From Roseibium aggregatum (GTDB lineage Bacteria > Pseudomonadota > Alphaproteobacteria > Rhizobiales > Stappiaceae): a stretch of 64,000 bases of DNA. Shown in pieces: positions 1 through 64,000 of the stretch (its first letter is position 1; every line of letters starts with the position of its first letter). The position numbers were made by a program, and so were the translations under genes. The stretch spans positions 1 to 64,000 of the forward strand of contig NZ_JAEKJZ010000007.1 of assembly GCF_017309185.1 (NCBI RefSeq), read 5' to 3'. The notes below the pieces were generated by a model. The model searched no databases and was not told the origin of the DNA. It saw only the letters and a list, made by a program, of their open reading frames with translations.

Positions 1-63
1 CTCGGTGATTTGAGCCACCGCGTCCCGCTTGAAATCGTCACTGAAATTGCTCGTGCCCATCAT
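1..63 (-). CDS. IS3-family transposase OrfA, N-terminal fragment (continues beyond base 1)
   Basis: The frame starts with two in-frame ATG codons at 63 and 60 and reads MMGTSNFSDDFKRDAVAQIT before leaving the window. The S-D-F-K-R-D-A-V pattern is typical of the start of IS3/IS911-type OrfA, a small HTH protein that binds the IS ends and is fused to OrfB by frameshifting in the active transposase. An AAGGAGG-like site precedes the start, within the IS leader. Only about 21 residues are visible, so the subgroup cannot be given. Confidence 0.7.
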   Translation of the reverse strand, partial: MMGTSNFSDDFKRDAVAQITE

Positions 64-119
64 GGCCTCCTTGCCTCAAAATTAGGGAAGAAGGCGTCTA
101 CAAATCTAGGGGCTATTCA
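1..119 (-). mobile_element. End of an IS3-family insertion sequence (rest lies outside the window)
   Basis: Read on the minus strand, base 119 begins TGAATAGCCCC, the kind of terminal inverted repeat found at IS3-family ends. A transposase OrfA reading frame starts 56 bases further in. Only the left inverted repeat and the first 21 codons of orfA are in the window. The insertion interrupts the reading frame at 120-279. The target duplication cannot be checked because the other end is outside. Confidence 0.75.
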
Positions 120-279
120 ATCCGATTGATTTCGTAATTCCGTCTTTACCGGTCGCAAGTCCGTTGATTTCCCAGATCTGCTTGCCCACCTCATCGTGAC
201 CGGTGATAACAATATGAGAAGCAACGCCAAATAGTTTAAACTCACCAATGCGTATCGTATGCTTTTTCCCAAGGTTCAT
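120..279 (-). pseudogene. Prophage cargo gene truncated by the IS3 element
   Basis: An ATG at 279, 13 bases after the lipoprotein stop and preceded by AGGG, opens a frame that reads about 53 residues before running into the IS end at 119. It begins MNLGKKHTIRIGEFKLFGVA and continues with a hydrophobic beta-strand, then GHDEVGKQIWEING. The layout (short charged start, hydrophobic strand, then a polar turn and E-rich strand) resembles the start of the 562-residue protein at 4325-6013 (IELRIN...GHLYIVYTNRQGEEFIVRGG). This suggests a second copy of the same unknown N-terminal domain. Function is unknown. The IS has removed or displaced the rest of the gene. Confidence 0.5.
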
Positions 280-292
280 ACCACAACCCTAT

Positions 293-739
293 TTAGATTT
301 CGTCAGTCCAACCACCCTTTTCGCAGTACCATTTCGGCGCCCCGAGCAACCCACTCTCCCTGCCTTCCCGGCTAAGGCAGAGCCCGCCAGCCCAAGACTT
401 TTTCTGGGTGTAATAATAAGGGTTGAGGGAAGGAAAACCTAAGAATTTGGCGGTTCTTTTATCCCCCCATTCCTGTTTGACAACAAAATCCACGTCCTGA
501 ACCTTGTTGCATTTTTTCATTATTTGAAAATACGCATCGTACAACAGAGACATCTTTTCACGGCCGGAACCGCCAAGACCGGTCTTCATCTCATTCTCAA
601 GTCGTTCGATCACCGTTCCCGGATCGCAAGAGTCCCGCGCCTTGGTATTCTGCGCTCCCGTTGCGACGTGGTCTTGATGTGAGGTGCAGGCCGCGAGGAG
701 GCTCGCGAAGATAACGCCGATTGGTTTTGCTGATTTCAC
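293..739 (-). CDS. Small prophage lipoprotein (148 aa), function unknown
   Basis: The frame is open from 802, but a GTG at 739 with GGAG seven bases upstream is the better start. It gives a short lipoprotein signal: KSAK, a hydrophobic stretch, then the lipobox LLAAC with Cys at about residue 18. The mature part is about 130 residues, with Cys pairs (SCDPG, KKCNK, GLCLS, WYCEK) that could form disulfides in the periplasm. It lies next to a cut gene (120-279) and is AT-richer than the phage structural genes, so it looks like a cargo (moron) gene. A role as immunity or modifying partner of the neighbouring cut gene is only a guess. Confidence 0.6.
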   Translation of the reverse strand: MKSAKPIGVIFASLLAACTSHQDHVATGAQNTKARDSCDPGTVIERLENEMKTGLGGSGREKMSLLYDAYFQIMKKCNKVQDVDFVVKQEWGDKRTAKFLGFPSLNPYYYTQKKSWAGGLCLSREGRESGLLGAPKWYCEKGGWTDEI

Positions 740-879
740 CAATGAACTCCGATTTCCCGTTTCCGTCGCCTTCAGATTGTTCCCTTTATGTTCTAAAATC
801 AACTATAAAGTGAGATCTGGAAAATCTTCAATTCATCTCATGATGACAACTCCCCCCTTCCGGAGAACACTCCTCCCCT

Positions 880-1767
880 TTAAACCCCAAACAGACCCGG
901 CTTCCGCCCCGCCGCCAGGATCAATTGCCGCGCCCGCGCCGGATTGCGTTCCAGTAGCTCCGACTGAACCTTGAGATCGGGCGCGTCCCGATCGAACGGG
1001 TTCGCCCCGCCGCCGGCGTCCGCAAGACCGGAAAGCCCGTCCTCGGCGAAGGCACTGTCGTGAATGAAGGCGAGTAGTTTCACCGCCGTCGGGTCGGCCA
1101 CCTGTCGCAGCCCGTTGGCGTCGGCCTGCGACAGCGCCCCCTTGTCCGCAAACCAATCCGAAAGATCGACCCCGGACGCCTTAAGTCCGCTCATCGCCCG
1201 GTCGGCCTTTGCCACAACGTTCTGATAGCCGTCGCTCTCCGGCGGCCCGTATTCCCTGACCAGCGCCTGATGCGCGGCTTCCGCCTTTTCAACCTGCTGT
1301 CGGGCAACAGTGGCGGAGGTGTCTTCCTGGGCCGCGAATTGCTCGGCCATCTTGCCGACCCACTTGTCATGGAGCTTTTGCGCCGCCTCCGGGTGAAGCC
1401 CGGCCTCCTGGAACCATTCGCCAGCCTCCCGTGCAAAAGCCTGGTCGTAGGGAAAACTCTCCGGCAAGGCCTCCGGCATCTTGAACCGGTACCCCTCCTT
1501 CGGCGTCCAGCTCTTTGAAACGTCTCGATAAAACGCCGACTTTTCTTCCGCCCCCGCTGCCTCGTCCGGCACTTTCAGGGACCCGTCGAGATCGGCTTGA
1601 AGGGCACGATATCCCTCTACGACACTGCCCGCGTCCCGCCAGCCATGTTCGGCCGCAAGGGCGCGGTTATCGTCGCTGAGGCTTTCCAAAAAGCCGGTTT
1701 CCTGCATTCCGGCGTCCGGTTCTCCGAGTTTCTGGCTGTCCGGGCCTGCTTCGATGATGTCTTCCAT
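880..1767 (-). CDS. Putative phage scaffolding / capsid assembly protein (295 aa)
   Basis: An acidic, Ala/Glu/Asp-rich, mostly helical protein without membrane segments. It lies directly after the portal and Bbp19-like genes, where T7- and BPP-1-type phages place the scaffold gene. The N-terminal 45 residues are strongly acidic. Residues 60-110 contain the WTPKEGYRF...PEALP pattern seen in phage scaffold-like proteins, and the C-terminus is basic (NPARARQLILAAGRK), as expected for a capsid-interacting tail. Start ATG at 1767 has AGAGGA upstream. The major capsid gene that should follow is not seen. Assignment rests on composition and position. Confidence 0.6.
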   Translation of the reverse strand: MEDIIEAGPDSQKLGEPDAGMQETGFLESLSDDNRALAAEHGWRDAGSVVEGYRALQADLDGSLKVPDEAAGAEEKSAFYRDVSKSWTPKEGYRFKMPEALPESFPYDQAFAREAGEWFQEAGLHPEAAQKLHDKWVGKMAEQFAAQEDTSATVARQQVEKAEAAHQALVREYGPPESDGYQNVVAKADRAMSGLKASGVDLSDWFADKGALSQADANGLRQVADPTAVKLLAFIHDSAFAEDGLSGLADAGGGANPFDRDAPDLKVQSELLERNPARARQLILAAGRKPGLFGV

Positions 1768-1770
1768 GGT

Positions 1771-2088
1771 CTAAAAATCCTCTTCCGGCTCGATGTCAGG
1801 CAGGGTTTCCAGGCGCGCGGCTTCCTGGAGCGCGGCATGTTCTTCCGGTGAGATGCGGATCATTGCGAGAATGCGGGCAAAAAGCGCCTTCCGCCCGTCC
1901 AGATAGCCGCTTTCACGCGGTCCGAGCCCGATGGGCGGCGCCTGGTAGAGGCCGCATTCGGCCGCCAGATCCGCCAGAACCACTTCCCCCTCCGGACACA
2001 AAAAAACGGACCGGTAGGCCCGTTCGATCGCCGCCGCTCTCTCGCGCCGCCGCGACGTGATGCGCCTAAGGCTGGACCAGACCGTCAA
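1771..2088 (-). CDS. Bbp19-like phage protein (about 105 aa)
   Basis: A small protein with the core RAYRSVFLCPEGEVVLADLA, then ECGLY, and later GRKALFARILAM, the pattern of the Bbp19-like family found next to portal genes in BPP-1-type podoviruses. Its exact job is not known to me. The frame opens with GTG at 2103, but TTG at 2088 has a strong GGAGGG six bases upstream and is preferred. Either start overlaps the end of the portal gene, which implies translational coupling. The stop lies three bases before the scaffold-like gene, so the three genes form one tight block. Confidence 0.6.
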   Translation of the reverse strand: MTVWSSLRRITSRRRERAAAIERAYRSVFLCPEGEVVLADLAAECGLYQAPPIGLGPRESGYLDGRKALFARILAMIRISPEEHAALQEAARLETLPDIEPEEDF

Positions 2089-3775
2089 GACCGCCCTCCT
2101 CACTCAGGGTTTTCACCAGCGGCGCGCCGTCCTTGGCCATACGCGCGATGCTTTCCGCCGCCGCGAACTGCGTTTTCCGCTCCGCCTCGTCGGCGCGTTG
2201 CCGGCGCAATTCCTCTACCTCTTCCGGCCGCCGCTTGAGTTTCGCCGGCAGGCCGAGCGACCGCCGCGTCAGGTCGTATTCCTCTTCCCGGTCGTGCAGA
2301 TCCAGAAGCGTCGGATCCGCACCGGCGGCAATGCCCAGATACTCCTGGAAGCCCATGATCGCCTCGAAATGGCCCGCCTCCCGCATCTGGTCGATTGGCG
2401 CGGTCGGGATCAGCGTCACATCCTTGTCCGCGAGGCTTTCCGGCGGCGCCAGAGGCGAACCGGGCTGAAAAGCTCCCCGGCGGCCCAGAATACCGATTTC
2501 CCGCTCGAACAGGTTCTCGTTACCGGCCATGATGTTGGTGGAAAAAGGTCCGATCATGTCGGCCATTTCCTTGCGCCGGATGTTGGCCTCCGTTGCCGTC
2601 CGGCCATTGCCTTCCAGAAGCGTCTGCCACAGGTCGCCATAAAGCCCAACCCGCAGCTTTTCACGGATGTTTTCGATCTGGGCATCCGCCGCGCCCGGAT
2701 TGACCGTATCGATCATCGGGCGGAACAAGGGTCTCCCCTGCTCGTCGATCAGCCCCGGATTGGTGCGCCCCGGATTGAGATCGAGCTGCCGCTCCTGGGA
2801 ATGGGTGGCAATCGGCGGGCGCACCGCCTGGGAGCTGGCGATCAACCCGTCACGCGCCAGGCTTTGCAGGCTCTTGATGTCGCTCATGAGTTTCGCCTGC
2901 GGCGGCGAGCCATAGGGCGACAAGCCGTCCCGATCCCAGCGGCTGATCACCAGCGGGTATTCGAAGAACCCGCCACGCTTGCAGATATGCTTGCTTTCCT
3001 CCTCGAAATGGATGCTCTCGTAGCGCGATTTCCGGATGTCCGCCGCATCCGCATAGCCACCGTCGCGCGCGAAGCAGGCATGCACGAACACATGCTCGTT
3101 GGTCTTGCGTTTCGGATCCTGGGCGTCTTCCCGAACCTGTTGCGAAACCTTGTCGCCAAATTCCTTCACCGCCTGCCAGGCCTTGAGGGTGCGTACCCGG
3201 AAGAAACCGCAGTCGCCCCCCTGCCCGTCCACGATCAGATAGACCTCATAGAGCGGAACATAGCGGTAATGGACCGGCGTGCGGATATCGGCCAGATTGT
3301 CTTCGTTCTCCAGGGGGAACAGCACGCCTGTGCCGAGCTTGACCGTCGACAGGAGCCGTGACCGGTTGGCAAGCGCGAAGCCGGAACGTGCGGACGAGCG
3401 CAGCCGGAAAAGATGATCGCGCACCAGCTCGAAAAACTCTTCGTCCGCCTGACTTGGCGGCGGTGCGAACGGATCGCCGAAACCGATACCGTGCCAGTTG
3501 AAACCTTCCGGCATGGTCAGGGACCCGACGCCGGAGGCAAGCCGGTCGAGCAGCCAGACCGCCGTCGGATCGTAAAGCTTGCGCGAGCGCTCCCGCGCCG
3601 CCGAGTGCCGGAATGCGCTCATACCGTCCATGGCGGTGATCCCGCCCGGCCGGTTGAAAGCCCGCTCCATGTCAGGCGCCGTGTAGGTCACATAGTCCTG
3701 CCAGTCGGTCTCATACCACTGGCGGTCGGACTTCGCTGTCTGCAGCTCCGTCTTCAGATCGTCAACAATACCCAT
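2066..3775 (-). CDS. Phage head-tail connector (portal) protein, T7 type (569 aa)
   Basis: This is the dodecameric portal through which DNA enters the capsid and to which the tail binds. The sequence matches the bacteriophage head-to-tail connecting protein family: an N-terminal helix-rich region (LKTELQTAKSDRQWYETDWQ), the SARERSRKLYDPTAVWLLDRLASGVGSLTMP block, and a C-terminal part with ATEANIRRKEM. The length of 569 is normal for podovirus portals (about 520-600). It starts at ATG 3775 directly after the small Pro-rich gene at 3780. No frameshift or stop interrupts it, so this part of the prophage is intact. Confidence 0.85.
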   Translation of the reverse strand: MGIVDDLKTELQTAKSDRQWYETDWQDYVTYTAPDMERAFNRPGGITAMDGMSAFRHSAARERSRKLYDPTAVWLLDRLASGVGSLTMPEGFNWHGIGFGDPFAPPPSQADEEFFELVRDHLFRLRSSARSGFALANRSRLLSTVKLGTGVLFPLENEDNLADIRTPVHYRYVPLYEVYLIVDGQGGDCGFFRVRTLKAWQAVKEFGDKVSQQVREDAQDPKRKTNEHVFVHACFARDGGYADAADIRKSRYESIHFEEESKHICKRGGFFEYPLVISRWDRDGLSPYGSPPQAKLMSDIKSLQSLARDGLIASSQAVRPPIATHSQERQLDLNPGRTNPGLIDEQGRPLFRPMIDTVNPGAADAQIENIREKLRVGLYGDLWQTLLEGNGRTATEANIRRKEMADMIGPFSTNIMAGNENLFEREIGILGRRGAFQPGSPLAPPESLADKDVTLIPTAPIDQMREAGHFEAIMGFQEYLGIAAGADPTLLDLHDREEEYDLTRRSLGLPAKLKRRPEEVEELRRQRADEAERKTQFAAAESIARMAKDGAPLVKTLSEEGGLDGLVQP

Positions 3776-3779
3776 GGCG

Positions 3780-4004
3780 TCAGGCCCGCCCCAGAAGCGT
3801 CACACCGGGCCTGGACGCGCTTCCATGGTCGGAAACGCCCAATGGACTGGTATGTGTCGTTGCCCGTGTGCTATAGGCCGCCGCCCGGCGGCGGCGCTCG
3901 TTCTGCTGCAGGTTGCTCGCCTGCCGCTGCGGATCGGGTTCGCGCGGTGGCGGCGGTGTTGGTTCAGGCTCAGACTGCTTCGAGCCGCCTCCGAAAAAGC
4001 ACAT
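3780..4004 (-). CDS. Small Cys/Pro-rich phage protein preceding the portal gene (74 aa)
   Basis: Begins MCFFGGGSKQSEPEPTPPPP, followed by a short basic helix (NERRRRAAA) and ending in ...VTLLGRA. Small proteins of this build (Gly/Ser head, Pro-rich linker, Leu-Gly end) commonly precede portal genes in podoviruses and their prophages. Their role is unknown, although a virion-associated or membrane-linked role is often assumed. ATG at 4004 follows GAGAGGTC. It is separated by only four bases from the portal gene, so the two are co-translated. Confidence 0.6.
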   Translation of the reverse strand: MCFFGGGSKQSEPEPTPPPPREPDPQRQASNLQQNERRRRAAAYSTRATTHTSPLGVSDHGSASRPGVTLLGRA

Positions 4005-4132
4005 GAGTTTGACCTCTCTGGATATTGAAAATCAGGTTTTGAAGATGGCCACGGTCAAAGCCGGACGTTTCCCGAAAGGACAGGACCCCGGAAATGGCTA
4101 TTTACATCTTGTTTGAAGAAAACCAGGGGACG

Positions 4133-4299
4133 TCAGAACATCCGGCGGCGTTGTGTCGGCCGCATTTCTCCAAGGTACCGTGATAGGACCTGTTTTAGCC
4201 CCGTTTTGACGAAGCGTCCATCGGGCGGAAAGATCTCAAATCCTTGTTCAGACAGGATTTTCCAAAAAACAATGCCTGCTCAATCGCTTCACTCGCCAT
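4133..4299 (-). pseudogene. Small prophage reading frame with a -1 frameshift at a T6 run
   Basis: ATG at 4299, 25 bases after the stop of the large gene above, reads MASEAIEQALFFGK and in that frame stops early at 4195. After a -1 shift at the TTTTTT run (minus strand, bases 4269-4264) the frame reads well to 4133: LSEQGFEIFPPDGRFVKTGL, then KQVLSRYLGEMRPTQRRRMF. The shifted sequence looks far more like real protein than the unshifted one. Either the gene has decayed or ribosomes shift here. No canonical X-XXY-YYZ heptamer is present in register, which favours decay or a sequencing error. The remaining 4005-4132 stretch has no other gene. Confidence 0.4.
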
Positions 4300-4324
4300 C
4301 TCTGTTTGGCGCTTTCCGGCGCAT

Positions 4325-6013
4325 TCATTCGATTGCGCCTCCACTCCCGGCCGGAACCGATTGCCGGCGCGGCTCAGGCGCGGGTACAGGCATTGCCAAC
4401 CTAACCCGCGCCGCCTCCACCGGTTCGTCCGGCACTTCGATGCCGAAACGCAGCGCATCCTCCCGGTCCGCCTGCCAACGCGCAGCAAGCTGCCGCCGAC
4501 GGGCGCTGGCCGTATCCGCCTGGAAACTGGCTGTCACCTCGCTCCGCGCGCCTGTCTCGTCTTCCAGAATCAGAGTCATGCGCGGGCCGTATCCGTCGTT
4601 GTCGAGCAAGCCCTTCCTGGCATCCGAGCTGGTTCTGGCGCTCGGCGTCAAATACCATTTCTTGGTCTGGAGGCCCCGGCTTTTCAAAAACGTCTCGACC
4701 TCCCGTCGTACATACCCGTGCCCATCCTTCTCAAGATCCGGGTAGACTTTCTCGACCGGGTCCTTGATCACCGTGCCTTCCGGATCCGGCGCGAATGCCG
4801 ACAGGCCCCAGTTCATCTTGAAGAGTTCCGGCGCCAGCATCTGCGCCGCCTCCTCGTCCCCGCCCAGATCCAGATAGCTCTTCTTAAGGAGCGCGTTGTA
4901 TTCCTCAATCCCAAGTGCCTCTTCCTCCGGCGACCGGCCCAGCTTCTTGAAGGTGTCGTATGAGCTTTTTCGGGCAGCATGTTCGTGATTTGTTCCAAGA
5001 TCCATTCCGTTTGAAGCTGCAACGACATCTGCCGGCTCTGAGGAAATCGAAACATCTGCAATTTCGGTTTCGGCCAAAACCCGCTGGTCCGGAACTTCGC
5101 TCAGGCCCGACTTCTGCGGACCTCTCGGTGGTTGACGTTCCGGCCCGGAAGGAAGGGATCTCTTGAAACTCCCCCTCGTCACGCTTAGTCCGTCGGGACT
5201 GTTTCCAAAGACAACGTCGTCGCCGTATTTCTGGAGAAACTCCACCTCCCAGGCATCGGGGATCTCTCTCGCCATGACCAGTTTACCCAGGATATCGTGA
5301 AGCGCCGGGTCGTCTTTGTAGCGTTCGCGTAGGTGCTTTTCCGTCGCGCGCCAGTCGATGCCATGAAGAAACGGCCTCGGATAGTCCGGTTCGCCGTGAC
5401 CATGGGTGAAATTAGAAATTTCCGAGACCCTGCCCCGGTACCGATCCACATAATCGGACTGCAATTTCTCGTAGACCGGCCTGAATATATGTTCTTGAGA
5501 CGCGTCGACGTTGTAAGTCTTTGACAGAAAGTCAACAAATGGCGCCCGGAAGGCTTCAATGTTATCAAAGCCCGCGGCCGGACGATGTTTTTCCGACGCC
5601 GGTAGGTTCTCTTTGGTGACCTTAATACCGACGGAAGCCAGGGCCGCCGCTGCCAGCGTGTTGCTGTTCACGATCAAGTCGGAACTGTCGCTGTTTGCCG
5701 CCGCGAGGGTATCGTAGCCGACCTCGGCTTGCTCGACCAACTGCGCGAAAAAAGCCATCCGGAGATATTTGTCCTCCAGATCCGCCCCTGTTTCCAGCAC
5801 GACATTGTTCTCCGGCGAACGTTCATCAGGCGGCTCCAAATCGAGGGAAGCGGGCGTATATCGACCGATTTCAACGTCGATATCGTCCAACACCAGCCGG
5901 AAGCCCGGTCCTCCCCGGACGATGAATTCCTCTCCCTGCCGGTTGGTGTAAACAATATAGAGGTGTCCATACCCCAAAGGGGCATCGTTAATTCTCAGTT
6001 CAATCTTTTCCAT
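4325..6013 (-). CDS. Large prophage protein of unknown function, probable composite cargo/virion protein (562 aa)
   Basis: Not recognised. Residues 1-45 form a beta-rich start with GYGHLYIVYTNRQGEEFIVR. Around residues 100-130 is NSNTLAAAALASVGI, a pattern that, with the upstream His, recalls permuted papain-like (NlpC/P60-type) folds, but no clear Cys is placed for catalysis. Residues 150-280 are charged and mixed. Residues 290-350 are a Pro/Ser-rich linker. Residues 355-520 (YDTFKKLGRSPEEEALG... to DGYGPRMTLILEDE) look like a separate globular domain, and the C-terminus is basic then Pro/Gly-rich. No signal peptide or membrane segment. It lies in the virion operon between the gp13-like/unknown genes and the portal, so a virion-carried protein is possible. 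Confidence 0.5.
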   Translation of the reverse strand: MEKIELRINDAPLGYGHLYIVYTNRQGEEFIVRGGPGFRLVLDDIDVEIGRYTPASLDLEPPDERSPENNVVLETGADLEDKYLRMAFFAQLVEQAEVGYDTLAAANSDSSDLIVNSNTLAAAALASVGIKVTKENLPASEKHRPAAGFDNIEAFRAPFVDFLSKTYNVDASQEHIFRPVYEKLQSDYVDRYRGRVSEISNFTHGHGEPDYPRPFLHGIDWRATEKHLRERYKDDPALHDILGKLVMAREIPDAWEVEFLQKYGDDVVFGNSPDGLSVTRGSFKRSLPSGPERQPPRGPQKSGLSEVPDQRVLAETEIADVSISSEPADVVAASNGMDLGTNHEHAARKSSYDTFKKLGRSPEEEALGIEEYNALLKKSYLDLGGDEEAAQMLAPELFKMNWGLSAFAPDPEGTVIKDPVEKVYPDLEKDGHGYVRREVETFLKSRGLQTKKWYLTPSARTSSDARKGLLDNDGYGPRMTLILEDETGARSEVTASFQADTASARRRQLAARWQADREDALRFGIEVPDEPVEAARVRLAMPVPAPEPRRQSVPAGSGGAIE

Positions 6014-6076
6014 TCTTCACTCCCTTTCCAGAAGTTGGTTCAGGCATCGATTTCGGTTCGCGCGGCGAAGGTCAGC

Positions 6077-6384
6077 TCATGCGCTTTCGTTACTTAGTGG
6101 ATCGAGTTTTTGGCGAGCACTGTCTCGCGCAAGCGTCGCTTCGCTGGCGGTGAGCCGTTTTGAGCCAACCGCCTTCAGAAAGGCATCATTCAAGGAAGAT
6201 TGCTTAAGGGCTGGACGGAATTGATGCCAGACGTCGTTGGGTTGCGCTTGAGGAGGGCCGCGCAAAGCGCACAAACCGCCTCGCCAGAGGTCAATCCGTT
6301 ACGGTCAAATGAGTCTGGATGATCGGAAAGGGTACAAATACCAGCCGTATTTGACAGGAATCCATCTGATTGCGCGTTTGGAGC
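6077..6384 (-). pseudogene. Probable degraded coding remnant in the prophage
   Basis: No intact gene spans 6014-6419. Two overlapping frames look protein-like. The first runs from 6384 and reads LSNTAGICTLSDHPDSFDRN, then GLTSGEAVCALCAALLKRNP, before a stop. The second takes over in another frame and reads FRPALKQSSLNDAFLKAVGS, then KRLTASEATLARDSARQKLD, to 6077. Together they suggest one gene broken by an indel near 6240. The original gene is not identifiable. An alternative is chance open frames in GC-rich DNA. Confidence 0.25.
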
Positions 6385-6419
6385 CTATCGGTTGAGGTTG
6401 GTCTTGGAGTATCGGGCAC

Positions 6420-6809
6420 TCACTTCGGAGAGAAAGCTGCAATCACCCCCACGGACCATATCACGCCAACAGTCAACAGTGAAACAGCCCGCAGAAAGCG
6501 AATTTTTGCCGTAAACTTATAAACCGAAACACGAGCCAGCTGAATTAGATTAAATAACAAGTCCAACCCAAATATAGATATTGGGATATAGTAAATTTTA
6601 TTATATAAAAATGCGTGATAAACTTGAAAAGACTCTCTCAACACGACTAGACCAATGATAGAAACAAGAAAAAATAATGTAGAAAACAAAATAACAAACT
6701 GAGACACATTGTTTAATAAAGATTTTTTATCCTGCCGGTAAAGGTAGACATTGATATATGATCTCGCCAAAAGCAAAATAATAATTGTAAGAGCAACAAG
6801 TACTTCCAT
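6420..6809 (-). CDS. Small AT-rich integral membrane protein (129 aa)
   Basis: Four hydrophobic segments are visible at about residues 3-20, 36-57, 70-88 and 107-125, with Tyr/Arg/Lys-rich loops (YRQDKKS; YKFTAKIRF). No family recognised. The gene is strikingly AT-rich (runs of TTTTTTAT, AAATAAT) compared with the GC-rich phage genes on either side, which marks it as recently acquired cargo. ATG at 6809 has AAGG about 11 bases upstream. It sits inside the virion operon but in the same direction, as morons do. Superinfection exclusion is a common role for such phage membrane proteins, but nothing here proves it. Confidence 0.55.
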   Translation of the reverse strand: MEVLVALTIIILLLARSYINVYLYRQDKKSLLNNVSQFVILFSTLFFLVSIIGLVVLRESFQVYHAFLYNKIYYIPISIFGLDLLFNLIQLARVSVYKFTAKIRFLRAVSLLTVGVIWSVGVIAAFSPK

Positions 6810-7377
6810 GGATATAAAGCCTTTTTATCTTCCCCATTCACATTTCGCCGGCCCGTATGGCCTGAAGCTTCGATGACAGGACCTGACGGGCTCCTGTTCG
6901 GGTATCGCACCCAGACAATTGGAATTGCACAGTCACTTAATTGACTTCTCCCGCATGAACTCGCTCACCGCGCAAGCTCTTGCGCCTTTTCCAATCGAGA
7001 CAAACGAGCTGGAGGCTCAGGCACCAAGCTTGTTCTCTATATGTTCCAAATCCCACTACCATGGATTGAGAGATTGGAAAAGCTCTATTTTCAAGGAGTG
7101 GATGGCCTCCGGCCCAATCACATCTGACGTATTGGTCAAGTTGGCCAAGGCGGAGCCACGACCATCCGTTTGGGTCGTCAACATATCGCGCTAATCAACG
7201 ATAGCCTCCGCCCTCACCCGGATCGAGCGCCAGCCTCTCACCACAGGAGCAATCTCAGACTGCCGATAAAACCAGGGAAATAATTCCGCACAGCGCGCCA
7301 TGAACCGGCATCGATTTCATGATCGCACTCGGGTCAGTGAACGGTGCCGGCCGCGCTCACCCCCTGACCCACATGGA
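6810..7377. other. Prophage stretch without a convincing gene
   Basis: About 570 bases between the AT-rich membrane gene and the 200-residue gene. Short open frames exist on both strands, for example 6955-7194 on the plus strand and a 41-codon frame on the minus strand. They overlap each other, lack clear ribosome sites and match nothing I know. It may be a scar of deleted late genes. Confidence 0.4.
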
Positions 7378-7980
7378 TCACACCGTCTGCAGAAACTTCT
7401 GCAACTTCTGGCGCTGCGGATAGTCGGCCAGGAATTTTCCGCTGTTGAGCTGGAACGTTTCCTTCTCCGTGATCACCGTACCGTCCGGACGAAAATTCGC
7501 CGCGTAGAGAAACGGCAGACCGGGCTTCTTCAGGTCCCACTGCAGGAAACCGCCGCCCATCGGATATTGATCCGCGGGACTCATCGCGCCGTCATGCCGG
7601 GTATCGGGCATGACTTTCACGAACCTGTCCGGTCCGGTGAACGACGATACCCCCAGCACGTGCTCCTGTAACGCCCGGTATCCCGCCGCCCCGCGTTCGC
7701 TCATAATACTGTCGTGCACGGCCTCGCGCTTTGCATCTTCGGCGTAAGTTGCCGCCGGCAGACCGAAGCGCCCTCCGGACCGGAGCGTCGTGCCCTGAAA
7801 TTCGAAATCGTCCGGCCGGGGTGGCGATTTTAGAAGCAGAAGCTTGAAGCCATTCGAAAGCCGGCCCGCATGAAAGCCGAGATTGGCCTCCGTGGCCCGG
7901 TAGTCGGCCAGGATAATCGCCCGAAGCTGCGAGATATTGCCGCCAAAAGGCTGCGTCATTTGACCGAGAACAAAACTCAT
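7378..7980 (-). CDS. Conserved-looking prophage protein, function unknown (200 aa)
   Basis: A soluble, mixed alpha/beta protein beginning MSFVLGQMTQPFGGNISQLR and ending ...QRQKLQKFLQTV. Residues 45-60 (FKLLLLKSPPRPDDFEFQGT) and 140-165 (YPMGGGFLQWDLKKPGLPFL) look like beta-strand pairs. No signal peptide, membrane segment or catalytic motif is evident. It lies downstream of the gp13-like gene in the leftward virion operon, so a minor virion or assembly protein is plausible. The 190 bases before it hold no gene. Confidence 0.5.
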   Translation of the reverse strand: MSFVLGQMTQPFGGNISQLRAIILADYRATEANLGFHAGRLSNGFKLLLLKSPPRPDDFEFQGTTLRSGGRFGLPAATYAEDAKREAVHDSIMSERGAAGYRALQEHVLGVSSFTGPDRFVKVMPDTRHDGAMSPADQYPMGGGFLQWDLKKPGLPFLYAANFRPDGTVITEKETFQLNSGKFLADYPQRQKLQKFLQTV

Positions 7981-8170
7981 CCAAAAACTCCGAAAAGGGG
8001 AACTGAAACGAAATTGCCCCCGGAGATCTATAACCTACACTGTGGGCACGACTGTGATTTAGGTCTCAACCTTGGGCAATCCAACCGGTCTCCAGGACAG
8101 TCTCCTGCCCTCTCCTGTCAGATGTATCTCATGCGCCATACGCGGGCGATGACACACCCCTGACAAACAG

Positions 8171-8632
8171 TCAGCAAGACGGTTCGTTCCGCACCCAGGC
8201 ATAAACGTAAAAATCCTCTCCGCACCGGCCGTAGGAGCGCAACACCCCTTCCTTCCGCCCGCCGAACGCCTCGATCCAGTTATGGGAGATGTCATGCTCT
8301 GCATGGGTAATCACCTGCAAGCGCCGACACTCCCGTTCGATCAGGGGCCTGAGGCTCTTCAGATGCCGCGTGATCAGCGGCACGCACCGCCTGAACCGAT
8401 CCGTACCATAAGCCCAGGCCTGCCAGTGATCCGGGTCGAAGGCCGCCGCCCGGCTGAAACCATAGGCCGCCGCCGGCTCGCCCTCGTACCAGACCGACCA
8501 CACCATGCCCGGCACCGCTGTTTCCAGCGCGCAGATCCCGAGAAGCCGCGTATCCCAGTCCTTCCAGAGACAGGCGATTTCCCGGTAATCCTGATCGCGC
8601 ATATTGGCCGCGATATAGCTCGCGTCGCGCAC
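8171..8632 (-). CDS. T7 gp13-like / DUF2833 phage protein, GNAT-like fold (about 153 aa)
   Basis: Matches the pattern of phage gp13/DUF2833 proteins: VRDASYIAANMRDQDYREI at the start, then a short acetyltransferase-like core with GMVWSVWYEGEPAAAYGFSR and a closing FGGRKEGVLRSYGRCGEDFY. In T7, gp13 is needed for proper virion assembly. The frame is open further upstream inside the terminase gene, but GTG at 8632 has AAGGA seven bases upstream and places the start at the terminase stop, so that start is used. Transcribed with the terminase genes. Confidence 0.65.
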   Translation of the reverse strand: MRDASYIAANMRDQDYREIACLWKDWDTRLLGICALETAVPGMVWSVWYEGEPAAAYGFSRAAAFDPDHWQAWAYGTDRFRRCVPLITRHLKSLRPLIERECRRLQVITHAEHDISHNWIEAFGGRKEGVLRSYGRCGEDFYVYAWVRNEPSC

Positions 8633-8646
8633 GCATAGATCCTTGA

Positions 8647-10227
8647 TCAGAAGCCGGCGAGCGGATCGTCCAGCTCCGCCGCGCGCGTTCCGGCCCGGCT
8701 TCTCGAAATCTGCCTGGCGGCAGCCTTGTCCTTCCATCCCAATGCCTCGACGATTGCGTCCGCCTCGTCCGGTGACGAGCCTAGGCGGTCCTTGATGTCT
8801 TCCTTGCTTTCAATCAGGATCCTGCCGCCCTTGATCTTCCAGCGGTGCGCCGTCAACTGCGCCTTGACCGTCGCCGAGCGCTTGATCGCAAGGCCCTGCC
8901 CGCTCTTCGGATGAAGCGCCTCGCGCAGGCGCCAGTAAAGCTGGGCGCGCAGATTGTAGAAGGGGATCCGGCTGTCCTTCGCCGTCTCCCCCGATTGGGC
9001 GGAAAAGACGCATTTTTCGACCGGCAACCCGTTTTCCCGGGAGAGAAACCCGACCGTGTCGCCACCCCAGCCGCCGGTGCAGTCGACCACGATCAGCGCA
9101 TTGTCCCGCCGCTCCTGAACGATCAGCGCGCCGACGTCTGCCCCATCTCTTGTATCCGCCCCCTTGCGCACGATGTTCTGCTCGAACCGCCTTCCGTGAA
9201 GGGGCTGCAGCACCGTCCGATCCTTGCCACCCTGGGCGACATCAACCGCCAGCACATCCATGGGCAGGTCCCTGTCGACGCCGTCGTCAAAGCGCTGAAA
9301 GGCACGCTCCACCCAGTCGGAGGGGATGACCTGCCAGTCGTGATCCCGGCGTGCCGCCTGAAAGTCGCCGGTCTTCAAGGCTGTGCGCAGCGGCTCCGGC
9401 ATCTGGTCGAGCTGGGCATCGTAGGCTTCGCCCAGATATGCGTTGTCCTGGCGCTTCGCCGGAATGAAGGTCCGGCTTTTCGGCGTCCTGACATCGCCCT
9501 CCACCTCGACAGGCTCCGGCCCGTCCACCCAGACCGTGCGCACCGCATCGCCATCGTCGATGAAGACGGCCCAGAGCAGGTCTCCCGGCTTGACGGTGCC
9601 ATAAAGGGGATGCAGCGGATCGAGCCAGGGCGCGAACCACTCGATCAGGAAATCCCCCTGCCCGCCCAGCGGCGGGTTTGTGGCGATCAGCCCCCGGCAG
9701 CGTTGGTCCTGCCGCGCCGAGCGCAGCCAGCCGAGCACGAATAGGATCTTGCGCGGGTCCATCTGCGCGCCCTCGTCAAATGCCTTGAGATCGTGATCGC
9801 GCCCCTGCCAGTCCTCTTCCGCCCCAGGCAGTCCCAGGTGTCCGAACTCGATCAGCCGTTCGTCCGGGCCCACCCAGCGCGGCGGAGCGCCGGTGATCTT
9901 GCCCAGACTAGCCTTCTGCATCAGCGCGTTCATGCGCTCGATCAGCCCTTTGAGCGACTTCAGGGACTGGCGGAATATGGCCGCCTTGTGATGGGCAAAC
10001 AGCGCCAGCCCGGCGATCAGGTCCGTCTTGCCGCCACCCGCCGCCCCGCCATAAAGGGTCAGGTCGGCCTTGGAAAAATAGCCCTCCGTCTGCGGCCCGG
10101 GCTGAGGCCGCCAGACCTCGAACTGATCCAGGACGCCGGCCGCGTCGAGCCTCCTTTGCAAATCCACCCGCTCGGGTGCCGCAAGTCCGTCGATGCGCTC
10201 AATCAGTGTCTCCAGAGCCGTTGTCAT
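8647..10227 (-). CDS. terL: Phage terminase large subunit (526 aa)
   Basis: The packaging motor ATPase and nuclease. Walker A is GGAAGGGKTD at residues 60-69 and Walker B is KAFDEG with D151-E152. A coupling motif IATNPP lies at 181-186. The C-terminal RNase H-like nuclease starts at VLAVDVAQGGKD (D329), with further acidic residues at VVDCTGG and near the C-terminus (SSPDEADAIVEAL). Length is normal for this family. It overlaps the small subunit gene by 29 bases, as is usual. No disruption is visible. Confidence 0.9.
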   Translation of the reverse strand: MTTALETLIERIDGLAAPERVDLQRRLDAAGVLDQFEVWRPQPGPQTEGYFSKADLTLYGGAAGGGKTDLIAGLALFAHHKAAIFRQSLKSLKGLIERMNALMQKASLGKITGAPPRWVGPDERLIEFGHLGLPGAEEDWQGRDHDLKAFDEGAQMDPRKILFVLGWLRSARQDQRCRGLIATNPPLGGQGDFLIEWFAPWLDPLHPLYGTVKPGDLLWAVFIDDGDAVRTVWVDGPEPVEVEGDVRTPKSRTFIPAKRQDNAYLGEAYDAQLDQMPEPLRTALKTGDFQAARRDHDWQVIPSDWVERAFQRFDDGVDRDLPMDVLAVDVAQGGKDRTVLQPLHGRRFEQNIVRKGADTRDGADVGALIVQERRDNALIVVDCTGGWGGDTVGFLSRENGLPVEKCVFSAQSGETAKDSRIPFYNLRAQLYWRLREALHPKSGQGLAIKRSATVKAQLTAHRWKIKGGRILIESKEDIKDRLGSSPDEADAIVEALGWKDKAAARQISRSRAGTRAAELDDPLAGF

Positions 10228-10693
10228 TCGAATTATTATCCTCGCGCGTCAGCAGCGCCATGACCCCCAGGGCAATTTCCTGAGAGCTGCGCGGCTTGAA
10301 TGTTTCAACTTTTGCACCCTCCTCCGCCCCGCCCCAGATGCCTCCCCGGATTCCATGGGCCTCGGCCTCCGACCGGTCGCGCCAGCCGGCCCGGTTCTTC
10401 ATGTTGAAGGCCCAGGCGCTGGCGTTGAACTTCGCAAGATCGCCCCGCGCCCCCTCCTTGCCGATCCGCTCCCATTCCATGAGCCCGCGCCGCGCCGCTG
10501 TCTCCAGCTTCTCGGGTGGGAAATCCTCAGGGAACTGCTCGGCGTAATAGCGAATGGTCTTGCGGTCGGCATCGGGAAAACTCTCGATCGAGTACCCGGC
10601 CGCGATATGCGCGCAAAACGCCGCGCATGCCTTTTGCCGCGCGTTCGCCGTCGGCCATTTCAGGACATCGGCCGCGTCGTCCTCATCAGGCAT
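10199..10693 (-). CDS. Phage terminase small subunit / DNA-packaging protein (about 164 aa)
   Basis: An acidic N-terminus is followed by a helix-turn-helix-like segment (ARQKACAAFCAHIAAGYSIE) and the block FNASAWAFNMKNRAGWRDRS, characteristic of terminase small subunits that recognise the pac/cos site. The frame opens at 10708, but ATG at 10693 is preceded by AGAGGA at good spacing and is preferred. It overlaps the large subunit start by 29 bases. The C-terminal tail is Asn/Asp/Gly-rich and flexible. Confidence 0.75.
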   Translation of the reverse strand: MPDEDDAADVLKWPTANARQKACAAFCAHIAAGYSIESFPDADRKTIRYYAEQFPEDFPPEKLETAARRGLMEWERIGKEGARGDLAKFNASAWAFNMKNRAGWRDRSEAEAHGIRGGIWGGAEEGAKVETFKPRSSQEIALGVMALLTREDNNSNDNGSGDTD

Positions 10694-10708
10694 GGATTCC
10701 TCTTTCAT

Positions 10709-11113
10709 GTCGGGAAGTGTGCTTTGAGCCGAAGAAACGTTTCGGACATGACGCTCAGTTTCGCCATGCAGCGATCGTCAGGCGCAGCTGTCGTTGCAGC
10801 GCAGACCGCCGCGCCGGTTAGCACATGTACCCACTGTAACTTGAGAGCGTCTGTTTTATCCGTGAACTGACGACGCCGTCCAGCGGTCAGCCCGGTCTCA
10901 AACCACGGGTCAGACAGGGAAACCGAAAATGGTGTTGAGGCTCAAGAAGCTTTCTCGGCTGGGCGTTGAGCGTCTGTCGTTCAACGCAACGGTCTTTCTC
11001 GCTCAGCGTCGGTCATTCGATGAAGGCAGGAACCGTTTCTGAACAGACACCACCTGCCACAGGTACAGGTGATGCTTGTCGTTGGTGAGCGCGGTGGAGC
11101 GTTTCGCGGATTT
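10709..11113. other. Prophage intergenic stretch without a recognised gene
   Basis: About 400 bases between the early genes and the terminase genes. It has no good open frame with a ribosome site on either strand. Imperfect repeats of the type GAGCGTCTGT and CTCAGCGTCGGTC occur at 10840-11020. A packaging (pac/cos) site or a late promoter for the leftward virion operon would be expected here, but I cannot point to one. Confidence 0.35.
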
Positions 11114-11485
11114 TTAATCCGCTTCTTTCAGCCTGCAGGCCAGTTTCTTCAAGAGAACCTTGTTACGGCTGGTGACCGTCGAACGCTTCCAGCCAAAGCT
11201 CTCGCAGACCTTGCTGAATTTTCCGCCACCTGCCTTGCACATGATCTCGAATTGCAGCGCCCGACGCGAATCCGTGTCCTCGATCAGAGAAAACCAGGTG
11301 AGCGCTTCCTCCGCCCGGCCGATTGCCGCTGGAGAATAGACCCGCCGTCTGCGGGCGATCTTGCGGCGGTAATCCGGCCAGGCCGCCAGAACGGTCTTCG
11401 GACCGTCGCCCTTGGCGGTTGCCGCGATGACTTCGAAGGCTTCGACGAACCGGCCCATCATCTCTTCAGGCGTATCCGGTCCCAT
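11114..11485 (-). CDS. DUF6362-type HTH protein of the prophage early region (123 aa)
   Basis: Residues 30-60 hold WPDYRRKIARRRR and a helix; the C-terminal half (DSRRALQFEIMCKAGGGKFS ... FGWKRSTVTSRNKVLLKK) is a sigma-like or homeodomain-like HTH. This arrangement fits DUF6362 proteins of alphaproteobacterial phages, thought to bind DNA, possibly as late-gene regulators. The frame is open to 11587, but ATG at 11485 carries a strong GGAGGG upstream. It is the last early gene before the terminase region, which suits a late-transcription activator. Confidence 0.6.
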   Translation of the reverse strand: MGPDTPEEMMGRFVEAFEVIAATAKGDGPKTVLAAWPDYRRKIARRRRVYSPAAIGRAEEALTWFSLIEDTDSRRALQFEIMCKAGGGKFSKVCESFGWKRSTVTSRNKVLLKKLACRLKEAD

Positions 11486-11541
11486 CTCAGCCCTCCGAAA
11501 GAGAGGCCGGCGTGAGATTACCGGAAACGTGCCAAGCCGGT

Positions 11542-11706
11542 CTATCCCTGCTGCGCCTGACGCTCCTTTCGATATCCCTCGTCCCAAAGGCCGTGGTAAT
11601 CGGCCTTGGGTGGATAGGGATTGTCATCAAGCGACTTGCCTTCCCGGAAGGCTTCCACACCGCGCTCGAAAGCGAACACCTGTGCTTTTGTCTGGTAGGC
11701 CTGCAT
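11542..11706 (-). CDS. CrpP/Rmf-like small protein (54 aa)
   Basis: The sequence MQAYQTKAQVFAFERGVEAF, then REGKSLDDNPYP and YHGLWDEGYRKE, fits the ribosome-modulation-factor-like/CrpP domain: G-x2-A-x3-G-x3-x2-NPY followed by W-x2-GY. Members occur in phages and plasmids. Some have been linked to ribosome hibernation or ciprofloxacin modification, but nothing here decides the role. Start ATG 11706 has AGGGG upstream; a longer frame to 11829 lacks this. Bases 11707-11866 hold no other gene, though TTGTCA near 11857 on the minus strand could be a -35 box. Confidence 0.6.
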   Translation of the reverse strand: MQAYQTKAQVFAFERGVEAFREGKSLDDNPYPPKADYHGLWDEGYRKERQAQQG

Positions 11707-11866
11707 CTCTCTGCCCCTGAATTCAATAGCTGACTGAAATATTCGCCCCATCCCGTCGTAAAACCGTTCGGCGCAGCAAAAGCAGAGCGTTCTGACGATA
11801 AACGGAAATACAGCCGGTGATTGATGCAACCCATACTAGGTACATAAGTCTTTTTGACAATAGTCT

Positions 11867-12286
11867 TCATGCGGCTTTCCCCTGCGTTTGCGCCTTCAGA
11901 AGACCGTCGAGTTCATAGGACAAGAGCACGGACAGGGTGATGGTCGGTGCCGACGGGTTCAATTCCTTGGCCCTTGCCATCAGCGTCGCCAGATCCAGCC
12001 GGTCGAAGAGGTCGAGAAAATCGCCCCGCTCGACCCAGTCCGGTTTGTTCAGAACCAGCCAGGACACCGCGGTGATGACTGGCGCCGACCAGTTGCCCCG
12101 GTTATGGGCCGTGTTGATCATTCCCAGAACCAGACGCAAATGTCCGGCACCGTGTTTCTTCAAGAGCCCCCGACACGTGCTTCGAGCCTTGGACTGGTGA
12201 CGGCCGTCCGCGCGTTTGGCGGAATTCACGAAGTGAATGCCAAACTCGGCGGCAACTCGGTCCACTTCCGCACCCGAAACCATCAA
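11867..12286 (-). CDS. Prophage early protein, unknown (139 aa)
   Basis: A mostly helical protein. The part KARSTCRGLLKKHGAGHLRL followed by VLGMINTAHNRGNWSAPVIT is typical of a widespread family of short alphaproteobacterial phage/prophage proteins with an HG-x2-HL-x2-VL signature, whose function is not known to me. It overlaps the upstream gene by four bases (ATGA-type) and so is translated with it. It lies in the early block next to the repressor, so a replication, recombination or regulatory accessory role is likely. Confidence 0.5.
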   Translation of the reverse strand: MMVSGAEVDRVAAEFGIHFVNSAKRADGRHQSKARSTCRGLLKKHGAGHLRLVLGMINTAHNRGNWSAPVITAVSWLVLNKPDWVERGDFLDLFDRLDLATLMARAKELNPSAPTITLSVLLSYELDGLLKAQTQGKAA

Positions 12287-12618
12287 GCACCTCCTTTTTT
12301 GTTGGCAACGTGCCAGGTCGAGCCTGCCCCGGCCTGAAGTCCGGCAAATGCTTCTTCAGCCCGCTGCCGGGCGGTTCGCGGCAAGTGTTCTGGCTTTGTT
12401 CTTTTTCCGTTGAATGCTTCGGCTCTGGGCTGCTGCCTCGCCCCCATGTGCCCCAGCCCCTGCTTCAGTAGCCTCAGTTCCAGCGTCAGCAGCCGGTTGC
12501 GCGCCTTCTCAAGGGCAAACTCGTCTTCTAGCCGCGACTGCGGCCGCTCCGCCCTGATCCGGCATTGCGCGACCCGTTCCCGCGCTTCCTCGATCTCGCT
12601 CTTCAGGCTCCTCGCCAT
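12283..12618 (-). CDS. Prophage early coiled-coil protein, unknown (111 aa)
   Basis: First gene of the leftward early operon, starting just inside the divergent promoter region. Residues 1-60 are a long charged helix (LKSEIEEARERVAQCRIRAE, then leucine-rich RLLTLELRLLKQGL) likely to form a coiled coil; the rest is basic and disordered. No family recognised. Being the first leftward gene under the repressor's operators, it is in the place of a Cro-like or antirepressor gene, but it shows no HTH. Confidence 0.45.
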   Translation of the reverse strand: MARSLKSEIEEARERVAQCRIRAERPQSRLEDEFALEKARNRLLTLELRLLKQGLGHMGARQQPRAEAFNGKRTKPEHLPRTARQRAEEAFAGLQAGAGSTWHVANKKGGA

Positions 12619-12747
12619 CGTCGTCTAGTCTCCCGTACGCTCATCTGAACACGACAAATACGTACGCGCATTACGTACACTTGTCAACGGCAACGCGTAC
12701 GCATATAGTGACGTCGCGTACTCTAAAGACAACACCCGGCGGCCACC
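12619..12747. promoter_or_regulatory. Divergent prophage promoter/operator region with GTACGC-type half-sites
   Basis: Rightward promoter for the repressor: TTGTCA (12681-12686), 17-base spacer, TATAGT (12704-12709). Leftward: TTGACA on the minus strand (12687-12682), overlapping the rightward -35, with a weak -10 near 12664. Half-sites GTACGC/GCGTAC recur at 12635-12640, 12662-12667, 12695-12702 (perfect palindrome GCGTACGC) and 12716-12721, and TACGTA lies near 12672. They cover both -10 regions, as expected for a CI-type switch. Confidence 0.6.
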
Positions 12748-13473
12748 ATGGTACATCGCGAGCAGACCCTCCACGACAAGCTTCACGCCCTGAAGGACAG
12801 ATCCGGTCTTTCCTTAAGAGCAATCGCGCGCGAGATGGGCTATTCCCAGGCCTCCTCCATCCAGCGTTATTTTTCCCCCGCCTATGGCGACAGGGCGCTC
12901 CCGGCGAATTTCATCAGCAAGCTCCTTGCGGTCCTTCCCGGCAAGGGAACTCCGCCGATAAAACGCGAGGAAGTTCTGGACCTGGCGGACGGAACGGTCG
13001 CGGAGATCCGGCGCAAACTTCCGGAACTGCCCTCAAGTGGCGTTCCGATTGTCGGCGAAGTCGCAGCCGGACTGTGGATGGAGGCTGCATTGTTCGAAAC
13101 GGAAAATGCCGAAGAATCAACAATATCCTACGATGTCCGCTTTCCGCCCCAGGCACAGTTCGTCGTCAGGGTACGTGGCGAATCCCTCAACAGGGTCGCG
13201 GCCAATGGAGATCTGCTTTTATGCGTTGATTATCTTGCCGCCGGCATCGAGCTGAAAGAAAACGATCTGGTGCTGGTCGAACGCTCGCGCGATAACGGCA
13301 TGACAATCGAACGGACGGCGAAACGCCTCATCCGGCTGAACGGACAGTCGGAATTGATGCCGGAATCCGACGACCCCAGATTCCAGGACACGATCGTCTA
13401 CCGTGAAGGGGACTTCGACCATACGGAAGTCAAGATCAAGGCCAAGGTCGTCATGGTGTTCAAACCGCTCTGA
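12748..13473 (+). CDS. S24-family phage repressor, CI/LexA-like (241 aa)
   Basis: The N-terminal HTH (residues about 8-45: KLHALKDRSGLSLRAIAREM then GYSQASSIQRYF) binds operators. The C-terminal half is an S24 self-cleaving peptidase. The scissile bond is Ala107-Gly108 in GEVAAGLW, catalytic Ser146 lies in VRGESLNRVAANGD and Lys192 in ERTAKRLIR, matching the spacing in lambda CI. It should hold the prophage silent and be inactivated through RecA after DNA damage. It is divergent from the early operon. The ATG has no strong ribosome site, which suits a short-leader autoregulated mRNA. The gene is intact. Confidence 0.85.
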   Translation: MVHREQTLHDKLHALKDRSGLSLRAIAREMGYSQASSIQRYFSPAYGDRALPANFISKLLAVLPGKGTPPIKREEVLDLADGTVAEIRRKLPELPSSGVPIVGEVAAGLWMEAALFETENAEESTISYDVRFPPQAQFVVRVRGESLNRVAANGDLLLCVDYLAAGIELKENDLVLVERSRDNGMTIERTAKRLIRLNGQSELMPESDDPRFQDTIVYREGDFDHTEVKIKAKVVMVFKPL

Positions 13474-13538
13474 TCGCCGCATCGCAGTCTCATTTCGCGC
13501 ACAACCGCCTAAGCGAATCGATAACAAAAGTTGAAATG

Positions 13539-13553
13539 TACGCATAACGCGTA
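13539..13553. promoter_or_regulatory. Inverted repeat TACGC-N5-GCGTA, likely extra repressor operator
   Basis: TACGC ATAAC GCGTA lies 32 bases before the gene at 13585. It uses the same half-site as the operators at 12634-12721. This suggests that the small gene after the repressor is controlled by the same protein. Confidence 0.5.
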
Positions 13554-13584
13554 TAGACTCAGCCTCCATGTGCTGGAGGTATGA

Positions 13585-13911
13585 ATGACACTGAACCTTG
13601 ATTTCTCGTTCTTCTCGGTGGTTTGCGAGTTGAAGGGATGCCTCTACATCCCGGAAACAGATCTGGAGGACATGACCTTCCAGAGGATCGTCGACGACAT
13701 CCGCAGCGGCCAGCTTGAGAATGTACGCGCTGTTCTGGAATACAACCCGTCCGAAGGCTGGTGCTCGGACGTAACCGGTGATGTACTCACCGCGCTTTGC
13801 CCGGAAGAAGACGCCGACGGCGATCCGAACACACCCCATGACTGGTCCGACTATCGCAGCGAGCGCATAGACGGACGTCTTGCGGGAGTATCCGCGACAG
13901 TCGCGGCCTGA
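13585..13911 (+). CDS. Small acidic protein at the prophage edge, unknown (108 aa)
   Basis: An acidic soluble protein beginning MTLNLDFSFFSVVCELKGCL and containing DDIRSGQLENVRAVLEYNPS, which reads like a helix-loop ankyrin-type fragment, then an Asp/Pro-rich C-terminal part. A strong GGAGGT precedes the ATG. The upstream TACGC-N5-GCGTA operator places it in the prophage regulon. It is the last prophage gene; the next gene, convergent, is host. No integrase is seen on this side. Confidence 0.5.
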   Translation: MTLNLDFSFFSVVCELKGCLYIPETDLEDMTFQRIVDDIRSGQLENVRAVLEYNPSEGWCSDVTGDVLTALCPEEDADGDPNTPHDWSDYRSERIDGRLAGVSATVAA

Positions 13912-13970
13912 AGAAAACTGAAAACAGCCGTCTTCAGGGAACCGCTTTCAACCTGCGGAATTTTCCGAGA

Positions 13971-15383
13971 TCAGTTCAGGTCCTTCAGGAGCCGTCCATG
14001 CTTCCGGGTCTGCTCGATGACCTCACCGAATGTTCCATATCCTCTGGAAGCCAGGATAGGCAGCATCTTGCAAAGCGCCTCGGCGGTGACCTTGGCATCG
14101 CCAAGCGCCGTGTGGCGCGCCTCTTCGGGAACGTGAACTCCCAGACGTTCGCACACTGCGTCAAGTGTGTGCGTCTCATTCTCACCGAACAGAACCGCCG
14201 ACAGCAGCACCGTGTCGAGCAGGGGATGATCCCACTTGAAGCCGAGCGCTTTTCCATAGCGCTGCATGAAGGCCATGTCGAACGGCGCATTGTGGGCGAC
14301 AAGCACCGCGTCGCGGGAGAAATCATGGAACCGGCCGACAGCCTGCTCCGCATCCGGCGCGTCCGCGACCATGTCGTCGGTGATACCGTGCACTTTGGTC
14401 GAGGCAATCGGAATGCTGCGGCCGGGATTGACAAGCTGATCCATTTCCTCGCCGGCGACAATCCGGCCCTTGATCACGCGGACCGCGCCGATCTGCACGA
14501 TTTCATCCTTGTGAGGCGTCAGTCCGGTGGTCTCCGTGTCGAACACGACAAAGGTCAGGTCCTGCAGCGGCCGGTTTTCAATGGCCTGTTCGCTTTCATG
14601 TTCTCGGAAATCGAAATCGTAGATCAGCGGCCGATCGGCCCGCGGGTCGATGCGCGCGTGGGTCTGGTCGACGAGGATCATGTAACCGGAAGCCTGGCTG
14701 AGTTTTTTCAGGCGCAGTTCGAAAGTCAGGTTTCCCCGGCTGCAGCGCACTTTGGCCAGAACCTCGCTGCGTTTGCCCGTGAGCTTGGCGCTTGCCGCCC
14801 GAAGATCCTCTTCGTTGAAATAATCGAAGATCGAGGCGCTTAGGCGGGGCACATGCACCTGCCCCAGAAGATCGGCCGCCTGACCGTCATAAAGCATGAT
14901 CAGATGCGCCGGGCTGACCAGGACGATTGCGACGGGTATTTCCGTCAGGAGAATCGCCAGATGCGCCTTTTCCGCCATCAGGCGGGCCGTTTCCTCCGCC
15001 AGATGCTCTTCCACATCGGCCGATATCTGTGACAGCTTGCCGGTCACGGCATCGACGGCGGGCGCGAGGTCGCCGAGATACCGAGCCTGATGCAGGTCCA
15101 GAGATGTTTGCGCATCCGCGTGGGCACGCACCCGCATCGCCGCCGCAAGACGCTCGATCGGTTTGGCGACATTCTCGTCGAATAGAAACCAGACCCCGGT
15201 GGTGACCGCAAGAATACCGAATACGGAAAGGACACCGGAGAAAACGAGGCCTGAGGTTGCATCCTCTTCCCCGCCCCTGAGGTAGCCCAGATAAAGCGCG
15301 CTGCAAACAATCCCGGCACAGGCTGCCGCGACGCCAAGGAAAAACAGGAAGATACGCAGGCGCAGGCTGAGAGACGTAAACAT
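13971..15383 (-). CDS. Membrane-anchored PAS-like / DnaQ-type 3'-5' exonuclease (470 aa)
   Basis: Two N-terminal membrane helices (about residues 9-35 and 47-70) are followed by a HAMP-like/coiled-coil stretch, a PAS-like domain (about 140-240) and a C-terminal DEDDh exonuclease. Exo I is FDTETTG (D282, E284 counting from this start), Exo II lies in AHNAPFDMAF and Exo III ends HTALGDAKVT. It would hydrolyse DNA or RNA 3' ends at the inner membrane, perhaps under signal control. Start: the ATG at 15383 overlaps the preceding stop (TGATG) with GGAG upstream; an earlier start at 15398 is possible. The same gene commonly sits beside DUF294/CBS and acetate-type symporter genes, as here. Confidence 0.8.
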   Translation of the reverse strand: MFTSLSLRLRIFLFFLGVAAACAGIVCSALYLGYLRGGEEDATSGLVFSGVLSVFGILAVTTGVWFLFDENVAKPIERLAAAMRVRAHADAQTSLDLHQARYLGDLAPAVDAVTGKLSQISADVEEHLAEETARLMAEKAHLAILLTEIPVAIVLVSPAHLIMLYDGQAADLLGQVHVPRLSASIFDYFNEEDLRAASAKLTGKRSEVLAKVRCSRGNLTFELRLKKLSQASGYMILVDQTHARIDPRADRPLIYDFDFREHESEQAIENRPLQDLTFVVFDTETTGLTPHKDEIVQIGAVRVIKGRIVAGEEMDQLVNPGRSIPIASTKVHGITDDMVADAPDAEQAVGRFHDFSRDAVLVAHNAPFDMAFMQRYGKALGFKWDHPLLDTVLLSAVLFGENETHTLDAVCERLGVHVPEEARHTALGDAKVTAEALCKMLPILASRGYGTFGEVIEQTRKHGRLLKDLN

Positions 15384-15904
15384 CAGGCTTCTCCGCAAAT
15401 CGTGGAGAGGACCGGGTCGTCCGCGGATACGTTCACCCAGGCCACACCGTCTACCGATCCGTCGTCTTCAAAGGTGATCGCATCCGCGAGCGCGGCCCGC
15501 CTGAGCCCTGCACAGTCCGCGAGCACCGGCAACTTGTTGACGGCGGACCAGCGCCCGAAGAAATACACTTCGGCCAGCTTCAACCCCGGCTGCCCGGAAT
15601 GCTCCCTGAGCGTTGCGGTGTCGACGGCAACGAACCGCTCGACGAACGGCACGAGATAGGTCCAGGGCCGGTAGAGCGCCTTGCTTTCGGCCGTTTGCGC
15701 CACAACAACTCCTTCGGGCAAGGCCTCCCTTGTGCGATCATACCAGCCGTACTCGTTGTAAATCGTCGCTGCGATCATCGTCGCACCCGCCGCCACGGGT
15801 GCGAACCAGCGCGGCAGACGCCCGCCCAATGTTCGGTTGACGAGCATGACAAGACCCGCTGCGGCAATGCCGGCTATGAAGGTCGCGATCAGCTCAACAA
15901 ACAT
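15383..15904 (-). CDS. Small inner-membrane protein of the symporter cluster (173 aa)
   Basis: Two N-terminal membrane helices (residues 5-24 and 34-48) are followed by a soluble domain of about 120 residues containing NEYGWYDRTREALPEGVVVA and AVNKLPVLADCAG. It resembles conserved hypothetical membrane proteins that accompany DUF294/CBS and exonuclease genes near acetate-type permeases. Function unknown. It is coupled to the exonuclease by a TGATG overlap and lies 66 bases after the DUF294 gene, so the three are probably one transcript. Confidence 0.6.
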   Translation of the reverse strand: MFVELIATFIAGIAAAGLVMLVNRTLGGRLPRWFAPVAAGATMIAATIYNEYGWYDRTREALPEGVVVAQTAESKALYRPWTYLVPFVERFVAVDTATLREHSGQPGLKLAEVYFFGRWSAVNKLPVLADCAGLRRAALADAITFEDDGSVDGVAWVNVSADDPVLSTICGEA

Positions 15905-15970
15905 GTGTTCCCTCCCCTTTCGCCTGCGGCGCGGCCTCCTCCAGGCCTGGCCGCAATCGGCGATACGTTT

Positions 15971-17803
15971 CTAGCTCAGCATACCCCGCCCGTGTCCGAT
16001 CGCCGACTGCATCGTCTTGACCACCACAAAGGCGTCCCTGAGATGACTGCGCTCGAAGTCCGACAGAGTTGACGGCTGCAGGAAATTGTCGGGCGGCAGG
16101 TCCTGCTTGATCAACCCGGCCTGGTGCTCGAGGCGGCTTTCGGCGATCAGGTCGTAGGCATCCAGAAGATCGCTCGCCCCGGACTGGCTGAGCTGCCCGT
16201 TCTCGCGGGCGGCGACCAGCCGCGCGCGTGTGTTGACGGCGCCGATTTGCGATCTCAGGGCATGGATTCGCGCCAGATCGACGACAGGCACCACGCCGTT
16301 GTGTTTCATGTCCAGCGTGTTCTTGTGCTCGCCCGAGCGTATCGTCGCAAGACCGCGCAGCAGACTGAGAGGAGGCGAATGCTTCAGCGAATTGCTGATC
16401 ATGTGGGCGACGAAGATGGAATTCTCGCTCGCCGCCTTCAGCGTGGTGTCCTGCAAATTGTCGAACAGCGCGGTCTGGCCTCCGATGGGGCGGAGGTCGA
16501 ACATGACCGAGCTCAGCATCTGCGCTTCTGGGTCGGGCTTGTCGATCCATCCCTTGAAATACTCTTTCCAGACCCTGACCGGCTGACGCCAGCGCGCGTT
16601 CGTCGCCATCATGTCGCCGGGGCAATACACATAGCCGCAGGTGTTGAGCCCGTCTGACACATAGGCGGCCAGATCGGCGAAATACCCGTCCCGGTCGACG
16701 TCGCTGACACTGTCGTCCAGAAACAGGCAATTGTCCTGATCGCTCACACCCGTCTGTTCCTGCCGCCCCTGGGATCCGCAGGCAAGCCAGAGATAGGGGA
16801 CCGGAGGCAGACCGAGCTTTTCTTCTGCAAGCGCCAGCAGGCGCCGGGTCGTGGCATCGGCAATATCCGTGATCAGACGGGTGACGATGTCATGGCGGCT
16901 GCCTCCTGCGACAAGCTGAACCAGCAGCTTGGGAATGCCGGCGGTCACTTTCGCCATCTCCTCCGCGGAGCTTGCATGGGCGATTTCGCTGACGAGATTG
17001 GCTGAACTGACCGCCTGGAAGCGGGTCAGATCGGTCTGGGTGACCATCCCGACCAGGCGTCCGGCCTCGACAATCGGCACGTGACCGATACGGCGCTCCA
17101 TCATGAGATGTAGAATGTCGGAGCCGATAGAGGAAGGCGGCAGGGTGAGCAGACCGGTGGACATCACCTCCCTGACCGGGGTGCTTACGGCGAGCCCCTC
17201 GGCGATCACCTTGCCGGAAAGGTCGCGCGTCGTGACAATGCCCAGCAAGGCGCCGTCTGCGTCCGTTACGCAGAGCGAAGAGACTCGCTTGTCGCGCATC
17301 TGGCGGGCGGCTTCCTGGACACTCGCGTCCGGCTGGCAGGTGATCGGCGTTGCGGCCATAAGCGTCTCGGCCAGGCTGGTGGCGAGGTCGTTCGCGCGTG
17401 GTTGCGTCGTTTTTCCGGCACGGTCGAAAAACCGCGCAACGGTTCTGTACTCGGCGATAAGCTCCCGGACCAGGCCATGGGGCAGCACAAGCAGGATGCT
17501 GTCGTCCTGAGACCGCGCGTTGGTGGCAGCGGTTCCGTCCCGCAACAATCCGCGTTCGCCAAAGGAGTTCCGAGGCCCCAGTTGACTGACAACTTCCCCG
17601 TTTTGATCGGTGATTTCCACCGCGCCGTCGTAGATGAGGAAAATCCCGGGCAGTTCTTCGCCGAATTCATAGATGCGCTCGCCACTGTCGGCTTTTCGAG
17701 GCTCGAACTCGTTAGCCAGTTGGACCTGCCGGTCCTGCGGCAGGGAATCGTAAGGGTGAACGGTGCTGAGAAACCGAAGGATCTGCTCGGGCGTCAATGG
17801 CAT
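15971..17803 (-). CDS. cNMP-binding / CBS / DUF294 nucleotidyltransferase-like signal protein (610 aa)
   Basis: Domain order: a cyclic-nucleotide-binding-like domain (about residues 17-130, with GERIYEFGEELPGIFLIYDG and GERGLL), a CBS pair (about 165-285, with RVSSLCVTDADGALLGIVTT and RRIGHVPIVE), then DUF294 with the nucleotidyltransferase signature GSQGRQEQTGVSDQDN at about 345, and a helical DUF294_C domain. The fold is GlnD-like, so it may modify or sense a partner protein or bind adenylate nucleotides. It is downstream of the SSS symporter but separated by a terminator-like hairpin. In many proteobacteria this gene type is linked to acetate permease and acetyl-CoA synthetase. Confidence 0.8.
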   Translation of the reverse strand: MPLTPEQILRFLSTVHPYDSLPQDRQVQLANEFEPRKADSGERIYEFGEELPGIFLIYDGAVEITDQNGEVVSQLGPRNSFGERGLLRDGTAATNARSQDDSILLVLPHGLVRELIAEYRTVARFFDRAGKTTQPRANDLATSLAETLMAATPITCQPDASVQEAARQMRDKRVSSLCVTDADGALLGIVTTRDLSGKVIAEGLAVSTPVREVMSTGLLTLPPSSIGSDILHLMMERRIGHVPIVEAGRLVGMVTQTDLTRFQAVSSANLVSEIAHASSAEEMAKVTAGIPKLLVQLVAGGSRHDIVTRLITDIADATTRRLLALAEEKLGLPPVPYLWLACGSQGRQEQTGVSDQDNCLFLDDSVSDVDRDGYFADLAAYVSDGLNTCGYVYCPGDMMATNARWRQPVRVWKEYFKGWIDKPDPEAQMLSSVMFDLRPIGGQTALFDNLQDTTLKAASENSIFVAHMISNSLKHSPPLSLLRGLATIRSGEHKNTLDMKHNGVVPVVDLARIHALRSQIGAVNTRARLVAARENGQLSQSGASDLLDAYDLIAESRLEHQAGLIKQDLPPDNFLQPSTLSDFERSHLRDAFVVVKTMQSAIGHGRGMLS

Positions 17804-17823
17804 GTGAACGGCCTCGATAAATA

Positions 17824-17855
17824 AGGAAAATCCTGCCCGGACGAGCCGGGCAGGA
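17824..17855 (-). terminator. Intrinsic terminator after the SSS symporter gene
   Basis: On the minus strand TCCTGCCCGG - CTCGT - CCGGGCAGGA is followed directly by TTTTCCTTATTT. A second GC-rich hairpin without a T-run (arms near 17905 and 17930) lies between it and the symporter stop at 17946. It would end or reduce readthrough into the DUF294 gene. Confidence 0.75.
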
Positions 17856-17945
17856 CATGCTCGTGAGACGAAACACTCTCACAAGGATCGAACACGTGTC
17901 AGGCACCGCCTCCCCGTAAAGTCACGGGAAGGCGGATACCGGAAC

Positions 17946-19733
17946 CTAGTGGTCCTGCGCGGCCCCCGCACCCCGGGGGATACGAACGCTTTCGACAAGA
18001 TCCTTGATCGCCTGCGGGGTTTCCTTGGTCATTCCGGCGACAACATAGGCCACCGCGAAGTTGACCGCCGCCCCGATCGCGCCGAACGAGGTCGACTTGA
18101 TCGGTCCGAGCAGCGGATCGGCGTCCGTGAAGCTGTTGGTTCCGGGAATGAAGAACCAACCCTTGTGCAGGAAGATATAGACAAGCGTCACGATCAGGCC
18201 CGCCAGCATGCCTGCAACGGCTCCGGTGTTGTTGATGCGGGTCGAGAAGATCCCCATCATCAGCGCCGGGAAGATCGAGGCCGCCGCCAGTCCGAAGGCC
18301 AGAGCCACCGTCTGCGCCGCGAAGCCCGGTGGGTTCAGACCCAGATAGGTGGCAATGGCGATTGCAACCGCCATGGCAATCCGGGCGGACAGAAGTTCTG
18401 CTCGCTCCGAAATCTGCGGGTTGATCGCCCCCTTGATCAGGTCATGACTGACCGCCGACGAAATGGCGAGCAACAGCCCGGCCGCAGTAGAAAGCGCCGC
18501 CGCCAGACCGCCGGCCGCCACGAGGCCGATCACCCAGCTTGGCAGATTGGCGATCTCCGGATTGGCGAGAACCAGGATATCGCGGTTGAAGTTGGTCAGT
18601 TCGTTGCCTTTCCAGCCTTTCTCCTCGGCGACCGCCTGCATGTTTGCGTTCTTGTCGTTGTAGTACTGGATCTTGCCGTCGCCGTTCTTGTCTTCCCATC
18701 CGAGAAGACCGGTCTTCTGCCAGGTGTCCATCCAGTCGTAGCGCGGATCGTCCGCGATCTGCTCGACCGTCACCGCACCGCCTTCGATACCGCCGTTCGG
18801 CCACATCATGTCGGTGATGTTGAGACGTGCCATCGCACCGACCGCTGGAGCCGTGATGTAAAGCAGGGCGATGAAGACCAGGGCCCAGCCAGCCGACCAG
18901 CGTGCGTCCGAAACCTTCGGCACGGTGAAGAAGCGCATGATCACATGCGGCAGACCGGCGGTACCGATCATCAGCGACAGGGTGAAGAGCACCATATTCA
19001 GCGTGTCGGCGTGGTGGGCCGTATAGGAACTGAAGCCCAGCTCGGTCACGACCTGGTCAAGCTTGGTCAGAAGCGGCATGCCACTGGCGACATCATCGCC
19101 GAAGAGGCCGAGACCCGGGATCGGGTTGCCGGTCAGTTGCAGCGAAATGAAGACTGCGGGAATGGTATAGGCGGTGATCAGCACGACGTACTGCGCCACC
19201 TGGGTGTAGGTCACCCCTTTCATGCCGCCGAACACGGCATAGGCGAACACCACACAGGCGCCGATCAGAAGACCCGTCGTATTGTCCACTTCCAGGAAGC
19301 GTCCGAAGGCCACGCCGACACCGGTCATCTGACCGATCACGTAGGTCGTGGAGGCCACGATCAGGCAGACAACCGCCACGATCCGCGCCGTCTGGCTGTA
19401 GAACCGGTCACCGATGAATTCGGACACCGTGAACTTGCCGAACTTGCGCAGGTAGGGAGCAAGCAGCAACGCCAGAAGCACATAACCGCCGGTCCAGCCC
19501 ATCAGGAACGAGCTGTTGTCATAACCGGTGAAGGCGATCAGGCCGGCCATGGAAATGAAGGAAGCCGCTGACATCCAGTCGGCGGCGGTCGCCATGCCGT
19601 TGGTGACCGGGTGAACGCCCCGCCCCGCGGCATAGAATTCGGAGGTCGAGCCAGCGCGGGCCCAGATTGCGATGCCGATGTAGAGCGCGAAAGAGCCACC
19701 CACGAACAGCAAGTTGATTGTAAACTGATCCAT
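17946..19733 (-). CDS. Sodium:solute symporter, ActP-like subfamily (595 aa)
   Basis: A large permease with about 13-14 membrane helices, matching the SSS family: GRGVHPVTNGMATAADWMSA followed by ASFISMAG, FIGDRFYSQTARI, and GGMKGVTYTQVAQYVVLITA. The hydrophilic insertion at about residues 320-380 (WEDKNGDGKIQYYNDKNANM) is typical of the subfamily that pairs with a DUF4212 subunit rather than of E. coli ActP itself. Likely substrate: acetate or another short monocarboxylate, with Na+. It is coupled to the DUF4212 gene 14 bases upstream. Followed by a terminator at 17824-17855. Confidence 0.85.
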   Translation of the reverse strand: MDQFTINLLFVGGSFALYIGIAIWARAGSTSEFYAAGRGVHPVTNGMATAADWMSAASFISMAGLIAFTGYDNSSFLMGWTGGYVLLALLLAPYLRKFGKFTVSEFIGDRFYSQTARIVAVVCLIVASTTYVIGQMTGVGVAFGRFLEVDNTTGLLIGACVVFAYAVFGGMKGVTYTQVAQYVVLITAYTIPAVFISLQLTGNPIPGLGLFGDDVASGMPLLTKLDQVVTELGFSSYTAHHADTLNMVLFTLSLMIGTAGLPHVIMRFFTVPKVSDARWSAGWALVFIALLYITAPAVGAMARLNITDMMWPNGGIEGGAVTVEQIADDPRYDWMDTWQKTGLLGWEDKNGDGKIQYYNDKNANMQAVAEEKGWKGNELTNFNRDILVLANPEIANLPSWVIGLVAAGGLAAALSTAAGLLLAISSAVSHDLIKGAINPQISERAELLSARIAMAVAIAIATYLGLNPPGFAAQTVALAFGLAAASIFPALMMGIFSTRINNTGAVAGMLAGLIVTLVYIFLHKGWFFIPGTNSFTDADPLLGPIKSTSFGAIGAAVNFAVAYVVAGMTKETPQAIKDLVESVRIPRGAGAAQDH

Positions 19734-19747
19734 CTCTGCCGACGTCC

Positions 19748-20008
19748 TTATTCTTCGTCCACGCCGTGTTCACGGTCCAGCCTGTTCATGCGCCAGGCGT
19801 AAAAAAAGATGATGGCCAGGAAGACCAGGATCGATCCTTGCTGGGCGAACCAGAAACCGAGATCCGTTCCCCCGACGCTGATCCCGCTCAACAGCGGACG
19901 CAGCAGGATGCCGAATCCAAAGGATACCAGCGCCCAGATAATGAGGCTGACGACGATAATGCGCATATTGGCTGACCAATAGGCGTTGTTGGATGAGTTT
20001 TCGGACAT
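19748..20008 (-). CDS. DUF4212 small subunit of the sodium symporter (86 aa)
   Basis: Two membrane helices (about residues 15-38 and 50-70) with the family's AYWSANMRI start, GFGILLRPLL, and the end YAWRMNRLDREHGVDEE. DUF4212 proteins are small partners of SSS permeases and are almost always encoded just ahead of them, as here. ATG 20008 is preceded by GGAGGAGAC. It is the first gene of the symporter transcript. Confidence 0.9.
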   Translation of the reverse strand: MSENSSNNAYWSANMRIIVVSLIIWALVSFGFGILLRPLLSGISVGGTDLGFWFAQQGSILVFLAIIFFYAWRMNRLDREHGVDEE

Positions 20009-20602
20009 ATGTCTCCTCCGCTTAAGATCAGCCTTGCCGCAACGGCTGAACGGGCCACGATATCAGTCCGTTGGAAAAACCGGGATCCCGACCGGTATCC
20101 GCCCTGAATCCCGCCCGGCCTTCCGTCGCGCGGGTCTCACTCCAAGGACCTTCCCGCCCCGGCCATGACCCGAAGGCCATTCGCTGGACCGTGAAACGCC
20201 TAGGAAAACAATTTGAGGGTATCGCCGGTTTCCCCAGAACTGACTTGGGAACACTATCAGCAACTTATGGGTACACAAGGCTACTTAGAATTAATAGACT
20301 TAGGTATGAAAGACCTATGTCGTAAGCGCTTAAACCAACTTGCGCTTCCGTAAAAGAGCCAGGGATGCACTTTCGGAAACGGCATTCAGACGTCCTTGGA
20401 TACGGACAAATGACAGTCGGTTTCAAGGTCAATCACGAAAAAGCCGCCTTGAGAGTTTTGACAATAAATCATGAACTCAAAGAGCGGCGGGCATATCTTG
20501 CGACGATCGGACCCGGACGATGCTTTCTTGGCGTATCCAGGACTTGCAATCCCGTGTCCACTCCTGCCTTATGCGCCCAACTACAGGAGGAAAACCGGGC
20601 AC
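20009..20602. other. Divergent intergenic region (symporter / pncB)
   Basis: About 590 bases without a supported gene. It must hold the promoters of both neighbours. TTTTGACAATAAATC near 20457 contains a TTGACA-like box pointing to pncB, but the -10 is unclear. The 20240-20340 stretch is AT-richer. The open frame running into pncB from 20471 lacks a ribosome site. Confidence 0.4.
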
Positions 20603-21895
20603 ATGGTCGATATTTCTACCCGCGTCTATAATCACAAATGGAAGATCGACCCGATCGTCCGTTCTCTCATCGACACGGATTTCTACAAGCTGCTGATGTG
20701 CCAGTCGGTGTTCCGCAACAAGCCGGACACCTCCGTGACCTTCTCTCTGATCAATCGCTCCACCGATATCCGGCTCGCCGAAATGGTCGACGAGGGCGAA
20801 CTGCGCGAGCAGCTCGATCATGTGCGCTCCTTGTCGCTCAGGCGCGGTGAAAGCACCTGGATGCGCGGCAACATGTTTTACGGCAAGCGCCAGATGTTCC
20901 GCTCGGATTTCATGGAGTGGTTCGAGAACCTGCGTCTGCCGGCCTACGAGCTCGAAAAGCGCGACGGCCAGTATGAACTCACCTTCGAAGGCTCCTGGCC
21001 GGAGGTCATGCTTTGGGAAATCCCGGCCCTGGCGATCCTCATGGAATTGCGGTCCCGCGCGGTGCTCAACTCCATGAAAAAATTCGAGCTTCAGATCCTC
21101 TATGCCCGAGCCATGACCAAGCTCTGGGAAAAGATTGAGCGCCTGCAACCGCTGCAAGAACTGAAGATCGCCGATTTCGGGACCCGCCGCCGCCATTCCT
21201 ATTTGTGGCAGGACTGGTGCGTTCAGGCCATGATCGAAGGTCTGGGCGACAAGTTCTCGGGCACCTCGAACTGCCACATCGCCATGCAGCGGGATCTGGA
21301 GGCCGTCGGCACCAATGCCCATGAGCTCCCAATGATCTACTCCGCCCTGGCCGAAACGGACGACCGGCTTGCCGAAGCTCCCTATGACGTCTTGCGCGAC
21401 TGGCATGAGGAGCATGAAGGCAATCTGCGCATTATCCTGCCGGACACCTACGGCACGGAGGGGTTTCTCAAACACGCCCCCGACTGGCTTGCCGGCTGGA
21501 CGGGAATTCGCATCGATTCAGGCGACCCGGCCGAAGGAGCCGAAACCGCGATCGGCTGGTGGAAATCCAAGGGCGAAGATCCGGCGAAAAAACTCGTCAT
21601 TTTCTCCGACGGGCTGGACACGGACAAGATCATCGAACTGCATGAACAATTCTCCGGCCGCGTCCGCATTTCCTTCGGTTGGGGAACGCTTCTGACCAAC
21701 GACTTCCGCGGCCTCACCGCCAACGACGCCCTCGCCCCCTTTTCCCTGGTCTGCAAGGCGATCTCCGCGAACGGAAAGCCGACGGTGAAGCTCAGCGACA
21801 ATCCGAACAAGGCGATCGGACCGGAAAGCGAGGTCGAACGCTACAAACGTGTCTTCGGTGTCGGCGAACAGGAGCTGATGGAGGTCGTGGTTTAG
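20603..21895 (+). CDS. pncB: Nicotinate phosphoribosyltransferase (430 aa)
   Basis: Converts nicotinate and PRPP to nicotinate mononucleotide in the NAD salvage pathway. The start region IVRSLIDTDFYKLLMCQ, the substrate-binding FGTRRRHSYLWQDW and FSGTSNCHIAM, and the barrel motifs RIDSGDP and FSDGLD are all present. Length about 430 fits PncB. The frame is open upstream to 20471, but ATG at 20603 with AGGAGG 12 bases before it gives the proper protein start (MVDISTRVYNHKW). A single gene; its downstream neighbour is convergent. Confidence 0.92.
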   Translation: MVDISTRVYNHKWKIDPIVRSLIDTDFYKLLMCQSVFRNKPDTSVTFSLINRSTDIRLAEMVDEGELREQLDHVRSLSLRRGESTWMRGNMFYGKRQMFRSDFMEWFENLRLPAYELEKRDGQYELTFEGSWPEVMLWEIPALAILMELRSRAVLNSMKKFELQILYARAMTKLWEKIERLQPLQELKIADFGTRRRHSYLWQDWCVQAMIEGLGDKFSGTSNCHIAMQRDLEAVGTNAHELPMIYSALAETDDRLAEAPYDVLRDWHEEHEGNLRIILPDTYGTEGFLKHAPDWLAGWTGIRIDSGDPAEGAETAIGWWKSKGEDPAKKLVIFSDGLDTDKIIELHEQFSGRVRISFGWGTLLTNDFRGLTANDALAPFSLVCKAISANGKPTVKLSDNPNKAIGPESEVERYKRVFGVGEQELMEVVV

Positions 21896-21925
21896 CAGAA
21901 ACCGCCAGGTCCGCCGCTGCCGGCG

Positions 21926-23089
21926 TCATTCCTCCAGCAAGTGCTCGTAGCGTTTGTCCGTCAGCGTCTTCAGGAAGGCGACAAGCGCGTCGATCCGCTT
22001 GGTGTCGAGCGCCGGCCCGTGCTCCAGCTCCTTCAGCGACAGATTGCCGTCGACTTCAGGCCCCCCCCAGGGCTCCCCGGTTTCCGGGTTGGTCTGGGCG
22101 CCGGAGGCCTTGCTGTTGTACTTGTTGTAGAAGACGACGGTCGTCCGCAGATCCTTGAAGACGCCGTTGTGCATGTAAGGACCCGTCACGGCGACATTGC
22201 GCAGGGTCGGAACCTTGAACTTGCCCAAGTGCTCCGGATCGGAAACCAGCGGATTGTTCACCAGCCCCGGATCGACAAACCCTTCTTCTTGACCGTTGAC
22301 CGCCCGTGCCGCCGCGTTCACCGGAATACCGATATTGTGATACTCGTAGTTCGAGAAGGTTTCTTCTCTGGAAACCTGGGACGTCTTGAGCTGGTGGCAC
22401 TGGTTGCAGTTGGTGAACTGCTGCGAGAAGAACAGAAGACGGCCCAGTTCCTCCTGATCGCTGAACTTCGCTTCGCCGCGCAGATAGCGGTCATATTTGG
22501 AATCGAAGGGCGCGAACAGGTCCGTTTCCTCGAAAGCTGCGAGGCTGGCCTTCATCGCTTCGTAGCCGGTTTCGTTATCGTCAAGGGTGCCCTCCCCGAA
22601 CAACGCGTCAATAGCCTTCACGTAAGCCGCATTTTCCTTCAGCCTGTCGACGACGGATGCCTTGTCGGGCATCCCCATTTCAACCGGATTGAGCGGCGGT
22701 CCACCGGCCTGGCCTTTGATGTCCGGCTCCCGGCCATCGAGAAACTGGCCACCGCGATAGTTGCCGTCCTCCATCCGGTGAAACTCCGGAGAAAATTTCG
22801 CGTAAGAAGCCGTCGGGGCATTCCGGTCTCCGAGCGAAACGCCGTCATCTCCGAGCGACACCGCCAGCCCGGCATCGGTCGGGCGCGGGTCGACAAACCC
22901 GAAATCCGGATTGTGGCACGTTGCGCAGGCCTGGGTCCGATTCTTCGACAGGTTCACATCGAAGAAAAGCGCCTCGCCCAGCGCCGCCTTTGTATCGAAG
23001 CTCTGGCCATCTTCCGCATACCCGGTGCCGCTTACAAGAACGGCAGCAGCCAGTCCGATCGCTGTTCCTGCGCAAGAGAACACCTTCAT
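21926..23089 (-). CDS. Di-haem cytochrome c peroxidase, periplasmic (387 aa)
   Basis: Reduces H2O2 to water in the periplasm using electrons from cytochrome c. A Sec signal (MKVFSCAG... to GTGYA) precedes two haem-c motifs: CATCH at residues 55-59 and CNQCH at 228-232. The family blocks NPVEMGMPDK and FKVPTLRNVAVTGPYMHNG are present. Start ATG 23089 has AAAGGAGA upstream; the frame extends to 23200 without signal-peptide character. A perfect FnrL-type box lies about 275 bases upstream (23364-23377), fitting microaerobic or anaerobic induction with a long leader. MauG-type relatives are an alternative, but the context is peroxidase. Confidence 0.88.
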   Translation of the reverse strand: MKVFSCAGTAIGLAAAVLVSGTGYAEDGQSFDTKAALGEALFFDVNLSKNRTQACATCHNPDFGFVDPRPTDAGLAVSLGDDGVSLGDRNAPTASYAKFSPEFHRMEDGNYRGGQFLDGREPDIKGQAGGPPLNPVEMGMPDKASVVDRLKENAAYVKAIDALFGEGTLDDNETGYEAMKASLAAFEETDLFAPFDSKYDRYLRGEAKFSDQEELGRLLFFSQQFTNCNQCHQLKTSQVSREETFSNYEYHNIGIPVNAAARAVNGQEEGFVDPGLVNNPLVSDPEHLGKFKVPTLRNVAVTGPYMHNGVFKDLRTTVVFYNKYNSKASGAQTNPETGEPWGGPEVDGNLSLKELEHGPALDTKRIDALVAFLKTLTDKRYEHLLEE

Positions 23090-23363
23090 CGTCGGTCTCC
23101 TTTTTGGTTGTCCGGCGCGCGGCGGTGCCGACAACAAGCGGCAGCACCGCCACATGCGTTTTTCCGGCAGGGCTTCATCCGCGCCGACCTTCCGCGCCAA
23201 TAAACGCCTTTGACCTCAAAAGCCAACCTCCCTCGCCAGGAAATCAAGACTTCGTCCGGTAAGCGCCGCTCTCTACGAAAGACAGGAATGCGTTCCTGCC
23301 GCCTTTGATATAGAACCGTACGGTTTCAAATTGTGAAGGTAGCACTCCACTTTTCAATCTAAA

Positions 23364-23377
23364 TTGACCGATATCAA
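23364..23377. promoter_or_regulatory. FnrL-type box TTGAC-CGAT-ATCAA
   Basis: A perfect match to TTGAY-N4-RTCAA. It lies between the HMA gene end and the cytochrome c peroxidase start, about 275 bases before the latter. FNR-type regulators respond to loss of oxygen, and cytochrome c peroxidase genes are classic targets. For a class II site the transcript would begin near 23329 on the minus strand. Confidence 0.7.
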
Positions 23378-23475
23378 TAAGCGTCCGGCAAGCGGACCAG
23401 GCAGCCGCTCTCGCGGGGGGCGTATTGCTGAAAATGGATAGGACGGAGCAAGTCCGCATTCGTCGACTGAGAGAT

Positions 23476-23922
23476 CTATCGCAAGCCGATTTTCATCGTG
23501 GTCAGCCCACGGTCCAGGGCGCGATTGATCAGCGTGTTCACAAGCGCCCTGCTGACGGCTTCGCCGACGGCGCGGGCAACCTTCGGCTGCACGCCGCGCG
23601 GGGTGTCCCCGGTGCGGGGGGTGGCGGCCGCTGCGGTGGGGCCCGCCGCGGTCTCGGCCCGGTGATTCAGCGATGACTTCGGGCAATGGCTGCAAATGAG
23701 GTCCATGATGCTGGTCAGCTGTCCGGTCGCCGTTGAGTAATAGACGATCACGGACGCCGCATGGCGGTTGATCTCTACTTCATCAACGCCTTGCAGCGCT
23801 CCGACCTCTGCCAGGAGCCTGTCAGCCATTTCCGGATCCCGGCGCAGAGCCTCCAGCTTGAAGCGGGCCCGCCCCGGCACATGATGTACGCAAGAGACCA
23901 CTTTGCGACCTCGACATTCCAT
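23476..23922 (-). CDS. HMA-like protein lacking CxxC, possible FezC-type ferrosome protein (148 aa)
   Basis: Residues 9-75 form a ferredoxin-like HMA_2 domain: CVHHVPGRARFKLEAL, then LQGVDEVEINRHAASVIVYY. It has no CxxC metal site; the conserved H-x-x-PGRxR motif is used instead, as also seen at the N-terminus of the ATPase upstream. The C-terminal half is Ala/Thr/Pro-rich, then a short amphipathic helix. Last gene of the 27.3-23.5 kb cluster. In ferrosome (fez) loci, FezC is an HMA-domain protein beside the P1B6-type ATPase FezB. The assignment is by layout and domain type only. A short hairpin (23941-23958) separates it from the ATPase gene. Confidence 0.6.
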   Translation of the reverse strand: MECRGRKVVSCVHHVPGRARFKLEALRRDPEMADRLLAEVGALQGVDEVEINRHAASVIVYYSTATGQLTSIMDLICSHCPKSSLNHRAETAAGPTAAAATPRTGDTPRGVQPKVARAVGEAVSRALVNTLINRALDRGLTTMKIGLR

Positions 23923-23940
23923 TCAGATCTCAAAGTTTGG

Positions 23941-23958
23941 CTATTTTGAAGAAAATAG
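23941..23958 (-). other. Short perfect hairpin between ATPase and HMA genes
   Basis: CTATTTT-GAAG-AAAATAG, seven-base arms with a four-base loop, in the 75-base gap. It is AT-rich and lacks a T-run, so it is more likely an mRNA processing or stability element than a terminator. Confidence 0.35.
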
Positions 23959-23997
23959 TCAAGTTTAATGGAAGCGATGTAGCGCAAATTCGTCCCT

Positions 23998-26166
23998 TCA
24001 GGGAAGAAGCCTGTTTTGCGCGCTGCGCGGCTGCGGCAAACCGGCGCGTAAAAGAGCATGAACCAGTAGAGCGATCGTCGACCCGTTATGCAGCAGAGCC
24101 GCGGCAACGGGTGACAGGTGACCGGTCGACGCCGCGATAAACAGTCCCGTATTGATACCCAGGGCGGCAGTCGTGTTTGTGGAGATGATCCGCATAGCCT
24201 GGTCCGCCGCCTCGCGGGCATCGGCAACCGCCCCGATCCGGTCATCGAGAAGGATGATGTCGGCGGAAGCCTGCGCAAGATCGGCGCCCTGCGGCATGCT
24301 GAATCCGACATTGGCAGCCGCAAGCGCGGGTGCATCGTTGATGCCGTCGCCGACAAACGCGACTTTCGCTCCCTTGGCCTGAAGCTCCGTGAGAATACGC
24401 GACTTGTCCTCGGGACGAAGCTCCGCGTGGACCTCGTCGAAACCCAGCGTTCTTCCGAACGTCTCTGCGCGGGTTTTCCGGTCTCCGGTCAGCATGACCA
24501 GACGCTTGATCCCGGCGCGGTGCAGCCGTTCCATGGTCTTGCAGGCATCCTCGCGCAACTCGTCGCGCAATCCGACAAGCCCGATCGGCTTGCCTCCATA
24601 GGCCATGTACAGGAGCATCTTGCCCTCTTGCACGAGCCGCTCCGCCGTCTCCGTGTGCGGGTCGAAATCGATCGCCTCGACCGTTTGCAGGAAATGACGG
24701 CTGCCGATCAGGAAGGAGTCTCCTGCCACGTCGGCACGCAATCCCAATCCCACCTCGAAGGTCACGTCCCCATGGGAGACGTGGGCCGTGCCACGCACTT
24801 TCGACTCTCTCACGATCGCATTTGCCACCGGGTGGTGGGAGTGCTCTTCGACGGAAGCTGCAAGCGCGAGCAACCGCTCCTCCGGCCACGCCTTCGGCTC
24901 CAGGGACACCACATCGGTCACGGACAGCGTTCCATGGGTCAAAGTGCCGGTTTTGTCGAACACGAACGTGTCCGCCTCGGCGAGTTTCTCGATACTGGGA
25001 CCGCCTTTGATCAAAACGCCCCGCGAGACCGCCTCCGACATGGTCGCGCGCACCGCGACAGGTGCGCTGAGCTTGATCGGACAGGCATAATCAACCAGAA
25101 AAACCGAACTGAGACGGCGAAGGTCCCGGGTCAGCAGCAGGGTGGCCAGGCCCAGCCCCAGGGTCATGTACACTTGCCGGTCGGCATGCTTTTCGGCGAG
25201 CCGTTCGGTCTCGGATCTTTCGTCGAGTGCTTGTTGTATGAGGGAAGCGACAAGTGCGGTCGTCGTTTCGTCGCCGACCTGTTGCGCCTCGATCTTCACC
25301 TGGCCGCTTTGAACGACGCTTCCCGCAATGACGCTGTCCCCGGGATGTTTGCCGACCGGAACGCTCTCACCGGTGATCGAGGCCTGGTTGATCTCGGCCG
25401 AGCCGCTGTGCACCACACCGTCCACCGGAACGAGCCCCCCGGTTTGCACGATCACCAGATCGCCTTTCCTGACTTGCTCGAACGGCACTTCAACCGCGCC
25501 ACCCTCGCTGTCGATCCAGGCCGTTTCAGGGTTCGGCATGAGCAACTCATGCAGGAGCGCTCCGGAATGCCGCATGGTTGTCTCTTCGAGATATTCTCCC
25601 GTGGACATCATGGTGTCGGTGGTCAGGGCCATTCCGAATTGGCCGCGCAGGGCCCCTATACCCACGGCAAGTGCGTCAAGCAGCTCCACCGTGACGCCCG
25701 CCGTCGCGACGGACTGCGCGCCCTTCAGGACTCTCGGCGCGATGGTTGCGGCACAAAGGACGTTGCCAAGAAGTGGGGGAAGAAACGGGCGGGCGGCCAG
25801 AAGAGCGGCCCGCCCGGCAAGGTGAAGGATGTTGGGACCGTCGTCGCTCTCGATCCTGCGGAACTTCAGGGTCTCGCGGCGCAGGTTCGCAAGCCTGTCC
25901 AGAACACGCGTCCGCGCTGCCTGCGTTCCGTCATGGGTCACGATCACGGAAATCGCATCCGGATTGATACGCACCGAACTGACGCCAAGGATGGCCCGAA
26001 GCAGCCGGCACAGATGATCCGTGTCGAGGGCCGGAAGTCCCAGGACCGGCATCTTGACCCGCAATCGTTCAGGGCCTTCGTGAACGATATCGACCCTCGC
26101 CTCCAGGCGTTTCAAGGCCTCATCGCCAAGAGGCAGTTCCGTCACCGGACGAAGCGCACGGTCCAT
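23998..26166 (-). CDS. P1B-type metal ATPase with N-terminal HMA_2 domain, FezB-like candidate (722 aa)
   Basis: N-terminal HMA_2-type domain (residues 24-78, HEGPERLRVKMP, no CxxC). All P-type ATPase motifs are present: TGES (265-268), phosphorylation site DKTGT with D404, HP at about 446, and GDGINDAP near 614. The transport-site motif is DYACPIKLSAPVAV (C362), unlike the CPC/CPH/SPC/TPC of Cu, Zn or Co pumps but near the DYxCx-K-L-S/A type reported for P1B-6 ATPases, which include FezB of ferrosomes and mycobacterial CtpC. Four small genes of the same cluster surround it. Iron (or Mn) transport into a compartment is the favoured inference. Confidence 0.75.
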   Translation of the reverse strand: MDRALRPVTELPLGDEALKRLEARVDIVHEGPERLRVKMPVLGLPALDTDHLCRLLRAILGVSSVRINPDAISVIVTHDGTQAARTRVLDRLANLRRETLKFRRIESDDGPNILHLAGRAALLAARPFLPPLLGNVLCAATIAPRVLKGAQSVATAGVTVELLDALAVGIGALRGQFGMALTTDTMMSTGEYLEETTMRHSGALLHELLMPNPETAWIDSEGGAVEVPFEQVRKGDLVIVQTGGLVPVDGVVHSGSAEINQASITGESVPVGKHPGDSVIAGSVVQSGQVKIEAQQVGDETTTALVASLIQQALDERSETERLAEKHADRQVYMTLGLGLATLLLTRDLRRLSSVFLVDYACPIKLSAPVAVRATMSEAVSRGVLIKGGPSIEKLAEADTFVFDKTGTLTHGTLSVTDVVSLEPKAWPEERLLALAASVEEHSHHPVANAIVRESKVRGTAHVSHGDVTFEVGLGLRADVAGDSFLIGSRHFLQTVEAIDFDPHTETAERLVQEGKMLLYMAYGGKPIGLVGLRDELREDACKTMERLHRAGIKRLVMLTGDRKTRAETFGRTLGFDEVHAELRPEDKSRILTELQAKGAKVAFVGDGINDAPALAAANVGFSMPQGADLAQASADIILLDDRIGAVADAREAADQAMRIISTNTTAALGINTGLFIAASTGHLSPVAAALLHNGSTIALLVHALLRAGLPQPRSAQNRLLP

Positions 26167-26175
26167 GACAGGCGC

Positions 26176-26409
26176 TTACTTCACCTTGGAGGATTTGATT
26201 TCCGACTCGGCGTCGCGAAACCGCTCTTTTGTCTCCTCGAGCCCGCCCTTCAGGGTGAGCCACACATGAGCCACGCCGTTTATGGCAGCCCGTTGCACCG
26301 CTTCGTTCGTCAAGACATAGGTGACGGCGCCACCGACGAGAGCCCCCGTCAGAAAGCTGCCTTTCGTCAATGTGTTTCCGGCTTTGCTTCCGTCTGCGGG
26401 ATTTTTCAT
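26176..26409 (-). CDS. Small YtxH-like Gly-rich membrane protein (77 aa)
   Basis: A single Gly/Ala-rich hydrophobic segment (GSFLTGALVGGAVTYVL, with GxxxG spacing) followed by an amphipathic, charged helix (GGLEETKERFRDAESEIKSS), the build of YtxH-type and FezA-like membrane-shaping small proteins. GAGACAAC precedes the ATG at 26409. It lies nine bases before the ATPase gene and must be co-expressed with it. No enzymatic motif. Confidence 0.6.
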   Translation of the reverse strand: MKNPADGSKAGNTLTKGSFLTGALVGGAVTYVLTNEAVQRAAINGVAHVWLTLKGGLEETKERFRDAESEIKSSKVK

Positions 26410-26484
26410 TGTTGTCTCCTTGCTGTCCTTCTTGCCTCTGGCGCAAGTAGCCTTCTCCTGGGACCGCTCTCCGCGAGAAGCGCT

Positions 26485-26844
26485 CTATTGGCCTTCGTCC
26501 GACGCCGTCGGCGTGTCGGCCTGAGCAGCGTTCTTGGAGGAATTGGCGATATAGTAGGCCCCCACACCCGCCGCGACCACGGCAAGGCCGAACAACGGCA
26601 CGCTCCTTGCGAAATGTGAGGCAATCTGCGCGACGGCGCCCGCCGCAGCGCCGATGGCGGCACTGTTAGCGGTCGCGCGCAAGGCTTCGTCGCCGGTGGT
26701 TTCCTTGTTGCGGAAACGGATCGCCTCGTTGATACCGGTCCATGTTCCGGTGATCGCCGCGCCACTCAGCCCGGCACGCACCACTTCGGTTGTGGTAAGA
26801 TGAGGGGTCTGAATCTGGCCACCCTGTCCACTAGCTGTCGTCAT
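26485..26844 (-). CDS. Gly/Ala-rich membrane protein with GxxxG motifs (119 aa)
   Basis: Two or three hydrophobic Gly/Ala-rich segments: VVRAGLSGAAITGTWTGINE, AIGAAAGAVAQIASHF and LFGLAVVAAGVGAYYIA. Repeated small-xxx-small spacing suggests tight helix packing in a membrane, as described for FezA and magnetosome-type small proteins. The ATG at 26844 is inside the end of the upstream gene (14-base overlap) with AGGAGAG before it; an ATG at 26859 is less likely. Function is otherwise unknown. Confidence 0.6.
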   Translation of the reverse strand: MTTASGQGGQIQTPHLTTTEVVRAGLSGAAITGTWTGINEAIRFRNKETTGDEALRATANSAAIGAAAGAVAQIASHFARSVPLFGLAVVAAGVGAYYIANSSKNAAQADTPTASDEGQ

Positions 26845-27325
26845 CCTGTCTCTCCTCACTGGCTTCCTCGACAGGCCCGGCTTTGGATGTCTCCGAGGCT
26901 GGAGTGTTTTGCGAAAAGGCTGAAGCTGTAAATGATGCGATCAAGGCCTTGATGGCCGGCATGTTGGAGACGGCCAGAACGGCGGCGGAGCCCAGGAGAG
27001 CCCCTTTCCAGAAGTCCCTGTCCTTCAGATCGAACAACTTGCCCAGCGTTTCGGCGCTGAGATCGCCACGCGACAGCCTGTTGAAAGCATCCATCAGATC
27101 CTGGTTGCCCGCCTCGGCGTCCGGTTGAACACCCGCATCGCCGGCCGAACCGCCGGCGGCGCCAAACGGCCCCTGCCCGCCTCCCGCCCAAGGCGGTTGC
27201 GGACCGAAATAATACCAGCCGTGCGGCGGTTGCCCGTTTTGCCCGTGCCCCGAATGATCGCCATATCCTCCGCCATTGTTCGCGGAACCGTTACCTGCTT
27301 GCGGAGACGCGCTGTTATCCGTCAT
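26831..27325 (-). CDS. Gly/His-rich N-terminus plus membrane segment, first gene of fez-like cluster (164 aa)
   Basis: Residues 10-60 are very rich in Gly, Asn, His, Pro and aromatic residues (GDHSGHGQNGQPPHGWYYFG), a possible metal-binding or assembly segment. Residues 75-105 hold a charged helix (DLMDAFNRLSRGDLSAETLG, then KLFDLKDRDFWKGALLGSAA), continuing into a hydrophobic segment (LLGSAAVLAVSNMPAIKALI). The C-terminus is acidic. No close family recalled with certainty. It heads the cluster, with an FnrL-type box about 85 bases upstream of its ATG. Confidence 0.6.
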   Translation of the reverse strand: MTDNSASPQAGNGSANNGGGYGDHSGHGQNGQPPHGWYYFGPQPPWAGGGQGPFGAAGGSAGDAGVQPDAEAGNQDLMDAFNRLSRGDLSAETLGKLFDLKDRDFWKGALLGSAAVLAVSNMPAIKALIASFTASAFSQNTPASETSKAGPVEEASEERQDDDS

Positions 27326-27406
27326 TTCGACCTCTTGCTCCTGGAGAGACCTCGCGGCAATCTCAGATGGTATTGCAGCCTTAGCAGAAGTTCACCAGGG
27401 GCACGA

Positions 27407-27420
27407 ATGACTTAAATCAA
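27407..27420. promoter_or_regulatory. FnrL-type box ATGAC-TTAA-ATCAA before the fez-like cluster
   Basis: Matches TTGAY-N4-RTCAA at 9 of 10 fixed positions (first T is A). It lies 82-95 bases upstream of the first gene at 27325. This suggests low-oxygen activation of the metal ATPase cluster, in step with the peroxidase gene next to it. Confidence 0.6.
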
Positions 27421-27582
27421 TGAGAAAGCAGGTGTATCCGGCGCTCTGAGCGGTTCAGGCGTCCAATCGCTTTCCCCGGCGGGGCCTCCCGAAATGAAAT
27501 CCTTGCTCTTCTGAAACCAGAAACCTCGGGCTATCATTGGCCATGGACGCGGGAAGCCGAACGGGGCGCCAGACAGCATCGC

Positions 27583-28488
27583 TCATGCGCCCTTGTGCTG
27601 CTGCCTGCCGGCCCATTCGGCACAGGTCCTGATCCCGCCGAGCGGAAAGAAATGGACTTTCTCGACAGGGGAATCCGGCCGGGACGCGACTTCCCGGCTC
27701 AGCGCCTCAAGAACGTCGGTCGGCTCGTAAGGCAGCAGCAAACGGCTAAGATCCATCGCCCTACGTTTCAACACCTTGACGGACGGCCCGACACCGCAGG
27801 TCATGGCGAATTTGATCAGCGTCTGCAACTTCGCCGGCCCCGCGATACCGAGATGTATGGGAAGCCCGATGCCCATCTCCTGCAGGCGCGCTACCCACCG
27901 GGTTACCGGCTCCGCATCGAAGAAAAACTGAGTGACAATTGCCATGTCCGCATCCGTGCGCTCGGAAAAGGACTGCTTCCACTGTAGCGCCTCATCGACA
28001 CGCCTCGAGGTTCCGTCCCTGTCGATATCGGGATTGCCCTCCGGATGCCCGGCAACATGCAGGCGGCTGAAACCGAACCTATCGAACAGACCGCTTTCAA
28101 GCAATTGCATGGTGTTGTCGTAGTCGCCGATAGGTTTGGACGTACCGCCGCCGATCAGGAGCGCCTCGTTCACATCCGCCTCCTCCCGGTAGCGCGACAG
28201 CATGGTCCTGAAGTCTTCGGCATTACGAATCAGACGCGCCGGCAGGTGCGGCATGACACGGAACCCGTCGTCGCGCAGCCTTCGTGCCGTCAGGAGCATA
28301 TCCTCGAAATCCGTGCCTTCGACATTCGCGATATAGACGCAGGTTCCTTCCGGCAAAAGCGCCTTGAAGTCGTCGATCTTCGCCGCGGTGCGCGGGAGAA
28401 CCTCGATCGAATAGCCCCTCACCAGGTCGCCGACGGCACTATCCCGGCTCATCTCCGCACCTTGACAGTCCCCCTCTCGTTCCAACAT
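27583..28488 (-). CDS. Methylenetetrahydrofolate reductase-like protein (301 aa)
   Basis: A TIM-barrel flavoprotein of the MetF family: GYSIEVLPRTAAKI at the start (the conserved SxEVxPP-like strand), RVMPHLPAR, LLIGGG, HVAGHPEGNPD, VTQFFFDAEPVTRW and GIAGPAKLQTLIKFA. It would interconvert 5-methyl- and 5,10-methylene-THF, here probably oxidising the methyl-THF made by the LigM-like demethylase. A strong GGGAGGT precedes ATG 28488; the frame is open to 28623 but lacks support there. Shorter than E. coli MetF-linked fusions but normal in length for single-domain MetF. A TGTATACA palindrome lies 29 bases upstream. Confidence 0.82.
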   Translation of the reverse strand: MLEREGDCQGAEMSRDSAVGDLVRGYSIEVLPRTAAKIDDFKALLPEGTCVYIANVEGTDFEDMLLTARRLRDDGFRVMPHLPARLIRNAEDFRTMLSRYREEADVNEALLIGGGTSKPIGDYDNTMQLLESGLFDRFGFSRLHVAGHPEGNPDIDRDGTSRRVDEALQWKQSFSERTDADMAIVTQFFFDAEPVTRWVARLQEMGIGLPIHLGIAGPAKLQTLIKFAMTCGVGPSVKVLKRRAMDLSRLLLPYEPTDVLEALSREVASRPDSPVEKVHFFPLGGIRTCAEWAGRQQHKGA

Positions 28489-28516
28489 CGCGACACCTCC
28501 CAGATCGACCCTAAAA

Positions 28517-28524
28517 TGTATACA
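28517..28524. promoter_or_regulatory. GntR-type operator TGTATACA before the metF-like gene
   Basis: Perfect 8-bp palindrome 29 bases upstream of the start codon at 28488. The same palindrome lies 30 bases upstream of the LigM-like gene. A related site ATGCATACAT follows at 28614-28623. FCD-type GntR regulators bind sites of this kind. Confidence 0.6.
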
Positions 28525-28709
28525 CAATTCAGATCTAAATCGAAAGACAATTACAAAATCCACTGATAAAGTGCGAGTTTGTTGCAGGCAAAGATCCTCT
28601 TTGCTTCTAAAAAATGCATACATTTATCGACTAAACCATCCACCGCCCGGACAGAGAACAAGAGGTGGCAGCGACCCTGCCGCCTCAGACGATCAACGCT
28701 CCCTCGAAC

Positions 28710-28895
28710 CGTCATTCCGGACAAGTGAGGCGCCAGCCGAGCGCAGATCCGGAATCCAGACATATTCTGCGCCGAAGGCGCTCAATACAAAATAAAATCA
28801 AATAGATATGATATAGAGTGCTCGCTGCCGCTCGCGCAGACGTCTGGATTCCGGCTCACGCGATGCCGCTTCGCGGCACTCTGTCCGGAATGACG
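28710..28895. repeat. Nested inverted-repeat element, about 186 bp
   Basis: Outer arms CGTCATTCCGGACA (28710-28723) and TGTCCGGAATGACG (28882-28895) are perfect over 14 bases. Inner arms CCGGAATCCAGAC (28749-28761) and GTCTGGATTCCGG (28842-28854) are perfect over 13. The centre is AT-rich. It has no coding capacity and fills most of the 28624-28932 gap. It looks like a dispersed MITE/REP-type genome repeat. Confidence 0.7.
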
Positions 28896-28932
28896 ATCCG
28901 AGAGTTTGTCGGAGAACTCGAGAAACGGCCAC

Positions 28933-29775
28933 CTATTCGAACACCACCGTGGTCGTTCCGTTCAGCATGACACGATCCTGAAGGTGGAGGTTGACCGCGC
29001 GAGCCAGAACCGAGCGTTCGATGTCGCGGCCCTTGCGGATCATGTCTTCCGGCGTGTCGCGATGGGTCACATGCTCCACGTCCTGGGCGATGATCGGCCC
29101 CTCATCGAGATCCTCGGTCACGTAGTGCGCCGTCGCACCGATCATCTTCACGCCGCGGGCATGCGCCTGGTGATAGGGCTTCGCCCCCTTGAACCCCGGC
29201 AGGAACGAATGGTGGATATTGATGCAGCGGCCGGACAGATAAGCGGAAAAGTCGTTTGAGAGGATCTGCATGTAGCGCGCCAGCACGATAAGCTCCGCGC
29301 CGGTCTCTTCGACGATCGCCTTGATCTGCGCTTCCTGCGCAGCTTTGGTCTGGCTGGTGATCGGTAAATGATGATACGGCAACCCTTCGTGCAGGGTCAG
29401 GTTCAGGGCGGAGCTCGGATGATTTGAGACAATGCCGACGCAGTCCATGTTGATCTCGCCGATCCGCATCCGGTAGAGCAGGTCACCGAGGCAATGATCG
29501 AATTTGGAGACCAGGATCAGAACCTTCCGTGGCCGGTCCGCCGGCCGCAGGGTCCATTCGAAACCGAACTTGCCGACGTGCCTGGAAAAGGCATCGGTAA
29601 ACGTCTCGACGGGTTTTTCCATGGAAAACGCGCAGCGCATGAAGAACATGCCGGTCCGCCGGTCGTCGAACTGCTGCGCTTCGGTAATGTCGCCGCCACA
29701 GTTGGAAAGTTCCGTTGCCACCGCGGCCACGATGCCCGGTCTGTTTTGGCATTTCAGGGTCAGGATGCAGTTCAT
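28933..29775 (-). CDS. purU: Formyltetrahydrofolate deformylase (280 aa)
   Basis: Hydrolyses 10-formyl-THF to formate and THF. An N-terminal ACT domain (NCILTLKCQNRPGIVAAVAT; residues 1-80) precedes a formyltransferase-like domain with the active-site segment NIHHSFLPGFKGAKPYHQAH and the Asp in HYVTEDLDEGPII. Length is normal for PurU. In this locus it likely regenerates free THF from C1 units arriving through the demethylase and MetF-like enzyme, much as C1 enzymes accompany ligM in sphingomonads. It lies 48 bases after the TRAP permease gene, so it is probably part of the same transcript. Confidence 0.92.
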   Translation of the reverse strand: MNCILTLKCQNRPGIVAAVATELSNCGGDITEAQQFDDRRTGMFFMRCAFSMEKPVETFTDAFSRHVGKFGFEWTLRPADRPRKVLILVSKFDHCLGDLLYRMRIGEINMDCVGIVSNHPSSALNLTLHEGLPYHHLPITSQTKAAQEAQIKAIVEETGAELIVLARYMQILSNDFSAYLSGRCINIHHSFLPGFKGAKPYHQAHARGVKMIGATAHYVTEDLDEGPIIAQDVEHVTHRDTPEDMIRKGRDIERSVLARAVNLHLQDRVMLNGTTTVVFE

Positions 29776-29823
29776 CCTTGCCTCCTCTCTTGGGAAGTCA
29801 CGCGGGCGAAAAGGCAGGCACGG

Positions 29824-31128
29824 CTAATTGATCATCGTGTCCGGCAGGATCAGAGAGATCTGCGGAAACAGCACAAGCAGGACCAGCGTGAGCAGCATGG
29901 CGAACCAGAACGGCATCACGCCCATGAATATCCGCCCGAGCGGCACGTCCCTTGCGACCGATTTGACGATAAACACATTGATGCCCACAGGCGGTGAAAT
30001 CAGTCCCATTTCCAATGTCAGCACCACCAGCACGCCGAACCAGATCGGATCGACTCCCATCTGCGTGATGATCGGGAAGAAGATCGGCATGCTCAAAACC
30101 AGCATGGCGAAGCCTTCCAGAAAACAGCCCAGGACCAGATAGCAGGCCAGGATCAGGAACAGCGTGCCAAGCATCGGCAACTGCAGTCCGGTAATGAATT
30201 CGCCGATCGTCTGCGGAATGTGGCTCAGCGCCAGAAACGGATTGATCATATGCGCGGCGATCAGGATCAGCATGACGGTCGCCGTGGTCACGACGGAGTC
30301 GCGCGTCGCGGTCCACAATCCCGACAAGGTCAGTTTGCGGCTGGCGAAACCGTAGGCGATCACCAGCCCCGCCCCGACCGCGGCCGCTTCCACCGGCGAA
30401 AACAGGCCGCCGTAGATCCCGCCGATGGTCAAGGCGATGACTGCCAGGATAGGCGCCGCGCCGGCAAGGCCGCGCATCTTGTCCTGAAGCGTCGTTTTCG
30501 GCCCCGTTGGCCCCATTTGCGGGAAGACCCAGCACAAGAGCGAAACCGTCAGAACGAACATCGCGAGCAGCAGCAGGCCGGGCAGAACCCCGGCCAGAAA
30601 CAGCCGTCCGATCGATTCCTGTGACAGGATCGCATAAATGACGAAACCGGTCGACGGCGGGATCAGGATCCCGAGTGTTCCTCCAGCCGCGACAACGCCC
30701 GTAGCAAGACGCGGGTCGTATTTGAATCGCTCCATCTCGCCGAGCGAGACCTTGCCCATGGTCAGCGCGGAGGCAACCGACGAACCGGACAACGCGGCGA
30801 AGCCGCCGCAGCCGATGACAGTGGCCGACGCCAGCCCGCCTCGAACGCGTCCGATGGTCGCATAGGCCGCGTCGTAGAGCCTGCGGCTCATTCCGGTCTC
30901 GGTGGCCACGTTCCCCATCAGGATAAAGAGCGGCACGACGACGAGTTCCGCCGAGGAGGCCAGCGTGAAGCTTTCGGAGGCCATCAGGCTCATCGCGGCG
31001 GGAACACCGTTCAGCACGGCGTTTCCGGCAAAGCCGACCGCGAACATGGCGAAAGCGACCGGCACGCGCAACGCCAGCAAGACAACCAGCACGCCCATGC
31101 CCAAAAGGCCCACAGCTGTCGCGCTCAT
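29824..31128 (-). CDS. dctM: TRAP transporter large permease, DctM type (434 aa)
   Basis: About 12 membrane helices forming the DctM fold: LRVPVAFAMFAVGFAGN near the N-terminus, GSSVASALTMGKVSLGEMER, ATGVVAAGGTLGILIPPSTG and LISPPVGINVFIVKS. It is the Na+-coupled translocator of the transporter made with DctQ (31125-31637) and the binding protein DctP (31645-32652). It overlaps dctQ by four bases (ATGA). The context points to a methoxylated aromatic acid such as vanillate as substrate, though this is inferred. Confidence 0.9.
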   Translation of the reverse strand: MSATAVGLLGMGVLVVLLALRVPVAFAMFAVGFAGNAVLNGVPAAMSLMASESFTLASSAELVVVPLFILMGNVATETGMSRRLYDAAYATIGRVRGGLASATVIGCGGFAALSGSSVASALTMGKVSLGEMERFKYDPRLATGVVAAGGTLGILIPPSTGFVIYAILSQESIGRLFLAGVLPGLLLLAMFVLTVSLLCWVFPQMGPTGPKTTLQDKMRGLAGAAPILAVIALTIGGIYGGLFSPVEAAAVGAGLVIAYGFASRKLTLSGLWTATRDSVVTTATVMLILIAAHMINPFLALSHIPQTIGEFITGLQLPMLGTLFLILACYLVLGCFLEGFAMLVLSMPIFFPIITQMGVDPIWFGVLVVLTLEMGLISPPVGINVFIVKSVARDVPLGRIFMGVMPFWFAMLLTLVLLVLFPQISLILPDTMIN

Positions 31129-31637
31129 ATCGCCTCGTCCGGTTTGTGCGACAGCGGAACACCGCTCCAGGCGATTTCAAGCGCCCGCAACACCATTCCG
31201 AACGCCGTGATCAGCGACAGCACCACCATCACGTACTGGAACCACGCCTTCGGCAGATAGATGATATTGGTCGCCAGGTTCAGCATCCTCGACAGCGCCG
31301 CCGATTCCCAGACCGTCCAGGCAATTCCGCAGAAAATCACGGCACCGAGCAAGGGCCCAATCACATCTCCGAACCAGAGCAACCGCGGCGGAAAGACATG
31401 CTCGAAGACATCGACCGAGATGTGCCCGCCGAGCTTGTCGCAAAGAGCCATCCCGCCGAACACGACGATCACCATGGTCATCTGGGAAATATCCTGGGCT
31501 CCGGTCAGCGGCGCGCCGAAATAGCGCCCGGTGACATCCACCAGAATAACGACGACCTCAATGATAAGACCGATCGAACCGAAGATCGCGGACAGGCCGA
31601 TCAACCTGTCCGCGAGTTTTTTGAGTACCGGCAACAC
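31125..31637 (-). CDS. dctQ: TRAP transporter small permease, DctQ type (170 aa)
   Basis: Four membrane helices with the DctQ features VDVTGRYFGAPLTGAQDISQ and GGHISVDVFEHVFPPRL. A GTG at 31637, eight bases after the dctP stop and preceded by TAAGG, is the most sensible start; the frame is open to 31688 inside dctP. It overlaps dctM by four bases. It holds the permease complex together and receives the loaded binding protein. Confidence 0.85.
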   Translation of the reverse strand: MLPVLKKLADRLIGLSAIFGSIGLIIEVVVILVDVTGRYFGAPLTGAQDISQMTMVIVVFGGMALCDKLGGHISVDVFEHVFPPRLLWFGDVIGPLLGAVIFCGIAWTVWESAALSRMLNLATNIIYLPKAWFQYVMVVLSLITAFGMVLRALEIAWSGVPLSHKPDEAI

Positions 31638-31644
31638 GGGCGCC

Positions 31645-32652
31645 TTACTGACCGGACATGGTCGCGAGGACGTCCTCGGCCCCGGCACCCGTTACGATCT
31701 TCTCGGTAACCGGAATGGTCAGCGCACCGAACGCATCGATTTCGGCGTCAGAAAGCTCGATGACCGTATTGTCGCCGGACGCCTTCAGGGCTTCGATGGT
31801 CGAATTCGCCTTTGCGTTCCAGCCGGCCTCCGCGCTGGCGGAAAGCTTGCGCCCGGAATTGTCGTCGATTGCCTTCTTGAAGTCGTCGGAAAGCCCGTCG
31901 TATTTCGCCTTGTTCATCACGAGATAGAAGGAGATGCGGCCGAGCGGGGCGCCGATGGTGTAGCTGTTCGCCACCTCGTCGAGCTTGAAGTCGGTCACGG
32001 CGCTGGCGCCGGTCACCACGCCGTCGATCAGACCGGTCTGCAGGGCGTTGTAGATCTCGGGCGCCGGCATCTGGACCGGCGTAGCGCCGAGCGCTTCGAT
32101 GACGGCAGCCGCGGCGGCCCCGGAGACCCGGATCTTCAAGCCCTTGAGATCCTCCGGCTTGCGGATATCGCGATCCTTCATGATGAAGATGTTGGGTTCC
32201 GACAGCCACAGCGCCAGCGGCACGGTGCCCGGAAATTCTCCCGAGATCTGACCGGCGTCATAGGCGTCCCAGAGGATTTCGTAGCCGGCCTTGCCGTCCG
32301 GAAGAACGCCCGGCAGTTCGGACACCATCGTTTTCGGGAATTGCGACGAGGTGTAGCCCTGCAGACCCCAGGTGATGTCGGCCACGCCCTGCACGGCACG
32401 GACATATTGCTCAAGCGGGCCCCGTCCGAGTTCTCCACCCGGATAGACGTCGATCGTCAGACCGCCCCCCGACGAAGCTTCCACACCGTTCTTTAAGGGC
32501 TCGATGGTGGACGCGGTCAGCGTATGCGCGGGCGGCACCCAATGCGCCAGTTTCAACGTTTCGGCCTGGGCCGAAGGCGTGACGGCAAGAGCGGCGAGGA
32601 CGCCGGCGAACGCGGCTCCGGCGACTGAACGACCCACTGTCAGATTGAACAT
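31645..32652 (-). CDS. dctP: TRAP transporter substrate-binding protein, DctP type (335 aa)
   Basis: Sec signal (MFNLTVGRSVAGAAFAGVLA ... PSAQA) and the DctP fold: LAHWVPPAHTLTASTI, a Gly-rich turn GGELGRGPLEQYV, GLKIRVSGAAAAAVIEALGA and LQTGLIDGVVTGASA. The conserved Arg of IRVSG normally pairs with the ligand carboxylate. ATG 32652 has GGGAGGAAA upstream, preferred over 32667. It lies 190 bases downstream of the LigM-like gene and is probably transcribed with it. The ligand is likely the demethylase's substrate or a precursor. Confidence 0.9.
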   Translation of the reverse strand: MFNLTVGRSVAGAAFAGVLAALAVTPSAQAETLKLAHWVPPAHTLTASTIEPLKNGVEASSGGGLTIDVYPGGELGRGPLEQYVRAVQGVADITWGLQGYTSSQFPKTMVSELPGVLPDGKAGYEILWDAYDAGQISGEFPGTVPLALWLSEPNIFIMKDRDIRKPEDLKGLKIRVSGAAAAAVIEALGATPVQMPAPEIYNALQTGLIDGVVTGASAVTDFKLDEVANSYTIGAPLGRISFYLVMNKAKYDGLSDDFKKAIDDNSGRKLSASAEAGWNAKANSTIEALKASGDNTVIELSDAEIDAFGALTIPVTEKIVTGAGAEDVLATMSGQ

Positions 32653-32842
32653 GCAATTTCCTCCCAATGGTTAAAGGCTCGGCCCACGCTTTGCGATTGT
32701 TGCCCAACCTCCTCAAACCTTACGCTGCGGCGGCGTAAATGGCGATTTCGATTTTAGTGGCAGCTCCCCCGGCTAACTCGCTTGTTTTGGCTCCTGACCG
32801 GAGCAGCGGGCATCCGGCTCCTCCACCGGACGCCCTCACCGG

Positions 32843-34252
32843 TCAGACCGCGGTCTTGGTCCGCCAGCTGTCCGCGTAGTTCTCGCGGGCTTCGCTCGAA
32901 TACGGCGTCGGCGAGACCCGGACCCGGATTTCCGCCTGCCTGTGCGCTTCGGTCGATGTCTTTGCCGTCGGCTCTGGCTCGCCCCACTTGAGCGTCAGAA
33001 CGTCGCCGACCTGGACGTCGGCATTGACGATGCCGAGCGACAGCATGCAGCGCTCGTTGTAGGAGTAACCGTTGAACATCGACATGCCGACCATCTTGTC
33101 GCCGTTCATCACCATGTCGGCGCTGGTCGAGGCGTAGTTCGGCTGCGGGAAATCGATCCACTTGTAGGGAGTCCCCTGCTCGAAGGCCGATGCGATGACC
33201 TTGAGCACGTCCTCGCGGTTCCACTCGAAGGTCACCTTCTTGCGGTTGGTCTGGCCTTTCATCTTCTCGAGCGCGGCCTTGCCGACGAAATCGTCCTTCT
33301 TCCAGCCGATGTAGAAGTCGTAGCCGAGTTCGAACGGATTGACGTAGTAGTCCTCGATATTGTCGGAGACGAAAGACCCGCCGATCGCACCGGTCGCCTC
33401 GTAGCTGTCGGCACCGAGCCACTGGCGGTATTCGGCAAGCATGCCGTCGCCGGTGTAAATGCCGGGCAGCGGCGAGGGAATCCAGCCCGATTCCAGCGTG
33501 TTGGTCGAATAGGCGCGGCTGCCGCAGCGCACGAGATTGACCCCCGCTTCCTTTGCCGACTCCAGAATGACCGACAGGACATAGGCCTTGTCTTCATAAG
33601 GACCCCAGACTTCAAGCCCGGGCGCACCGGACATGCCGTGACGCAGGGCCTGCACCTTCTTGGAGCCGATATTGATCCAGTCCACGTGGAAGAACTTGAT
33701 ATCGGGGATTGGACCACCGTTCATCTTCTCGAAGATCTTAGGCGCATCCGGCCCCTGGATCTGGTAGCGGTAATGCGTCCGCAGCACCCGCTCCCCTTCG
33801 GGACGCGACGTCGAGCGCGGATCGTGCTTGATGCGGACATTCCATTTGCCGTAGGCCGCACAGAACTGCAGCCAGTTGGATGTCGGTGCCCGCCCGACAA
33901 GAATGAACTTGTCCTCGCGCTCGCGGAAAATGATGTGGTCGCCGATCACATGGCCGTTCGGCGTGACCGGAACGAAATGCTTCGCGCGGTTGAGGCTGAA
34001 ATTCGAGAACGAATTGATACCGTGATAGGCGAGGAATTCCTCCGCCTGCGGCCCCTCGACGATCAGTTCGTCCATGTGATGACACTGATCGAAAAGCACC
34101 GCCGACTCGCGCCAGGCCTGCTGCTCCAGACGCCAGTTGCTGAATTCCGGCGTCACCACAGGGTATACATACATTCCGATTTTGGAATTGCGCAGCAGTT
34201 GGACAACATTGCCACTTTGGCTCAAAACCGCCGCTAAACTGGTTGCCGACAT
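32843..34252 (-). CDS. LigM/DesA-like THF-dependent aromatic O-demethylase (GcvT family, 469 aa)
   Basis: Closely follows the pattern of LigM, which moves the methyl of vanillate or 3-O-methylgallate to tetrahydrofolate: RNSKIGMYVYPVVTPEFSNW near the N-terminus with the conserved tyrosines, AVLFDQCHHM, HFVPVTPNGHVIGDHIIF, LRHGMSGAPGLEVWGPYE, SRAYSTNTLESGWIPSPLPG, and GGSFVSDNIEDYYVNPFE. DmdA (DMSP demethylase) is the other relative in this family, but these blocks are LigM-like. Product would be protocatechuate (or gallate) plus methyl-THF, used by the metF-like gene. ATG 34252 with GGGAGGAAGAG is the start. TGTATACA lies 30 bases upstream. Confidence 0.82.
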   Translation of the reverse strand: MSATSLAAVLSQSGNVVQLLRNSKIGMYVYPVVTPEFSNWRLEQQAWRESAVLFDQCHHMDELIVEGPQAEEFLAYHGINSFSNFSLNRAKHFVPVTPNGHVIGDHIIFREREDKFILVGRAPTSNWLQFCAAYGKWNVRIKHDPRSTSRPEGERVLRTHYRYQIQGPDAPKIFEKMNGGPIPDIKFFHVDWINIGSKKVQALRHGMSGAPGLEVWGPYEDKAYVLSVILESAKEAGVNLVRCGSRAYSTNTLESGWIPSPLPGIYTGDGMLAEYRQWLGADSYEATGAIGGSFVSDNIEDYYVNPFELGYDFYIGWKKDDFVGKAALEKMKGQTNRKKVTFEWNREDVLKVIASAFEQGTPYKWIDFPQPNYASTSADMVMNGDKMVGMSMFNGYSYNERCMLSLGIVNADVQVGDVLTLKWGEPEPTAKTSTEAHRQAEIRVRVSPTPYSSEARENYADSWRTKTAV

Positions 34253-34280
34253 ATCTCTTCCTCCCAAAAGTCAAGTCAAC

Positions 34281-34290
34281 ATGTATACAT
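34281..34290. promoter_or_regulatory. GntR-type operator ATGTATACAT before the LigM-like gene
   Basis: Perfect 10-bp palindrome 30 bases upstream of the start codon at 34252. Related ATGCATACAT lies at 34345-34354 nearer the gntR gene, and GTATACAT recurs inside the first codons (34163-34170). Confidence 0.6.
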
Positions 34291-34448
34291 ACCTATCGCA
34301 TTTTAACCCCTTTGCCACTCAAAAATTTGCCGTCACCCGCCTTGATGCATACATCGAGGGCAGGACACCCCCTTCCCGAAGGGCCTGCAAGCCATCGCCA
34401 ACCGCTCGCTCCTCCCGGTCTCAAGGCGAAGGCGCGCGGCCTTTCCGT

Positions 34449-35174
34449 TCAGGTCACCACCAGGGCGAGGCCCGGCAACTGGCCGGCCTCGCCCTTTTTC
34501 TTCATCGCTTCCTCAAGATCCCGGCGCGCGGTCCTGGCGTGCTCGCGCGCCAAAGCCTCTGCCCGGCTTCCCTCACGCGCCTTGATCGCCGCGAGAATTT
34601 CCCTGTGCTGCGCCTGTGCGAAGACAAGCGAGGACTGCCGGCTTTGCAGGTTGACCTTGTCGGGCAGAAAGGCCGAGGGCGAGGCAAAGGGAAGATGCAC
34701 GACGCGGTCGAGTTCCCATTCGATGATCTTACTGCCGGAAAGCCGCGTCAGAATGCGGTGAAAGTCCTCGTTTCCCCTGGAGTAGATTTCAAAATCGACG
34801 CTGTCGTCCCGGAAGCAGGCATCCAGCCTCTCCACGACCTCCGTCATTTGCGCCAAAAGCTCGGGATCGGCACCTCTTTCGGCCGCTAGCCGCGCGGCGG
34901 TGCCTTCCAGCACCCCGCGCAATTCGATTGCGTCGATTACATCCTCGACGCCGAAGGCCCGCACCGCGAAACCGGTGCTCTTGGCCCGCTCCAGGAGCCC
35001 CTCTTCCGCCAGGCGGGACATCGCTTCGCGCACCGGCGTACGGGAAATGTTCAGCATTTCGGCCAGCGGAACCTCAAACAACCGCTCGCCGCCGGCAAGC
35101 TCGCCGCTCAGGATGCGTTTCCTGATCTCCGTCAGCGCCCGAATTGTATGATTGCTGCCCGTCGCTTCCGCCAT
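34449..35174 (-). CDS. GntR/FCD-family transcriptional regulator (241 aa)
   Basis: N-terminal winged HTH (EIRKRILSGELAGGERLFEV then LAEMLNISRTPVREAMSRLA, about residues 15-70) and a C-terminal all-helical FCD ligand domain with metal-type residues (ELR at about 98, NEDFHRILTRLSG, and QAQHREILAAIKAREG). FCD regulators sense small acids such as vanillate or other carboxylates. It is directly upstream of the demethylase gene in the same direction, and TGTATACA/TGCATACA sites sit before its two likely target genes. ATG 35174 has AGAGGCAGGG upstream; the frame is open to 35237 without support. Confidence 0.85.
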   Translation of the reverse strand: MAEATGSNHTIRALTEIRKRILSGELAGGERLFEVPLAEMLNISRTPVREAMSRLAEEGLLERAKSTGFAVRAFGVEDVIDAIELRGVLEGTAARLAAERGADPELLAQMTEVVERLDACFRDDSVDFEIYSRGNEDFHRILTRLSGSKIIEWELDRVVHLPFASPSAFLPDKVNLQSRQSSLVFAQAQHREILAAIKAREGSRAEALAREHARTARRDLEEAMKKKGEAGQLPGLALVVT

Positions 35175-35772
35175 GTCCCTGCCTCTAACCTTTCGTTCGC
35201 GGCCTTGGAAAAGATGGCAGAAAGCATACACGAGCACGCAGACAAGGGAACGGCTGAACCCCGTTTCAAGGTTTGAGCCCGGCCGCCCATCGACGCGCCC
35301 AATTCAAAAACTGATTTTTTTTCATATGGTTATCACTGCGGATCTCAAATTTTCAAAAAAAGACCCCTCTCGACCGCAAGGCTTTTCATGCACTGATGAC
35401 CGGCAAGTCCAAGATCTTGTATGCATCAACTCGTTCGATCCGGTCCGAGGTGACGCTTGCGAATGCATAACCACGCGTCAGCGAATGGAGGGGTTTAAGC
35501 ACAAGACAAACCGCCTTGCCGCCACACTGACAAATCCCGCAGCAGATCAGGCGCAACAGACCCGCGCCTTGAGTTTGCCGTTTCTGGAAAATGCCACTCC
35601 GGCGACAGAAATACCTTTGCGTTAATTCATGGCTTTTCGGCCGACCCTGTGGTTAGATTGCTGAATATTACTGTTTGATTTTAACACTGCCGCCTTCCCT
35701 TTAGCGTTGAAGGCCTTGCTGAACGCAGACCGCTCGAACAAAACAACGGTTTTTACGGAGTTCGGTTGACTG
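35175..35772. other. Intergenic region between gntR and the caspase-like gene
   Basis: About 600 bases without a convincing gene. Sites resembling the GntR operator occur at 35224-35230 (GCATACA), 35418-35425 (TGTATGCA) and 35464-35471. AT-rich runs near 35310-35365 and 35640-35700 may hold promoters for both neighbours. Confidence 0.4.
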
Positions 35773-37749
35773 ATGCTGCCATTGCTCAGAACTCTCTCGG
35801 TTTCTTCAGGGACATTGCTTTCCCTCTTGGCGTTTTTCCTGCTCATATCCGGCCCGGCTTCTCTCGCGGGCGGTCGGGTCGCGCTTGTGGTGGGCAATGC
35901 CGCCTATCGGAATGTCGGAACCCTGGCCAATCCGGTCTCCGACGCGGAAGCGGTTGGAGCCGCGCTGCGCCGTCTCGGCTTCGATGTCACCCTGTCCCTG
36001 AACCTTTCCAAACACGAATTCGAAAGCCGGTTGGCGGACTTCTCCGACCGGGTCAGCAAAGCCGAGATCGCGATCGTCTATTATGCCGGACACGGCATGG
36101 AAATGGACGGACGGAATTACCTGGTACCGACGGACGCCCGGCTTGTCTCGGACAATCGGGTTCGTTTCGAGGCGGTGTCGCTCGACACGGTTCTGGCAGC
36201 CCTCGAAGGCGCCAGGGGCCTCAGGCTGGTTCTGCTCGACGCCTGCCGTGACAACCCCTTCGTTCGTGACATGCGCCGCACGCTGGCGACGCGCTCAATC
36301 GGACGCGGACTGGCCGAAATCGAGGTCCAGCCGGGGATCCTTGTGAGCTACGCAGCCGCCGCAGGCACGACCGCCCTCGACGGGGCAGGAGATCACAGCC
36401 CCTATACCGAAGGCCTGCTCACCTATCTGGAACAGCCCGGGCTCGAAATCAATCTCCTGTTCCGAAAGGTCGCCGACTACGTCCAGGAGAAGACCAACAG
36501 GCGACAGGTGCCCTTCGAATACGGACGCCTGCCGGGGCAGAGCATCTATCTGAAAGCGCCGGAACCGGTTACACCGCCACAAGCGGTCGCCTCACTGCAC
36601 GGTGCCGAGCAACCGGCTTCCTCGAACCGCTGCGGCGAAGCCGACATCCAGTGGAAGGCGATCAAGGACCTTGGCTCCAGACCTCTTTATGAAAGCCATG
36701 TCCGCCTGTTCGCCTCTTGTGCATCCGCTGGCTTGGCGAAAGACCGGTTGCGCGCGCTTTCCCGGCCAACGGAAACGACGACTTCGGCCGCACCGGTGAC
36801 GGAGTGCGACCGGCTCGCGGCATTTCCCGATGACGAGATGAAACCAGGGGATGTCAAAGGGGTATCCTTCGCAGGCCTGGACGCAAAAAACGCCGTTCCC
36901 GCATGCCGGTCGGCCGTGGAAACCTATCCCGACGAGCCCCGTCTTCTGTTCCAGTACGGACGCAGCCTCTACAAGTCGGGTGACTACGAACAGTCCCTTG
37001 CCTGGCTCCGCAAGGCGGCCACGCTCGGGAATTCGGCCGCACTTGTCAACATCGGCGTCGTCCATGCCAAGGGAACCGGTGTCCGGCAGGATTACCGCGA
37101 AGCGCTCAGTTGGTATCGAAAGGCCGCCGATCTCGGCCAGTCGACAGCGATGGCGAACATAGGCGTTCACTACACGAGGGGATGGGGTGTCGATCAGGAC
37201 CATGGCCAGGCGCTCGTCTGGTATCGAAAGGCCGCCAGCCTCGGCCATCCGGTGGCAATGTATGAAATCGGCAATGCCTATTTCAATGGAAGAGGCGTGA
37301 AACAGGACCACCGCGAGGCGCTCGTCTGGTACCGCAAGGCAGCCGATCTCGGCCATTCCGACGCCGCGAACAATGTCGGCCTGGCATATGATTACGGAGA
37401 AGGAGTTGCACAGGACCTGCGCGAGGCACTGGCTTGGTACCGCAAGGCGGCCGATCTGGGCAATGCGTTGGCAATGCAGAATGTCGGCAACGCCTACGCC
37501 AACGGCTATGGCGTGCGAAGCGACCCCCTCGAAGCCGCCCGATGGCTCGAATTGGCGCTCCGGCAGGGCGCCGAAAGCACCCGGTCAAACCTGCGTGACG
37601 GCACATGGGGCAAGGAACCGGCCCGGGCCCTGCAGCGGCGCCTCAAGGATCAGGGCCTCTACGACGGCCCCATAGACGGCGCCTTCGGCCCCGGATCAAT
37701 GGCGGCAGTCGATTCAATCTTCGGCAAAAAACAACGCCCGACGCCCTGA
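35773..37749 (+). CDS. Caspase-like (C14) protease with Sel1 repeats and PG-binding-like tail (658 aa)
   Basis: A signal or anchor segment (residues 8-30) is followed by a caspase fold starting GGRVALVVGNAAYRN. The catalytic pair is His107 in YYAGHGME and Cys158 in LLDACRDNP, with the DNPF that usually follows. Residues about 395-620 contain five or six Sel1-like repeats (pattern WYRKAADLG...A..N.G..Y..G.GV..D...A). The C-terminal 40 residues (LQRRLKDQGLYDGPIDGAFG) resemble a peptidoglycan-binding repeat. Likely periplasmic or membrane-linked. Alphaproteobacteria have several such proteins of unknown role. No interaction partner gene is adjacent. Confidence 0.85.
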   Translation: MLPLLRTLSVSSGTLLSLLAFFLLISGPASLAGGRVALVVGNAAYRNVGTLANPVSDAEAVGAALRRLGFDVTLSLNLSKHEFESRLADFSDRVSKAEIAIVYYAGHGMEMDGRNYLVPTDARLVSDNRVRFEAVSLDTVLAALEGARGLRLVLLDACRDNPFVRDMRRTLATRSIGRGLAEIEVQPGILVSYAAAAGTTALDGAGDHSPYTEGLLTYLEQPGLEINLLFRKVADYVQEKTNRRQVPFEYGRLPGQSIYLKAPEPVTPPQAVASLHGAEQPASSNRCGEADIQWKAIKDLGSRPLYESHVRLFASCASAGLAKDRLRALSRPTETTTSAAPVTECDRLAAFPDDEMKPGDVKGVSFAGLDAKNAVPACRSAVETYPDEPRLLFQYGRSLYKSGDYEQSLAWLRKAATLGNSAALVNIGVVHAKGTGVRQDYREALSWYRKAADLGQSTAMANIGVHYTRGWGVDQDHGQALVWYRKAASLGHPVAMYEIGNAYFNGRGVKQDHREALVWYRKAADLGHSDAANNVGLAYDYGEGVAQDLREALAWYRKAADLGNALAMQNVGNAYANGYGVRSDPLEAARWLELALRQGAESTRSNLRDGTWGKEPARALQRRLKDQGLYDGPIDGAFGPGSMAAVDSIFGKKQRPTP

Positions 37750-37935
37750 AATATCGGAACATTATTCCGCAAGAATTGACGGCATCCCGACAGTCGGACA
37801 TGCCAAGTCTTATGCCCCCCTAACCGGCTTGCTTTAAGAGGCCTCGCATTCGCTAAAAAGGTTCTATTTGAGATTTTCAAACCATTTGGATCAGTCTTAT
37901 CAAACGCATTGCGCAACCTCCTGCCGAATTGTCGA

Positions 37936-39711
37936 CTAAAGCCATTCTTTTTTGCGCACCAGAACTTCCGGCCAGCTTTCGCCACGAAAGAGAGCAAACC
38001 CTTTCCCCTTCGCGCGTGCCCAGACGCCAAACGACAGCAGCAACCTCGCCAGTTTGAAAGAAAACGGTGGAAGGTGTTTCCGGTAGAGTTTCATCGTGTC
38101 TCGCAAGATGGCCACTTGCATATTTGACGTACTTTGGTGAAAGCATCCGCGCGCATAAACGTAGGACGTAATTGGCGTAAAGGTTGGATAGGCTCCCACC
38201 TCTCGTGCCCTAAGGCAGAAATCGACGTCTTCTCCACAATGAAAAAAATCTTCGTCCAGCCCGTCCAGTTGCTGCCACAGATCCGCTGTTATAAGCAGGA
38301 GACCTGCCGGAAGCACTGGTACGGCCCTTGTGTCGTCCCGTTTCCAACTACCAGGCATATCGGGATCAAGCCACGCCGGACCATTCTGGGCACCCAGACA
38401 AGTCGCAAAGCAAATTGCAGACCAAAGGCTCGGATAGCCCAAGTAACTTGACGGGTCGATGTGACCGTCTGCATCTTTCACCTCGCATCCATAGATACCT
38501 GCGTCGGGTTTGGCAAACGCCAGCGCCAAGAGTGTGTCAATCAGGTTTTCCTGCGCAACAGCTTCCGGATTTATCAGCAAAAGATAATCGTATTCCCCTT
38601 TCAACCGCGCTCCCTGGTTGGCAGAAAACGCAAAGCTTTGTCTCACCGTATTCTGCACTAAGGTCACGCACGCGCTAAACTGATCAACAGTCGCTACGCC
38701 TCCATCAGAAGACGCGTTGTCAATCACGATTATTTCCAGATCCGCCCATTTGGACTTCAAGCTTTGAAGGCAACAGAGCAGATGATTTTCGCTGTTTTTG
38801 GCAACAATCACGATGCGCACTCTTGGCCGCCCTTGTATCGATGCCCCCGCTTGCTGCCGAGGGGGAATCCAGGATGGCCACCGTTGGCAACGCACGACCC
38901 GGGACATCGTCTTAACAAGCAAGAATCCTGGAGCACTGCTAAAATTTTGCCCAAGCAACCTGAGGCAGCTACTCTTGCGTTTTGTATTTCCAGGATCTTG
39001 TTGTGAGAGCATCTCTGACTGCCGCCATCGGGAAACAGATCTCAGAAGACTGACACCTTCAACCCCGACAAAAAACTTTCCAGTACCTGCGAAGTGGCTC
39101 TCCTCGCTCGAGAACAAGTTGCACACGTAGGCATCGTCTGGAGCTTCTTCCGGAAACGCATTCCAACGGCACCTGCCTGAAGCATTTGTTGCGTAGCAGC
39201 CAGCTCCTATCGGCCGTTGACCGACATTAGGTAGCTGCGACCATATCCTAAAATATGACCTCGCCAAGACGCCGGTTGGCTGCACGGTAATCAGTGGCGG
39301 AGACACGAAACAAGGCATATCTTTGTCAAGCGCATGTCCGATAGCACCAAGCGTACCTGGCAGCAAAATGCAGTCTGCGTCTAAGTAAACAACCGGTCCC
39401 GTACCGATCCGGGCCGCGTCTCCCCTGTTAAGCGCAGCATGTTTGCCAGGCTCATGTTCTGTCACGAAAACGAGTGCATGATGTCGGTCAGCGAAGACTG
39501 GTTGAAAGTCCTCAACGATACGACGCATCGTATCAAGCCCTTCCGCATTGCCCACCACGATAACGTTCAAACGAAAATCTACGGCTTCGCAGACTAGCGC
39601 GCACAGGGTCAACGCCAGGGAACGCTGCTCGTTACGGGCCGGTATGACAATTTCGAGGATAGACTTCGACCTGCTATGAGTTTCGGCGTCGGTGCTCAAA
39701 AAGACCTCCAT
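37936..39711 (-). CDS. Bifunctional GT2-type glycosyltransferase (two GT-A domains, 591 aa)
   Basis: Two family 2 domains in tandem. The first (about 18-240) has LEIVIPARNEQRSLALTL, EPGKHAALNRG and the DxD-like VVYLDADCIL. The second (about 300-560) has RVRIVIVAKNSENHLLCCLQ, IIVIDNASSDGG, SANQGA, LLLINPEA and a later GEDVDFCLRA, resembling rhamnosyltransferase-type enzymes. No membrane segments are obvious. It overlaps the next GT gene by 38 bases. The gene is AT-richer and codon-poorer than the flanking core genes, as are its two island neighbours, so it was probably acquired. It likely builds a surface polysaccharide. Confidence 0.8.
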   Translation of the reverse strand: MEVFLSTDAETHSRSKSILEIVIPARNEQRSLALTLCALVCEAVDFRLNVIVVGNAEGLDTMRRIVEDFQPVFADRHHALVFVTEHEPGKHAALNRGDAARIGTGPVVYLDADCILLPGTLGAIGHALDKDMPCFVSPPLITVQPTGVLARSYFRIWSQLPNVGQRPIGAGCYATNASGRCRWNAFPEEAPDDAYVCNLFSSEESHFAGTGKFFVGVEGVSLLRSVSRWRQSEMLSQQDPGNTKRKSSCLRLLGQNFSSAPGFLLVKTMSRVVRCQRWPSWIPPRQQAGASIQGRPRVRIVIVAKNSENHLLCCLQSLKSKWADLEIIVIDNASSDGGVATVDQFSACVTLVQNTVRQSFAFSANQGARLKGEYDYLLLINPEAVAQENLIDTLLALAFAKPDAGIYGCEVKDADGHIDPSSYLGYPSLWSAICFATCLGAQNGPAWLDPDMPGSWKRDDTRAVPVLPAGLLLITADLWQQLDGLDEDFFHCGEDVDFCLRAREVGAYPTFTPITSYVYARGCFHQSTSNMQVAILRDTMKLYRKHLPPFSFKLARLLLSFGVWARAKGKGFALFRGESWPEVLVRKKEWL

Positions 39712-40519
39712 AGACGCCAGAAATCAGAAGCAACGATAAAGCAACTACGACATCAATCCACATGCGAGGCGCTTTTAACGTTTCGACAATACCGCTCCAT
39801 CGAGGAAAATCGTAGGCTTGCCGGTTCGCAAAGCGTTCGGCCAATTCCGCGTTATATCTACGGTATCTGCATCTTGCTTTGATTAGCGCCAGAACTCCCG
39901 GTTCGGAGAGGACCTCGTATTGAGCGGAATCAATCAACCTTCTCTGATGCGGCTTGAACAGCAGACGCACGAATTTATCATCCGCTTGAATATCAGGAAG
40001 TTCGGTCCAGAGTTTTCTTCCTTCATACGAAACGGCGTACACGCCCGCTGTAACCGGGGAGGAGCGCACATAAGGAGAAAATAACCAAGCCCTCATGAAT
40101 GCCCGCACGAGCACCGACCTTGAGCGCGTGAACGAAATCTGGAACGTTGCAAAATTTGGGCCTGCGGCCTCGGTAAAGCACTTGCCGAGTTCTTTTAGCG
40201 CGTTTGCCGACAAACTGGCGTCCTGATCCAGATAGAGGCGATGACACGGCGGCAATTGAGCTTCCGCTCGCATGATAGCATTTCGTCTGCCTTTCGGAGA
40301 GGTCAGAACTCGAAATTCAAAACCCGAGGCCTCGAAACGCTCGCGAAACAACTCAGCGGCCTTCAGGCTCTCTGCGGAGCCGTCGTTGACCACGACCAAG
40401 ACGATGATGCGATCAAAGTCGCCATTCAGCATTTGCTCCAAAATACCGTTAAGCGAACGATGGATCGTCTTTGCAGCATTCCAAGCCGGTATAATTATGC
40501 CAAGACAATTCTCTTTCAC
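39674..40519 (-). CDS. GT2-family glycosyltransferase with C-terminal membrane helix (281 aa)
   Basis: A GT-A domain with GIIIPAWNAAKTIHRSLNGI, VVVNDGSAESLK, GRRNAIMRAEAQ and YLDQDASLS (DxD equivalent). A hydrophobic segment near the C-terminus (VVVALSLLLISGVYGGLF) anchors it. Likely donor: a nucleotide sugar; acceptor unknown. It overlaps the bifunctional GT gene and meets the RmlD-like gene with a four-base overlap (40516-40519), so the three are one operon. AT-richer than the rest of the window. Confidence 0.8.
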   Translation of the reverse strand: MKENCLGIIIPAWNAAKTIHRSLNGILEQMLNGDFDRIIVLVVVNDGSAESLKAAELFRERFEASGFEFRVLTSPKGRRNAIMRAEAQLPPCHRLYLDQDASLSANALKELGKCFTEAAGPNFATFQISFTRSRSVLVRAFMRAWLFSPYVRSSPVTAGVYAVSYEGRKLWTELPDIQADDKFVRLLFKPHQRRLIDSAQYEVLSEPGVLALIKARCRYRRYNAELAERFANRQAYDFPRWSGIVETLKAPRMWIDVVVALSLLLISGVYGGLFEHRRRNS

Positions 40520-41433
40520 GACGTACGCCCGACCGTGTCTGGCCTCACCTGACTTTGATTGACGACTGGGTCAGACAGACAGCCACCTTGATAGATGACG
40601 TTACCGAAATGAGCTCTTAGTCTGGAGGAGTCCAGAGACACATTCTTTGGTCTTCTCATTTTCTGTGCGTATTCTTTCTGCGAAATCTCCACAACCCTGG
40701 ATTTCGAAGAAGCAGATCGGGCAATGACGCACATTAGTTCAAAGGGGGAAACGGTGGAGCGACCGCCGATATTTATCTGCCCAATGAAACGGTCCTCAGC
40801 CAAACACAAGATCGCGCGCGCTGCCTGCTGAAATGAAATGGGCGACCGGAGTTCATCGGTCAAACCATAAACGTCTTCACCGCTTTTTAGTTTTTCCGCG
40901 ACCGCCGTCCAACCACCAGGCCTGCCGTGGAGCACTTGTCCATACATCATGGCGAGGCGACCAACTGCTCCAGCCTGCTTCGAAAGTACGATCTCTTCAC
41001 CCGCAGCCTTTTGGCGACCGTAAACGCATATCGGTCGGGCATCTTCGTGATCTCCATAGAGACCCTCGGGACGTCCTGGGTGAACAAAATCGCTAGACGC
41101 AAAGAACATCCATGCATGTTCCGCTTGACAGTATTCAGCAATAATACGTGTCGCCTCTACGTCTATCGCCTGACCGATTTCAGGGTTTGCCTCGGCCAAG
41201 TCAGGGCGCGCCACCGAAGCCAGATGTATAATCTTTGACGGACGAACACTTTCAAGCAACAAACGCAGGTTCCCTGGAACCGCCAAATCTAACGCCCGGA
41301 TATCGTAGCTATGAATTTTTTGCCAACTTCGGGCAATACAGGTCACCGTGTCTTGCCTTGGCTCTTTTGTGGCAAGCAACTTAAGAAGCGCACCTCCGAG
41401 CTGACCGGATGCGCCCGTTATCAGCCAGGGCAT
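40516..41433 (-). CDS. RmlD-like dTDP-4-dehydrorhamnose reductase / extended SDR (305 aa)
   Basis: N-terminal NAD(P) motif ITGASGQLGGALLKLL (GxxGxxG), then IIHLASVARPDLAEANPE (as in RmlD), and the catalytic YGRQK (YxxxK) at about residue 145. Closest by pattern to dTDP-4-dehydrorhamnose reductase, but some RmlD relatives act on other sugars or as methionine adenosyltransferase regulators. First gene of the glycan island operon. Its N-terminus is well formed (MPWLITGASGQ), although no strong ribosome site is seen. Confidence 0.75.
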   Translation of the reverse strand: MPWLITGASGQLGGALLKLLATKEPRQDTVTCIARSWQKIHSYDIRALDLAVPGNLRLLLESVRPSKIIHLASVARPDLAEANPEIGQAIDVEATRIIAEYCQAEHAWMFFASSDFVHPGRPEGLYGDHEDARPICVYGRQKAAGEEIVLSKQAGAVGRLAMMYGQVLHGRPGGWTAVAEKLKSGEDVYGLTDELRSPISFQQAARAILCLAEDRFIGQINIGGRSTVSPFELMCVIARSASSKSRVVEISQKEYAQKMRRPKNVSLDSSRLRAHFGNVIYQGGCLSDPVVNQSQVRPDTVGRTS

Positions 41434-42037
41434 GTCAAACGCTCACAGGGGTAGGGCAGCAGCGCAGTGACACTGAACCGTGTTTGCACGCACGCGCTGT
41501 CCTATTGCTGACAGCACCATCAACTAAACGTAAGGCATTGAAAACGTTGAGAGGTGTTTTTCTGCAAACAATACAATTCTGCGCAACAACATCATTTTGT
41601 GTGAAAATCATGTATTGCCAATCTCCTGAATATAATATGACAACATTAACGCATAGGTTGAATTTCACGAAGTTAAAAAACTTATCTCGGTTAACGCCCC
41701 GGCACCTCACACTTCTCGAAAAACGCCAAAATGAGCCGCTAAATTGCTCCTAATTTCTCTCAACGCTTTTAGCAGTTAGCCAGTGTTCGTTCCCGCGTTC
41801 GCTTTTTGGTCTAAGAAATCGGCCAAATCGCGACACCTATCATACTCTTCTTATATTGATATGCAGTTTGAACCTGAGCGGTTCTCCATATGCGTGAAAC
41901 TATTCGGGCAGCGGCCAACGAAAGTAGTAAACGCCGTTTCGAGACTGAGCCAGATAGACCGGATTGAACACCGAAATGTCCCCCCAGAATGTCCCACCTG
42001 GGAAAACCGGATCTTAAGGCATTGATTCTAAAGGGAA
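41434..42037. other. AT-rich region between the glycan island and tRNA-Ile2
   Basis: About 600 bases, markedly AT-rich, without a gene I can support. Short frames on both strands have no ribosome sites. It presumably holds the promoter of the glycan operon and the boundary of the acquired segment beside the tRNA 3' end. No integrase and no repeat of the tRNA 3' end was found near 37.8 kb. Confidence 0.4.
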
Positions 42038-42114
42038 TGGTGGGCCCGGAGGGACTCGAACCCCCAACCAATCCGTTATGAGCGGACGGCTCTAACCAGT
42101 TGAGCTACAGGCCC
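42038..42114 (-). tRNA. tRNA-Ile2 (anticodon CAT, modified to lysidine)
   Basis: Read on the minus strand: acceptor GGGCCTG pairing with CGGGCCC, D-arm GCTC...GAGC, anticodon stem CCGCT/AGCGG type around loop CTCATAA, T-arm GGGGGTTCGAGTCCC and an encoded CCA end. The anticodon CAT is at 42080-42078. The sequence resembles alphaproteobacterial tRNA-Ile2, which TilS modifies to read AUA, rather than elongator tRNA-Met. Its 3' end faces the glycan island, a usual place for integration. Confidence 0.93.
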
Positions 42115-42349
42115 TTGTGCCGCAGGGCGCCGGAAATGGCGGTTGCGTGGCACGACCTCCCTATACCACGGCCATTTTCAGGGGCAAGTGCTTTGCGTGA
42201 CCGGGCGGAAAAAGGCCTTGGATTGTGACGCGATGCGCCGATTGCTATAGAGTTCCGCGGTATCCGCGAAAAAGGTTCCGTTCGACTGCCGCTTGCGCTC
42301 TAAATGGATTTCAGACTTGAGCATCCCCGTTTCTCCCGCCGGAGCGCCC

Positions 42350-43429
42350 ATGCGATCGCCGCTTTTGACCGTCACCCTCAGCCTGCTGCTCGTCTGCCTG
42401 ATCGGCTGGCTGCTGGTCGTCGGCCGCTCTCTGCTGCTGCCCTTCGTGATCGCGCTGATCGTCTGGTACATGATCAACGCGCTCGCCCATGCCTTTCGGC
42501 GGATCCCCCTGGGTGCGTGGCGCTTGCCGCGCTTTGTCTGCTTCACGCTCTCGCTTTTGACGATCTTCGCCGTCAGCACCTTCGTTCTCGATATCGTCGC
42601 CTCCAACCTGACCCAGCTCGCCAGGGACGCGCCCGACTATCAGAACCGGCTCGAGGAAGTGATCGCCGAAGCCTCCGCCATGCTCCATCTGAACGACCCC
42701 ATCGAGATCAGGGACTTCCTGCCGGAATCGCTGGTCCCGCGCATGGTCACCGCCGGAGCGAGCCTGGTCACGACCATCGCCGGCTCCGCCAGCCTGGTGT
42801 TCATCTATGTGCTGTTCCTGATTCTGGAGCAATCGACCTTCGACCGGAAATTCGAACGTCTGTTTCCCGATCCGGAGCGGGCCCGGGCGGCCTTTGCCAT
42901 CCGGGCGGAGATCAACCGCTCCACCATGCACTATTTTTCCATCAAGACGGCCGTCTCCGTGGCGACCGGCGTTCTCACCAGCCTCGTCCTTCTGGCCATC
43001 GGCCTGCCCTATGCGGCGTTGTTCGGGTTCATTGCCTTTCTTCTGAATTTCATTCCGACCATCGGCTCCCTGATCGGCGTGATTTTCCCGAGCCTTCTGG
43101 CGATCGTCTATTACGACACGCTCGGACCCTTCTTCGCCATCGCGACCGGTCTCGGCCTGATCCAGTTCTCGATCGGCAACCTGATCGAACCGAGGCTGAT
43201 GGGCTCCAACCTCAATCTCTCCGGTCTCGTGATCATGCTGTCGCTTGCCTTCTGGGGCGCTGTCTGGGGCGTCGTCGGCATGGTGCTGTGCGTGCCGCTG
43301 ACCGTGATGATCGTCATCGTCTGTGCGCGCTTCGAAGGCTCCCGGCCGATCGCCGTGCTGCTGTCGCAAACGGGCGATGTCGGCCTTCTCGACAAGGATG
43401 TGGCCGGCGGCGACAGGCTGCCCGGATGA
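42350..43429 (+). CDS. AI-2E family (PerM-like) membrane protein (359 aa)
   Basis: About eight membrane helices with the family signature: an N-terminal pair, a soluble amphipathic stretch in the middle (RLEEVIAEASAMLHLNDPIE), and the C-terminal FGFIAFLLNFIPTIGSLIGV followed by LIEPRLMGSNLNLSGLVIML. Some members export autoinducer-2 (TqsA) or act as ion antiporters; the function here is not decided. ATG at 42350 with GGAG eight bases before it is chosen; the frame is open from 42293. It stands alone, with a SIMPL-domain gene about 120 bases downstream. Confidence 0.88.
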   Translation: MRSPLLTVTLSLLLVCLIGWLLVVGRSLLLPFVIALIVWYMINALAHAFRRIPLGAWRLPRFVCFTLSLLTIFAVSTFVLDIVASNLTQLARDAPDYQNRLEEVIAEASAMLHLNDPIEIRDFLPESLVPRMVTAGASLVTTIAGSASLVFIYVLFLILEQSTFDRKFERLFPDPERARAAFAIRAEINRSTMHYFSIKTAVSVATGVLTSLVLLAIGLPYAALFGFIAFLLNFIPTIGSLIGVIFPSLLAIVYYDTLGPFFAIATGLGLIQFSIGNLIEPRLMGSNLNLSGLVIMLSLAFWGAVWGVVGMVLCVPLTVMIVIVCARFEGSRPIAVLLSQTGDVGLLDKDVAGGDRLPG

Positions 43430-43549
43430 CCGCCGGCGAAGAGACGGCCTTTGAGATGAACGGCGGCTGAACCGGCAGGCCTTAACGCCGCCGCAAAAAG
43501 CGGCGAACGTTCACCGCAAACAACGCATGTTTTTGAAAAGGATATTCCG

Positions 43550-44305
43550 ATGCGTCCCCGCTTTTCCCCGATCTTCCGTCAACACGCGTCCCTGATGCGC
43601 GCAACGCTTCTGGCCGCCGGCCTGGTCGCGGGTCTCTCCGCCGCCTTACCGGTCCAGGCCCAGGCTACGCCTGCCGCCAGCATCACGATGGAAGGCCAAG
43701 GATCGGTGTCCGTTTCCCCCGACATGGCCGTGATCACGGCCAGGGTCGTGTCCACGGCAAAGACCGCGGATGCCGCCCTGTCGGAGAACAGCGCCGCGCT
43801 CTCCAGGATCATTGCCGCCGTCAAGAAGCAGGAGATCGAACCGCGCGACATACGCACCAGCGGGTTCGGCATCTTCCCCCGTTACAAAACCGCCTCTTCC
43901 AGCTCCGGCGGACAACCTGCCATCGTCGGATACGAAGTGCGCAACGGCATTGAAGTCAATGTCCGTGAGATCGGCAAGCTCGGCGATCTTCTGACCCTTG
44001 TCGTGAACAACGGCGCCAATTCAGTCGACGGCATCCGCTTCGAGGTCAGCGATCCGGACGAGAAACTGGACGAGGCCCGCAAGAAAGCGGTCGAGGATGC
44101 CCGGCACAAGGCGGAGGTCTTCGCCAAAGCCGCTGGTGTCGACCTCGGCGGGATCGTGTCGATTGCCGAAACCGGAACGCAGATGCCGCGACCGGTCATG
44201 ATGCGCACGGAAGCCAAGGCGCTGCTGAGCTCCAACCCTGTTCCGGTTGAGACCGGCGAGCAAACCATCGGCGCAAATGTCACGATCCAGTGGGCCTTGA
44301 AGTAA
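43550..44305 (+). CDS. SIMPL-domain (DUF541) periplasmic protein (251 aa)
   Basis: Sec signal peptide (TLLAAGLVAGLSAALPVQAQA) and the SIMPL domain: ITMEGQGSVSVSPDMAVITA, then VRNGIEVNVREIGKLGDLLT and LDEARKKAVEDARHKAEVFA. These proteins, like YggE and BP26, form periplasmic rings and are linked to oxidative stress protection. AAAAGGATAT precedes the ATG. It may share a transcript with the AI-2E gene upstream. Confidence 0.88.
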   Translation: MRPRFSPIFRQHASLMRATLLAAGLVAGLSAALPVQAQATPAASITMEGQGSVSVSPDMAVITARVVSTAKTADAALSENSAALSRIIAAVKKQEIEPRDIRTSGFGIFPRYKTASSSSGGQPAIVGYEVRNGIEVNVREIGKLGDLLTLVVNNGANSVDGIRFEVSDPDEKLDEARKKAVEDARHKAEVFAKAAGVDLGGIVSIAETGTQMPRPVMMRTEAKALLSSNPVPVETGEQTIGANVTIQWALK

Positions 44306-44389
44306 CGGCCGGACCCAGCACCTGGGGCCTTTTCGGCTCCGAAGGTCGTTCCGGACGGGCCGCGCATGGAAGCGAACGTCAGGTCCAGG

Positions 44390-45382
44390 CTAGCGGTTGC
44401 GCGGCCTCAGCACGAAGTCGGCGATGGCGGGGACGACCGCTTCCGACAAAGGCAGGCGCGGGTTCGTGTAAGTCTCCATTGCGGAGTCCGGCCCCTCCCC
44501 CGGCACGGTCTTCAGCATGTGCGACATTCCCTCCACAACGGTCAGGGTAGCGTTCGCGGCCGCCTCTTTCAGGAGGCGCGCGTCGCTCACCTTGACCTGA
44601 ATGTCGCCGGTTCCCTGCAGGATCAGGGACGGTCCCGCGTAAGAGGCCATCAATCGCGCGGGGTCGTGGGAAAACAGGTTGATCATATAGGCTTGCAGTC
44701 CAGGACTGAACAGCCAGCGCAATCCGGGGGGAATGTCCTCTTGCGCCACGGTCTCACCCTTCTCCAGGGTCGCCAGGATCCTGTTGAGATCCGGCAGCAA
44801 CGGCGCCGTTCCCGGGTTCGCCTTGAATTGCTCGCGCATCAGCGCTCCGATCGGCCGGCCGGGCGTCGCCGTGAGCACAAGGCCACAGACCGGAGCCCCA
44901 CCGGTTTCAACGCTCTTGAGCGCGACAAGCCCGCCTTCGCTGTGCCCGAGCAGCCAGATGCACTCATGGCCGCTCCTGCTGGAGAGCTTTTCCGCCCACC
45001 GGCGCACATCCTCCGCATAGTCTTCGACGGTCACCTTGTTGCCGTCGCTGATCGCGGCTGCGCTTGCGAACATGCCACGCTTGTCGATCCGCAGGCTCGA
45101 AACACCCTTTTCCGCCAGGCCTTCCGCCAGGAGCCGGTAACTGTTGGCATGAAGCCCGTTGCCGCCGTTTCCGTCTCGGTCGGTCGGCCCCGAACCCGGA
45201 ATAATCAGCACGACGGCGCGATTGTCCGCGGCTTCGACGTATGCCCCCTTGAGGAGCCCCTGCGGACCTTCCAGGGAAAGCTCGTCTTCGGCCATGGCGG
45301 AACACCCGAGAGGAAGCAAGACTAGAAAACAGATGAAAGCCGGCGCCAGGCGGCAGCGGCGCCGGTGAAACGGTCGGAACAT
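44390..45382 (-). CDS. Alpha/beta hydrolase, secreted or lipid-anchored (330 aa)
   Basis: N-terminal hydrophobic segment (LAPAFICFLVLLPLGCSAMA; LPLGC could be a lipobox). The hydrolase core has LIIPGSGPTDRDGN (oxyanion loop), SSLRIDKRGM, the nucleophile elbow GHSEGG, and a closing His in VEGMSHMLKT. Resembles the YqiA/BEM46-like family of periplasmic esterases of unknown substrate. ATG 45382 is chosen; the frame is open to 45466 but upstream codons are not protein-like. Convergent with the SIMPL gene. Confidence 0.8.
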   Translation of the reverse strand: MFRPFHRRRCRLAPAFICFLVLLPLGCSAMAEDELSLEGPQGLLKGAYVEAADNRAVVLIIPGSGPTDRDGNGGNGLHANSYRLLAEGLAEKGVSSLRIDKRGMFASAAAISDGNKVTVEDYAEDVRRWAEKLSSRSGHECIWLLGHSEGGLVALKSVETGGAPVCGLVLTATPGRPIGALMREQFKANPGTAPLLPDLNRILATLEKGETVAQEDIPPGLRWLFSPGLQAYMINLFSHDPARLMASYAGPSLILQGTGDIQVKVSDARLLKEAAANATLTVVEGMSHMLKTVPGEGPDSAMETYTNPRLPLSEAVVPAIADFVLRPRNR

Positions 45383-45472
45383 GAAAGCCCTCTCCGCCGG
45401 CCTCGGCCGGGATTTGAGATGCCTCTCCCTGCCACGAAGACTAGGTGTGATATCCGGAAAACACAAGCGGGC

Positions 45473-46066
45473 TCAATCGCCTGCAAGTGACCGGAACCAG
45501 ACCTGCATCGGCTTCTCGGTTTCGACAGGCTCGTCAATGTCCTTCCAGGGAAAGCGGACGATCACGCCTTCCAGCTTCTCGTAGCCCCGCTTGCGCCAGA
45601 AGGTGTCCAGAGGCTGATAGGACACCGGCTTCAGGGGATGATCGTCCGGCCGGACAACAGCGCAAAAGGCAGCCTGGCGGAAGCCGAGGTCCCTGGCATG
45701 AGCCTCGCGCTCATCGAAAAACCGGTGTCCGATCCCTCTGCCCCGGTAGGCCGGATCGAGCACGGACTCGGCCATGTAGAAGATGTTCGCGGGATCGAAG
45801 CCCCGATCTTCAAACGGCGTGCGGAACGCCTCGACCTCATCGCCGAGCGGCTCTCCGGTCGCCGCCCCGACCAGCTTGGCCCCATCGAACGCACCGACGA
45901 TCACGGCGCCGTCCGTCTCACCGTACCGCTCGAGATATCTGGCCTCATAGTCCGGCGTTCCGTCATAGAGATAGGGCCAGTCCCGGAAGACGGTGATCCG
46001 CAGGCGCGCGACCGCGTCCAATGTCGCCTTCAACTCTTCGCCAGTCAGGCGTCTGATTTCGACCAT
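45473..46066 (-). CDS. GNAT-family N-acetyltransferase (197 aa)
   Basis: The acetyl-CoA binding loop is YRGRGIGHRFF (residues about 109-119), preceded by the conserved beta strand FYMAESVLDP. The N-terminal region (IRRLTGEELKATLDAVARLR) and GAVIVGAFDGAKLVGAATG complete the fold. Substrate unknown; the family includes toxin-like, ribosomal-protein and small-molecule acetyltransferases. ATG 46066 has AGGGAG upstream. It lies 90 bases upstream of the hydrolase and may share its transcript. Bases 46067-46449 ahead of it hold no gene. Confidence 0.82.
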   Translation of the reverse strand: MVEIRRLTGEELKATLDAVARLRITVFRDWPYLYDGTPDYEARYLERYGETDGAVIVGAFDGAKLVGAATGEPLGDEVEAFRTPFEDRGFDPANIFYMAESVLDPAYRGRGIGHRFFDEREAHARDLGFRQAAFCAVVRPDDHPLKPVSYQPLDTFWRKRGYEKLEGVIVRFPWKDIDEPVETEKPMQVWFRSLAGD

Positions 46067-46449
46067 GCGCGCTCACTCCCTCTGATTGCGGAACGATTTG
46101 CCATATCAGCTCGTCGCCTGAATCTGAAGCGCGTCTCGATTGACGGCTTGTGTGTGACGACCTTCAGCGTCAAAAGGGCAGCTGGCAAGCTTATGTTTCC
46201 AGCGTGGTTTTCGGAACCGCAACGCATTCCCGAGCTTGCGGCCGGTATCGGACGAATGCATCCCCACCGCACGGGGGCTGCCGCGCCAGCGGATCTTTCA
46301 AAGCCGTTCAGTCCGTGGAATTCCTCCCGCCCTCCAGAAACCCGCGGATACATTCCGATACCAACTGATACAGACTATCGATAGGACGACGGCGCCGCCT
46401 GTGGCAGACAGATCAGGCTATTTCCACTTGTCAGGAGTTCCAGCCCGCC

Positions 46450-46950
46450 ATGTCCCGGACACAGCCAGCTTCCTACAGCCCCGTCCATATTGTTCTTCAC
46501 TGGTCGATCGCAGCCCTGATCCTTTTCCAGCTCGTGTTCGGCGACAGCATCGGCGACCTCGGCCGCGCGTTGCGCAACGGCGGCACGCCGGACACGGCGA
46601 CCGCCTTCATGGGCAACGCCCATATCTGGGTCGGCATCGCCATTCTGGTGCTCACCGTCATTCGACTGCTCATCGTGATCCTGCGTGGCGTTCCCGCGCC
46701 GGTTCCCGGATCGAAACTGCAGCATCTCGCCGCGAAGGCCGTTCACGGACTGCTTTACCTGTTGATGATCGTCGTTCCGATCACCGGCCTGGCCGCCTGG
46801 TTCGGCGGCATCCGCGCGGCCGGCGAGATCCACGAGTTCTCAAAACCCGCTTTCATCATCCTGATCACATTGCACGTGGTTGGCGCGCTATATCACCAGT
46901 TCGTCCTGAAGGACCGCAGCCTCTCGCGGATGGTGTCCTCCAAGGCCTGA
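46450..46950 (+). CDS. Cytochrome b561-family di-haem membrane protein (166 aa)
   Basis: Four membrane helices with the bacterial b561 (CybB-type) pattern: an N-terminal Y-S-P-V-H-I-V-LHW (haem His), AHIWVGIAILVLTVIRLLI, AVHGLLYLLMIVVPITGLAA and LHVVGALYHQFVLKDRSLSRM. The His residues in helices I, III and IV are present for haem binding; it moves electrons between quinol and a periplasmic or membrane acceptor (superoxide for CybB). AGGAG lies 13 bases before the ATG. Confidence 0.87.
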   Translation: MSRTQPASYSPVHIVLHWSIAALILFQLVFGDSIGDLGRALRNGGTPDTATAFMGNAHIWVGIAILVLTVIRLLIVILRGVPAPVPGSKLQHLAAKAVHGLLYLLMIVVPITGLAAWFGGIRAAGEIHEFSKPAFIILITLHVVGALYHQFVLKDRSLSRMVSSKA

Positions 46951-46988
46951 GGACGTATGGTCCGGGTTACTCTCTGAAAGAGGTTGGC

Positions 46989-47011
46989 ATTGCCGGGCTT
47001 GACCCGGCAAT
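46989..47011. repeat. Dispersed palindromic repeat (ATTGCCGGG-N5-CCCGGCAAT)
   Basis: Perfect nine-base arms around CTTGA. This GTCATTGCCGGGCTTGACCCGGCA-type repeat is common in alphaproteobacterial intergenic DNA. It lies between the convergent b561 and oxidoreductase genes and could act as a two-way terminator, though no T-run follows. Confidence 0.65.
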
Positions 47012-47097
47012 CCATGTCGTTGTGCAGCGGGAAGCACCCGGAAAGCGCGTCACTTCGCACAACAAGCTGCCCGTTCGACCGGCATCCCTGTCTGTTC

Positions 47098-48195
47098 CTA
47101 ATCCCGCGCTTCCAGCCAGACCCGCGCCTTTTCCATATCCCTGGAAACGTAGCCTTCGGCGATCTTCTGCCCGACGACGGCGCCGAACTTGTAGCCGTGT
47201 CCGGAGCAGGCCGAAACGACGGTGACCCTGTCCTCGCTCTGTACGAAGAAATGCTCGTCCGAGGTGAACGTGTAGGCGCAGGTGACCACATCGTCGACAC
47301 GGTACTCCTCGATCCGCGCGAAGGGTGGCGAAAAGTAATTGCGCAGGGTTTCGCCCTCGCCCTCTGCGGGCGTCCGGTCCTGGTCGGGTTGCGCCTTGTA
47401 CTTGTGAATGCCCGCGCCAAATTTCAGGCCCGTGCCGGCAACCGGCGGCAGCACGTAGCCGTCGATGATTCCGCCCGGATCGAGGATCGCAGGCCCTTGC
47501 TCCCAAGCCGCCCTCAAGTCTTCCGGCGGCGTGAGATAGACGACCGCGGTCCGGTAGGTCGTCAGGCTCTCCCGCAGGTGCGGAAACAGGCCGAGTGTCC
47601 AGGCTCCGGCGGTGACGATGACGTGTTCGCCGCTCACCACGGACTCGTCCGCCAGCGTCACCGAACCGGCAGCGGCATCGACGCCGGTCACCTGCGCGTT
47701 CGCGCGCACCTCCGCGCCCCTGGCAGTGAGCCAGTCCCTCACTCCGGCCGCGATCCGCTGGCAAAGCAGCACACCGCCTTCGTCGCTGTAGGCACCGTAG
47801 CGGATCGTCGCCGGATCGACGAACGGGTAGCGGGCCGCCGTTTCAGCCGGCGTCATCTTTTCGAACGGATATCCGCCCTCGACCAGCCCCTGCCGGTAGC
47901 TATCCGCACCGTCGCCGTCGTCCTGGGACAACAGCAGGAAGCCGGTTTCGGCGAGGTGTTTTTCGCCGAGATCCGACCACATCTCGTCCCACGCGGCATA
48001 GGCGTCGCCGATGCGGCGCTGATAGCCGCCCTGTCCGCCATAGGCCCGGCGGATGATCCGGTGCTGATCGCCGGAAGCCGACAGGGGATTGGGCACCGGC
48101 CCCTGCTCCAGAAGCATGACCGGAACGCCACGCTTTGCCAGCGACCATGCGGTGGAAAGACCGGAAATTCCGGCTCCGACGACTACGACTGTCAT
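47098..48195 (-). CDS. FAD-dependent amine oxidase, DAO/sarcosine oxidase-like (365 aa)
   Basis: FAD-binding Rossmann motif VVVVGAGISGLSTAWSLAKR at the N-terminus, the DAO-type VIVTAGAWTLGLFPHL strand, and GHGYKFGAVVGQKIAEG at the C-terminus, which normally lines the flavin. It resembles N-methyl amino acid or sarcosine oxidase-type enzymes (MSOX/SolA), making H2O2 and formaldehyde or a keto product. The substrate is not decided. It is divergent from the DddL gene with 180 bases between them, so shared regulation is possible. A link between the two reactions is not established. Confidence 0.85.
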   Translation of the reverse strand: MTVVVVGAGISGLSTAWSLAKRGVPVMLLEQGPVPNPLSASGDQHRIIRRAYGGQGGYQRRIGDAYAAWDEMWSDLGEKHLAETGFLLLSQDDGDGADSYRQGLVEGGYPFEKMTPAETAARYPFVDPATIRYGAYSDEGGVLLCQRIAAGVRDWLTARGAEVRANAQVTGVDAAAGSVTLADESVVSGEHVIVTAGAWTLGLFPHLRESLTTYRTAVVYLTPPEDLRAAWEQGPAILDPGGIIDGYVLPPVAGTGLKFGAGIHKYKAQPDQDRTPAEGEGETLRNYFSPPFARIEEYRVDDVVTCAYTFTSDEHFFVQSEDRVTVVSACSGHGYKFGAVVGQKIAEGYVSRDMEKARVWLEARD

Positions 48196-48376
48196 GTGAA
48201 ATGTCCTGTGGTGTGATCGCGGCAGATTAGCCGCTCTCTTCGCGGGCGCAAGAGGCGAACTGCGCGACCATTTGCCTTGTCATGCCGGTTTCGTCTTTGC
48301 GGTTGTCGGATAGACGAAAGCGGACCCGACTGGAAGACCTACACTCCCGCGCCAAAACTGTCTTGAGAGTGTTGCC

Positions 48377-49057
48377 GTGCTGGAAATGGATATGCAGACC
48401 TCCGCGCATCAAAGACTGTCCGATCACCCGGACTGGGGCTATCTCCTGCGCGAATTTTACGAGGCCTACCGCCTGATGTCGTCCGGCGGCAGCGACAAGA
48501 TACGCGCCCACCAGCGCACCGTGCGCGAAGCCATCAGCCGGGTCAGCAAGGCCGATGCGGAGATCCGCTTCAATGCCCCCGCGCACAAGCCGGTCACCGC
48601 CCATCTGAAACGTTCGCTCGACCGGGGCCGGCTGGAACGCACCGCGACCCTGATCCGCGCGGTGGAAAGCGTCCAGGACCACCTGATCTGGCAATACGGC
48701 TATGAAAAGGTGCCCCGGGGCCTGGAGAGAAACTACGCCTATGCGGAAATCTGCGGTCCGAACGGCCCCGTGCTGACGACCGACATCATTCTGGGTCTCG
48801 TGCTGTTCGCGCCGGGCTGCACCTATCCCGCCCATGCCCATAACGGCATTACGGAAAGCTATGTCTGCCTCTCCGGCGCGGTCTCGGAAAACCACCAGGG
48901 CGTCTATGCGCCGGGGTCCATGATCTTCAATCCGCCGGAACACCTGCACCGGATCACCGTGTCCAAGCAGGAACCGGCCCTGCTGGCCTATGCCTGGACC
49001 GGAACGCAGGAAAAGCTCGCCGGTCAGAAAATGGTGTTCAGCCGCAAACGGAAATGA
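48377..49057 (+). CDS. dddL: DMSP lyase DddL (cupin family, about 220 aa)
   Basis: Cleaves dimethylsulfoniopropionate to DMS and acrylate. The cupin metal motif is CTYPAHAHNGITESYVCLSG with His153, His155 and Glu160, and the second motif is PPEHLHRITV (His189/His191). The N-terminal helices (DHPDWGYLLREFYEAYRLMS, then WQYGYEKVPRGL) are those of DddL rather than of DddQ or DddW. Length fits (about 220-230). Start: GTG 48377, ATG 48386 and ATG 48392 are in frame and no strong ribosome site decides. It stands alone, with no acrylate catabolic gene or DMSP transporter nearby. Confidence 0.87.
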   Translation: MLEMDMQTSAHQRLSDHPDWGYLLREFYEAYRLMSSGGSDKIRAHQRTVREAISRVSKADAEIRFNAPAHKPVTAHLKRSLDRGRLERTATLIRAVESVQDHLIWQYGYEKVPRGLERNYAYAEICGPNGPVLTTDIILGLVLFAPGCTYPAHAHNGITESYVCLSGAVSENHQGVYAPGSMIFNPPEHLHRITVSKQEPALLAYAWTGTQEKLAGQKMVFSRKRK

Positions 49058-49276
49058 CCCCGCTACCGCCTTGGCCACTTCACGAAGACAGCGTTTTCGG
49101 ATGCTTGCCGTTGGAAGAGGCAGCTTGGAATTCGCGGTCCGCTGTTCCCCGCTCAATTGCGCTCCCGGCCTGGCCGGGAAGACACTGAGGGCGGCAAGAG
49201 CCCGGTTGAGGGGAATTTGAACAAGCGCTTCACCGGCGACGACGAGCTTCAACCCCACGATCCCCGAAACGAAACT

Positions 49277-50125
49277 TCAGGCCGCCGCTTCCGCCCTCTC
49301 CACGATCTCCCGTGTGATCGTCACCTCCGCCTTTTCCAGCTTGCCGCCGCACACCCAGACCGGTTCGCCGATCAGCTTTTCGCACGTCACGCCAAGTTCT
49401 GGAAACGTCAGTCCCATGGAGTGGGCCACGGCGACCCGGTCCCCCGGTTTCGGATTGAGGCCACAGCAGATCTCGCGCGTGCCCATTTTAAGATGGTGCG
49501 CGATGTCCCATTCCAGCACCACGCCCTTGTGCCGTGTCACCACCCAGCAATGCATGTCGTCGCAACAGCCGTTCTTTTCCTGCGGGAAGAAATAGCCGGT
49601 AACATAGCCCGCCTCCAGGCCGGCGGCCCGAAGGCTCGCGATCAGGTAGGTGTTGATGTCGACGCAGGAGCCTTCCGTCTGGCCGCAGGCGAGATAGGGT
49701 ACCTCCTCGCAGCCGTCGTTGAAACGCACCTCGGGGTGGGCATAGCGGAATTTCTCCGCCGCCGCGTTGACCAGCGCCGCGATCGCCGCGTGCCCGTCCG
49801 CCGTCGCGTCGGCGATGTTGATGGCGTCGTAGACGAGGTCGCGGGCGGCGCGGGTGAAGCGATTGCAGTGCTGCGTGAACACCGCCTCCGGATAGCCGGG
49901 CCCGCCGTCCAGATAGCTGTAGCGGACCTCGACCGGCGCCCCGGCCTCTGCTGAAATCAGCGCCGCCATCTGCCCCGTGGTGCTCTCCCCGGTCAGCGCG
50001 ACGCCGCCGCCGGAAACTTCGAACCCGACCGGTATCTGATGTGGCGTCGGCAGGCCCACCGGAGCGAGCAACCGCGTTGCCCCTTCTCCATGAGGCGCGA
50101 CGGTGACGGTAACATTGGTTCTCAT
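49277..50125 (-). CDS. Transglutaminase-like cysteine protein (282 aa)
   Basis: The transglutaminase core has Cys in GQTEGSCVDINTYLIASLRA, His in DDMHCWVVTRHKG and Asp in EWDIAHHL, giving a full Cys-His-Asp triad. The N-terminal 90 residues form a beta-rich domain typical of this family (arylamine/transglutaminase-like proteins). A Cys-rich segment NGCCDDMHC and CCGLNP may bind metal. It lies 12 bases downstream of the permease gene, in the ArsR operon, so a link to metal or thiol stress is possible but not shown. Confidence 0.82.
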   Translation of the reverse strand: MRTNVTVTVAPHGEGATRLLAPVGLPTPHQIPVGFEVSGGGVALTGESTTGQMAALISAEAGAPVEVRYSYLDGGPGYPEAVFTQHCNRFTRAARDLVYDAINIADATADGHAAIAALVNAAAEKFRYAHPEVRFNDGCEEVPYLACGQTEGSCVDINTYLIASLRAAGLEAGYVTGYFFPQEKNGCCDDMHCWVVTRHKGVVLEWDIAHHLKMGTREICCGLNPKPGDRVAVAHSMGLTFPELGVTCEKLIGEPVWVCGGKLEKAEVTITREIVERAEAAA

Positions 50126-50137
50126 GACGAGTGACCT

Positions 50138-51253
50138 TCAGACAAGAAGCTGGAAAATCAGGCCCGACAGGATCGCGCCCATCAGCCCCAGCCCGAGATA
50201 GGCGGCGAAGACCCGGGGCTTCACCAGCGACCAGACCGCCGCCATCGCCGGAATGGAACTGACCGCGCCGGCGATCATGAAGGCCATGGCCGCGCCGGAC
50301 CCCATACCCTGCTCCATGAGACCGGCCAGCAGCGGCGGCGCCACGTAGCTGTTCAGATAGGCGGGCATGCCGACCAGCGCGGAAATCACGATGGAGCCGA
50401 GCCCGTTGCCGCCGACGACCCGCGCGATCAGATCGGCGGGCACATAGGTGACCAGCACCGCCTCCAGCACATAGGCCAACGCCAGCCACTTCACCAGGAA
50501 GAAGGCGTTGCCCTTGAGCTCGGAGACGAATTTGCCCGTACGCTCCTCGTCGCTCCAGAACCGCCAGACCGGACGCCCGGTCGCCGGAGAGGTGCCGCAG
50601 CCGCAGCCACCGATGGAAGACCGTGCCCGGACCGGATCGGCGAACACGCCGGTGCGCATCAGAAACGCCACCGCCGCGCCACCGAAAAGCCCAAGCGCGA
50701 CCGCGAAGACCGCCTTGCCGATGGCGAAGGGCCAGCCGAGCGCGCCCGCGGTGATCAGGAGCGTCGGCGGATCGATCAACGGCGAGGACAGCCAGAAGGC
50801 CATGATCGCGGACAGCGGCGCGCCGACGGCGAGCAGCCCGGCGATGAAGGGAATGACCTCGCAGGAACAGAACGGCGCCAGCCCGCCGAACAGCGCCGCC
50901 AGCATGATCGCCTGGGTCTCCCGCCCCTCGAAGGCCTTGCCGACATAGGATTCCGCCCCTGACGCCTTCAGCCAGGCGATCAGGAAGACCGCGAACGCGA
51001 TATAGGGCAGCGTCCCAAGGAAGGCCTTCACGGCGAAGGCGACGAAGTCGACGAATTCCGGCCGGTCCAGAACGAGCACCAGAAGCGGCACGCCGATCAC
51101 GAGGGTCCAGGTCGAGAACAGGACCTTGCGTCCCGGATTGTTTTTCCAGGACCATTTGCTTTCCGGCACCGTGCAACAGGCCGTCTTCGGCGCGCAGCAA
51201 CTGGAGCCGCCGGAGGTCTCGCTTTCAAGAGACGTGTTCACAACATCAGTCAT
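50138..51253 (-). CDS. Permease of the ArsP/DUF318 type with Cys-rich N-terminus (371 aa)
   Basis: About ten membrane helices with the family motif GLAPFCSCEVIPFIAGLL and LVGMPAYLNSYVAPPLLAGL. The N-terminus carries Cys clusters (SCCAPKTACC) and a middle loop holds GGCGCG, both likely to bind metal or metalloid. Members export methylarsenite or Cu/Zn (ArsP, SO_0444-like). ATG 51253 overlaps the arsR stop by eight bases, preferred over 51298. Controlled by the ArsR upstream. Substrate undecided: As(III) organics or transition metals. Confidence 0.82.
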   Translation of the reverse strand: MTDVVNTSLESETSGGSSCCAPKTACCTVPESKWSWKNNPGRKVLFSTWTLVIGVPLLVLVLDRPEFVDFVAFAVKAFLGTLPYIAFAVFLIAWLKASGAESYVGKAFEGRETQAIMLAALFGGLAPFCSCEVIPFIAGLLAVGAPLSAIMAFWLSSPLIDPPTLLITAGALGWPFAIGKAVFAVALGLFGGAAVAFLMRTGVFADPVRARSSIGGCGCGTSPATGRPVWRFWSDEERTGKFVSELKGNAFFLVKWLALAYVLEAVLVTYVPADLIARVVGGNGLGSIVISALVGMPAYLNSYVAPPLLAGLMEQGMGSGAAMAFMIAGAVSSIPAMAAVWSLVKPRVFAAYLGLGLMGAILSGLIFQLLV

Positions 51254-51578
51254 CCGCCAGAACTCCCACGTTCGCCGGTATCCGGCACCCCACCTCATCC
51301 GCGCAGCATTCGCTCAGGATATAGCCGGCGAGCTTTTCCAGGTGGTCGTAGGCGGCCCGGCTGATCACCGAGCGGCCTTCCTTTTCCTGGAGCACCAGTC
51401 CGGCAGAGGCGAGAAACTTCAGGTGATGCGCCAGCGTCGACGCCGCCATCCCCGTCCGCGCCTGGATATCCCCCACTGTCAGCCCGGCCTGCCCGGCCCG
51501 GACCAGCGTCAACAACACCTGCAACCGCGCTTCCGACCCCAACGCCGCAAACCCCTGAGCCGCTTCCTCAAGCACCAT
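51246..51578 (-). CDS. ArsR-family transcriptional repressor (110 aa)
   Basis: Winged HTH: LGSEARLQVLLTLVRAGQAG, then GDIQARTGMAASTLAHHLKF, and LEKEGRSVIS-type wing (QEKEGRSVISRAAYDHL). A C-terminal Cys pair SECCADEVGC may sense metal or metalloid. It heads the operon with the permease and transglutaminase-like genes. A perfect inverted repeat ATATAACTA-N6-TAGTTATAT sits 16 bases upstream of its start. A broken relative of the gene lies at 53681-53812. Confidence 0.88.
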   Translation of the reverse strand: MVLEEAAQGFAALGSEARLQVLLTLVRAGQAGLTVGDIQARTGMAASTLAHHLKFLASAGLVLQEKEGRSVISRAAYDHLEKLAGYILSECCADEVGCRIPANVGVLADD

Positions 51579-51593
51579 GACCGCCTCACCTCG

Positions 51594-51617
51594 ATATAAC
51601 TATAATTCTAGTTATAT
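51594..51617. promoter_or_regulatory. Probable ArsR operator ATATAACTA-N6-TAGTTATAT
   Basis: Perfect nine-base arms with a six-base centre, starting 16 bases upstream of the arsR ATG. Both length and AT-rich character suit an ArsR autoregulatory operator, probably overlapping the promoter. Confidence 0.7.
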
Positions 51618-51662
51618 GGTTGTTTTGGAGTGTGTCAAGGGGGCGGAAGGCAAGAGCAGGTC

Positions 51663-51904
51663 CCCTAGCAGGCTGTAAAAAGTCGTTTCTCCTCCGTTGT
51701 CACCGCGGGCAAGCGGAGCGCGACCCGGGACCCACTCATTTCCAGAGAGAGTTTTTAGCGGAAAGCTCGCGAAAACCAGCAGGTTTTGAAACGACCCGAT
51801 CGGCGAGCAGGCCCCGGATCAAGTCCGGGGCGGCAAGGAGGAAGAGCGCAGCGCCTAAACAGAGTTGATGACAAATTGGGGCCTATTTCAACAGCCTGCT
51901 AGGG
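51663..51904. repeat. MITE-like element with 14-bp terminal inverted repeats
   Basis: CCCTAGCAGGCTGT (51663-51676) and ACAGCCTGCTAGGG (51891-51904) are exact inverted repeats. The 242-base element has no long gene. Inside lies the palindrome GCCCCGGATCAAGTCCGGGGC (arms about 51811-51818 and 51824-51831). No clear target duplication. A non-autonomous transposon-derived repeat is the likeliest explanation. Bases 51905-52188, AT-rich, hold no gene and probably the promoter of the next gene. Confidence 0.7.
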
Positions 51905-52188
51905 CACCGACCCGGACAGGTTATATATTTCCGCCTGCGAACTTTTGGTTGCTCTTACGGAAAGAGAAAACACAACAAGGCGCTTTCGTGGAGATTTCAA
52001 ACGACTTATTCGACTCTGAGATATTATCTTCAGCAATCTAACAAATAAATCGAAAATAGAATTGATCGCCATCGAGTCCTATGTTTAATTATCTATCAGT
52101 TTTATCGCAGAATTAATCAATCTATATAGAAAAATTCTCATTTATCGCTACGTCGGGTTGCGGCCGGAAACGATTGGGGGGAGAAACG

Positions 52189-53622
52189 ATGCCACGCTTT
52201 ACCGAGATCATGGAAACTGTCTTCAAATGGGAAGGCGGCTACGCAGACCACCCCGAAGACAAGGGCGGCCCGACGAATTTCGGGATCACCCATAAGGTCC
52301 TTGCGAAATGGCGGGGCGTTGCGTCCGTGACCAAGCAGGAAGTCCGCGACCTGACAAAACCGGAAGCGGAGGAGATTTTCAAAGACCGCTATTTCGACGT
52401 CATCAAGGGCAGCCACCTTCCAAGGCCCATCGACCTGATCATGATGGACGGGGCGGTCAACCATGGACCGGGCACGATGGCCCGTTTTCTGGAGGACGCG
52501 GCCGGCTTGACCGGCAACGGCCGGCTCAGCGTCGCCGAGGCCAAGAAGGTCGCCGGGGCCTCGCGGGAGGAGCTTGTCCGTCTCGCGGTCGCGCTCGCCG
52601 AAGCGCGCAAGACACGCTATCTGGAACATCCGAAAGCGCAGTTTTTTCTCGCCGGCTGGCGCAATCGGCTGAACGATGTCATGGCGACCGCCATGGCCGA
52701 CCTCCCGGGCAGCTGGTCCTTCGCCGGCGGATACGACGCGACCGGCACATCCGGCCTGACGGAGCCCAACCCGCAATCCAGCCTTGTCCCTTCGGCAATC
52801 GACGACGAAGACCTGCAAATCGCCCTGAGAATGTGGGGCTTTTACAAGGGTGAGATCAACGGATTGTTCGATCAGGCTACCAGCAAAGCCGTGAACGACG
52901 CCCTGGTTGTCAACGATGCGATCATCTCCGGAAACTGGCGCGCCTGGGATCTTGCCCAACGCAAGATCGCCATCGGCCAGTTGATCTGCCACGGCTCCGG
53001 GATCGACGTGGGCCGGATCGACGGCCTTTTCGGGCCGCGCACGGAAATCGCCTTCGACGCCTTCAATCGCCGGAAGGCCGGCCTGCCGGAAGAGGACAAC
53101 TGGCGCGACACCCTAGCTTTGCCGGGACCCTTCAACCCGGCCGAACCGACCAAGACCACGTGGCCTCGGCAAAAGGATGTCCCGAGCTTTTTCGGCGCGG
53201 TCTGCAAGCCGCCCCTGAAACGCCTCCACCTTCCTTTCGAGATGAAGATCGCCTGGGATCTGAACGAGACAATCGACGGCTTCATGGTTCACGAAAAAGT
53301 CCACGACAGCGCGGCCCGGGTGTTCGACCGTGTCTTCAAGGAATATGGCGACGACGGTATCGAGGACCTAGGGATCAACCTGTTCGGCGGCTGTTACAAT
53401 TGCCGGCTGATGAAGGGCGGCTCCAAGTACTCCATGCATTCCTGGGCGATCGCGATCGACTTCGACCCCGAGCGCAACCGGCTGAAGTGGAACCGCATGC
53501 ACGCGCGCCTGGCAAAACCGGACGCCGTCAAATTCTGGGAGTTCTGGGAGGCCGAAGGCTGGCTAAGCCTCGGCCGGGCCCGGGACTTCGACTGGATGCA
53601 TGTCCAGGCGGCCCGGCTTTAG
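52189..53622 (+). CDS. Bifunctional peptidoglycan hydrolase: GH108 muramidase + M15-type peptidase (477 aa)
   Basis: Residues 1-160 are a GH108/zliS-type lysozyme: FKWEGGYADHPEDKGGPTNF followed by GITHKVLAKW, with catalytic Glu in KWEGG, and DGAVNHGPGTMARFLEDAAG. Residues about 195-330 contain two peptidoglycan-binding-like repeats (ALRMWGFYKGEINGLFDQAT; GRIDGLFGPRTEIAFDAFNR). The C-terminal 150 residues are a VanY/M15-like peptidase with SMHSWAIAIDFDPERN (His-x6-Asp) and the closing WMHVQA His. No signal peptide. ATG 52189 with GGGGGGAGAAA is the start. It stands alone without holin, so its use is unclear: orphan phage or tailocin endolysin, or autolysin. Confidence 0.82.
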   Translation: MPRFTEIMETVFKWEGGYADHPEDKGGPTNFGITHKVLAKWRGVASVTKQEVRDLTKPEAEEIFKDRYFDVIKGSHLPRPIDLIMMDGAVNHGPGTMARFLEDAAGLTGNGRLSVAEAKKVAGASREELVRLAVALAEARKTRYLEHPKAQFFLAGWRNRLNDVMATAMADLPGSWSFAGGYDATGTSGLTEPNPQSSLVPSAIDDEDLQIALRMWGFYKGEINGLFDQATSKAVNDALVVNDAIISGNWRAWDLAQRKIAIGQLICHGSGIDVGRIDGLFGPRTEIAFDAFNRRKAGLPEEDNWRDTLALPGPFNPAEPTKTTWPRQKDVPSFFGAVCKPPLKRLHLPFEMKIAWDLNETIDGFMVHEKVHDSAARVFDRVFKEYGDDGIEDLGINLFGGCYNCRLMKGGSKYSMHSWAIAIDFDPERNRLKWNRMHARLAKPDAVKFWEFWEAEGWLSLGRARDFDWMHVQAARL

Positions 53623-53680
53623 GGGGAAAGGCGCGGATGTGCCCGATTGAGTGGGCCGTTGGAAAGGTCGTCGCGGAATA

Positions 53681-53812
53681 TCAGGTGGTGCGCCAGCGTC
53701 GACGCCGCTATCCCTGTTCACGCCTGGATATCCCCTATCAGCGTCAGCCACACTCGTAACCGGGCTTCCGGCTCCGGCGCGACGAAACGCTGGACCGTTT
53801 CTTCGAGAACCG
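53681..53812 (-). pseudogene. Remnant of an arsR-like gene (fragment with internal deletion)
   Basis: The stretch AGGTGGTGCGCCAGCGTCGA, and the following GCCTGGATATCCCC, TCAGCGTCA and GCTTCCGGCTCCGGCG, matches the minus strand of the complete arsR at about 51417-51577, with about 30 bases missing in the middle. It corresponds to the HTH and N-terminus of the protein and has no open frame. It shows that an arsR-like copy once lay here and decayed. Function none. Confidence 0.6.
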
Positions 53813-53985
53813 GGGAAGGCTGGAGAGAACGCTCGGTTTGTTAACGAGTTCCACGTTGTGGCGAACGACGAAAATGGGGCCGTGAATTGACTGGCGGGTT
53901 TCGCCTTGAAAGACATTGAAGTGGGCATTCTTTCAGAGCTACCCCATTTTAAGTTAAGGCCCTTTGCGGTCGTTCGTCTGACTCC

Positions 53986-54669
53986 ATGTCGTTGCGGTGC
54001 AGCCAATCGAAGGAGCAATTGGGGCACACCCGCCAACCTCGCGATTGGAGTGATTTTTTAAACCAGTTTGGCAGCGCTGCTTGGTTTTCGGATCCTAATC
54101 GTGACATAGATGAATTTGGCTCGTTTCTCGTAGAAAAATTCGGTCTCGAATTCGTGGAATTGGATGGTGCAACATCGAAGATTGATTGCGATCTCGCCGG
54201 TGAAATCGCTGACGAAATTTACATCTCCCGGGACCGTGGCGCTACGTCAGGCCATGCCAAGCTTGCACTGAACGATGCCCAAATGGCGTTATTCGTAAAT
54301 GCAGAGCGCATTGAACTTGGTGAGCGCGTAACCTCTGATCTTTATGGCTATAACACCTGGTGGATGACTGAGGAGGCGAAGGTAATCCATGCCCTTAATC
54401 GTCGAAACCTTCCTTCGGATATAGTGATTCATCCACAGTTCTTGATTAACCATCTTCTCTTGGATCAAGCACGACGAGGTAAAGGGGGACGGAAACCTTT
54501 GGGACTTACTCCTACGTTATTTGGACTCTGTATAACGGATAATGTTCCCCAGTCTGCAATGAAACAATTCCTAAATGCCGTGCGAGATATCGACGCTTCA
54601 GACGAGGCCGCGCAACGTGCGAGAATTCGAGCAGCAGCAAATCGCTTAAAAGCAGGTGGTGGACGTTAA
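53986..54669 (+). CDS. Orphan AT-richer protein, unknown (227 aa)
   Basis: A soluble protein without signal or membrane segments. Blocks worth noting: WSDFLNQFGSAAWFSDPNRD, ISRDRGATSGHAKLALNDAQ, LYGYNTWWMTEEAKVIHALN, SDIVIHPQFLINHLLLD, and a basic-helical C-terminus (AAQRARIRAAANRLKAGGGR). The TWWMT and D-acid pattern recalls PIN-like nuclease folds, but I cannot align it with confidence. Codon use and AT content differ from flanking core genes, so it was probably acquired. The ATG has no strong ribosome site. No partner gene adjoins it; 54670-55061 is empty. Confidence 0.5.
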   Translation: MSLRCSQSKEQLGHTRQPRDWSDFLNQFGSAAWFSDPNRDIDEFGSFLVEKFGLEFVELDGATSKIDCDLAGEIADEIYISRDRGATSGHAKLALNDAQMALFVNAERIELGERVTSDLYGYNTWWMTEEAKVIHALNRRNLPSDIVIHPQFLINHLLLDQARRGKGGRKPLGLTPTLFGLCITDNVPQSAMKQFLNAVRDIDASDEAAQRARIRAAANRLKAGGGR

Positions 54670-55061
54670 TTACAAAGAGTTGGGCGGTTGCCATTTACCG
54701 TGAAACCGTGTCCTGTCTGGAGCACCCTCCAACGCCACTGTACCTTCGGTTCTAACGGCCTCAACAGCCAGCTTTCCTCGCATTTTGCCGTCGATGCTAG
54801 TGAACTGAAGGGCAACTTCCCGCCTTATCAAGACTTTGCATCACGCACTGAAAAGGGCTGCTTGAGGGACTCAAAAACCTAGTCGCGAACGTCCGAAATG
54901 GGATCGCAAAGCAGTCGCTTGTGACCTTTCTGACAGCCGACACCTAAAATCTGACGTTGTTCGTTCAACGTGAGATGGTTCGCCCCAATAGCCCACCTAA
55001 CTCCCAACGACAGGTTCAACCGCAGAAACTTCCCCGTAAGCCCACCAACCGCTTCCTCCCA
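54670..55061. other. Intergenic region between orphan gene and tetR
   Basis: About 390 bases with no gene I can support and no clear regulatory site. A frame at 54688-54882 lacks a ribosome site. Confidence 0.4.
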
Positions 55062-55727
55062 TCATACCGCCACGAACCTGAGCACCGCCTCCCGCACATC
55101 TCCACGCAGGGCGCCCTGCCCGTCCGCTGTCTGCAGCTCCGGGCCGAACAGCATGGAGAAGGTCATGGCGTTGGAGACGTTGAAGAAACTCATGGCGGAG
55201 ATCAGCCAGTGGATCCTGAGGGGTTCTATGCCCATGCGGAAAACGCCGTCGGCGACGCCCCTGGAATAGAGCGTCTCGATCTTTGAGATCGCGGCCCGGT
55301 TCAGGCTCTTGATCTCGTCCGACTGTTCCAGGTAGCGGCCGTGGTGGATGTTCTCGATCATGACCAGGCGGATGAAGGCCGGGTTGTTGCGGTGGTGGTC
55401 GAAGGTGAATTCCACCAGCCGCTCCAGGGCATCCTTCGGCGGCAGATGGTCGAGCGCTAGCTCCTCCTCGCCCTGGCGCACCTTCCTGTAGGCCGCCTCA
55501 AGGGCCTTCAGATAGAGGCTCTCCTTGTCGCCGAAATAATAATAGATCATGCGCTTGGAGGTTTTCGTCTTGGCGGCGATCTCGTCCATGCGCGCGCCGG
55601 ACAGCCCGTTGGTGGAGAATTCCTCCAGCGCGATGGCCAGGATATTGGCCCTGACCCCTTCCGGATCCTGCTTCCAGCCGGCGCGAGGGGATCCCTTGTC
55701 CGGCGCCTGTGTTCCACTCATCGACAT
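55062..55727 (-). CDS. TetR/AcrR-family regulator of the shikimate-type operon (221 aa)
   Basis: N-terminal HTH (ANILAIALEEFSTNGLSGAR, then MDEIAAKTKTSKRMIYYYFG), about residues 22-68, and a TetR C-terminal domain with FTFDHHRNNPAFIRLVMIEN and YLEQSDEIKSLNR, the type found beside aromatic and quinate/shikimate catabolic operons. It is divergent from the operon at 55904. Two near-identical 18-base direct repeats (55767-55784, 55798-55815) lie between them. Start ATG 55727 is chosen; 55766 and 55721 are alternatives. Confidence 0.85.
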   Translation of the reverse strand: MSMSGTQAPDKGSPRAGWKQDPEGVRANILAIALEEFSTNGLSGARMDEIAAKTKTSKRMIYYYFGDKESLYLKALEAAYRKVRQGEEELALDHLPPKDALERLVEFTFDHHRNNPAFIRLVMIENIHHGRYLEQSDEIKSLNRAAISKIETLYSRGVADGVFRMGIEPLRIHWLISAMSFFNVSNAMTFSMLFGPELQTADGQGALRGDVREAVLRFVAV

Positions 55728-55766
55728 GCCCTTTTCTAGCGCAAATGCAATGACGCCGCCAGCCAT

Positions 55767-55815
55767 AATTAACCGTCTGGTACATTTCGCTTGACAGAAT
55801 TAACCGTTTAGTACA
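55767..55815. promoter_or_regulatory. Two direct repeats AATTAACCGTyTrGTACA, TetR operators, over the operon promoter
   Basis: AATTAACCGTCTGGTACA (55767-55784) and AATTAACCGTTTAGTACA (55798-55815) agree at 16 of 18 bases and are 31 bases apart. TTGACA (55791-55796) and TACAAT (55812-55817) make a promoter for the rightward operon that the second site overlaps (spacer 15, a little short). Repression by the divergent TetR gene and relief by a pathway acid would fit. Confidence 0.65.
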
Positions 55816-55903
55816 ATTTGACCTCCACCGGGCCGCAGAGCCTGGAGGAATGCCCAAATCAAGGGCCGGTTCGACTACCAAAAGGTCTCTGGGAGGAGCC
55901 TGC

Positions 55904-56788
55904 GTGACCGTTCGCAACGACATATTGCTGGCCGGGCTGATCGGCCGGGGCATCGCCCGCTCCAGAACGCCCGAAATGCATATGGCCGAGGCCTTTGCGC
56001 AAGGACTGCGCGGGGTCTACCGCATCGTTGACGTGGACACCCTCCCTGAAGAAGACCAGAACCTGAAAGCTATTGTGCACGCGGCCGAGACGACCGGTTT
56101 CAACGGTCTCAACGTCACCTACCCGTTCAAGATGGAGGTGATTCCGCTGCTCGACGAGCTGTCGCCCAACGCGGCCGCCGTCGGCTCGGTGAACACCATC
56201 GTGTTTCGGGACGGCAGGCGCATCGGCCATAACACCGACCTCTGGGGCTTCGCAGAAAGTTTCCGCCGGAACATGGACGGCGCGGCCCTGGACAAGGTGC
56301 TTCTGATCGGCGCGGGGGGCGCCGGTGTCGCGGTCGCTCACGCGCTCGCGGATTGCGGGGTCGCGCATCTGACGATCTTCGATCTGGATGCCGCCCGGGC
56401 GGACCAGCTCGCCCGTCAGGTCCGGGACAACAGACCCGGCCTGACGGTCGGCACCACCGCCGCACTCGATGAAACGGTTACCCAGGGCCTCACCGGGATC
56501 GTCAATGCAAGCCCCGTCGGCATGGCGAAGACCCCCGGCTCGCCCTTCCCATTGGGCCTACTGCGCCCCGGGATCTGGGTTGCCGACATTGTCTATTTCC
56601 CGCTGGAGACGGAACTTCTGGCGGGCGCGAGAAAGCTTGGATGCCGCGTTTTGCCCGGTTCGGGCATGGCGGTCTTCCAGGCCGTTCGGGCTTTCGAGCT
56701 CTTCACCGGTCGGCCCGCCGACCCGCTTCGCATGAAGGCGGCGTTCGACGCCTTCGACCAGACCCCGCGGGAAACCGCGGATGCCTAG
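55904..56788 (+). CDS. Shikimate/quinate dehydrogenase (catabolic type, 294 aa)
   Basis: Oxidises shikimate (or quinate) to 3-dehydroshikimate (dehydroquinate). Substrate-binding GLIGRGIARSRTPEMH (serines replaced by R-S-R-T at the usual SxS), GFNGLNVTYPFKMEV with the catalytic Lys, and GHNTDLWGF. The Rossmann motif is LLIGAGGAGVAVAHAL, and the Asp after it (IFDLD) suggests NAD+ use. GTG 55904 with GGGAGGAGC upstream is the start; the frame is open from 55850. First gene of the operon (dehydrogenase, TRAP, dehydratase). Biosynthetic AroE is an alternative, but context favours catabolism. Confidence 0.85.
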   Translation: MTVRNDILLAGLIGRGIARSRTPEMHMAEAFAQGLRGVYRIVDVDTLPEEDQNLKAIVHAAETTGFNGLNVTYPFKMEVIPLLDELSPNAAAVGSVNTIVFRDGRRIGHNTDLWGFAESFRRNMDGAALDKVLLIGAGGAGVAVAHALADCGVAHLTIFDLDAARADQLARQVRDNRPGLTVGTTAALDETVTQGLTGIVNASPVGMAKTPGSPFPLGLLRPGIWVADIVYFPLETELLAGARKLGCRVLPGSGMAVFQAVRAFELFTGRPADPLRMKAAFDAFDQTPRETADA

Positions 56789-56905
56789 ATCGGCCGGCTT
56801 CCACCCGTTTCAACCGGAAGCCCGAACCCGATCGATTTGAAAGTGAGGAAGCCTGGCCCGGTCTCTTGAAGACCGTCAGGTTTCAAACGCAATCGGGAGG
56901 ACAGT

Positions 56906-57913
56906 ATGCGTTTCAATTTCTCTACCCTGGCAGCCACTGCCATCGTGACTCTGGGGCTCGCCGCCACGGCGCAAGCCCAGACCATCCGCGTCGCTCACGT
57001 CGACCCGGACGAGTGGACAGGCTCCAAGAAAGGCGCCGCCGCCCATATTTTCAAGAACATCGTCGAGGGCGAAACCGGTCTGACGGTCGAGCTGTTCCCG
57101 GCGGGCGCGCTCGGCAACGAGGACGAACTGGTCGGCCAGGCGCAGGACGGCGTCACCCAGGTGGTGCTGGTCTCCGGCGCCATGTCCAAGGTCTGCCCGG
57201 CGGCTTCCGTTCTGGACATTCCCTACACCTTCTCCTCCGCCACCGTCGCCTGGGACGTGCTTGACGGTGAGTTCGGCGATGCGCTCGCCGAGCACTGCCT
57301 CGCCCAGACCGGCCTGCGCACGCTCGCCTACGGCGAAACCGGCTTTCGCAACTTCACCAACGGCACCCGCGAAATCCGCAAGCCGGAGGACATGGAAGGC
57401 CTCAAGTTCCGCGTTCAGCCGATCCCGCTCTATGTGGAAATGGTCAAGGGCCTGGGCGGCGAACCGACCCCGATCGCCTGGACCGAACTGCCGAACGCAC
57501 TGACCACCGGCGTGGTCGACGGCCAGGAAAACCCGGTCGGCGTGATTTACAACAATGGCCTGCACAAGCTGCAGAAATACATGACCCTCGACGGCCACGT
57601 CTATGCCGCCGATTTCATCCTGGTCTCCGACGAGTTCTACCAGTCGCTCTCCCCGGCCGAGCAGGCCGTGGTCGCCCGTGCCGCGCGGATCGCCGGCAAC
57701 ATGGGTCGGTCCATCCAGCAGTGGAGCACGGCGGAAGGCGTCAACAAGGTGCAGGAGGAAGGCATGCAGGTGTATTCTCCGACAGCCGACGAAATCGCGG
57801 CCTTCGCTGAAAAGGCCCAGCCGGCTGTCGTCGAATACCTGCGCGGCGAACTCGGCGAGGACGGGGTCTGGATCGACCGCCTCCAGGAAGCCGTCGCCAA
57901 CGCGAGCCAGTAA
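56906..57913 (+). CDS. dctP: TRAP transporter substrate-binding protein (335 aa)
   Basis: Sec signal (NFSTLAATAIVTLGLAATAQA) and the DctP fold: RVAHVDPDEWTGSKKGAAAH, FPAGALGNEDELVGQAQDGV, GLKFRVQPIPLYVEMVKGLG, and LTTGVVDGQENPVGVIYNNG. The Arg in KFRVQ is the usual carboxylate ligand. Between shikimate dehydrogenase and the permease genes, it probably binds shikimate, quinate or dehydroshikimate. AGGAC (gap 56789-56905) precedes the ATG. A GC-rich hairpin follows it. Confidence 0.88.
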   Translation: MRFNFSTLAATAIVTLGLAATAQAQTIRVAHVDPDEWTGSKKGAAAHIFKNIVEGETGLTVELFPAGALGNEDELVGQAQDGVTQVVLVSGAMSKVCPAASVLDIPYTFSSATVAWDVLDGEFGDALAEHCLAQTGLRTLAYGETGFRNFTNGTREIRKPEDMEGLKFRVQPIPLYVEMVKGLGGEPTPIAWTELPNALTTGVVDGQENPVGVIYNNGLHKLQKYMTLDGHVYAADFILVSDEFYQSLSPAEQAVVARAARIAGNMGRSIQQWSTAEGVNKVQEEGMQVYSPTADEIAAFAEKAQPAVVEYLRGELGEDGVWIDRLQEAVANASQ

Positions 57914-57924
57914 CCGAAACGGTC

Positions 57925-57944
57925 CCGGGCGCTCCGGCGCCCGG
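57925..57944 (+). other. Hairpin after the dctP gene (CCGGGCGC-TCCG-GCGCCCGG)
   Basis: Eight-base perfect stem with a TCCG loop, eleven bases after the stop. No T-run. A hairpin between the binding-protein and permease genes usually protects the upstream mRNA and gives more DctP than permease. Confidence 0.55.
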
Positions 57945-57970
57945 CCCCCACGTGAACAAAAACCGACAGC

Positions 57971-58018
57971 TCTCCATCGTCATCCCGGCCAAGCGCAGCG
58001 CGAGCCGGGACCGGAGAG
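57971..58018. repeat. Dispersed inverted repeat between dctP and dctQ
   Basis: Arms CTCTCC...TCCCGGC and GCCGGGACCGGAGAG, with AGCGCAGCGCG in the centre, form a long imperfect hairpin of the GTCATCCCGG repeat type common in this genome. It fills the 57914-58179 gap within the operon, where no gene is seen. Confidence 0.5.
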
Positions 58019-58179
58019 CCCCAAAACGATGGCGCGGTGTTACGATCGCCTGAGCGGACGCATTCGGCTTCCCGCCCCCGGACCTTCGCTTTTACTCCGT
58101 CCGGGGTGACGCCATATCGACTATGACCAAGCTGACTTCCGGTCATTCAAACGCCCGGAAGTCAACCAGGACCAGAAAC

Positions 58180-58713
58180 ATGAAATCGGTCAATGAATTC
58201 GCCCGGCGCTTCTTCGCCTTCGGCGCCGGTCTTTCGATGGCGCTCGTCTTCGCCATCATCTTCGTGAATTCCCTGCGCCGTTATACCGTCGGCCAGTCCG
58301 TCGCCTGGGGGGAGGAACTCCCCATCTACCTGACGATCTACGGTGTCATGTTCGGCATGGCATTCGCCTACATGCAGGACAGGCACATCCGTTTCACGGT
58401 CGTCACCGATTTTCTCAGCCCGATGGTCCAGAAAAAGCTCTTCGCCGCCGTCGATCTCGTCAGCACCGCCTCGGGTATCGCCCTCGCCTTTTCCGGATAT
58501 GCCTTCGCGACCCGGCGCGGCCATATCGATGCCTCAGGCCTGAAGTCCGCCGGCCGCTGGCTGGTGGAAACCACAGGCATCGAAGGCCTCGTCTGGATCT
58601 CCAGAATCGGCACCTGGCAATTCGCCATCGCCGTCGGCGGCGCCCTGCTGGCCGTCGCCGCGACCCTGAAGTTCATCGAGAGGATGTCGTCCTCAAAGGC
58701 GGTGGGCGCATGA
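58180..58713 (+). CDS. dctQ: TRAP transporter small permease, DctQ type (177 aa)
   Basis: Four membrane helices with DctQ features (FVNSLRRYTVGQSVAWGEEL, and YAFATRRGHIDASG). ATG 58180 with AGGA upstream is chosen; the frame is open from 58123. It overlaps the DctM gene by four bases (ATGA), so the two are translated together. Pairs with the binding protein at 56906. Confidence 0.85.
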   Translation: MKSVNEFARRFFAFGAGLSMALVFAIIFVNSLRRYTVGQSVAWGEELPIYLTIYGVMFGMAFAYMQDRHIRFTVVTDFLSPMVQKKLFAAVDLVSTASGIALAFSGYAFATRRGHIDASGLKSAGRWLVETTGIEGLVWISRIGTWQFAIAVGGALLAVAATLKFIERMSSSKAVGA

Positions 58714-59984
58714 TTTACGCAGTCCTTCTCATCGGCCTCGTCACCGGCGTCCCGATCGCCATCGCGATCATCGCGGCCCTGCTCGTCTTCATGGGACTGG
58801 GCGAAGCGCCCTATACCCTGCGCATCGTCGCCACCGAGATGTTCAAGGGCATGAACTCCTTTCCGCTGCTGGCCATTCCGCTCTTCGTGCTGGCCGGCGA
58901 GGTCATGAACGAAAGCGGCATCACCGGCCGCATCATCGCCTTTGCCAATGTGATCGTCGGCCGCCTGCGCGCCGGGCTTGCGCTGGTCAACATCTGGGCG
59001 TCAGTGATCTTCGCCGGGCTCTCCGGCTCCGCCGTCGCCGACACCTCCGCCATCGGCCGGGTGTTCATTCCCGAGATGGAAAAACACGGCTACACGCGCT
59101 CCTTCGCGGCAGCGCTGACGGCGGCCTCCTCGGTCATCGGCCCGATCATTCCGCCCTCCATTCCGGTGATCATCTATGCGCTGATCGTCTCCGGCGTCTC
59201 TGTTCCCGCGCTCTTCCTGGCCGGCATCGTCCCGGGCCTGCTGCTGGCGGTGTTCCTCTCCGTCTATGTGATGCTGACCGTCAAGGTCGACCACGGCGAC
59301 CAGACCGGCGACCTGACGCCGGAACCGGCCAGCAAGGCGCTGCTCGGCGGCATCCTGCCGCTGATGATGCCCGTTTTCGTCGTCGGCTCCATTCTGCTCG
59401 GCGTCGTCACCCCGACGGAAGCCGCCAGCTTCGCGGTCGCCTACGCTCTGTTTCTCGGTGTCTTCGTCTACCGCAACATCACGCTTTCGAAACTGCCGAA
59501 GCTCTTCGCCGAGGCCATGCGCGACAGCTCGGTCATCCTGATCATCATCGCGGCGGTGTCTGCGGCCAACTGGCTTTTGACCTATAACCGCGTTCCCAAC
59601 ATGCTAACCGACTGGGTCCTGATCAATGTCGACAGCAAGACCGCCTTCCTGATCGCCACCATCCTGCTGTTCCTGTTTGTCGGCCTCTTCCTGGAAGGCA
59701 TCGCCGCCATGCTGGTGCTGGTGCCGATCATGCATCCGATCGCCGTCAGCCTCGGCGTCGATCCGGTGCATTTCGGCATTCTGGTGATCTTCAACCTGAT
59801 GATCGGCCTGATCACGCCGCCGCTCGGGCTCTGTCTGTTCGTCGCGGAGGGGATCGCGCGGGTCGGCATGGCCCGGCTCACCTGGGCCATCCTGCCCTTC
59901 TTCGCGGTCGAGGTGCTGGTCCTGCTGATCCTCACCTTCGTGCCGGAAACCGTGACCTGGCTGCCGCGGGCCCTGGGCTACTAG
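58710..59984 (+). CDS. dctM: TRAP transporter large permease, DctM type (424 aa)
   Basis: About 12 membrane helices. Key blocks: LTAASSVIGPIIPPSIPVII, GVVTPTEAASFAVAYALFLG and IGLITPPLGLCLFVAEGIAR, all typical of DctM. It moves the substrate with Na+ after delivery by DctP. It ends 16 bases before the dehydratase gene, so the operon continues. Confidence 0.9.
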   Translation: MIYAVLLIGLVTGVPIAIAIIAALLVFMGLGEAPYTLRIVATEMFKGMNSFPLLAIPLFVLAGEVMNESGITGRIIAFANVIVGRLRAGLALVNIWASVIFAGLSGSAVADTSAIGRVFIPEMEKHGYTRSFAAALTAASSVIGPIIPPSIPVIIYALIVSGVSVPALFLAGIVPGLLLAVFLSVYVMLTVKVDHGDQTGDLTPEPASKALLGGILPLMMPVFVVGSILLGVVTPTEAASFAVAYALFLGVFVYRNITLSKLPKLFAEAMRDSSVILIIIAAVSAANWLLTYNRVPNMLTDWVLINVDSKTAFLIATILLFLFVGLFLEGIAAMLVLVPIMHPIAVSLGVDPVHFGILVIFNLMIGLITPPLGLCLFVAEGIARVGMARLTWAILPFFAVEVLVLLILTFVPETVTWLPRALGY

Positions 59985-60000
59985 AAGGAAACCGAACGAG

Positions 60001-61893
60001 ATGAAAACCGCCATCGCCACCGTTTCCATCGCCGGGGATCTTGCCGAAAAACTCTCGGCTATCGCGGAGGCCGGGTTCGATGGGGTCGAGATCTTCGAGA
60101 ACGACTTCCTGGCCTTCGACCGCAGTCCGAAGGAAGTCGGACAGATGGTGCGCGACCACGGTCTGGAAATTTCCCTGTTCCAGCCGTTCCGGGATTTCGA
60201 GGGCATGCCGGAGCCCCAGCGCACACGCACCTTCGCCCGCGCGGACCGCAAGTTTGACCTGATGCGGGAGATGGGCGCCGATCTGGTGCTGATCTGCTCC
60301 AACGTCTCGCCGATCGCGCTCGGCGGCATCGACCGGGCGGCGGAGGACCTGCACGAACTCGGCGAGATGGCGAAGGACCGCGGTATCCGGATCGGCTACG
60401 AGGCGCTCGCCTGGGGCCGCTTCATCAGCGACCACCGCGACGCCTGGGAAATCGTCCGCCGCGCGGACCACGCCAACGTCGGCCTGATCCTGGACACTTT
60501 CCATACGCTGTCGCGCAAGATCGAGCCGGACACGATCCGCGCCATTCCCGGCGACAAGATCTTCTTCGTCCAGCTTGCGGATGCACCCAATTTCGACATG
60601 GACCTCCTCTACTGGAGCCGCCATTTCCGCAACATGCCCGGCGAAGGCGATCTTGATGTCACCGGCTTCATGCGCGCCATTGCCGCCACCGGCTATGACG
60701 GTGTGCTGTCGCTGGAAATCTTCAACGACCAGTTCCGGGGCGGATCGCCCAAATCCATCGCCGTGGATGGTTACCGCTCCCTGCTCTACCTCATGGACCA
60801 GGTCCGGCGCGTGGAACCGGATATAAAGATCCCGGTCCCGGAGATGCCCGAGCGGGTCGCCGTGGAAGGCATCGAGTTCGTCGAATTCGCCGCGGACCGG
60901 AAAGAGGCCGGCGAGCTTTCCGCCATGCTGACCGCGCTCGGGTTTCAAAAGGCCGGGCAACATGTCTCCAAGGCGGTCGAACTCTGGCGTCAGGGTGACA
61001 TCAACATCGTCATCAACACCGACCCGAAGGGCTTCGCCCATTCCTCCTATCTCGCCCACGGCACCAATGTCTGCGACATCGGCCTGAAGGTCGCCGACGC
61101 CGGGGCGACCGTCCGGCGGGCGGAGTCTCTTGGCGCGAAGATCTTCGAACAGCCGGTCGGCCCGGGCGAACTCAGGATTCCGGCCATCCGCGCGCTGGGC
61201 GGCAGCGTGCTCCACTTCATCGACAGCGGCAGCGAGCTTTCCAGGGTCTGGGACATCGAGTTCAAGCCGGCCGGGGGCGAAGCGGCAACCACAGCCGCCG
61301 GCCTGACCCGGATCGACCATATCGCCGAGACCATGAACTACGACGAGATGCTGACCTGGCTCTTGTTCTACCGCTCCATCTTCGACACCGACAAGACGGC
61401 GATGGTCGACGTGATCGACCCTGCCGGCCTTGTGCGCAGCCAGGTGATCGAGAACGCCGACGGCAGCCTGCGGATCACCCTGAACGGCGCGGAAAACCGC
61501 AAGACGTTGGCCGGTCATTTCATTTCCGAAGGCTTCGGCTCGGGCGTGCAGCATCTGGCTTTCGCCACGGACGACATTTTCAGAACCGTTGAGGCGCTGA
61601 AGGCAAACGGCTTCACCCCGCTTGTCATTTCCCCGAATTACTATGACGACCTCGACGCCCGCTTCGGGCTGGAGGAGGAATTCCTCAACGCCCTGAAATC
61701 CTCCGGCATCCTCTACGACCGCGATGACCAGGGCGAATATTTCCAGCTCTACAGCCCGACCTACGGCGAAGGCTTCTTCTTCGAAATCGTCGAACGCCGG
61801 GGTGGCTACAAGGGCTACGGCGCCGCCAATGCGCAATTCCGCATCGCCGCCCAGAAACGCCACTTCCGCGCCAAGGGCGTGCCCGCACGGTAG
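60001..61893 (+). CDS. quiC: 3-Dehydroshikimate dehydratase fused to HPPD-like domain (630 aa)
   Basis: Turns 3-dehydroshikimate into protocatechuate. The N-terminal half (1-280) is a sugar-isomerase-like TIM barrel with metal and substrate residues: GFDGVEIFENDF, SLFQPFRDFEG, YEALAWGRFISDHRDAWEIV, GLILDTFHTLSR, FFVQLADAPNFDMD and LSLEIFNDQF. The C-terminal half (about 290-630) is a 4-hydroxyphenylpyruvate dioxygenase-like VOC domain (IDHIAETMNYDEMLTW; HLAFATDDIF; FFFEIVERRGGYKGYG), as in QsuB and QuiC1. GAAACC-AACGAG precedes the ATG. With the dehydrogenase and TRAP genes it gives a complete uptake-to-protocatechuate route. Confidence 0.88.
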   Translation: MKTAIATVSIAGDLAEKLSAIAEAGFDGVEIFENDFLAFDRSPKEVGQMVRDHGLEISLFQPFRDFEGMPEPQRTRTFARADRKFDLMREMGADLVLICSNVSPIALGGIDRAAEDLHELGEMAKDRGIRIGYEALAWGRFISDHRDAWEIVRRADHANVGLILDTFHTLSRKIEPDTIRAIPGDKIFFVQLADAPNFDMDLLYWSRHFRNMPGEGDLDVTGFMRAIAATGYDGVLSLEIFNDQFRGGSPKSIAVDGYRSLLYLMDQVRRVEPDIKIPVPEMPERVAVEGIEFVEFAADRKEAGELSAMLTALGFQKAGQHVSKAVELWRQGDINIVINTDPKGFAHSSYLAHGTNVCDIGLKVADAGATVRRAESLGAKIFEQPVGPGELRIPAIRALGGSVLHFIDSGSELSRVWDIEFKPAGGEAATTAAGLTRIDHIAETMNYDEMLTWLLFYRSIFDTDKTAMVDVIDPAGLVRSQVIENADGSLRITLNGAENRKTLAGHFISEGFGSGVQHLAFATDDIFRTVEALKANGFTPLVISPNYYDDLDARFGLEEEFLNALKSSGILYDRDDQGEYFQLYSPTYGEGFFFEIVERRGGYKGYGAANAQFRIAAQKRHFRAKGVPAR

Positions 61894-61991
61894 CTTTGGC
61901 GACAGTGAACTCTGGACGCCAGCCTTCCCGACGCGTTCTCAGGATGAGGATGGTGGAGAACCCCGCAGGCTCATCCCGGCTCCAATTTGTC

Positions 61992-62026
61992 CTCCCGGTC
62001 TGACGCGACAGCGTCAAGGCCGGGAG
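61992..62026. repeat. GC-rich imperfect hairpin after the shikimate-type operon
   Basis: CTCCCGGTCTGACGC - GACA - GCGTCAAGGCCGGGAG lies between the convergent dehydratase and tetR genes. It may end both transcripts, though no T-run is visible, and belongs to the dispersed repeat type of this genome. Confidence 0.5.
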
Positions 62027-62055
62027 AACAAGAGGGAGGCTGTCAGGAACTCCCC

Positions 62056-62643
62056 TCACCCTTCCCTCAGTCTCCCCGCCACCAGCGCCTTGGCTGCTTC
62101 TCCCGCCGCTTCGGCATAGGCCGCGTCCCGGTGCACCAGGAGGGTTGAGAAGACCCCGTCAAGCAGCAACACCATGTGGCGCGCCAGATCCTGCGGCCTG
62201 TCCAGCCCCGCCGCCTCGAATTCCGTCGCCATCCAGGCCTCGAACTTCTTCTTGTGGACCCTGCCGACCTTCATGGCAGGGTGGCCAGGCATGTTGGCGA
62301 GCTCGGCGGCTGTGCGCAGGAAACCGCAGCCCTTCCATTTCGGGTGGCGTGCGGCTTTGGCGATGTTCTGGAAAATCGCCGCGACCTTGTCCGGCAACTC
62401 TCCCGCTGCCGCCTCTAACCATTTCTGGAACTGGGCGAGGTTGGGCTGGTCGCGGGAGACCAGATAAGCCTCGATCAGATCGTCCTTGCTCTTGAAATGG
62501 TAATAGACGGTCTTCTTGGTGATGCCCGCCTTCTCGGCGATGGCGTCCAGGCTGACCGCCCGGATTCCCTCCGCGTAAAACAGCTTGTTCGCTGCGGTCA
62601 GGATACGCTCTCTTGCGCTTCGCACGGTTCTCGTCATTCGCAA
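62056..62643 (-). CDS. TetR/AcrR-family transcriptional regulator (195 aa)
   Basis: HTH at residues 10-55 (RERILTAANKLFYAEGIRAV, SLDAIAEKAGITKKTVYYHF) and a C-terminal domain with RHPKWKGCGFLRTAAELANM, the TetR_C type with a buried Cys. It is divergent from the enoyl-CoA hydratase. A 26-base palindrome (62643-62668) overlaps its start codon, so it should repress itself and the hydratase gene. Ligand unknown. Confidence 0.87.
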   Translation of the reverse strand: MRMTRTVRSARERILTAANKLFYAEGIRAVSLDAIAEKAGITKKTVYYHFKSKDDLIEAYLVSRDQPNLAQFQKWLEAAAGELPDKVAAIFQNIAKAARHPKWKGCGFLRTAAELANMPGHPAMKVGRVHKKKFEAWMATEFEAAGLDRPQDLARHMVLLLDGVFSTLLVHRDAAYAEAAGEAAKALVAGRLREG

Positions 62644-62668
62644 AGTATACTCACCAGTGAATATACTT
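62643..62668. promoter_or_regulatory. TetR operator AAGTATACTCAC-CA-GTGAATATACTT
   Basis: A 26-base near-perfect palindrome lying at the tetR start and ahead of the hydratase gene. This is the size and symmetry of TetR operators. Confidence 0.72.
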
Positions 62669-62722
62669 CAATGGACCCTCCACCTACCCTGTCACCGTCG
62701 AAACCAAGAACGGGAGACAGAC

Positions 62723-63514
62723 ATGACCGACACAGTGCTTCTGGAGCGCCACGGCTCCATTGCCCTTTTGACGCTCAACCGGCCGGAAAGGCTCAACGCA
62801 CTCAATTACGCGACCAACGACCTGCTGATGACGCATCTCGATGACCTTGAACGCGATGACGGTGTCCGTGCACTGATCGTCACCGGAGCCGGCCCGCGCG
62901 CCTTTTCCGCCGGCGGTGACATCCATGAATTTTCCCGAAGCATCGCTGACGGTGTGGACATTGCCGTGCGCGACTTCTGCCGCCGCGGCCAGGCCATGAC
63001 CGCCCGGCTCGAGAGCTACCCCAAGCCAATCGTCGCCGCGGTCAACGGGCTGGCCTATGGTGGCGGCTGCGAGATTACCGAGGCGGTTCATCTGGCGGTT
63101 GCCGCCGATACGGCGCTTTTCGCCAAACCGGAAATCAATATCGGCATTCCACCAACCTTCGGCGGCACCCAGCGTCTGCCCCGGCTTGCCGGGCGCAAGC
63201 GCGCCCTCGAGCTGCTTCTGACCGGCGATCCCTTCACAGCCCAGCGCGCGTTCGAACTGGGCCTGATCAACAAGGTGGTGGCACAGGACAAGGTTCTGGA
63301 CTCCGCCTTCGAGCTCGCCGAACGCATCCTGCGCCATTCCCCGCTCGCCGCCGCCCGCATCCTCACAGCCGTCACGCGCGGCCTGAACACAAGCATTGCC
63401 GAGGGCCTTCAGATCGAGCAGGAGCAATTCGCCCGCATGGCTGCGACGGCGGACGTCCACGAAGGTCTGAACGCCTGGATCGACCGGCGCATGCCGGACT
63501 ACGGCAATCGATAG
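62723..63514 (+). CDS. Enoyl-CoA hydratase/isomerase-family protein (263 aa)
   Basis: Crotonase fold: VLLERHGSIALLTLNRPER, LIVTGAGPRAFSAGGDIHEF (oxyanion hole), and VNGLAYGGGCEITEAVHLAV with the second oxyanion Gly; the catalytic Glu positions (GCEITEA and ALFAKPEINIGIPPTFGGTQ) are present. Likely hydrates 2-enoyl-CoA in fatty acid or aromatic side-chain degradation. GGGAGAC precedes ATG 62723; an open frame from 62585 is not coding. Under the divergent TetR. The acyl-CoA is unknown. Confidence 0.87.
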   Translation: MTDTVLLERHGSIALLTLNRPERLNALNYATNDLLMTHLDDLERDDGVRALIVTGAGPRAFSAGGDIHEFSRSIADGVDIAVRDFCRRGQAMTARLESYPKPIVAAVNGLAYGGGCEITEAVHLAVAADTALFAKPEINIGIPPTFGGTQRLPRLAGRKRALELLLTGDPFTAQRAFELGLINKVVAQDKVLDSAFELAERILRHSPLAAARILTAVTRGLNTSIAEGLQIEQEQFARMAATADVHEGLNAWIDRRMPDYGNR

Positions 63515-63519
63515 AGCGC

Positions 63520-64000
63520 CTAAAACCGCTCTACATGCGGCCGCAGCTCGATCTCGCTGGTCCAGACGCTCCGGTGCTGGCGGGAGAGCTCCAGATAGGT
63601 GCGGGCGATCTCGTCCGGATGGAGCGTCTTTTCCGGATCGTCGAAGGGCGCGCCCCGCTCCGGGCGGTAGATGGCGCCGTCGATGACGAAATGCACCACG
63701 TGAATGCTCTTTGGATGGAGCTCGCGCGCCAGCGACTGGCAGAGGCCCCGCAGGGCAAACTTGCCCATGGCGAAGGGCGCCGATTGCGGAAAGCCCTTGA
63801 TCCCGGCGGAAGCCCCGGTGAACAGCAAGGTGCCCGCTTCCTTGGGCACCATGCGCCTGGCCGCCTCATGCGCGACGAGGAAGGCACCCCAGGCGGTCAC
63901 GTCCAGCGCGGCCCGAACCTGATCCGGATCGAGCTCCGCGATCGGTCCCCGTGTCCGGCCGCTGGCGTTGTAGATCACGATCTCCGGCGTGGCCTTGCCC
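63520..64000 (-). CDS. Short-chain dehydrogenase, C-terminal part (continues past the window edge)
   Basis: An SDR fold fragment: GKATPEIVIYNASGRTRGPI with the NAS in place of NAG, and the catalytic Ser in LLFTGASAGIKG. The usual YxxxK reads FAMGK, so the Tyr is Phe. The C-terminus (RTYLELSRQHRSVWTSEIEL) is intact and the stop lies five bases from the hydratase stop (convergent). The N-terminal NAD(P) motif is outside the window. A Phe-containing SDR subfamily, possibly lacking classical dehydrogenase activity, is likely. Confidence 0.75.
   Translation of the reverse strand, partial: GKATPEIVIYNASGRTRGPIAELDPDQVRAALDVTAWGAFLVAHEAARRMVPKEAGTLLFTGASAGIKGFPQSAPFAMGKFALRGLCQSLARELHPKSIHVVHFVIDGAIYRPERGAPFDDPEKTLHPDEIARTYLELSRQHRSVWTSEIELRPHVERF

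Follow-up and report, generated by a model that had tools for sequence, protein, structure and literature searches.

The window, as the whole 64-kb stretch of DNA analyzed here is called, holds a candidate fez (ferrosome) locus of five ORFs on the minus strand, which run from 27325 to 23476 in the ORF listing and all read in one direction, as the original prediction had described. The features are as follows:

26831..27325, minus strand: gene 1 ("head"), 164 aa, with a Gly-rich N-terminus containing GWYYFGPQPP and a C-terminal hydrophobic stretch, DRDFWKGALLGSAAVLAVSN; HMM homologues occur in other fez loci
26485..26859, minus strand: gene 2, GxxxG small membrane protein, 124 aa, or 119 aa from the inner ATG at 26844 (the likely start)
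26176..26409, minus strand: gene 3, YtxH-like small protein, 77 aa, directly 5' of the ATPase gene
23998..26166, minus strand: gene 4, predicted FezB-type P1B ATPase, 722 aa, with an HMA-like N-domain, DYACPIKLS and HNG at residues 693–695
23476..23922, minus strand: gene 5, stand-alone HMA_2 protein, 148 aa (Pfam HMA_2, 40.2 bits; cut-off, 30)
27407..27420, minus strand: FNR/FixK-type box TTGATTTAAGTCAT, 81 bp 5' of the first start codon
23364..23377, minus strand: second FNR-type box, TTGATATCGGTCAA, a perfect site after gene 5 and 5' of a di-haem peroxidase-like gene, outside the operon

As listed, genes 1 and 2 share 29 bp; the overlap is 14 bp if gene 2 begins at the inner ATG. The YtxH-like gene and the ATPase gene are 9 bp apart, and the remaining two intergenic gaps measure 75 bp each. 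Judged by comparison of sequences, the five ORFs are real genes and chance ORFs are excluded, because all four small genes have homologues in the same order in other loci. A promoter and terminator scan returned one promoter-like site (0.8 in shuffles) and seven terminator-like sites (4.0 in shuffles) and was set aside.

Pfam gave no match for genes 1 and 2, and NCBIfam gave nothing close to cut-off for either. The head gene had been predicted to be rich in both glycine and histidine; its product contains 16% Gly and only 3 His in 164 residues, so the first half of that description stands and the second does not. The gene 1 homologues on a Vibrio plasmid and in genomes related to that plasmid are His-rich. 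Gene 2 shares 57% identity with the R. capsulatus copy, and its AlphaFold model shows three helices at a mean pLDDT of 63.5, a low confidence too weak for comparison. Gene 3 is 47–57% identical to four relatives and 29% identical to the Azospirillum copy. Its predicted YtxH-like character is drawn from these relatives: among the three family members scanned (window, Cereibacter, and Azospirillum), Pfam YtxH matched the Azospirillum protein only, weakly and below cut-off (E value, 1.9e-4), and the counterparts in the Azospirillum and Arcobacter records are annotated as YtxH-domain proteins. By position only, gene 3 is a possible FezA equivalent.

Gene 5 encodes the sole HMA_2 match above cut-off in the whole genome, with two sub-cut-off matches elsewhere. 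It had been described as an HMA protein without CxxC, which holds for the HMA loop and fails just past the HMA domain, where residues 77–80 read CSHC; the R. capsulatus counterpart has CAHC at this place. Neither DUF4405 nor a C-terminal haem-type motif was found in the gene 5 product by Pfam and motif scan. Elsewhere in the same genome, DUF4405 gave one match above cut-off (C1:2166540) and one below. Sub-threshold HMA_2 matches were also seen at C1:675561-688164, near two large P-type ATPase frames (985–993 aa), which possibly form another metal-transport cluster.

The ATPase core was recognized by Pfam (E1-E2_ATPase, 6.3e-35; Hydrolase, 6.6e-33), and the P1B transport motif foreseen for it, DYACPIKLS, was located at residues 359–367. 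The CxxC-less HMA_2 start was likewise confirmed: the N-terminal HMA-like domain has no CxxC in its HMA loop, its score against Pfam HMA_2 did not reach the cut-off (16.7 bits; cut-off, 30), and the AlphaFold model (mean pLDDT 79.0) places a beta-alpha-beta-beta-alpha-beta order at residues 26–93. As we read the model, its helices appear to follow the usual P1B arrangement.

Such a protein could be a copper or zinc/cadmium resistance pump misread as Fez. N-terminal HMA-like domains are usual in copper and zinc pumps, and two NCBIfam models, TIGR01525 (heavy-metal; 499.5 vs. 346.25 bits) and TIGR01512 (cadmium; 395 vs. 313.5 bits), were over cut-off. However, the copper subfamily TIGR01511 was below its cut-off (342 vs. 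397 bits), and the CopA and ZntA equivalogs were far below theirs (290 vs. 1316 and 275 vs. 1005 bits, respectively). The TM4 motif is DYACP and not CPC, and the HMA loop is devoid of CxxC; the window pump thus carries a proline after the TM4 cysteine, with DYACP instead of DYSCA.

Phylogenetic trees were also at odds with a copper or zinc pump. The search for relatives gave 11 of 199 genomes in the order and 10 of 398 in the phylum (own genome counted in both), at least 80 loci in a genome collection, and 21 of 72,556 plasmid records; ATPases outside the Fez clade are among these matches. Tree 1 took from the genome-collection loci 11 as Fez and 27 as others, leaving out a near copy (L015) and a stop-interrupted locus (L118). 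Tree 2 comprised 60 rows with bootstraps and omitted four long branches (L003, L004, L050, and L058) and a partial row (L091); the first residue of the window ATPase is missing from its row in both trees. In tree 1, with 65 P1B ATPases, the window pump fell into a 30-member D[YF][SA]C clade (SH-aLRT 99), and in tree 2 there were 29 Fez rows (support, 99/98); the clade is named Fez by its TM4 motif and neighbor genes, and not by an experimentally proven FezB row. The grouping with copper or zinc pumps that had been named in advance as the refuting case did not occur in either tree, E. coli CopA and ZntA lying outside the Fez clade in both. On trees and motifs, a copper or zinc identity was rejected, and we regard it as highly improbable.

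The nearest tree rows to the window ATPase were those of genome G072 (70% identity), R. capsulatus DSM 1710 (61%), and the Cereibacter plasmid pORIO2 (55%). The neighbor of the Fez clade in tree 1, and the nearest other ATPase group, is a P1B sister group of six loci with a DxGTGIR-type TM4, in which the TM4 cysteine and Lys365 are absent. AGACGVAAG, an unusual TM4 motif, was also encountered in a P1B ATPase of genome G636 (L139/L120).

Several residues distinguish the Fez clade from the other ATPases. K365 and H491 are each present in 29 of 30 clade members and in none of 35 others, H462 in 28/30 and 0/35, and E441 in 29/30 and 1/35. The H693 and N694 pair in the last membrane helix was found in all 29 clade rows covering the site and in 5/35 others. 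For the metal site, H693, N694, and C362 are the leading candidates. The HNG stretch of the ATPase presumably resembles HEGGT, a motif of P1B-4 pumps capable of moving Fe(II).

Gene content was compared by running profiles of the four small proteins, with the window's own among the seeds, on the window and 34 other fez-type loci. The YTX profile detected a YtxH-like gene in 31 of the 35 loci, window included; the head and YtxH-like profiles cross-match, and gene counts are therefore approximate. The head, GxxxG, and YtxH-like genes of the window all have homologues beside related ATPases. The order head, GxxxG, YtxH, ATPase, HMA is common to the window, R. capsulatus DSM 1710 (L033), and Cereibacter (L107), and was also found in two genomes of one genus (L020 and L026). 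The window has five genes with one stand-alone HMA, whereas six-gene loci carry two: Azospirillum shows HMA, HMA, head, GxxxG, YtxH, ATPase, and the Vibrio plasmid and related genomes have a six-gene version with two HMA genes, one of them divergent. A genome of the window's order (G097, L019) combines two HMA genes, a head gene, a YtxH-like gene, and two GxxxG-type ORFs with an ATPase 47% identical to that of the window.

These comparisons also bear on whether the cluster could simply export Fe(II) (or Mn/Co) through a pump in the cytoplasmic membrane, aided by accessory membrane proteins and forming no organelle. The solved structures closest to the ATPase are copper, zinc, and cadmium P1B pumps (23–30% identity, five best rows), vesicles are predicted here from the genes, and G072 carries the ATPase without the small genes. 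On the other hand, small membrane genes are kept with the pump in many loci, as the YTX counts indicate, and the six-gene set of R. palustris is reported to make ferrosomes (PMC12016538). Plain efflux is thus unlikely in our estimation, with a real chance nonetheless. As to G072 itself (L022), no YtxH-like partner was found in this 92% complete draft genome, and by our reading its ATPase appears to be flanked by a sulfurtransferase-like gene and a katG-like gene.

The cluster can be compared by description with characterized systems. Ferrosome formation in R. palustris is reported to involve a set of six fez genes, RPA2333-2338 (PMC12016538, citing Grant et al., 2022), and a second report (PMC6879726) places rpa2333-2338, together with iron genes, among metal-transport genes that go down in low light. 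The window cluster is of the same scale as this operon as described there, but has five genes, with a single HMA gene placed last. Ferrosomes in C. difficile are reported to depend on FezA and FezB, whose genes are Fur-repressed (PMC12574912). Like the C. difficile FezA-FezB pair and the FezC-bearing set of D. magneticus, as described in PMC12574912 and PMC10979944, the window combines a P1B ATPase with small membrane partners; it differs from them in having no FezC-like haem protein and in having additional head and GxxxG genes.

PMC10979944 presents FezC as a haem protein resembling DUF4405, and proteins with an HMA domain and a C-terminal H-x3-G-x(6-10)-H stretch, found in 5 of the 35 fez-type loci, were for this reason weakly read as FezC-like. 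Three of the five were scanned with DUF4405; L173 (E value, 0.0034) and Azospirillum (0.046) gave matches below cut-off, and the Duodenibacillus protein gave none. In Mailhella (a Desulfovibrionaceae) and Duodenibacillus, the HMA protein with the FezC-like motif is encoded directly 3' of a Fez-clade ATPase, and these pairs serve as the best substitute for a named anchor. A fezABC set was rejected for the window, because the operon has a single stand-alone HMA rather than two and lacks a FezC-like haem protein. The proposed resemblance to fezABC is accordingly retained for a fez-like locus, on the ATPase clade, and dropped for fezABC, gene 5 having no DUF4405-like haem domain. The small genes once listed as extra to fezABC are no anomaly but part of the larger fez type, which has six genes in Azospirillum and others and, as reported, in R. 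palustris.

Taken together, the cluster is likely a fez operon of the larger, R. palustris/Azospirillum-like type, with five genes and a proposed ferrosome function. The basis of this reading is homology, the clade, gene order, motif conservation, the iron-gene neighborhood of the clade, and the box. Weighing against it are the single HMA gene, the lack of a FezC-like protein in the operon, the G072 ATPase standing without small genes, and, as given below, the lack of Feo and TonB-receptor matches in the window and the ferritin-family matches of the genome. The closest parallels are R. capsulatus DSM 1710 and C. azotoformans pORIO2, whose clusters match the window in genes and order and also carry DYACP in the ATPase; no reports of function for either were met in the literature surveyed. 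The fez-type ferrosome system is known, and the window adds a new carrier with a reduced five-gene layout; carriers are rare among its close relatives. The word "ferrosome" did not occur in the papers listed on plasmid-borne or FNR-controlled cases, and no claim of being unpublished is made.

The neighborhood of the clade was compared with that of other P1B loci. Among 30 fez loci, 7 had FeoA or FeoB relatives in their flanks, and none of 72 other P1B loci did (Fisher p = 1.1e-4, relatedness uncorrected); for TonB receptors the counts were 3/30 and 0/72 (p = 0.024, relatedness uncorrected). The near copies L021, L023, L026, and L174 were left out of the Feo test, and flank lengths vary (median, 16,070 vs. 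15,599). Queries for FeoA, FeoB, and TonB receptors had no match in the 64 kb of the window. The genome has four ferritin-family matches, one with a stop inside the match. On pORIO2, the five-gene fez set adjoins feoA, NnrS, and TonB-receptor genes and a FecR-type regulator, together a compact plasmid iron island.

The FnrL-type box predicted ahead of the first gene is present exactly as described. Compared with the TTGAT-N4-ATCAA type, its right half-site is GTCAT for ATCAA, and it keeps the TG and CA positions (2–3 and 12–13) given as invariant in R. capsulatus FnrL sites in PMC4634722. With GTCAA-type half-sites accepted, it scored 9/10, a value equalled in 1 of 200 shuffles of the 500-bp upstream region. 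The pattern TTGATNNNNRTCAW matched twice in the window against 0.48 expected, with two or more matches in 10 of 100 shuffles. FNR-type sites scoring 9–10/10 were found in 5 of 28 fez upstream regions (1.04 expected), and those scoring at least 8 in 15 of 28 (5.50 expected), in a test that accepted TTGAC and GTCAA half-sites and kept the near copies L019/L023, L020/L026, L021/L025/L028, and L170/L174, so that the 28 regions are not independent. Perfect sites lie upstream of fez in Cereibacter (on pORIO2) and Pseudothauera, whereas the best site in R. capsulatus scored 6/10. The lack of a good FNR box in R. capsulatus, the closest full operon among the matches listed, is a counterpoint to the fez reading.

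The genome of the window yielded six matches to E. coli FNR, of which one bears an ETVSR recognition helix and another a CxxC near the N-terminus; the FixK-like regulator with the ETVSR helix is L189. From the promoter sequence, the operon is probably switched on at low oxygen. Behind the second box, downstream of the operon, lies a di-haem cytochrome c peroxidase/MbnH-like gene (21926-23089, minus strand), which was matched in one other genome of the genus (G261) among the matches listed, in a DNA search with at most six candidates scored per genome.

For the fez operon, we infer a Fe(II) substrate, membrane shaping, vesicle formation, and an oxygen response. The FezB-type ATPase would load vesicles by moving ferrous iron across their membrane, and the vesicles would arise at the cytoplasmic membrane or bud from it. 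Three small proteins, glycine-rich or with GxxxG, may shape or coat the vesicle membrane and help retain iron. Metal may be handed over, or the pump regulated, by the stand-alone HMA protein and the HMA-like domain of the ATPase, and an FNR- or FixK-type regulator would turn the operon on at low oxygen.

At E ≤ 1e-120, a Fez ATPase was found in 1 of 87 family genomes, that of the window itself; 45 of the 87, own included, belong to the same genus. The cluster was probably acquired, because it is present in this one family genome only, and gain by transfer is a simpler reading than loss elsewhere. Plasmid-borne fez loci were found in Cereibacter (typed conjugative), Azospirillum, Arcobacter, and a 1.7-Mb Vibrio plasmid, and a route for transfer therefore exists. 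Composition as a sign of transfer was not telling (GC of the operon, 0.622; window, 0.601).

An acquired cluster might instead have decayed or lost its function, and the single family genome and the one HMA gene fewer than in six-gene sets are compatible with such an outcome. However, the five frames are all open, the catalytic and clade-specific residues are retained, and the same gene set occurs in four other loci; we therefore consider decay very unlikely. More speculatively, the cluster could represent a pared-down ferrosome module that is under oxygen control and moves horizontally, in which five genes would suffice without FezC and without a second HMA, with a DYACP pump, an HMA partner with an added C-x-H-C site, and related modules on plasmids; this fuller picture is put forward tentatively. 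The natural sets (five genes, as in the window and in the laboratory genera of R. capsulatus and Cereibacter; six genes; and ATPase with a FezC-like protein) allow asking which fez genes a ferrosome needs and, given plasmid carriage, an iron-storage organelle could move between species.

Upstream of the operon, an MTHFR-like gene with a weak MTHFR match was observed (27583-28578, minus strand). In three congeners examined for an empty site (L140, L142, and L143), purU is near an MTHFR-like gene with another gene intervening, and the shared order was not seen to extend past the MTHFR-like gene. In the window, purU and the MTHFR-like gene are separated by a repeat of about 210 bp (28701-28910), copies of which, 84–85% identical, lie on C1 and C2 of the same genome.
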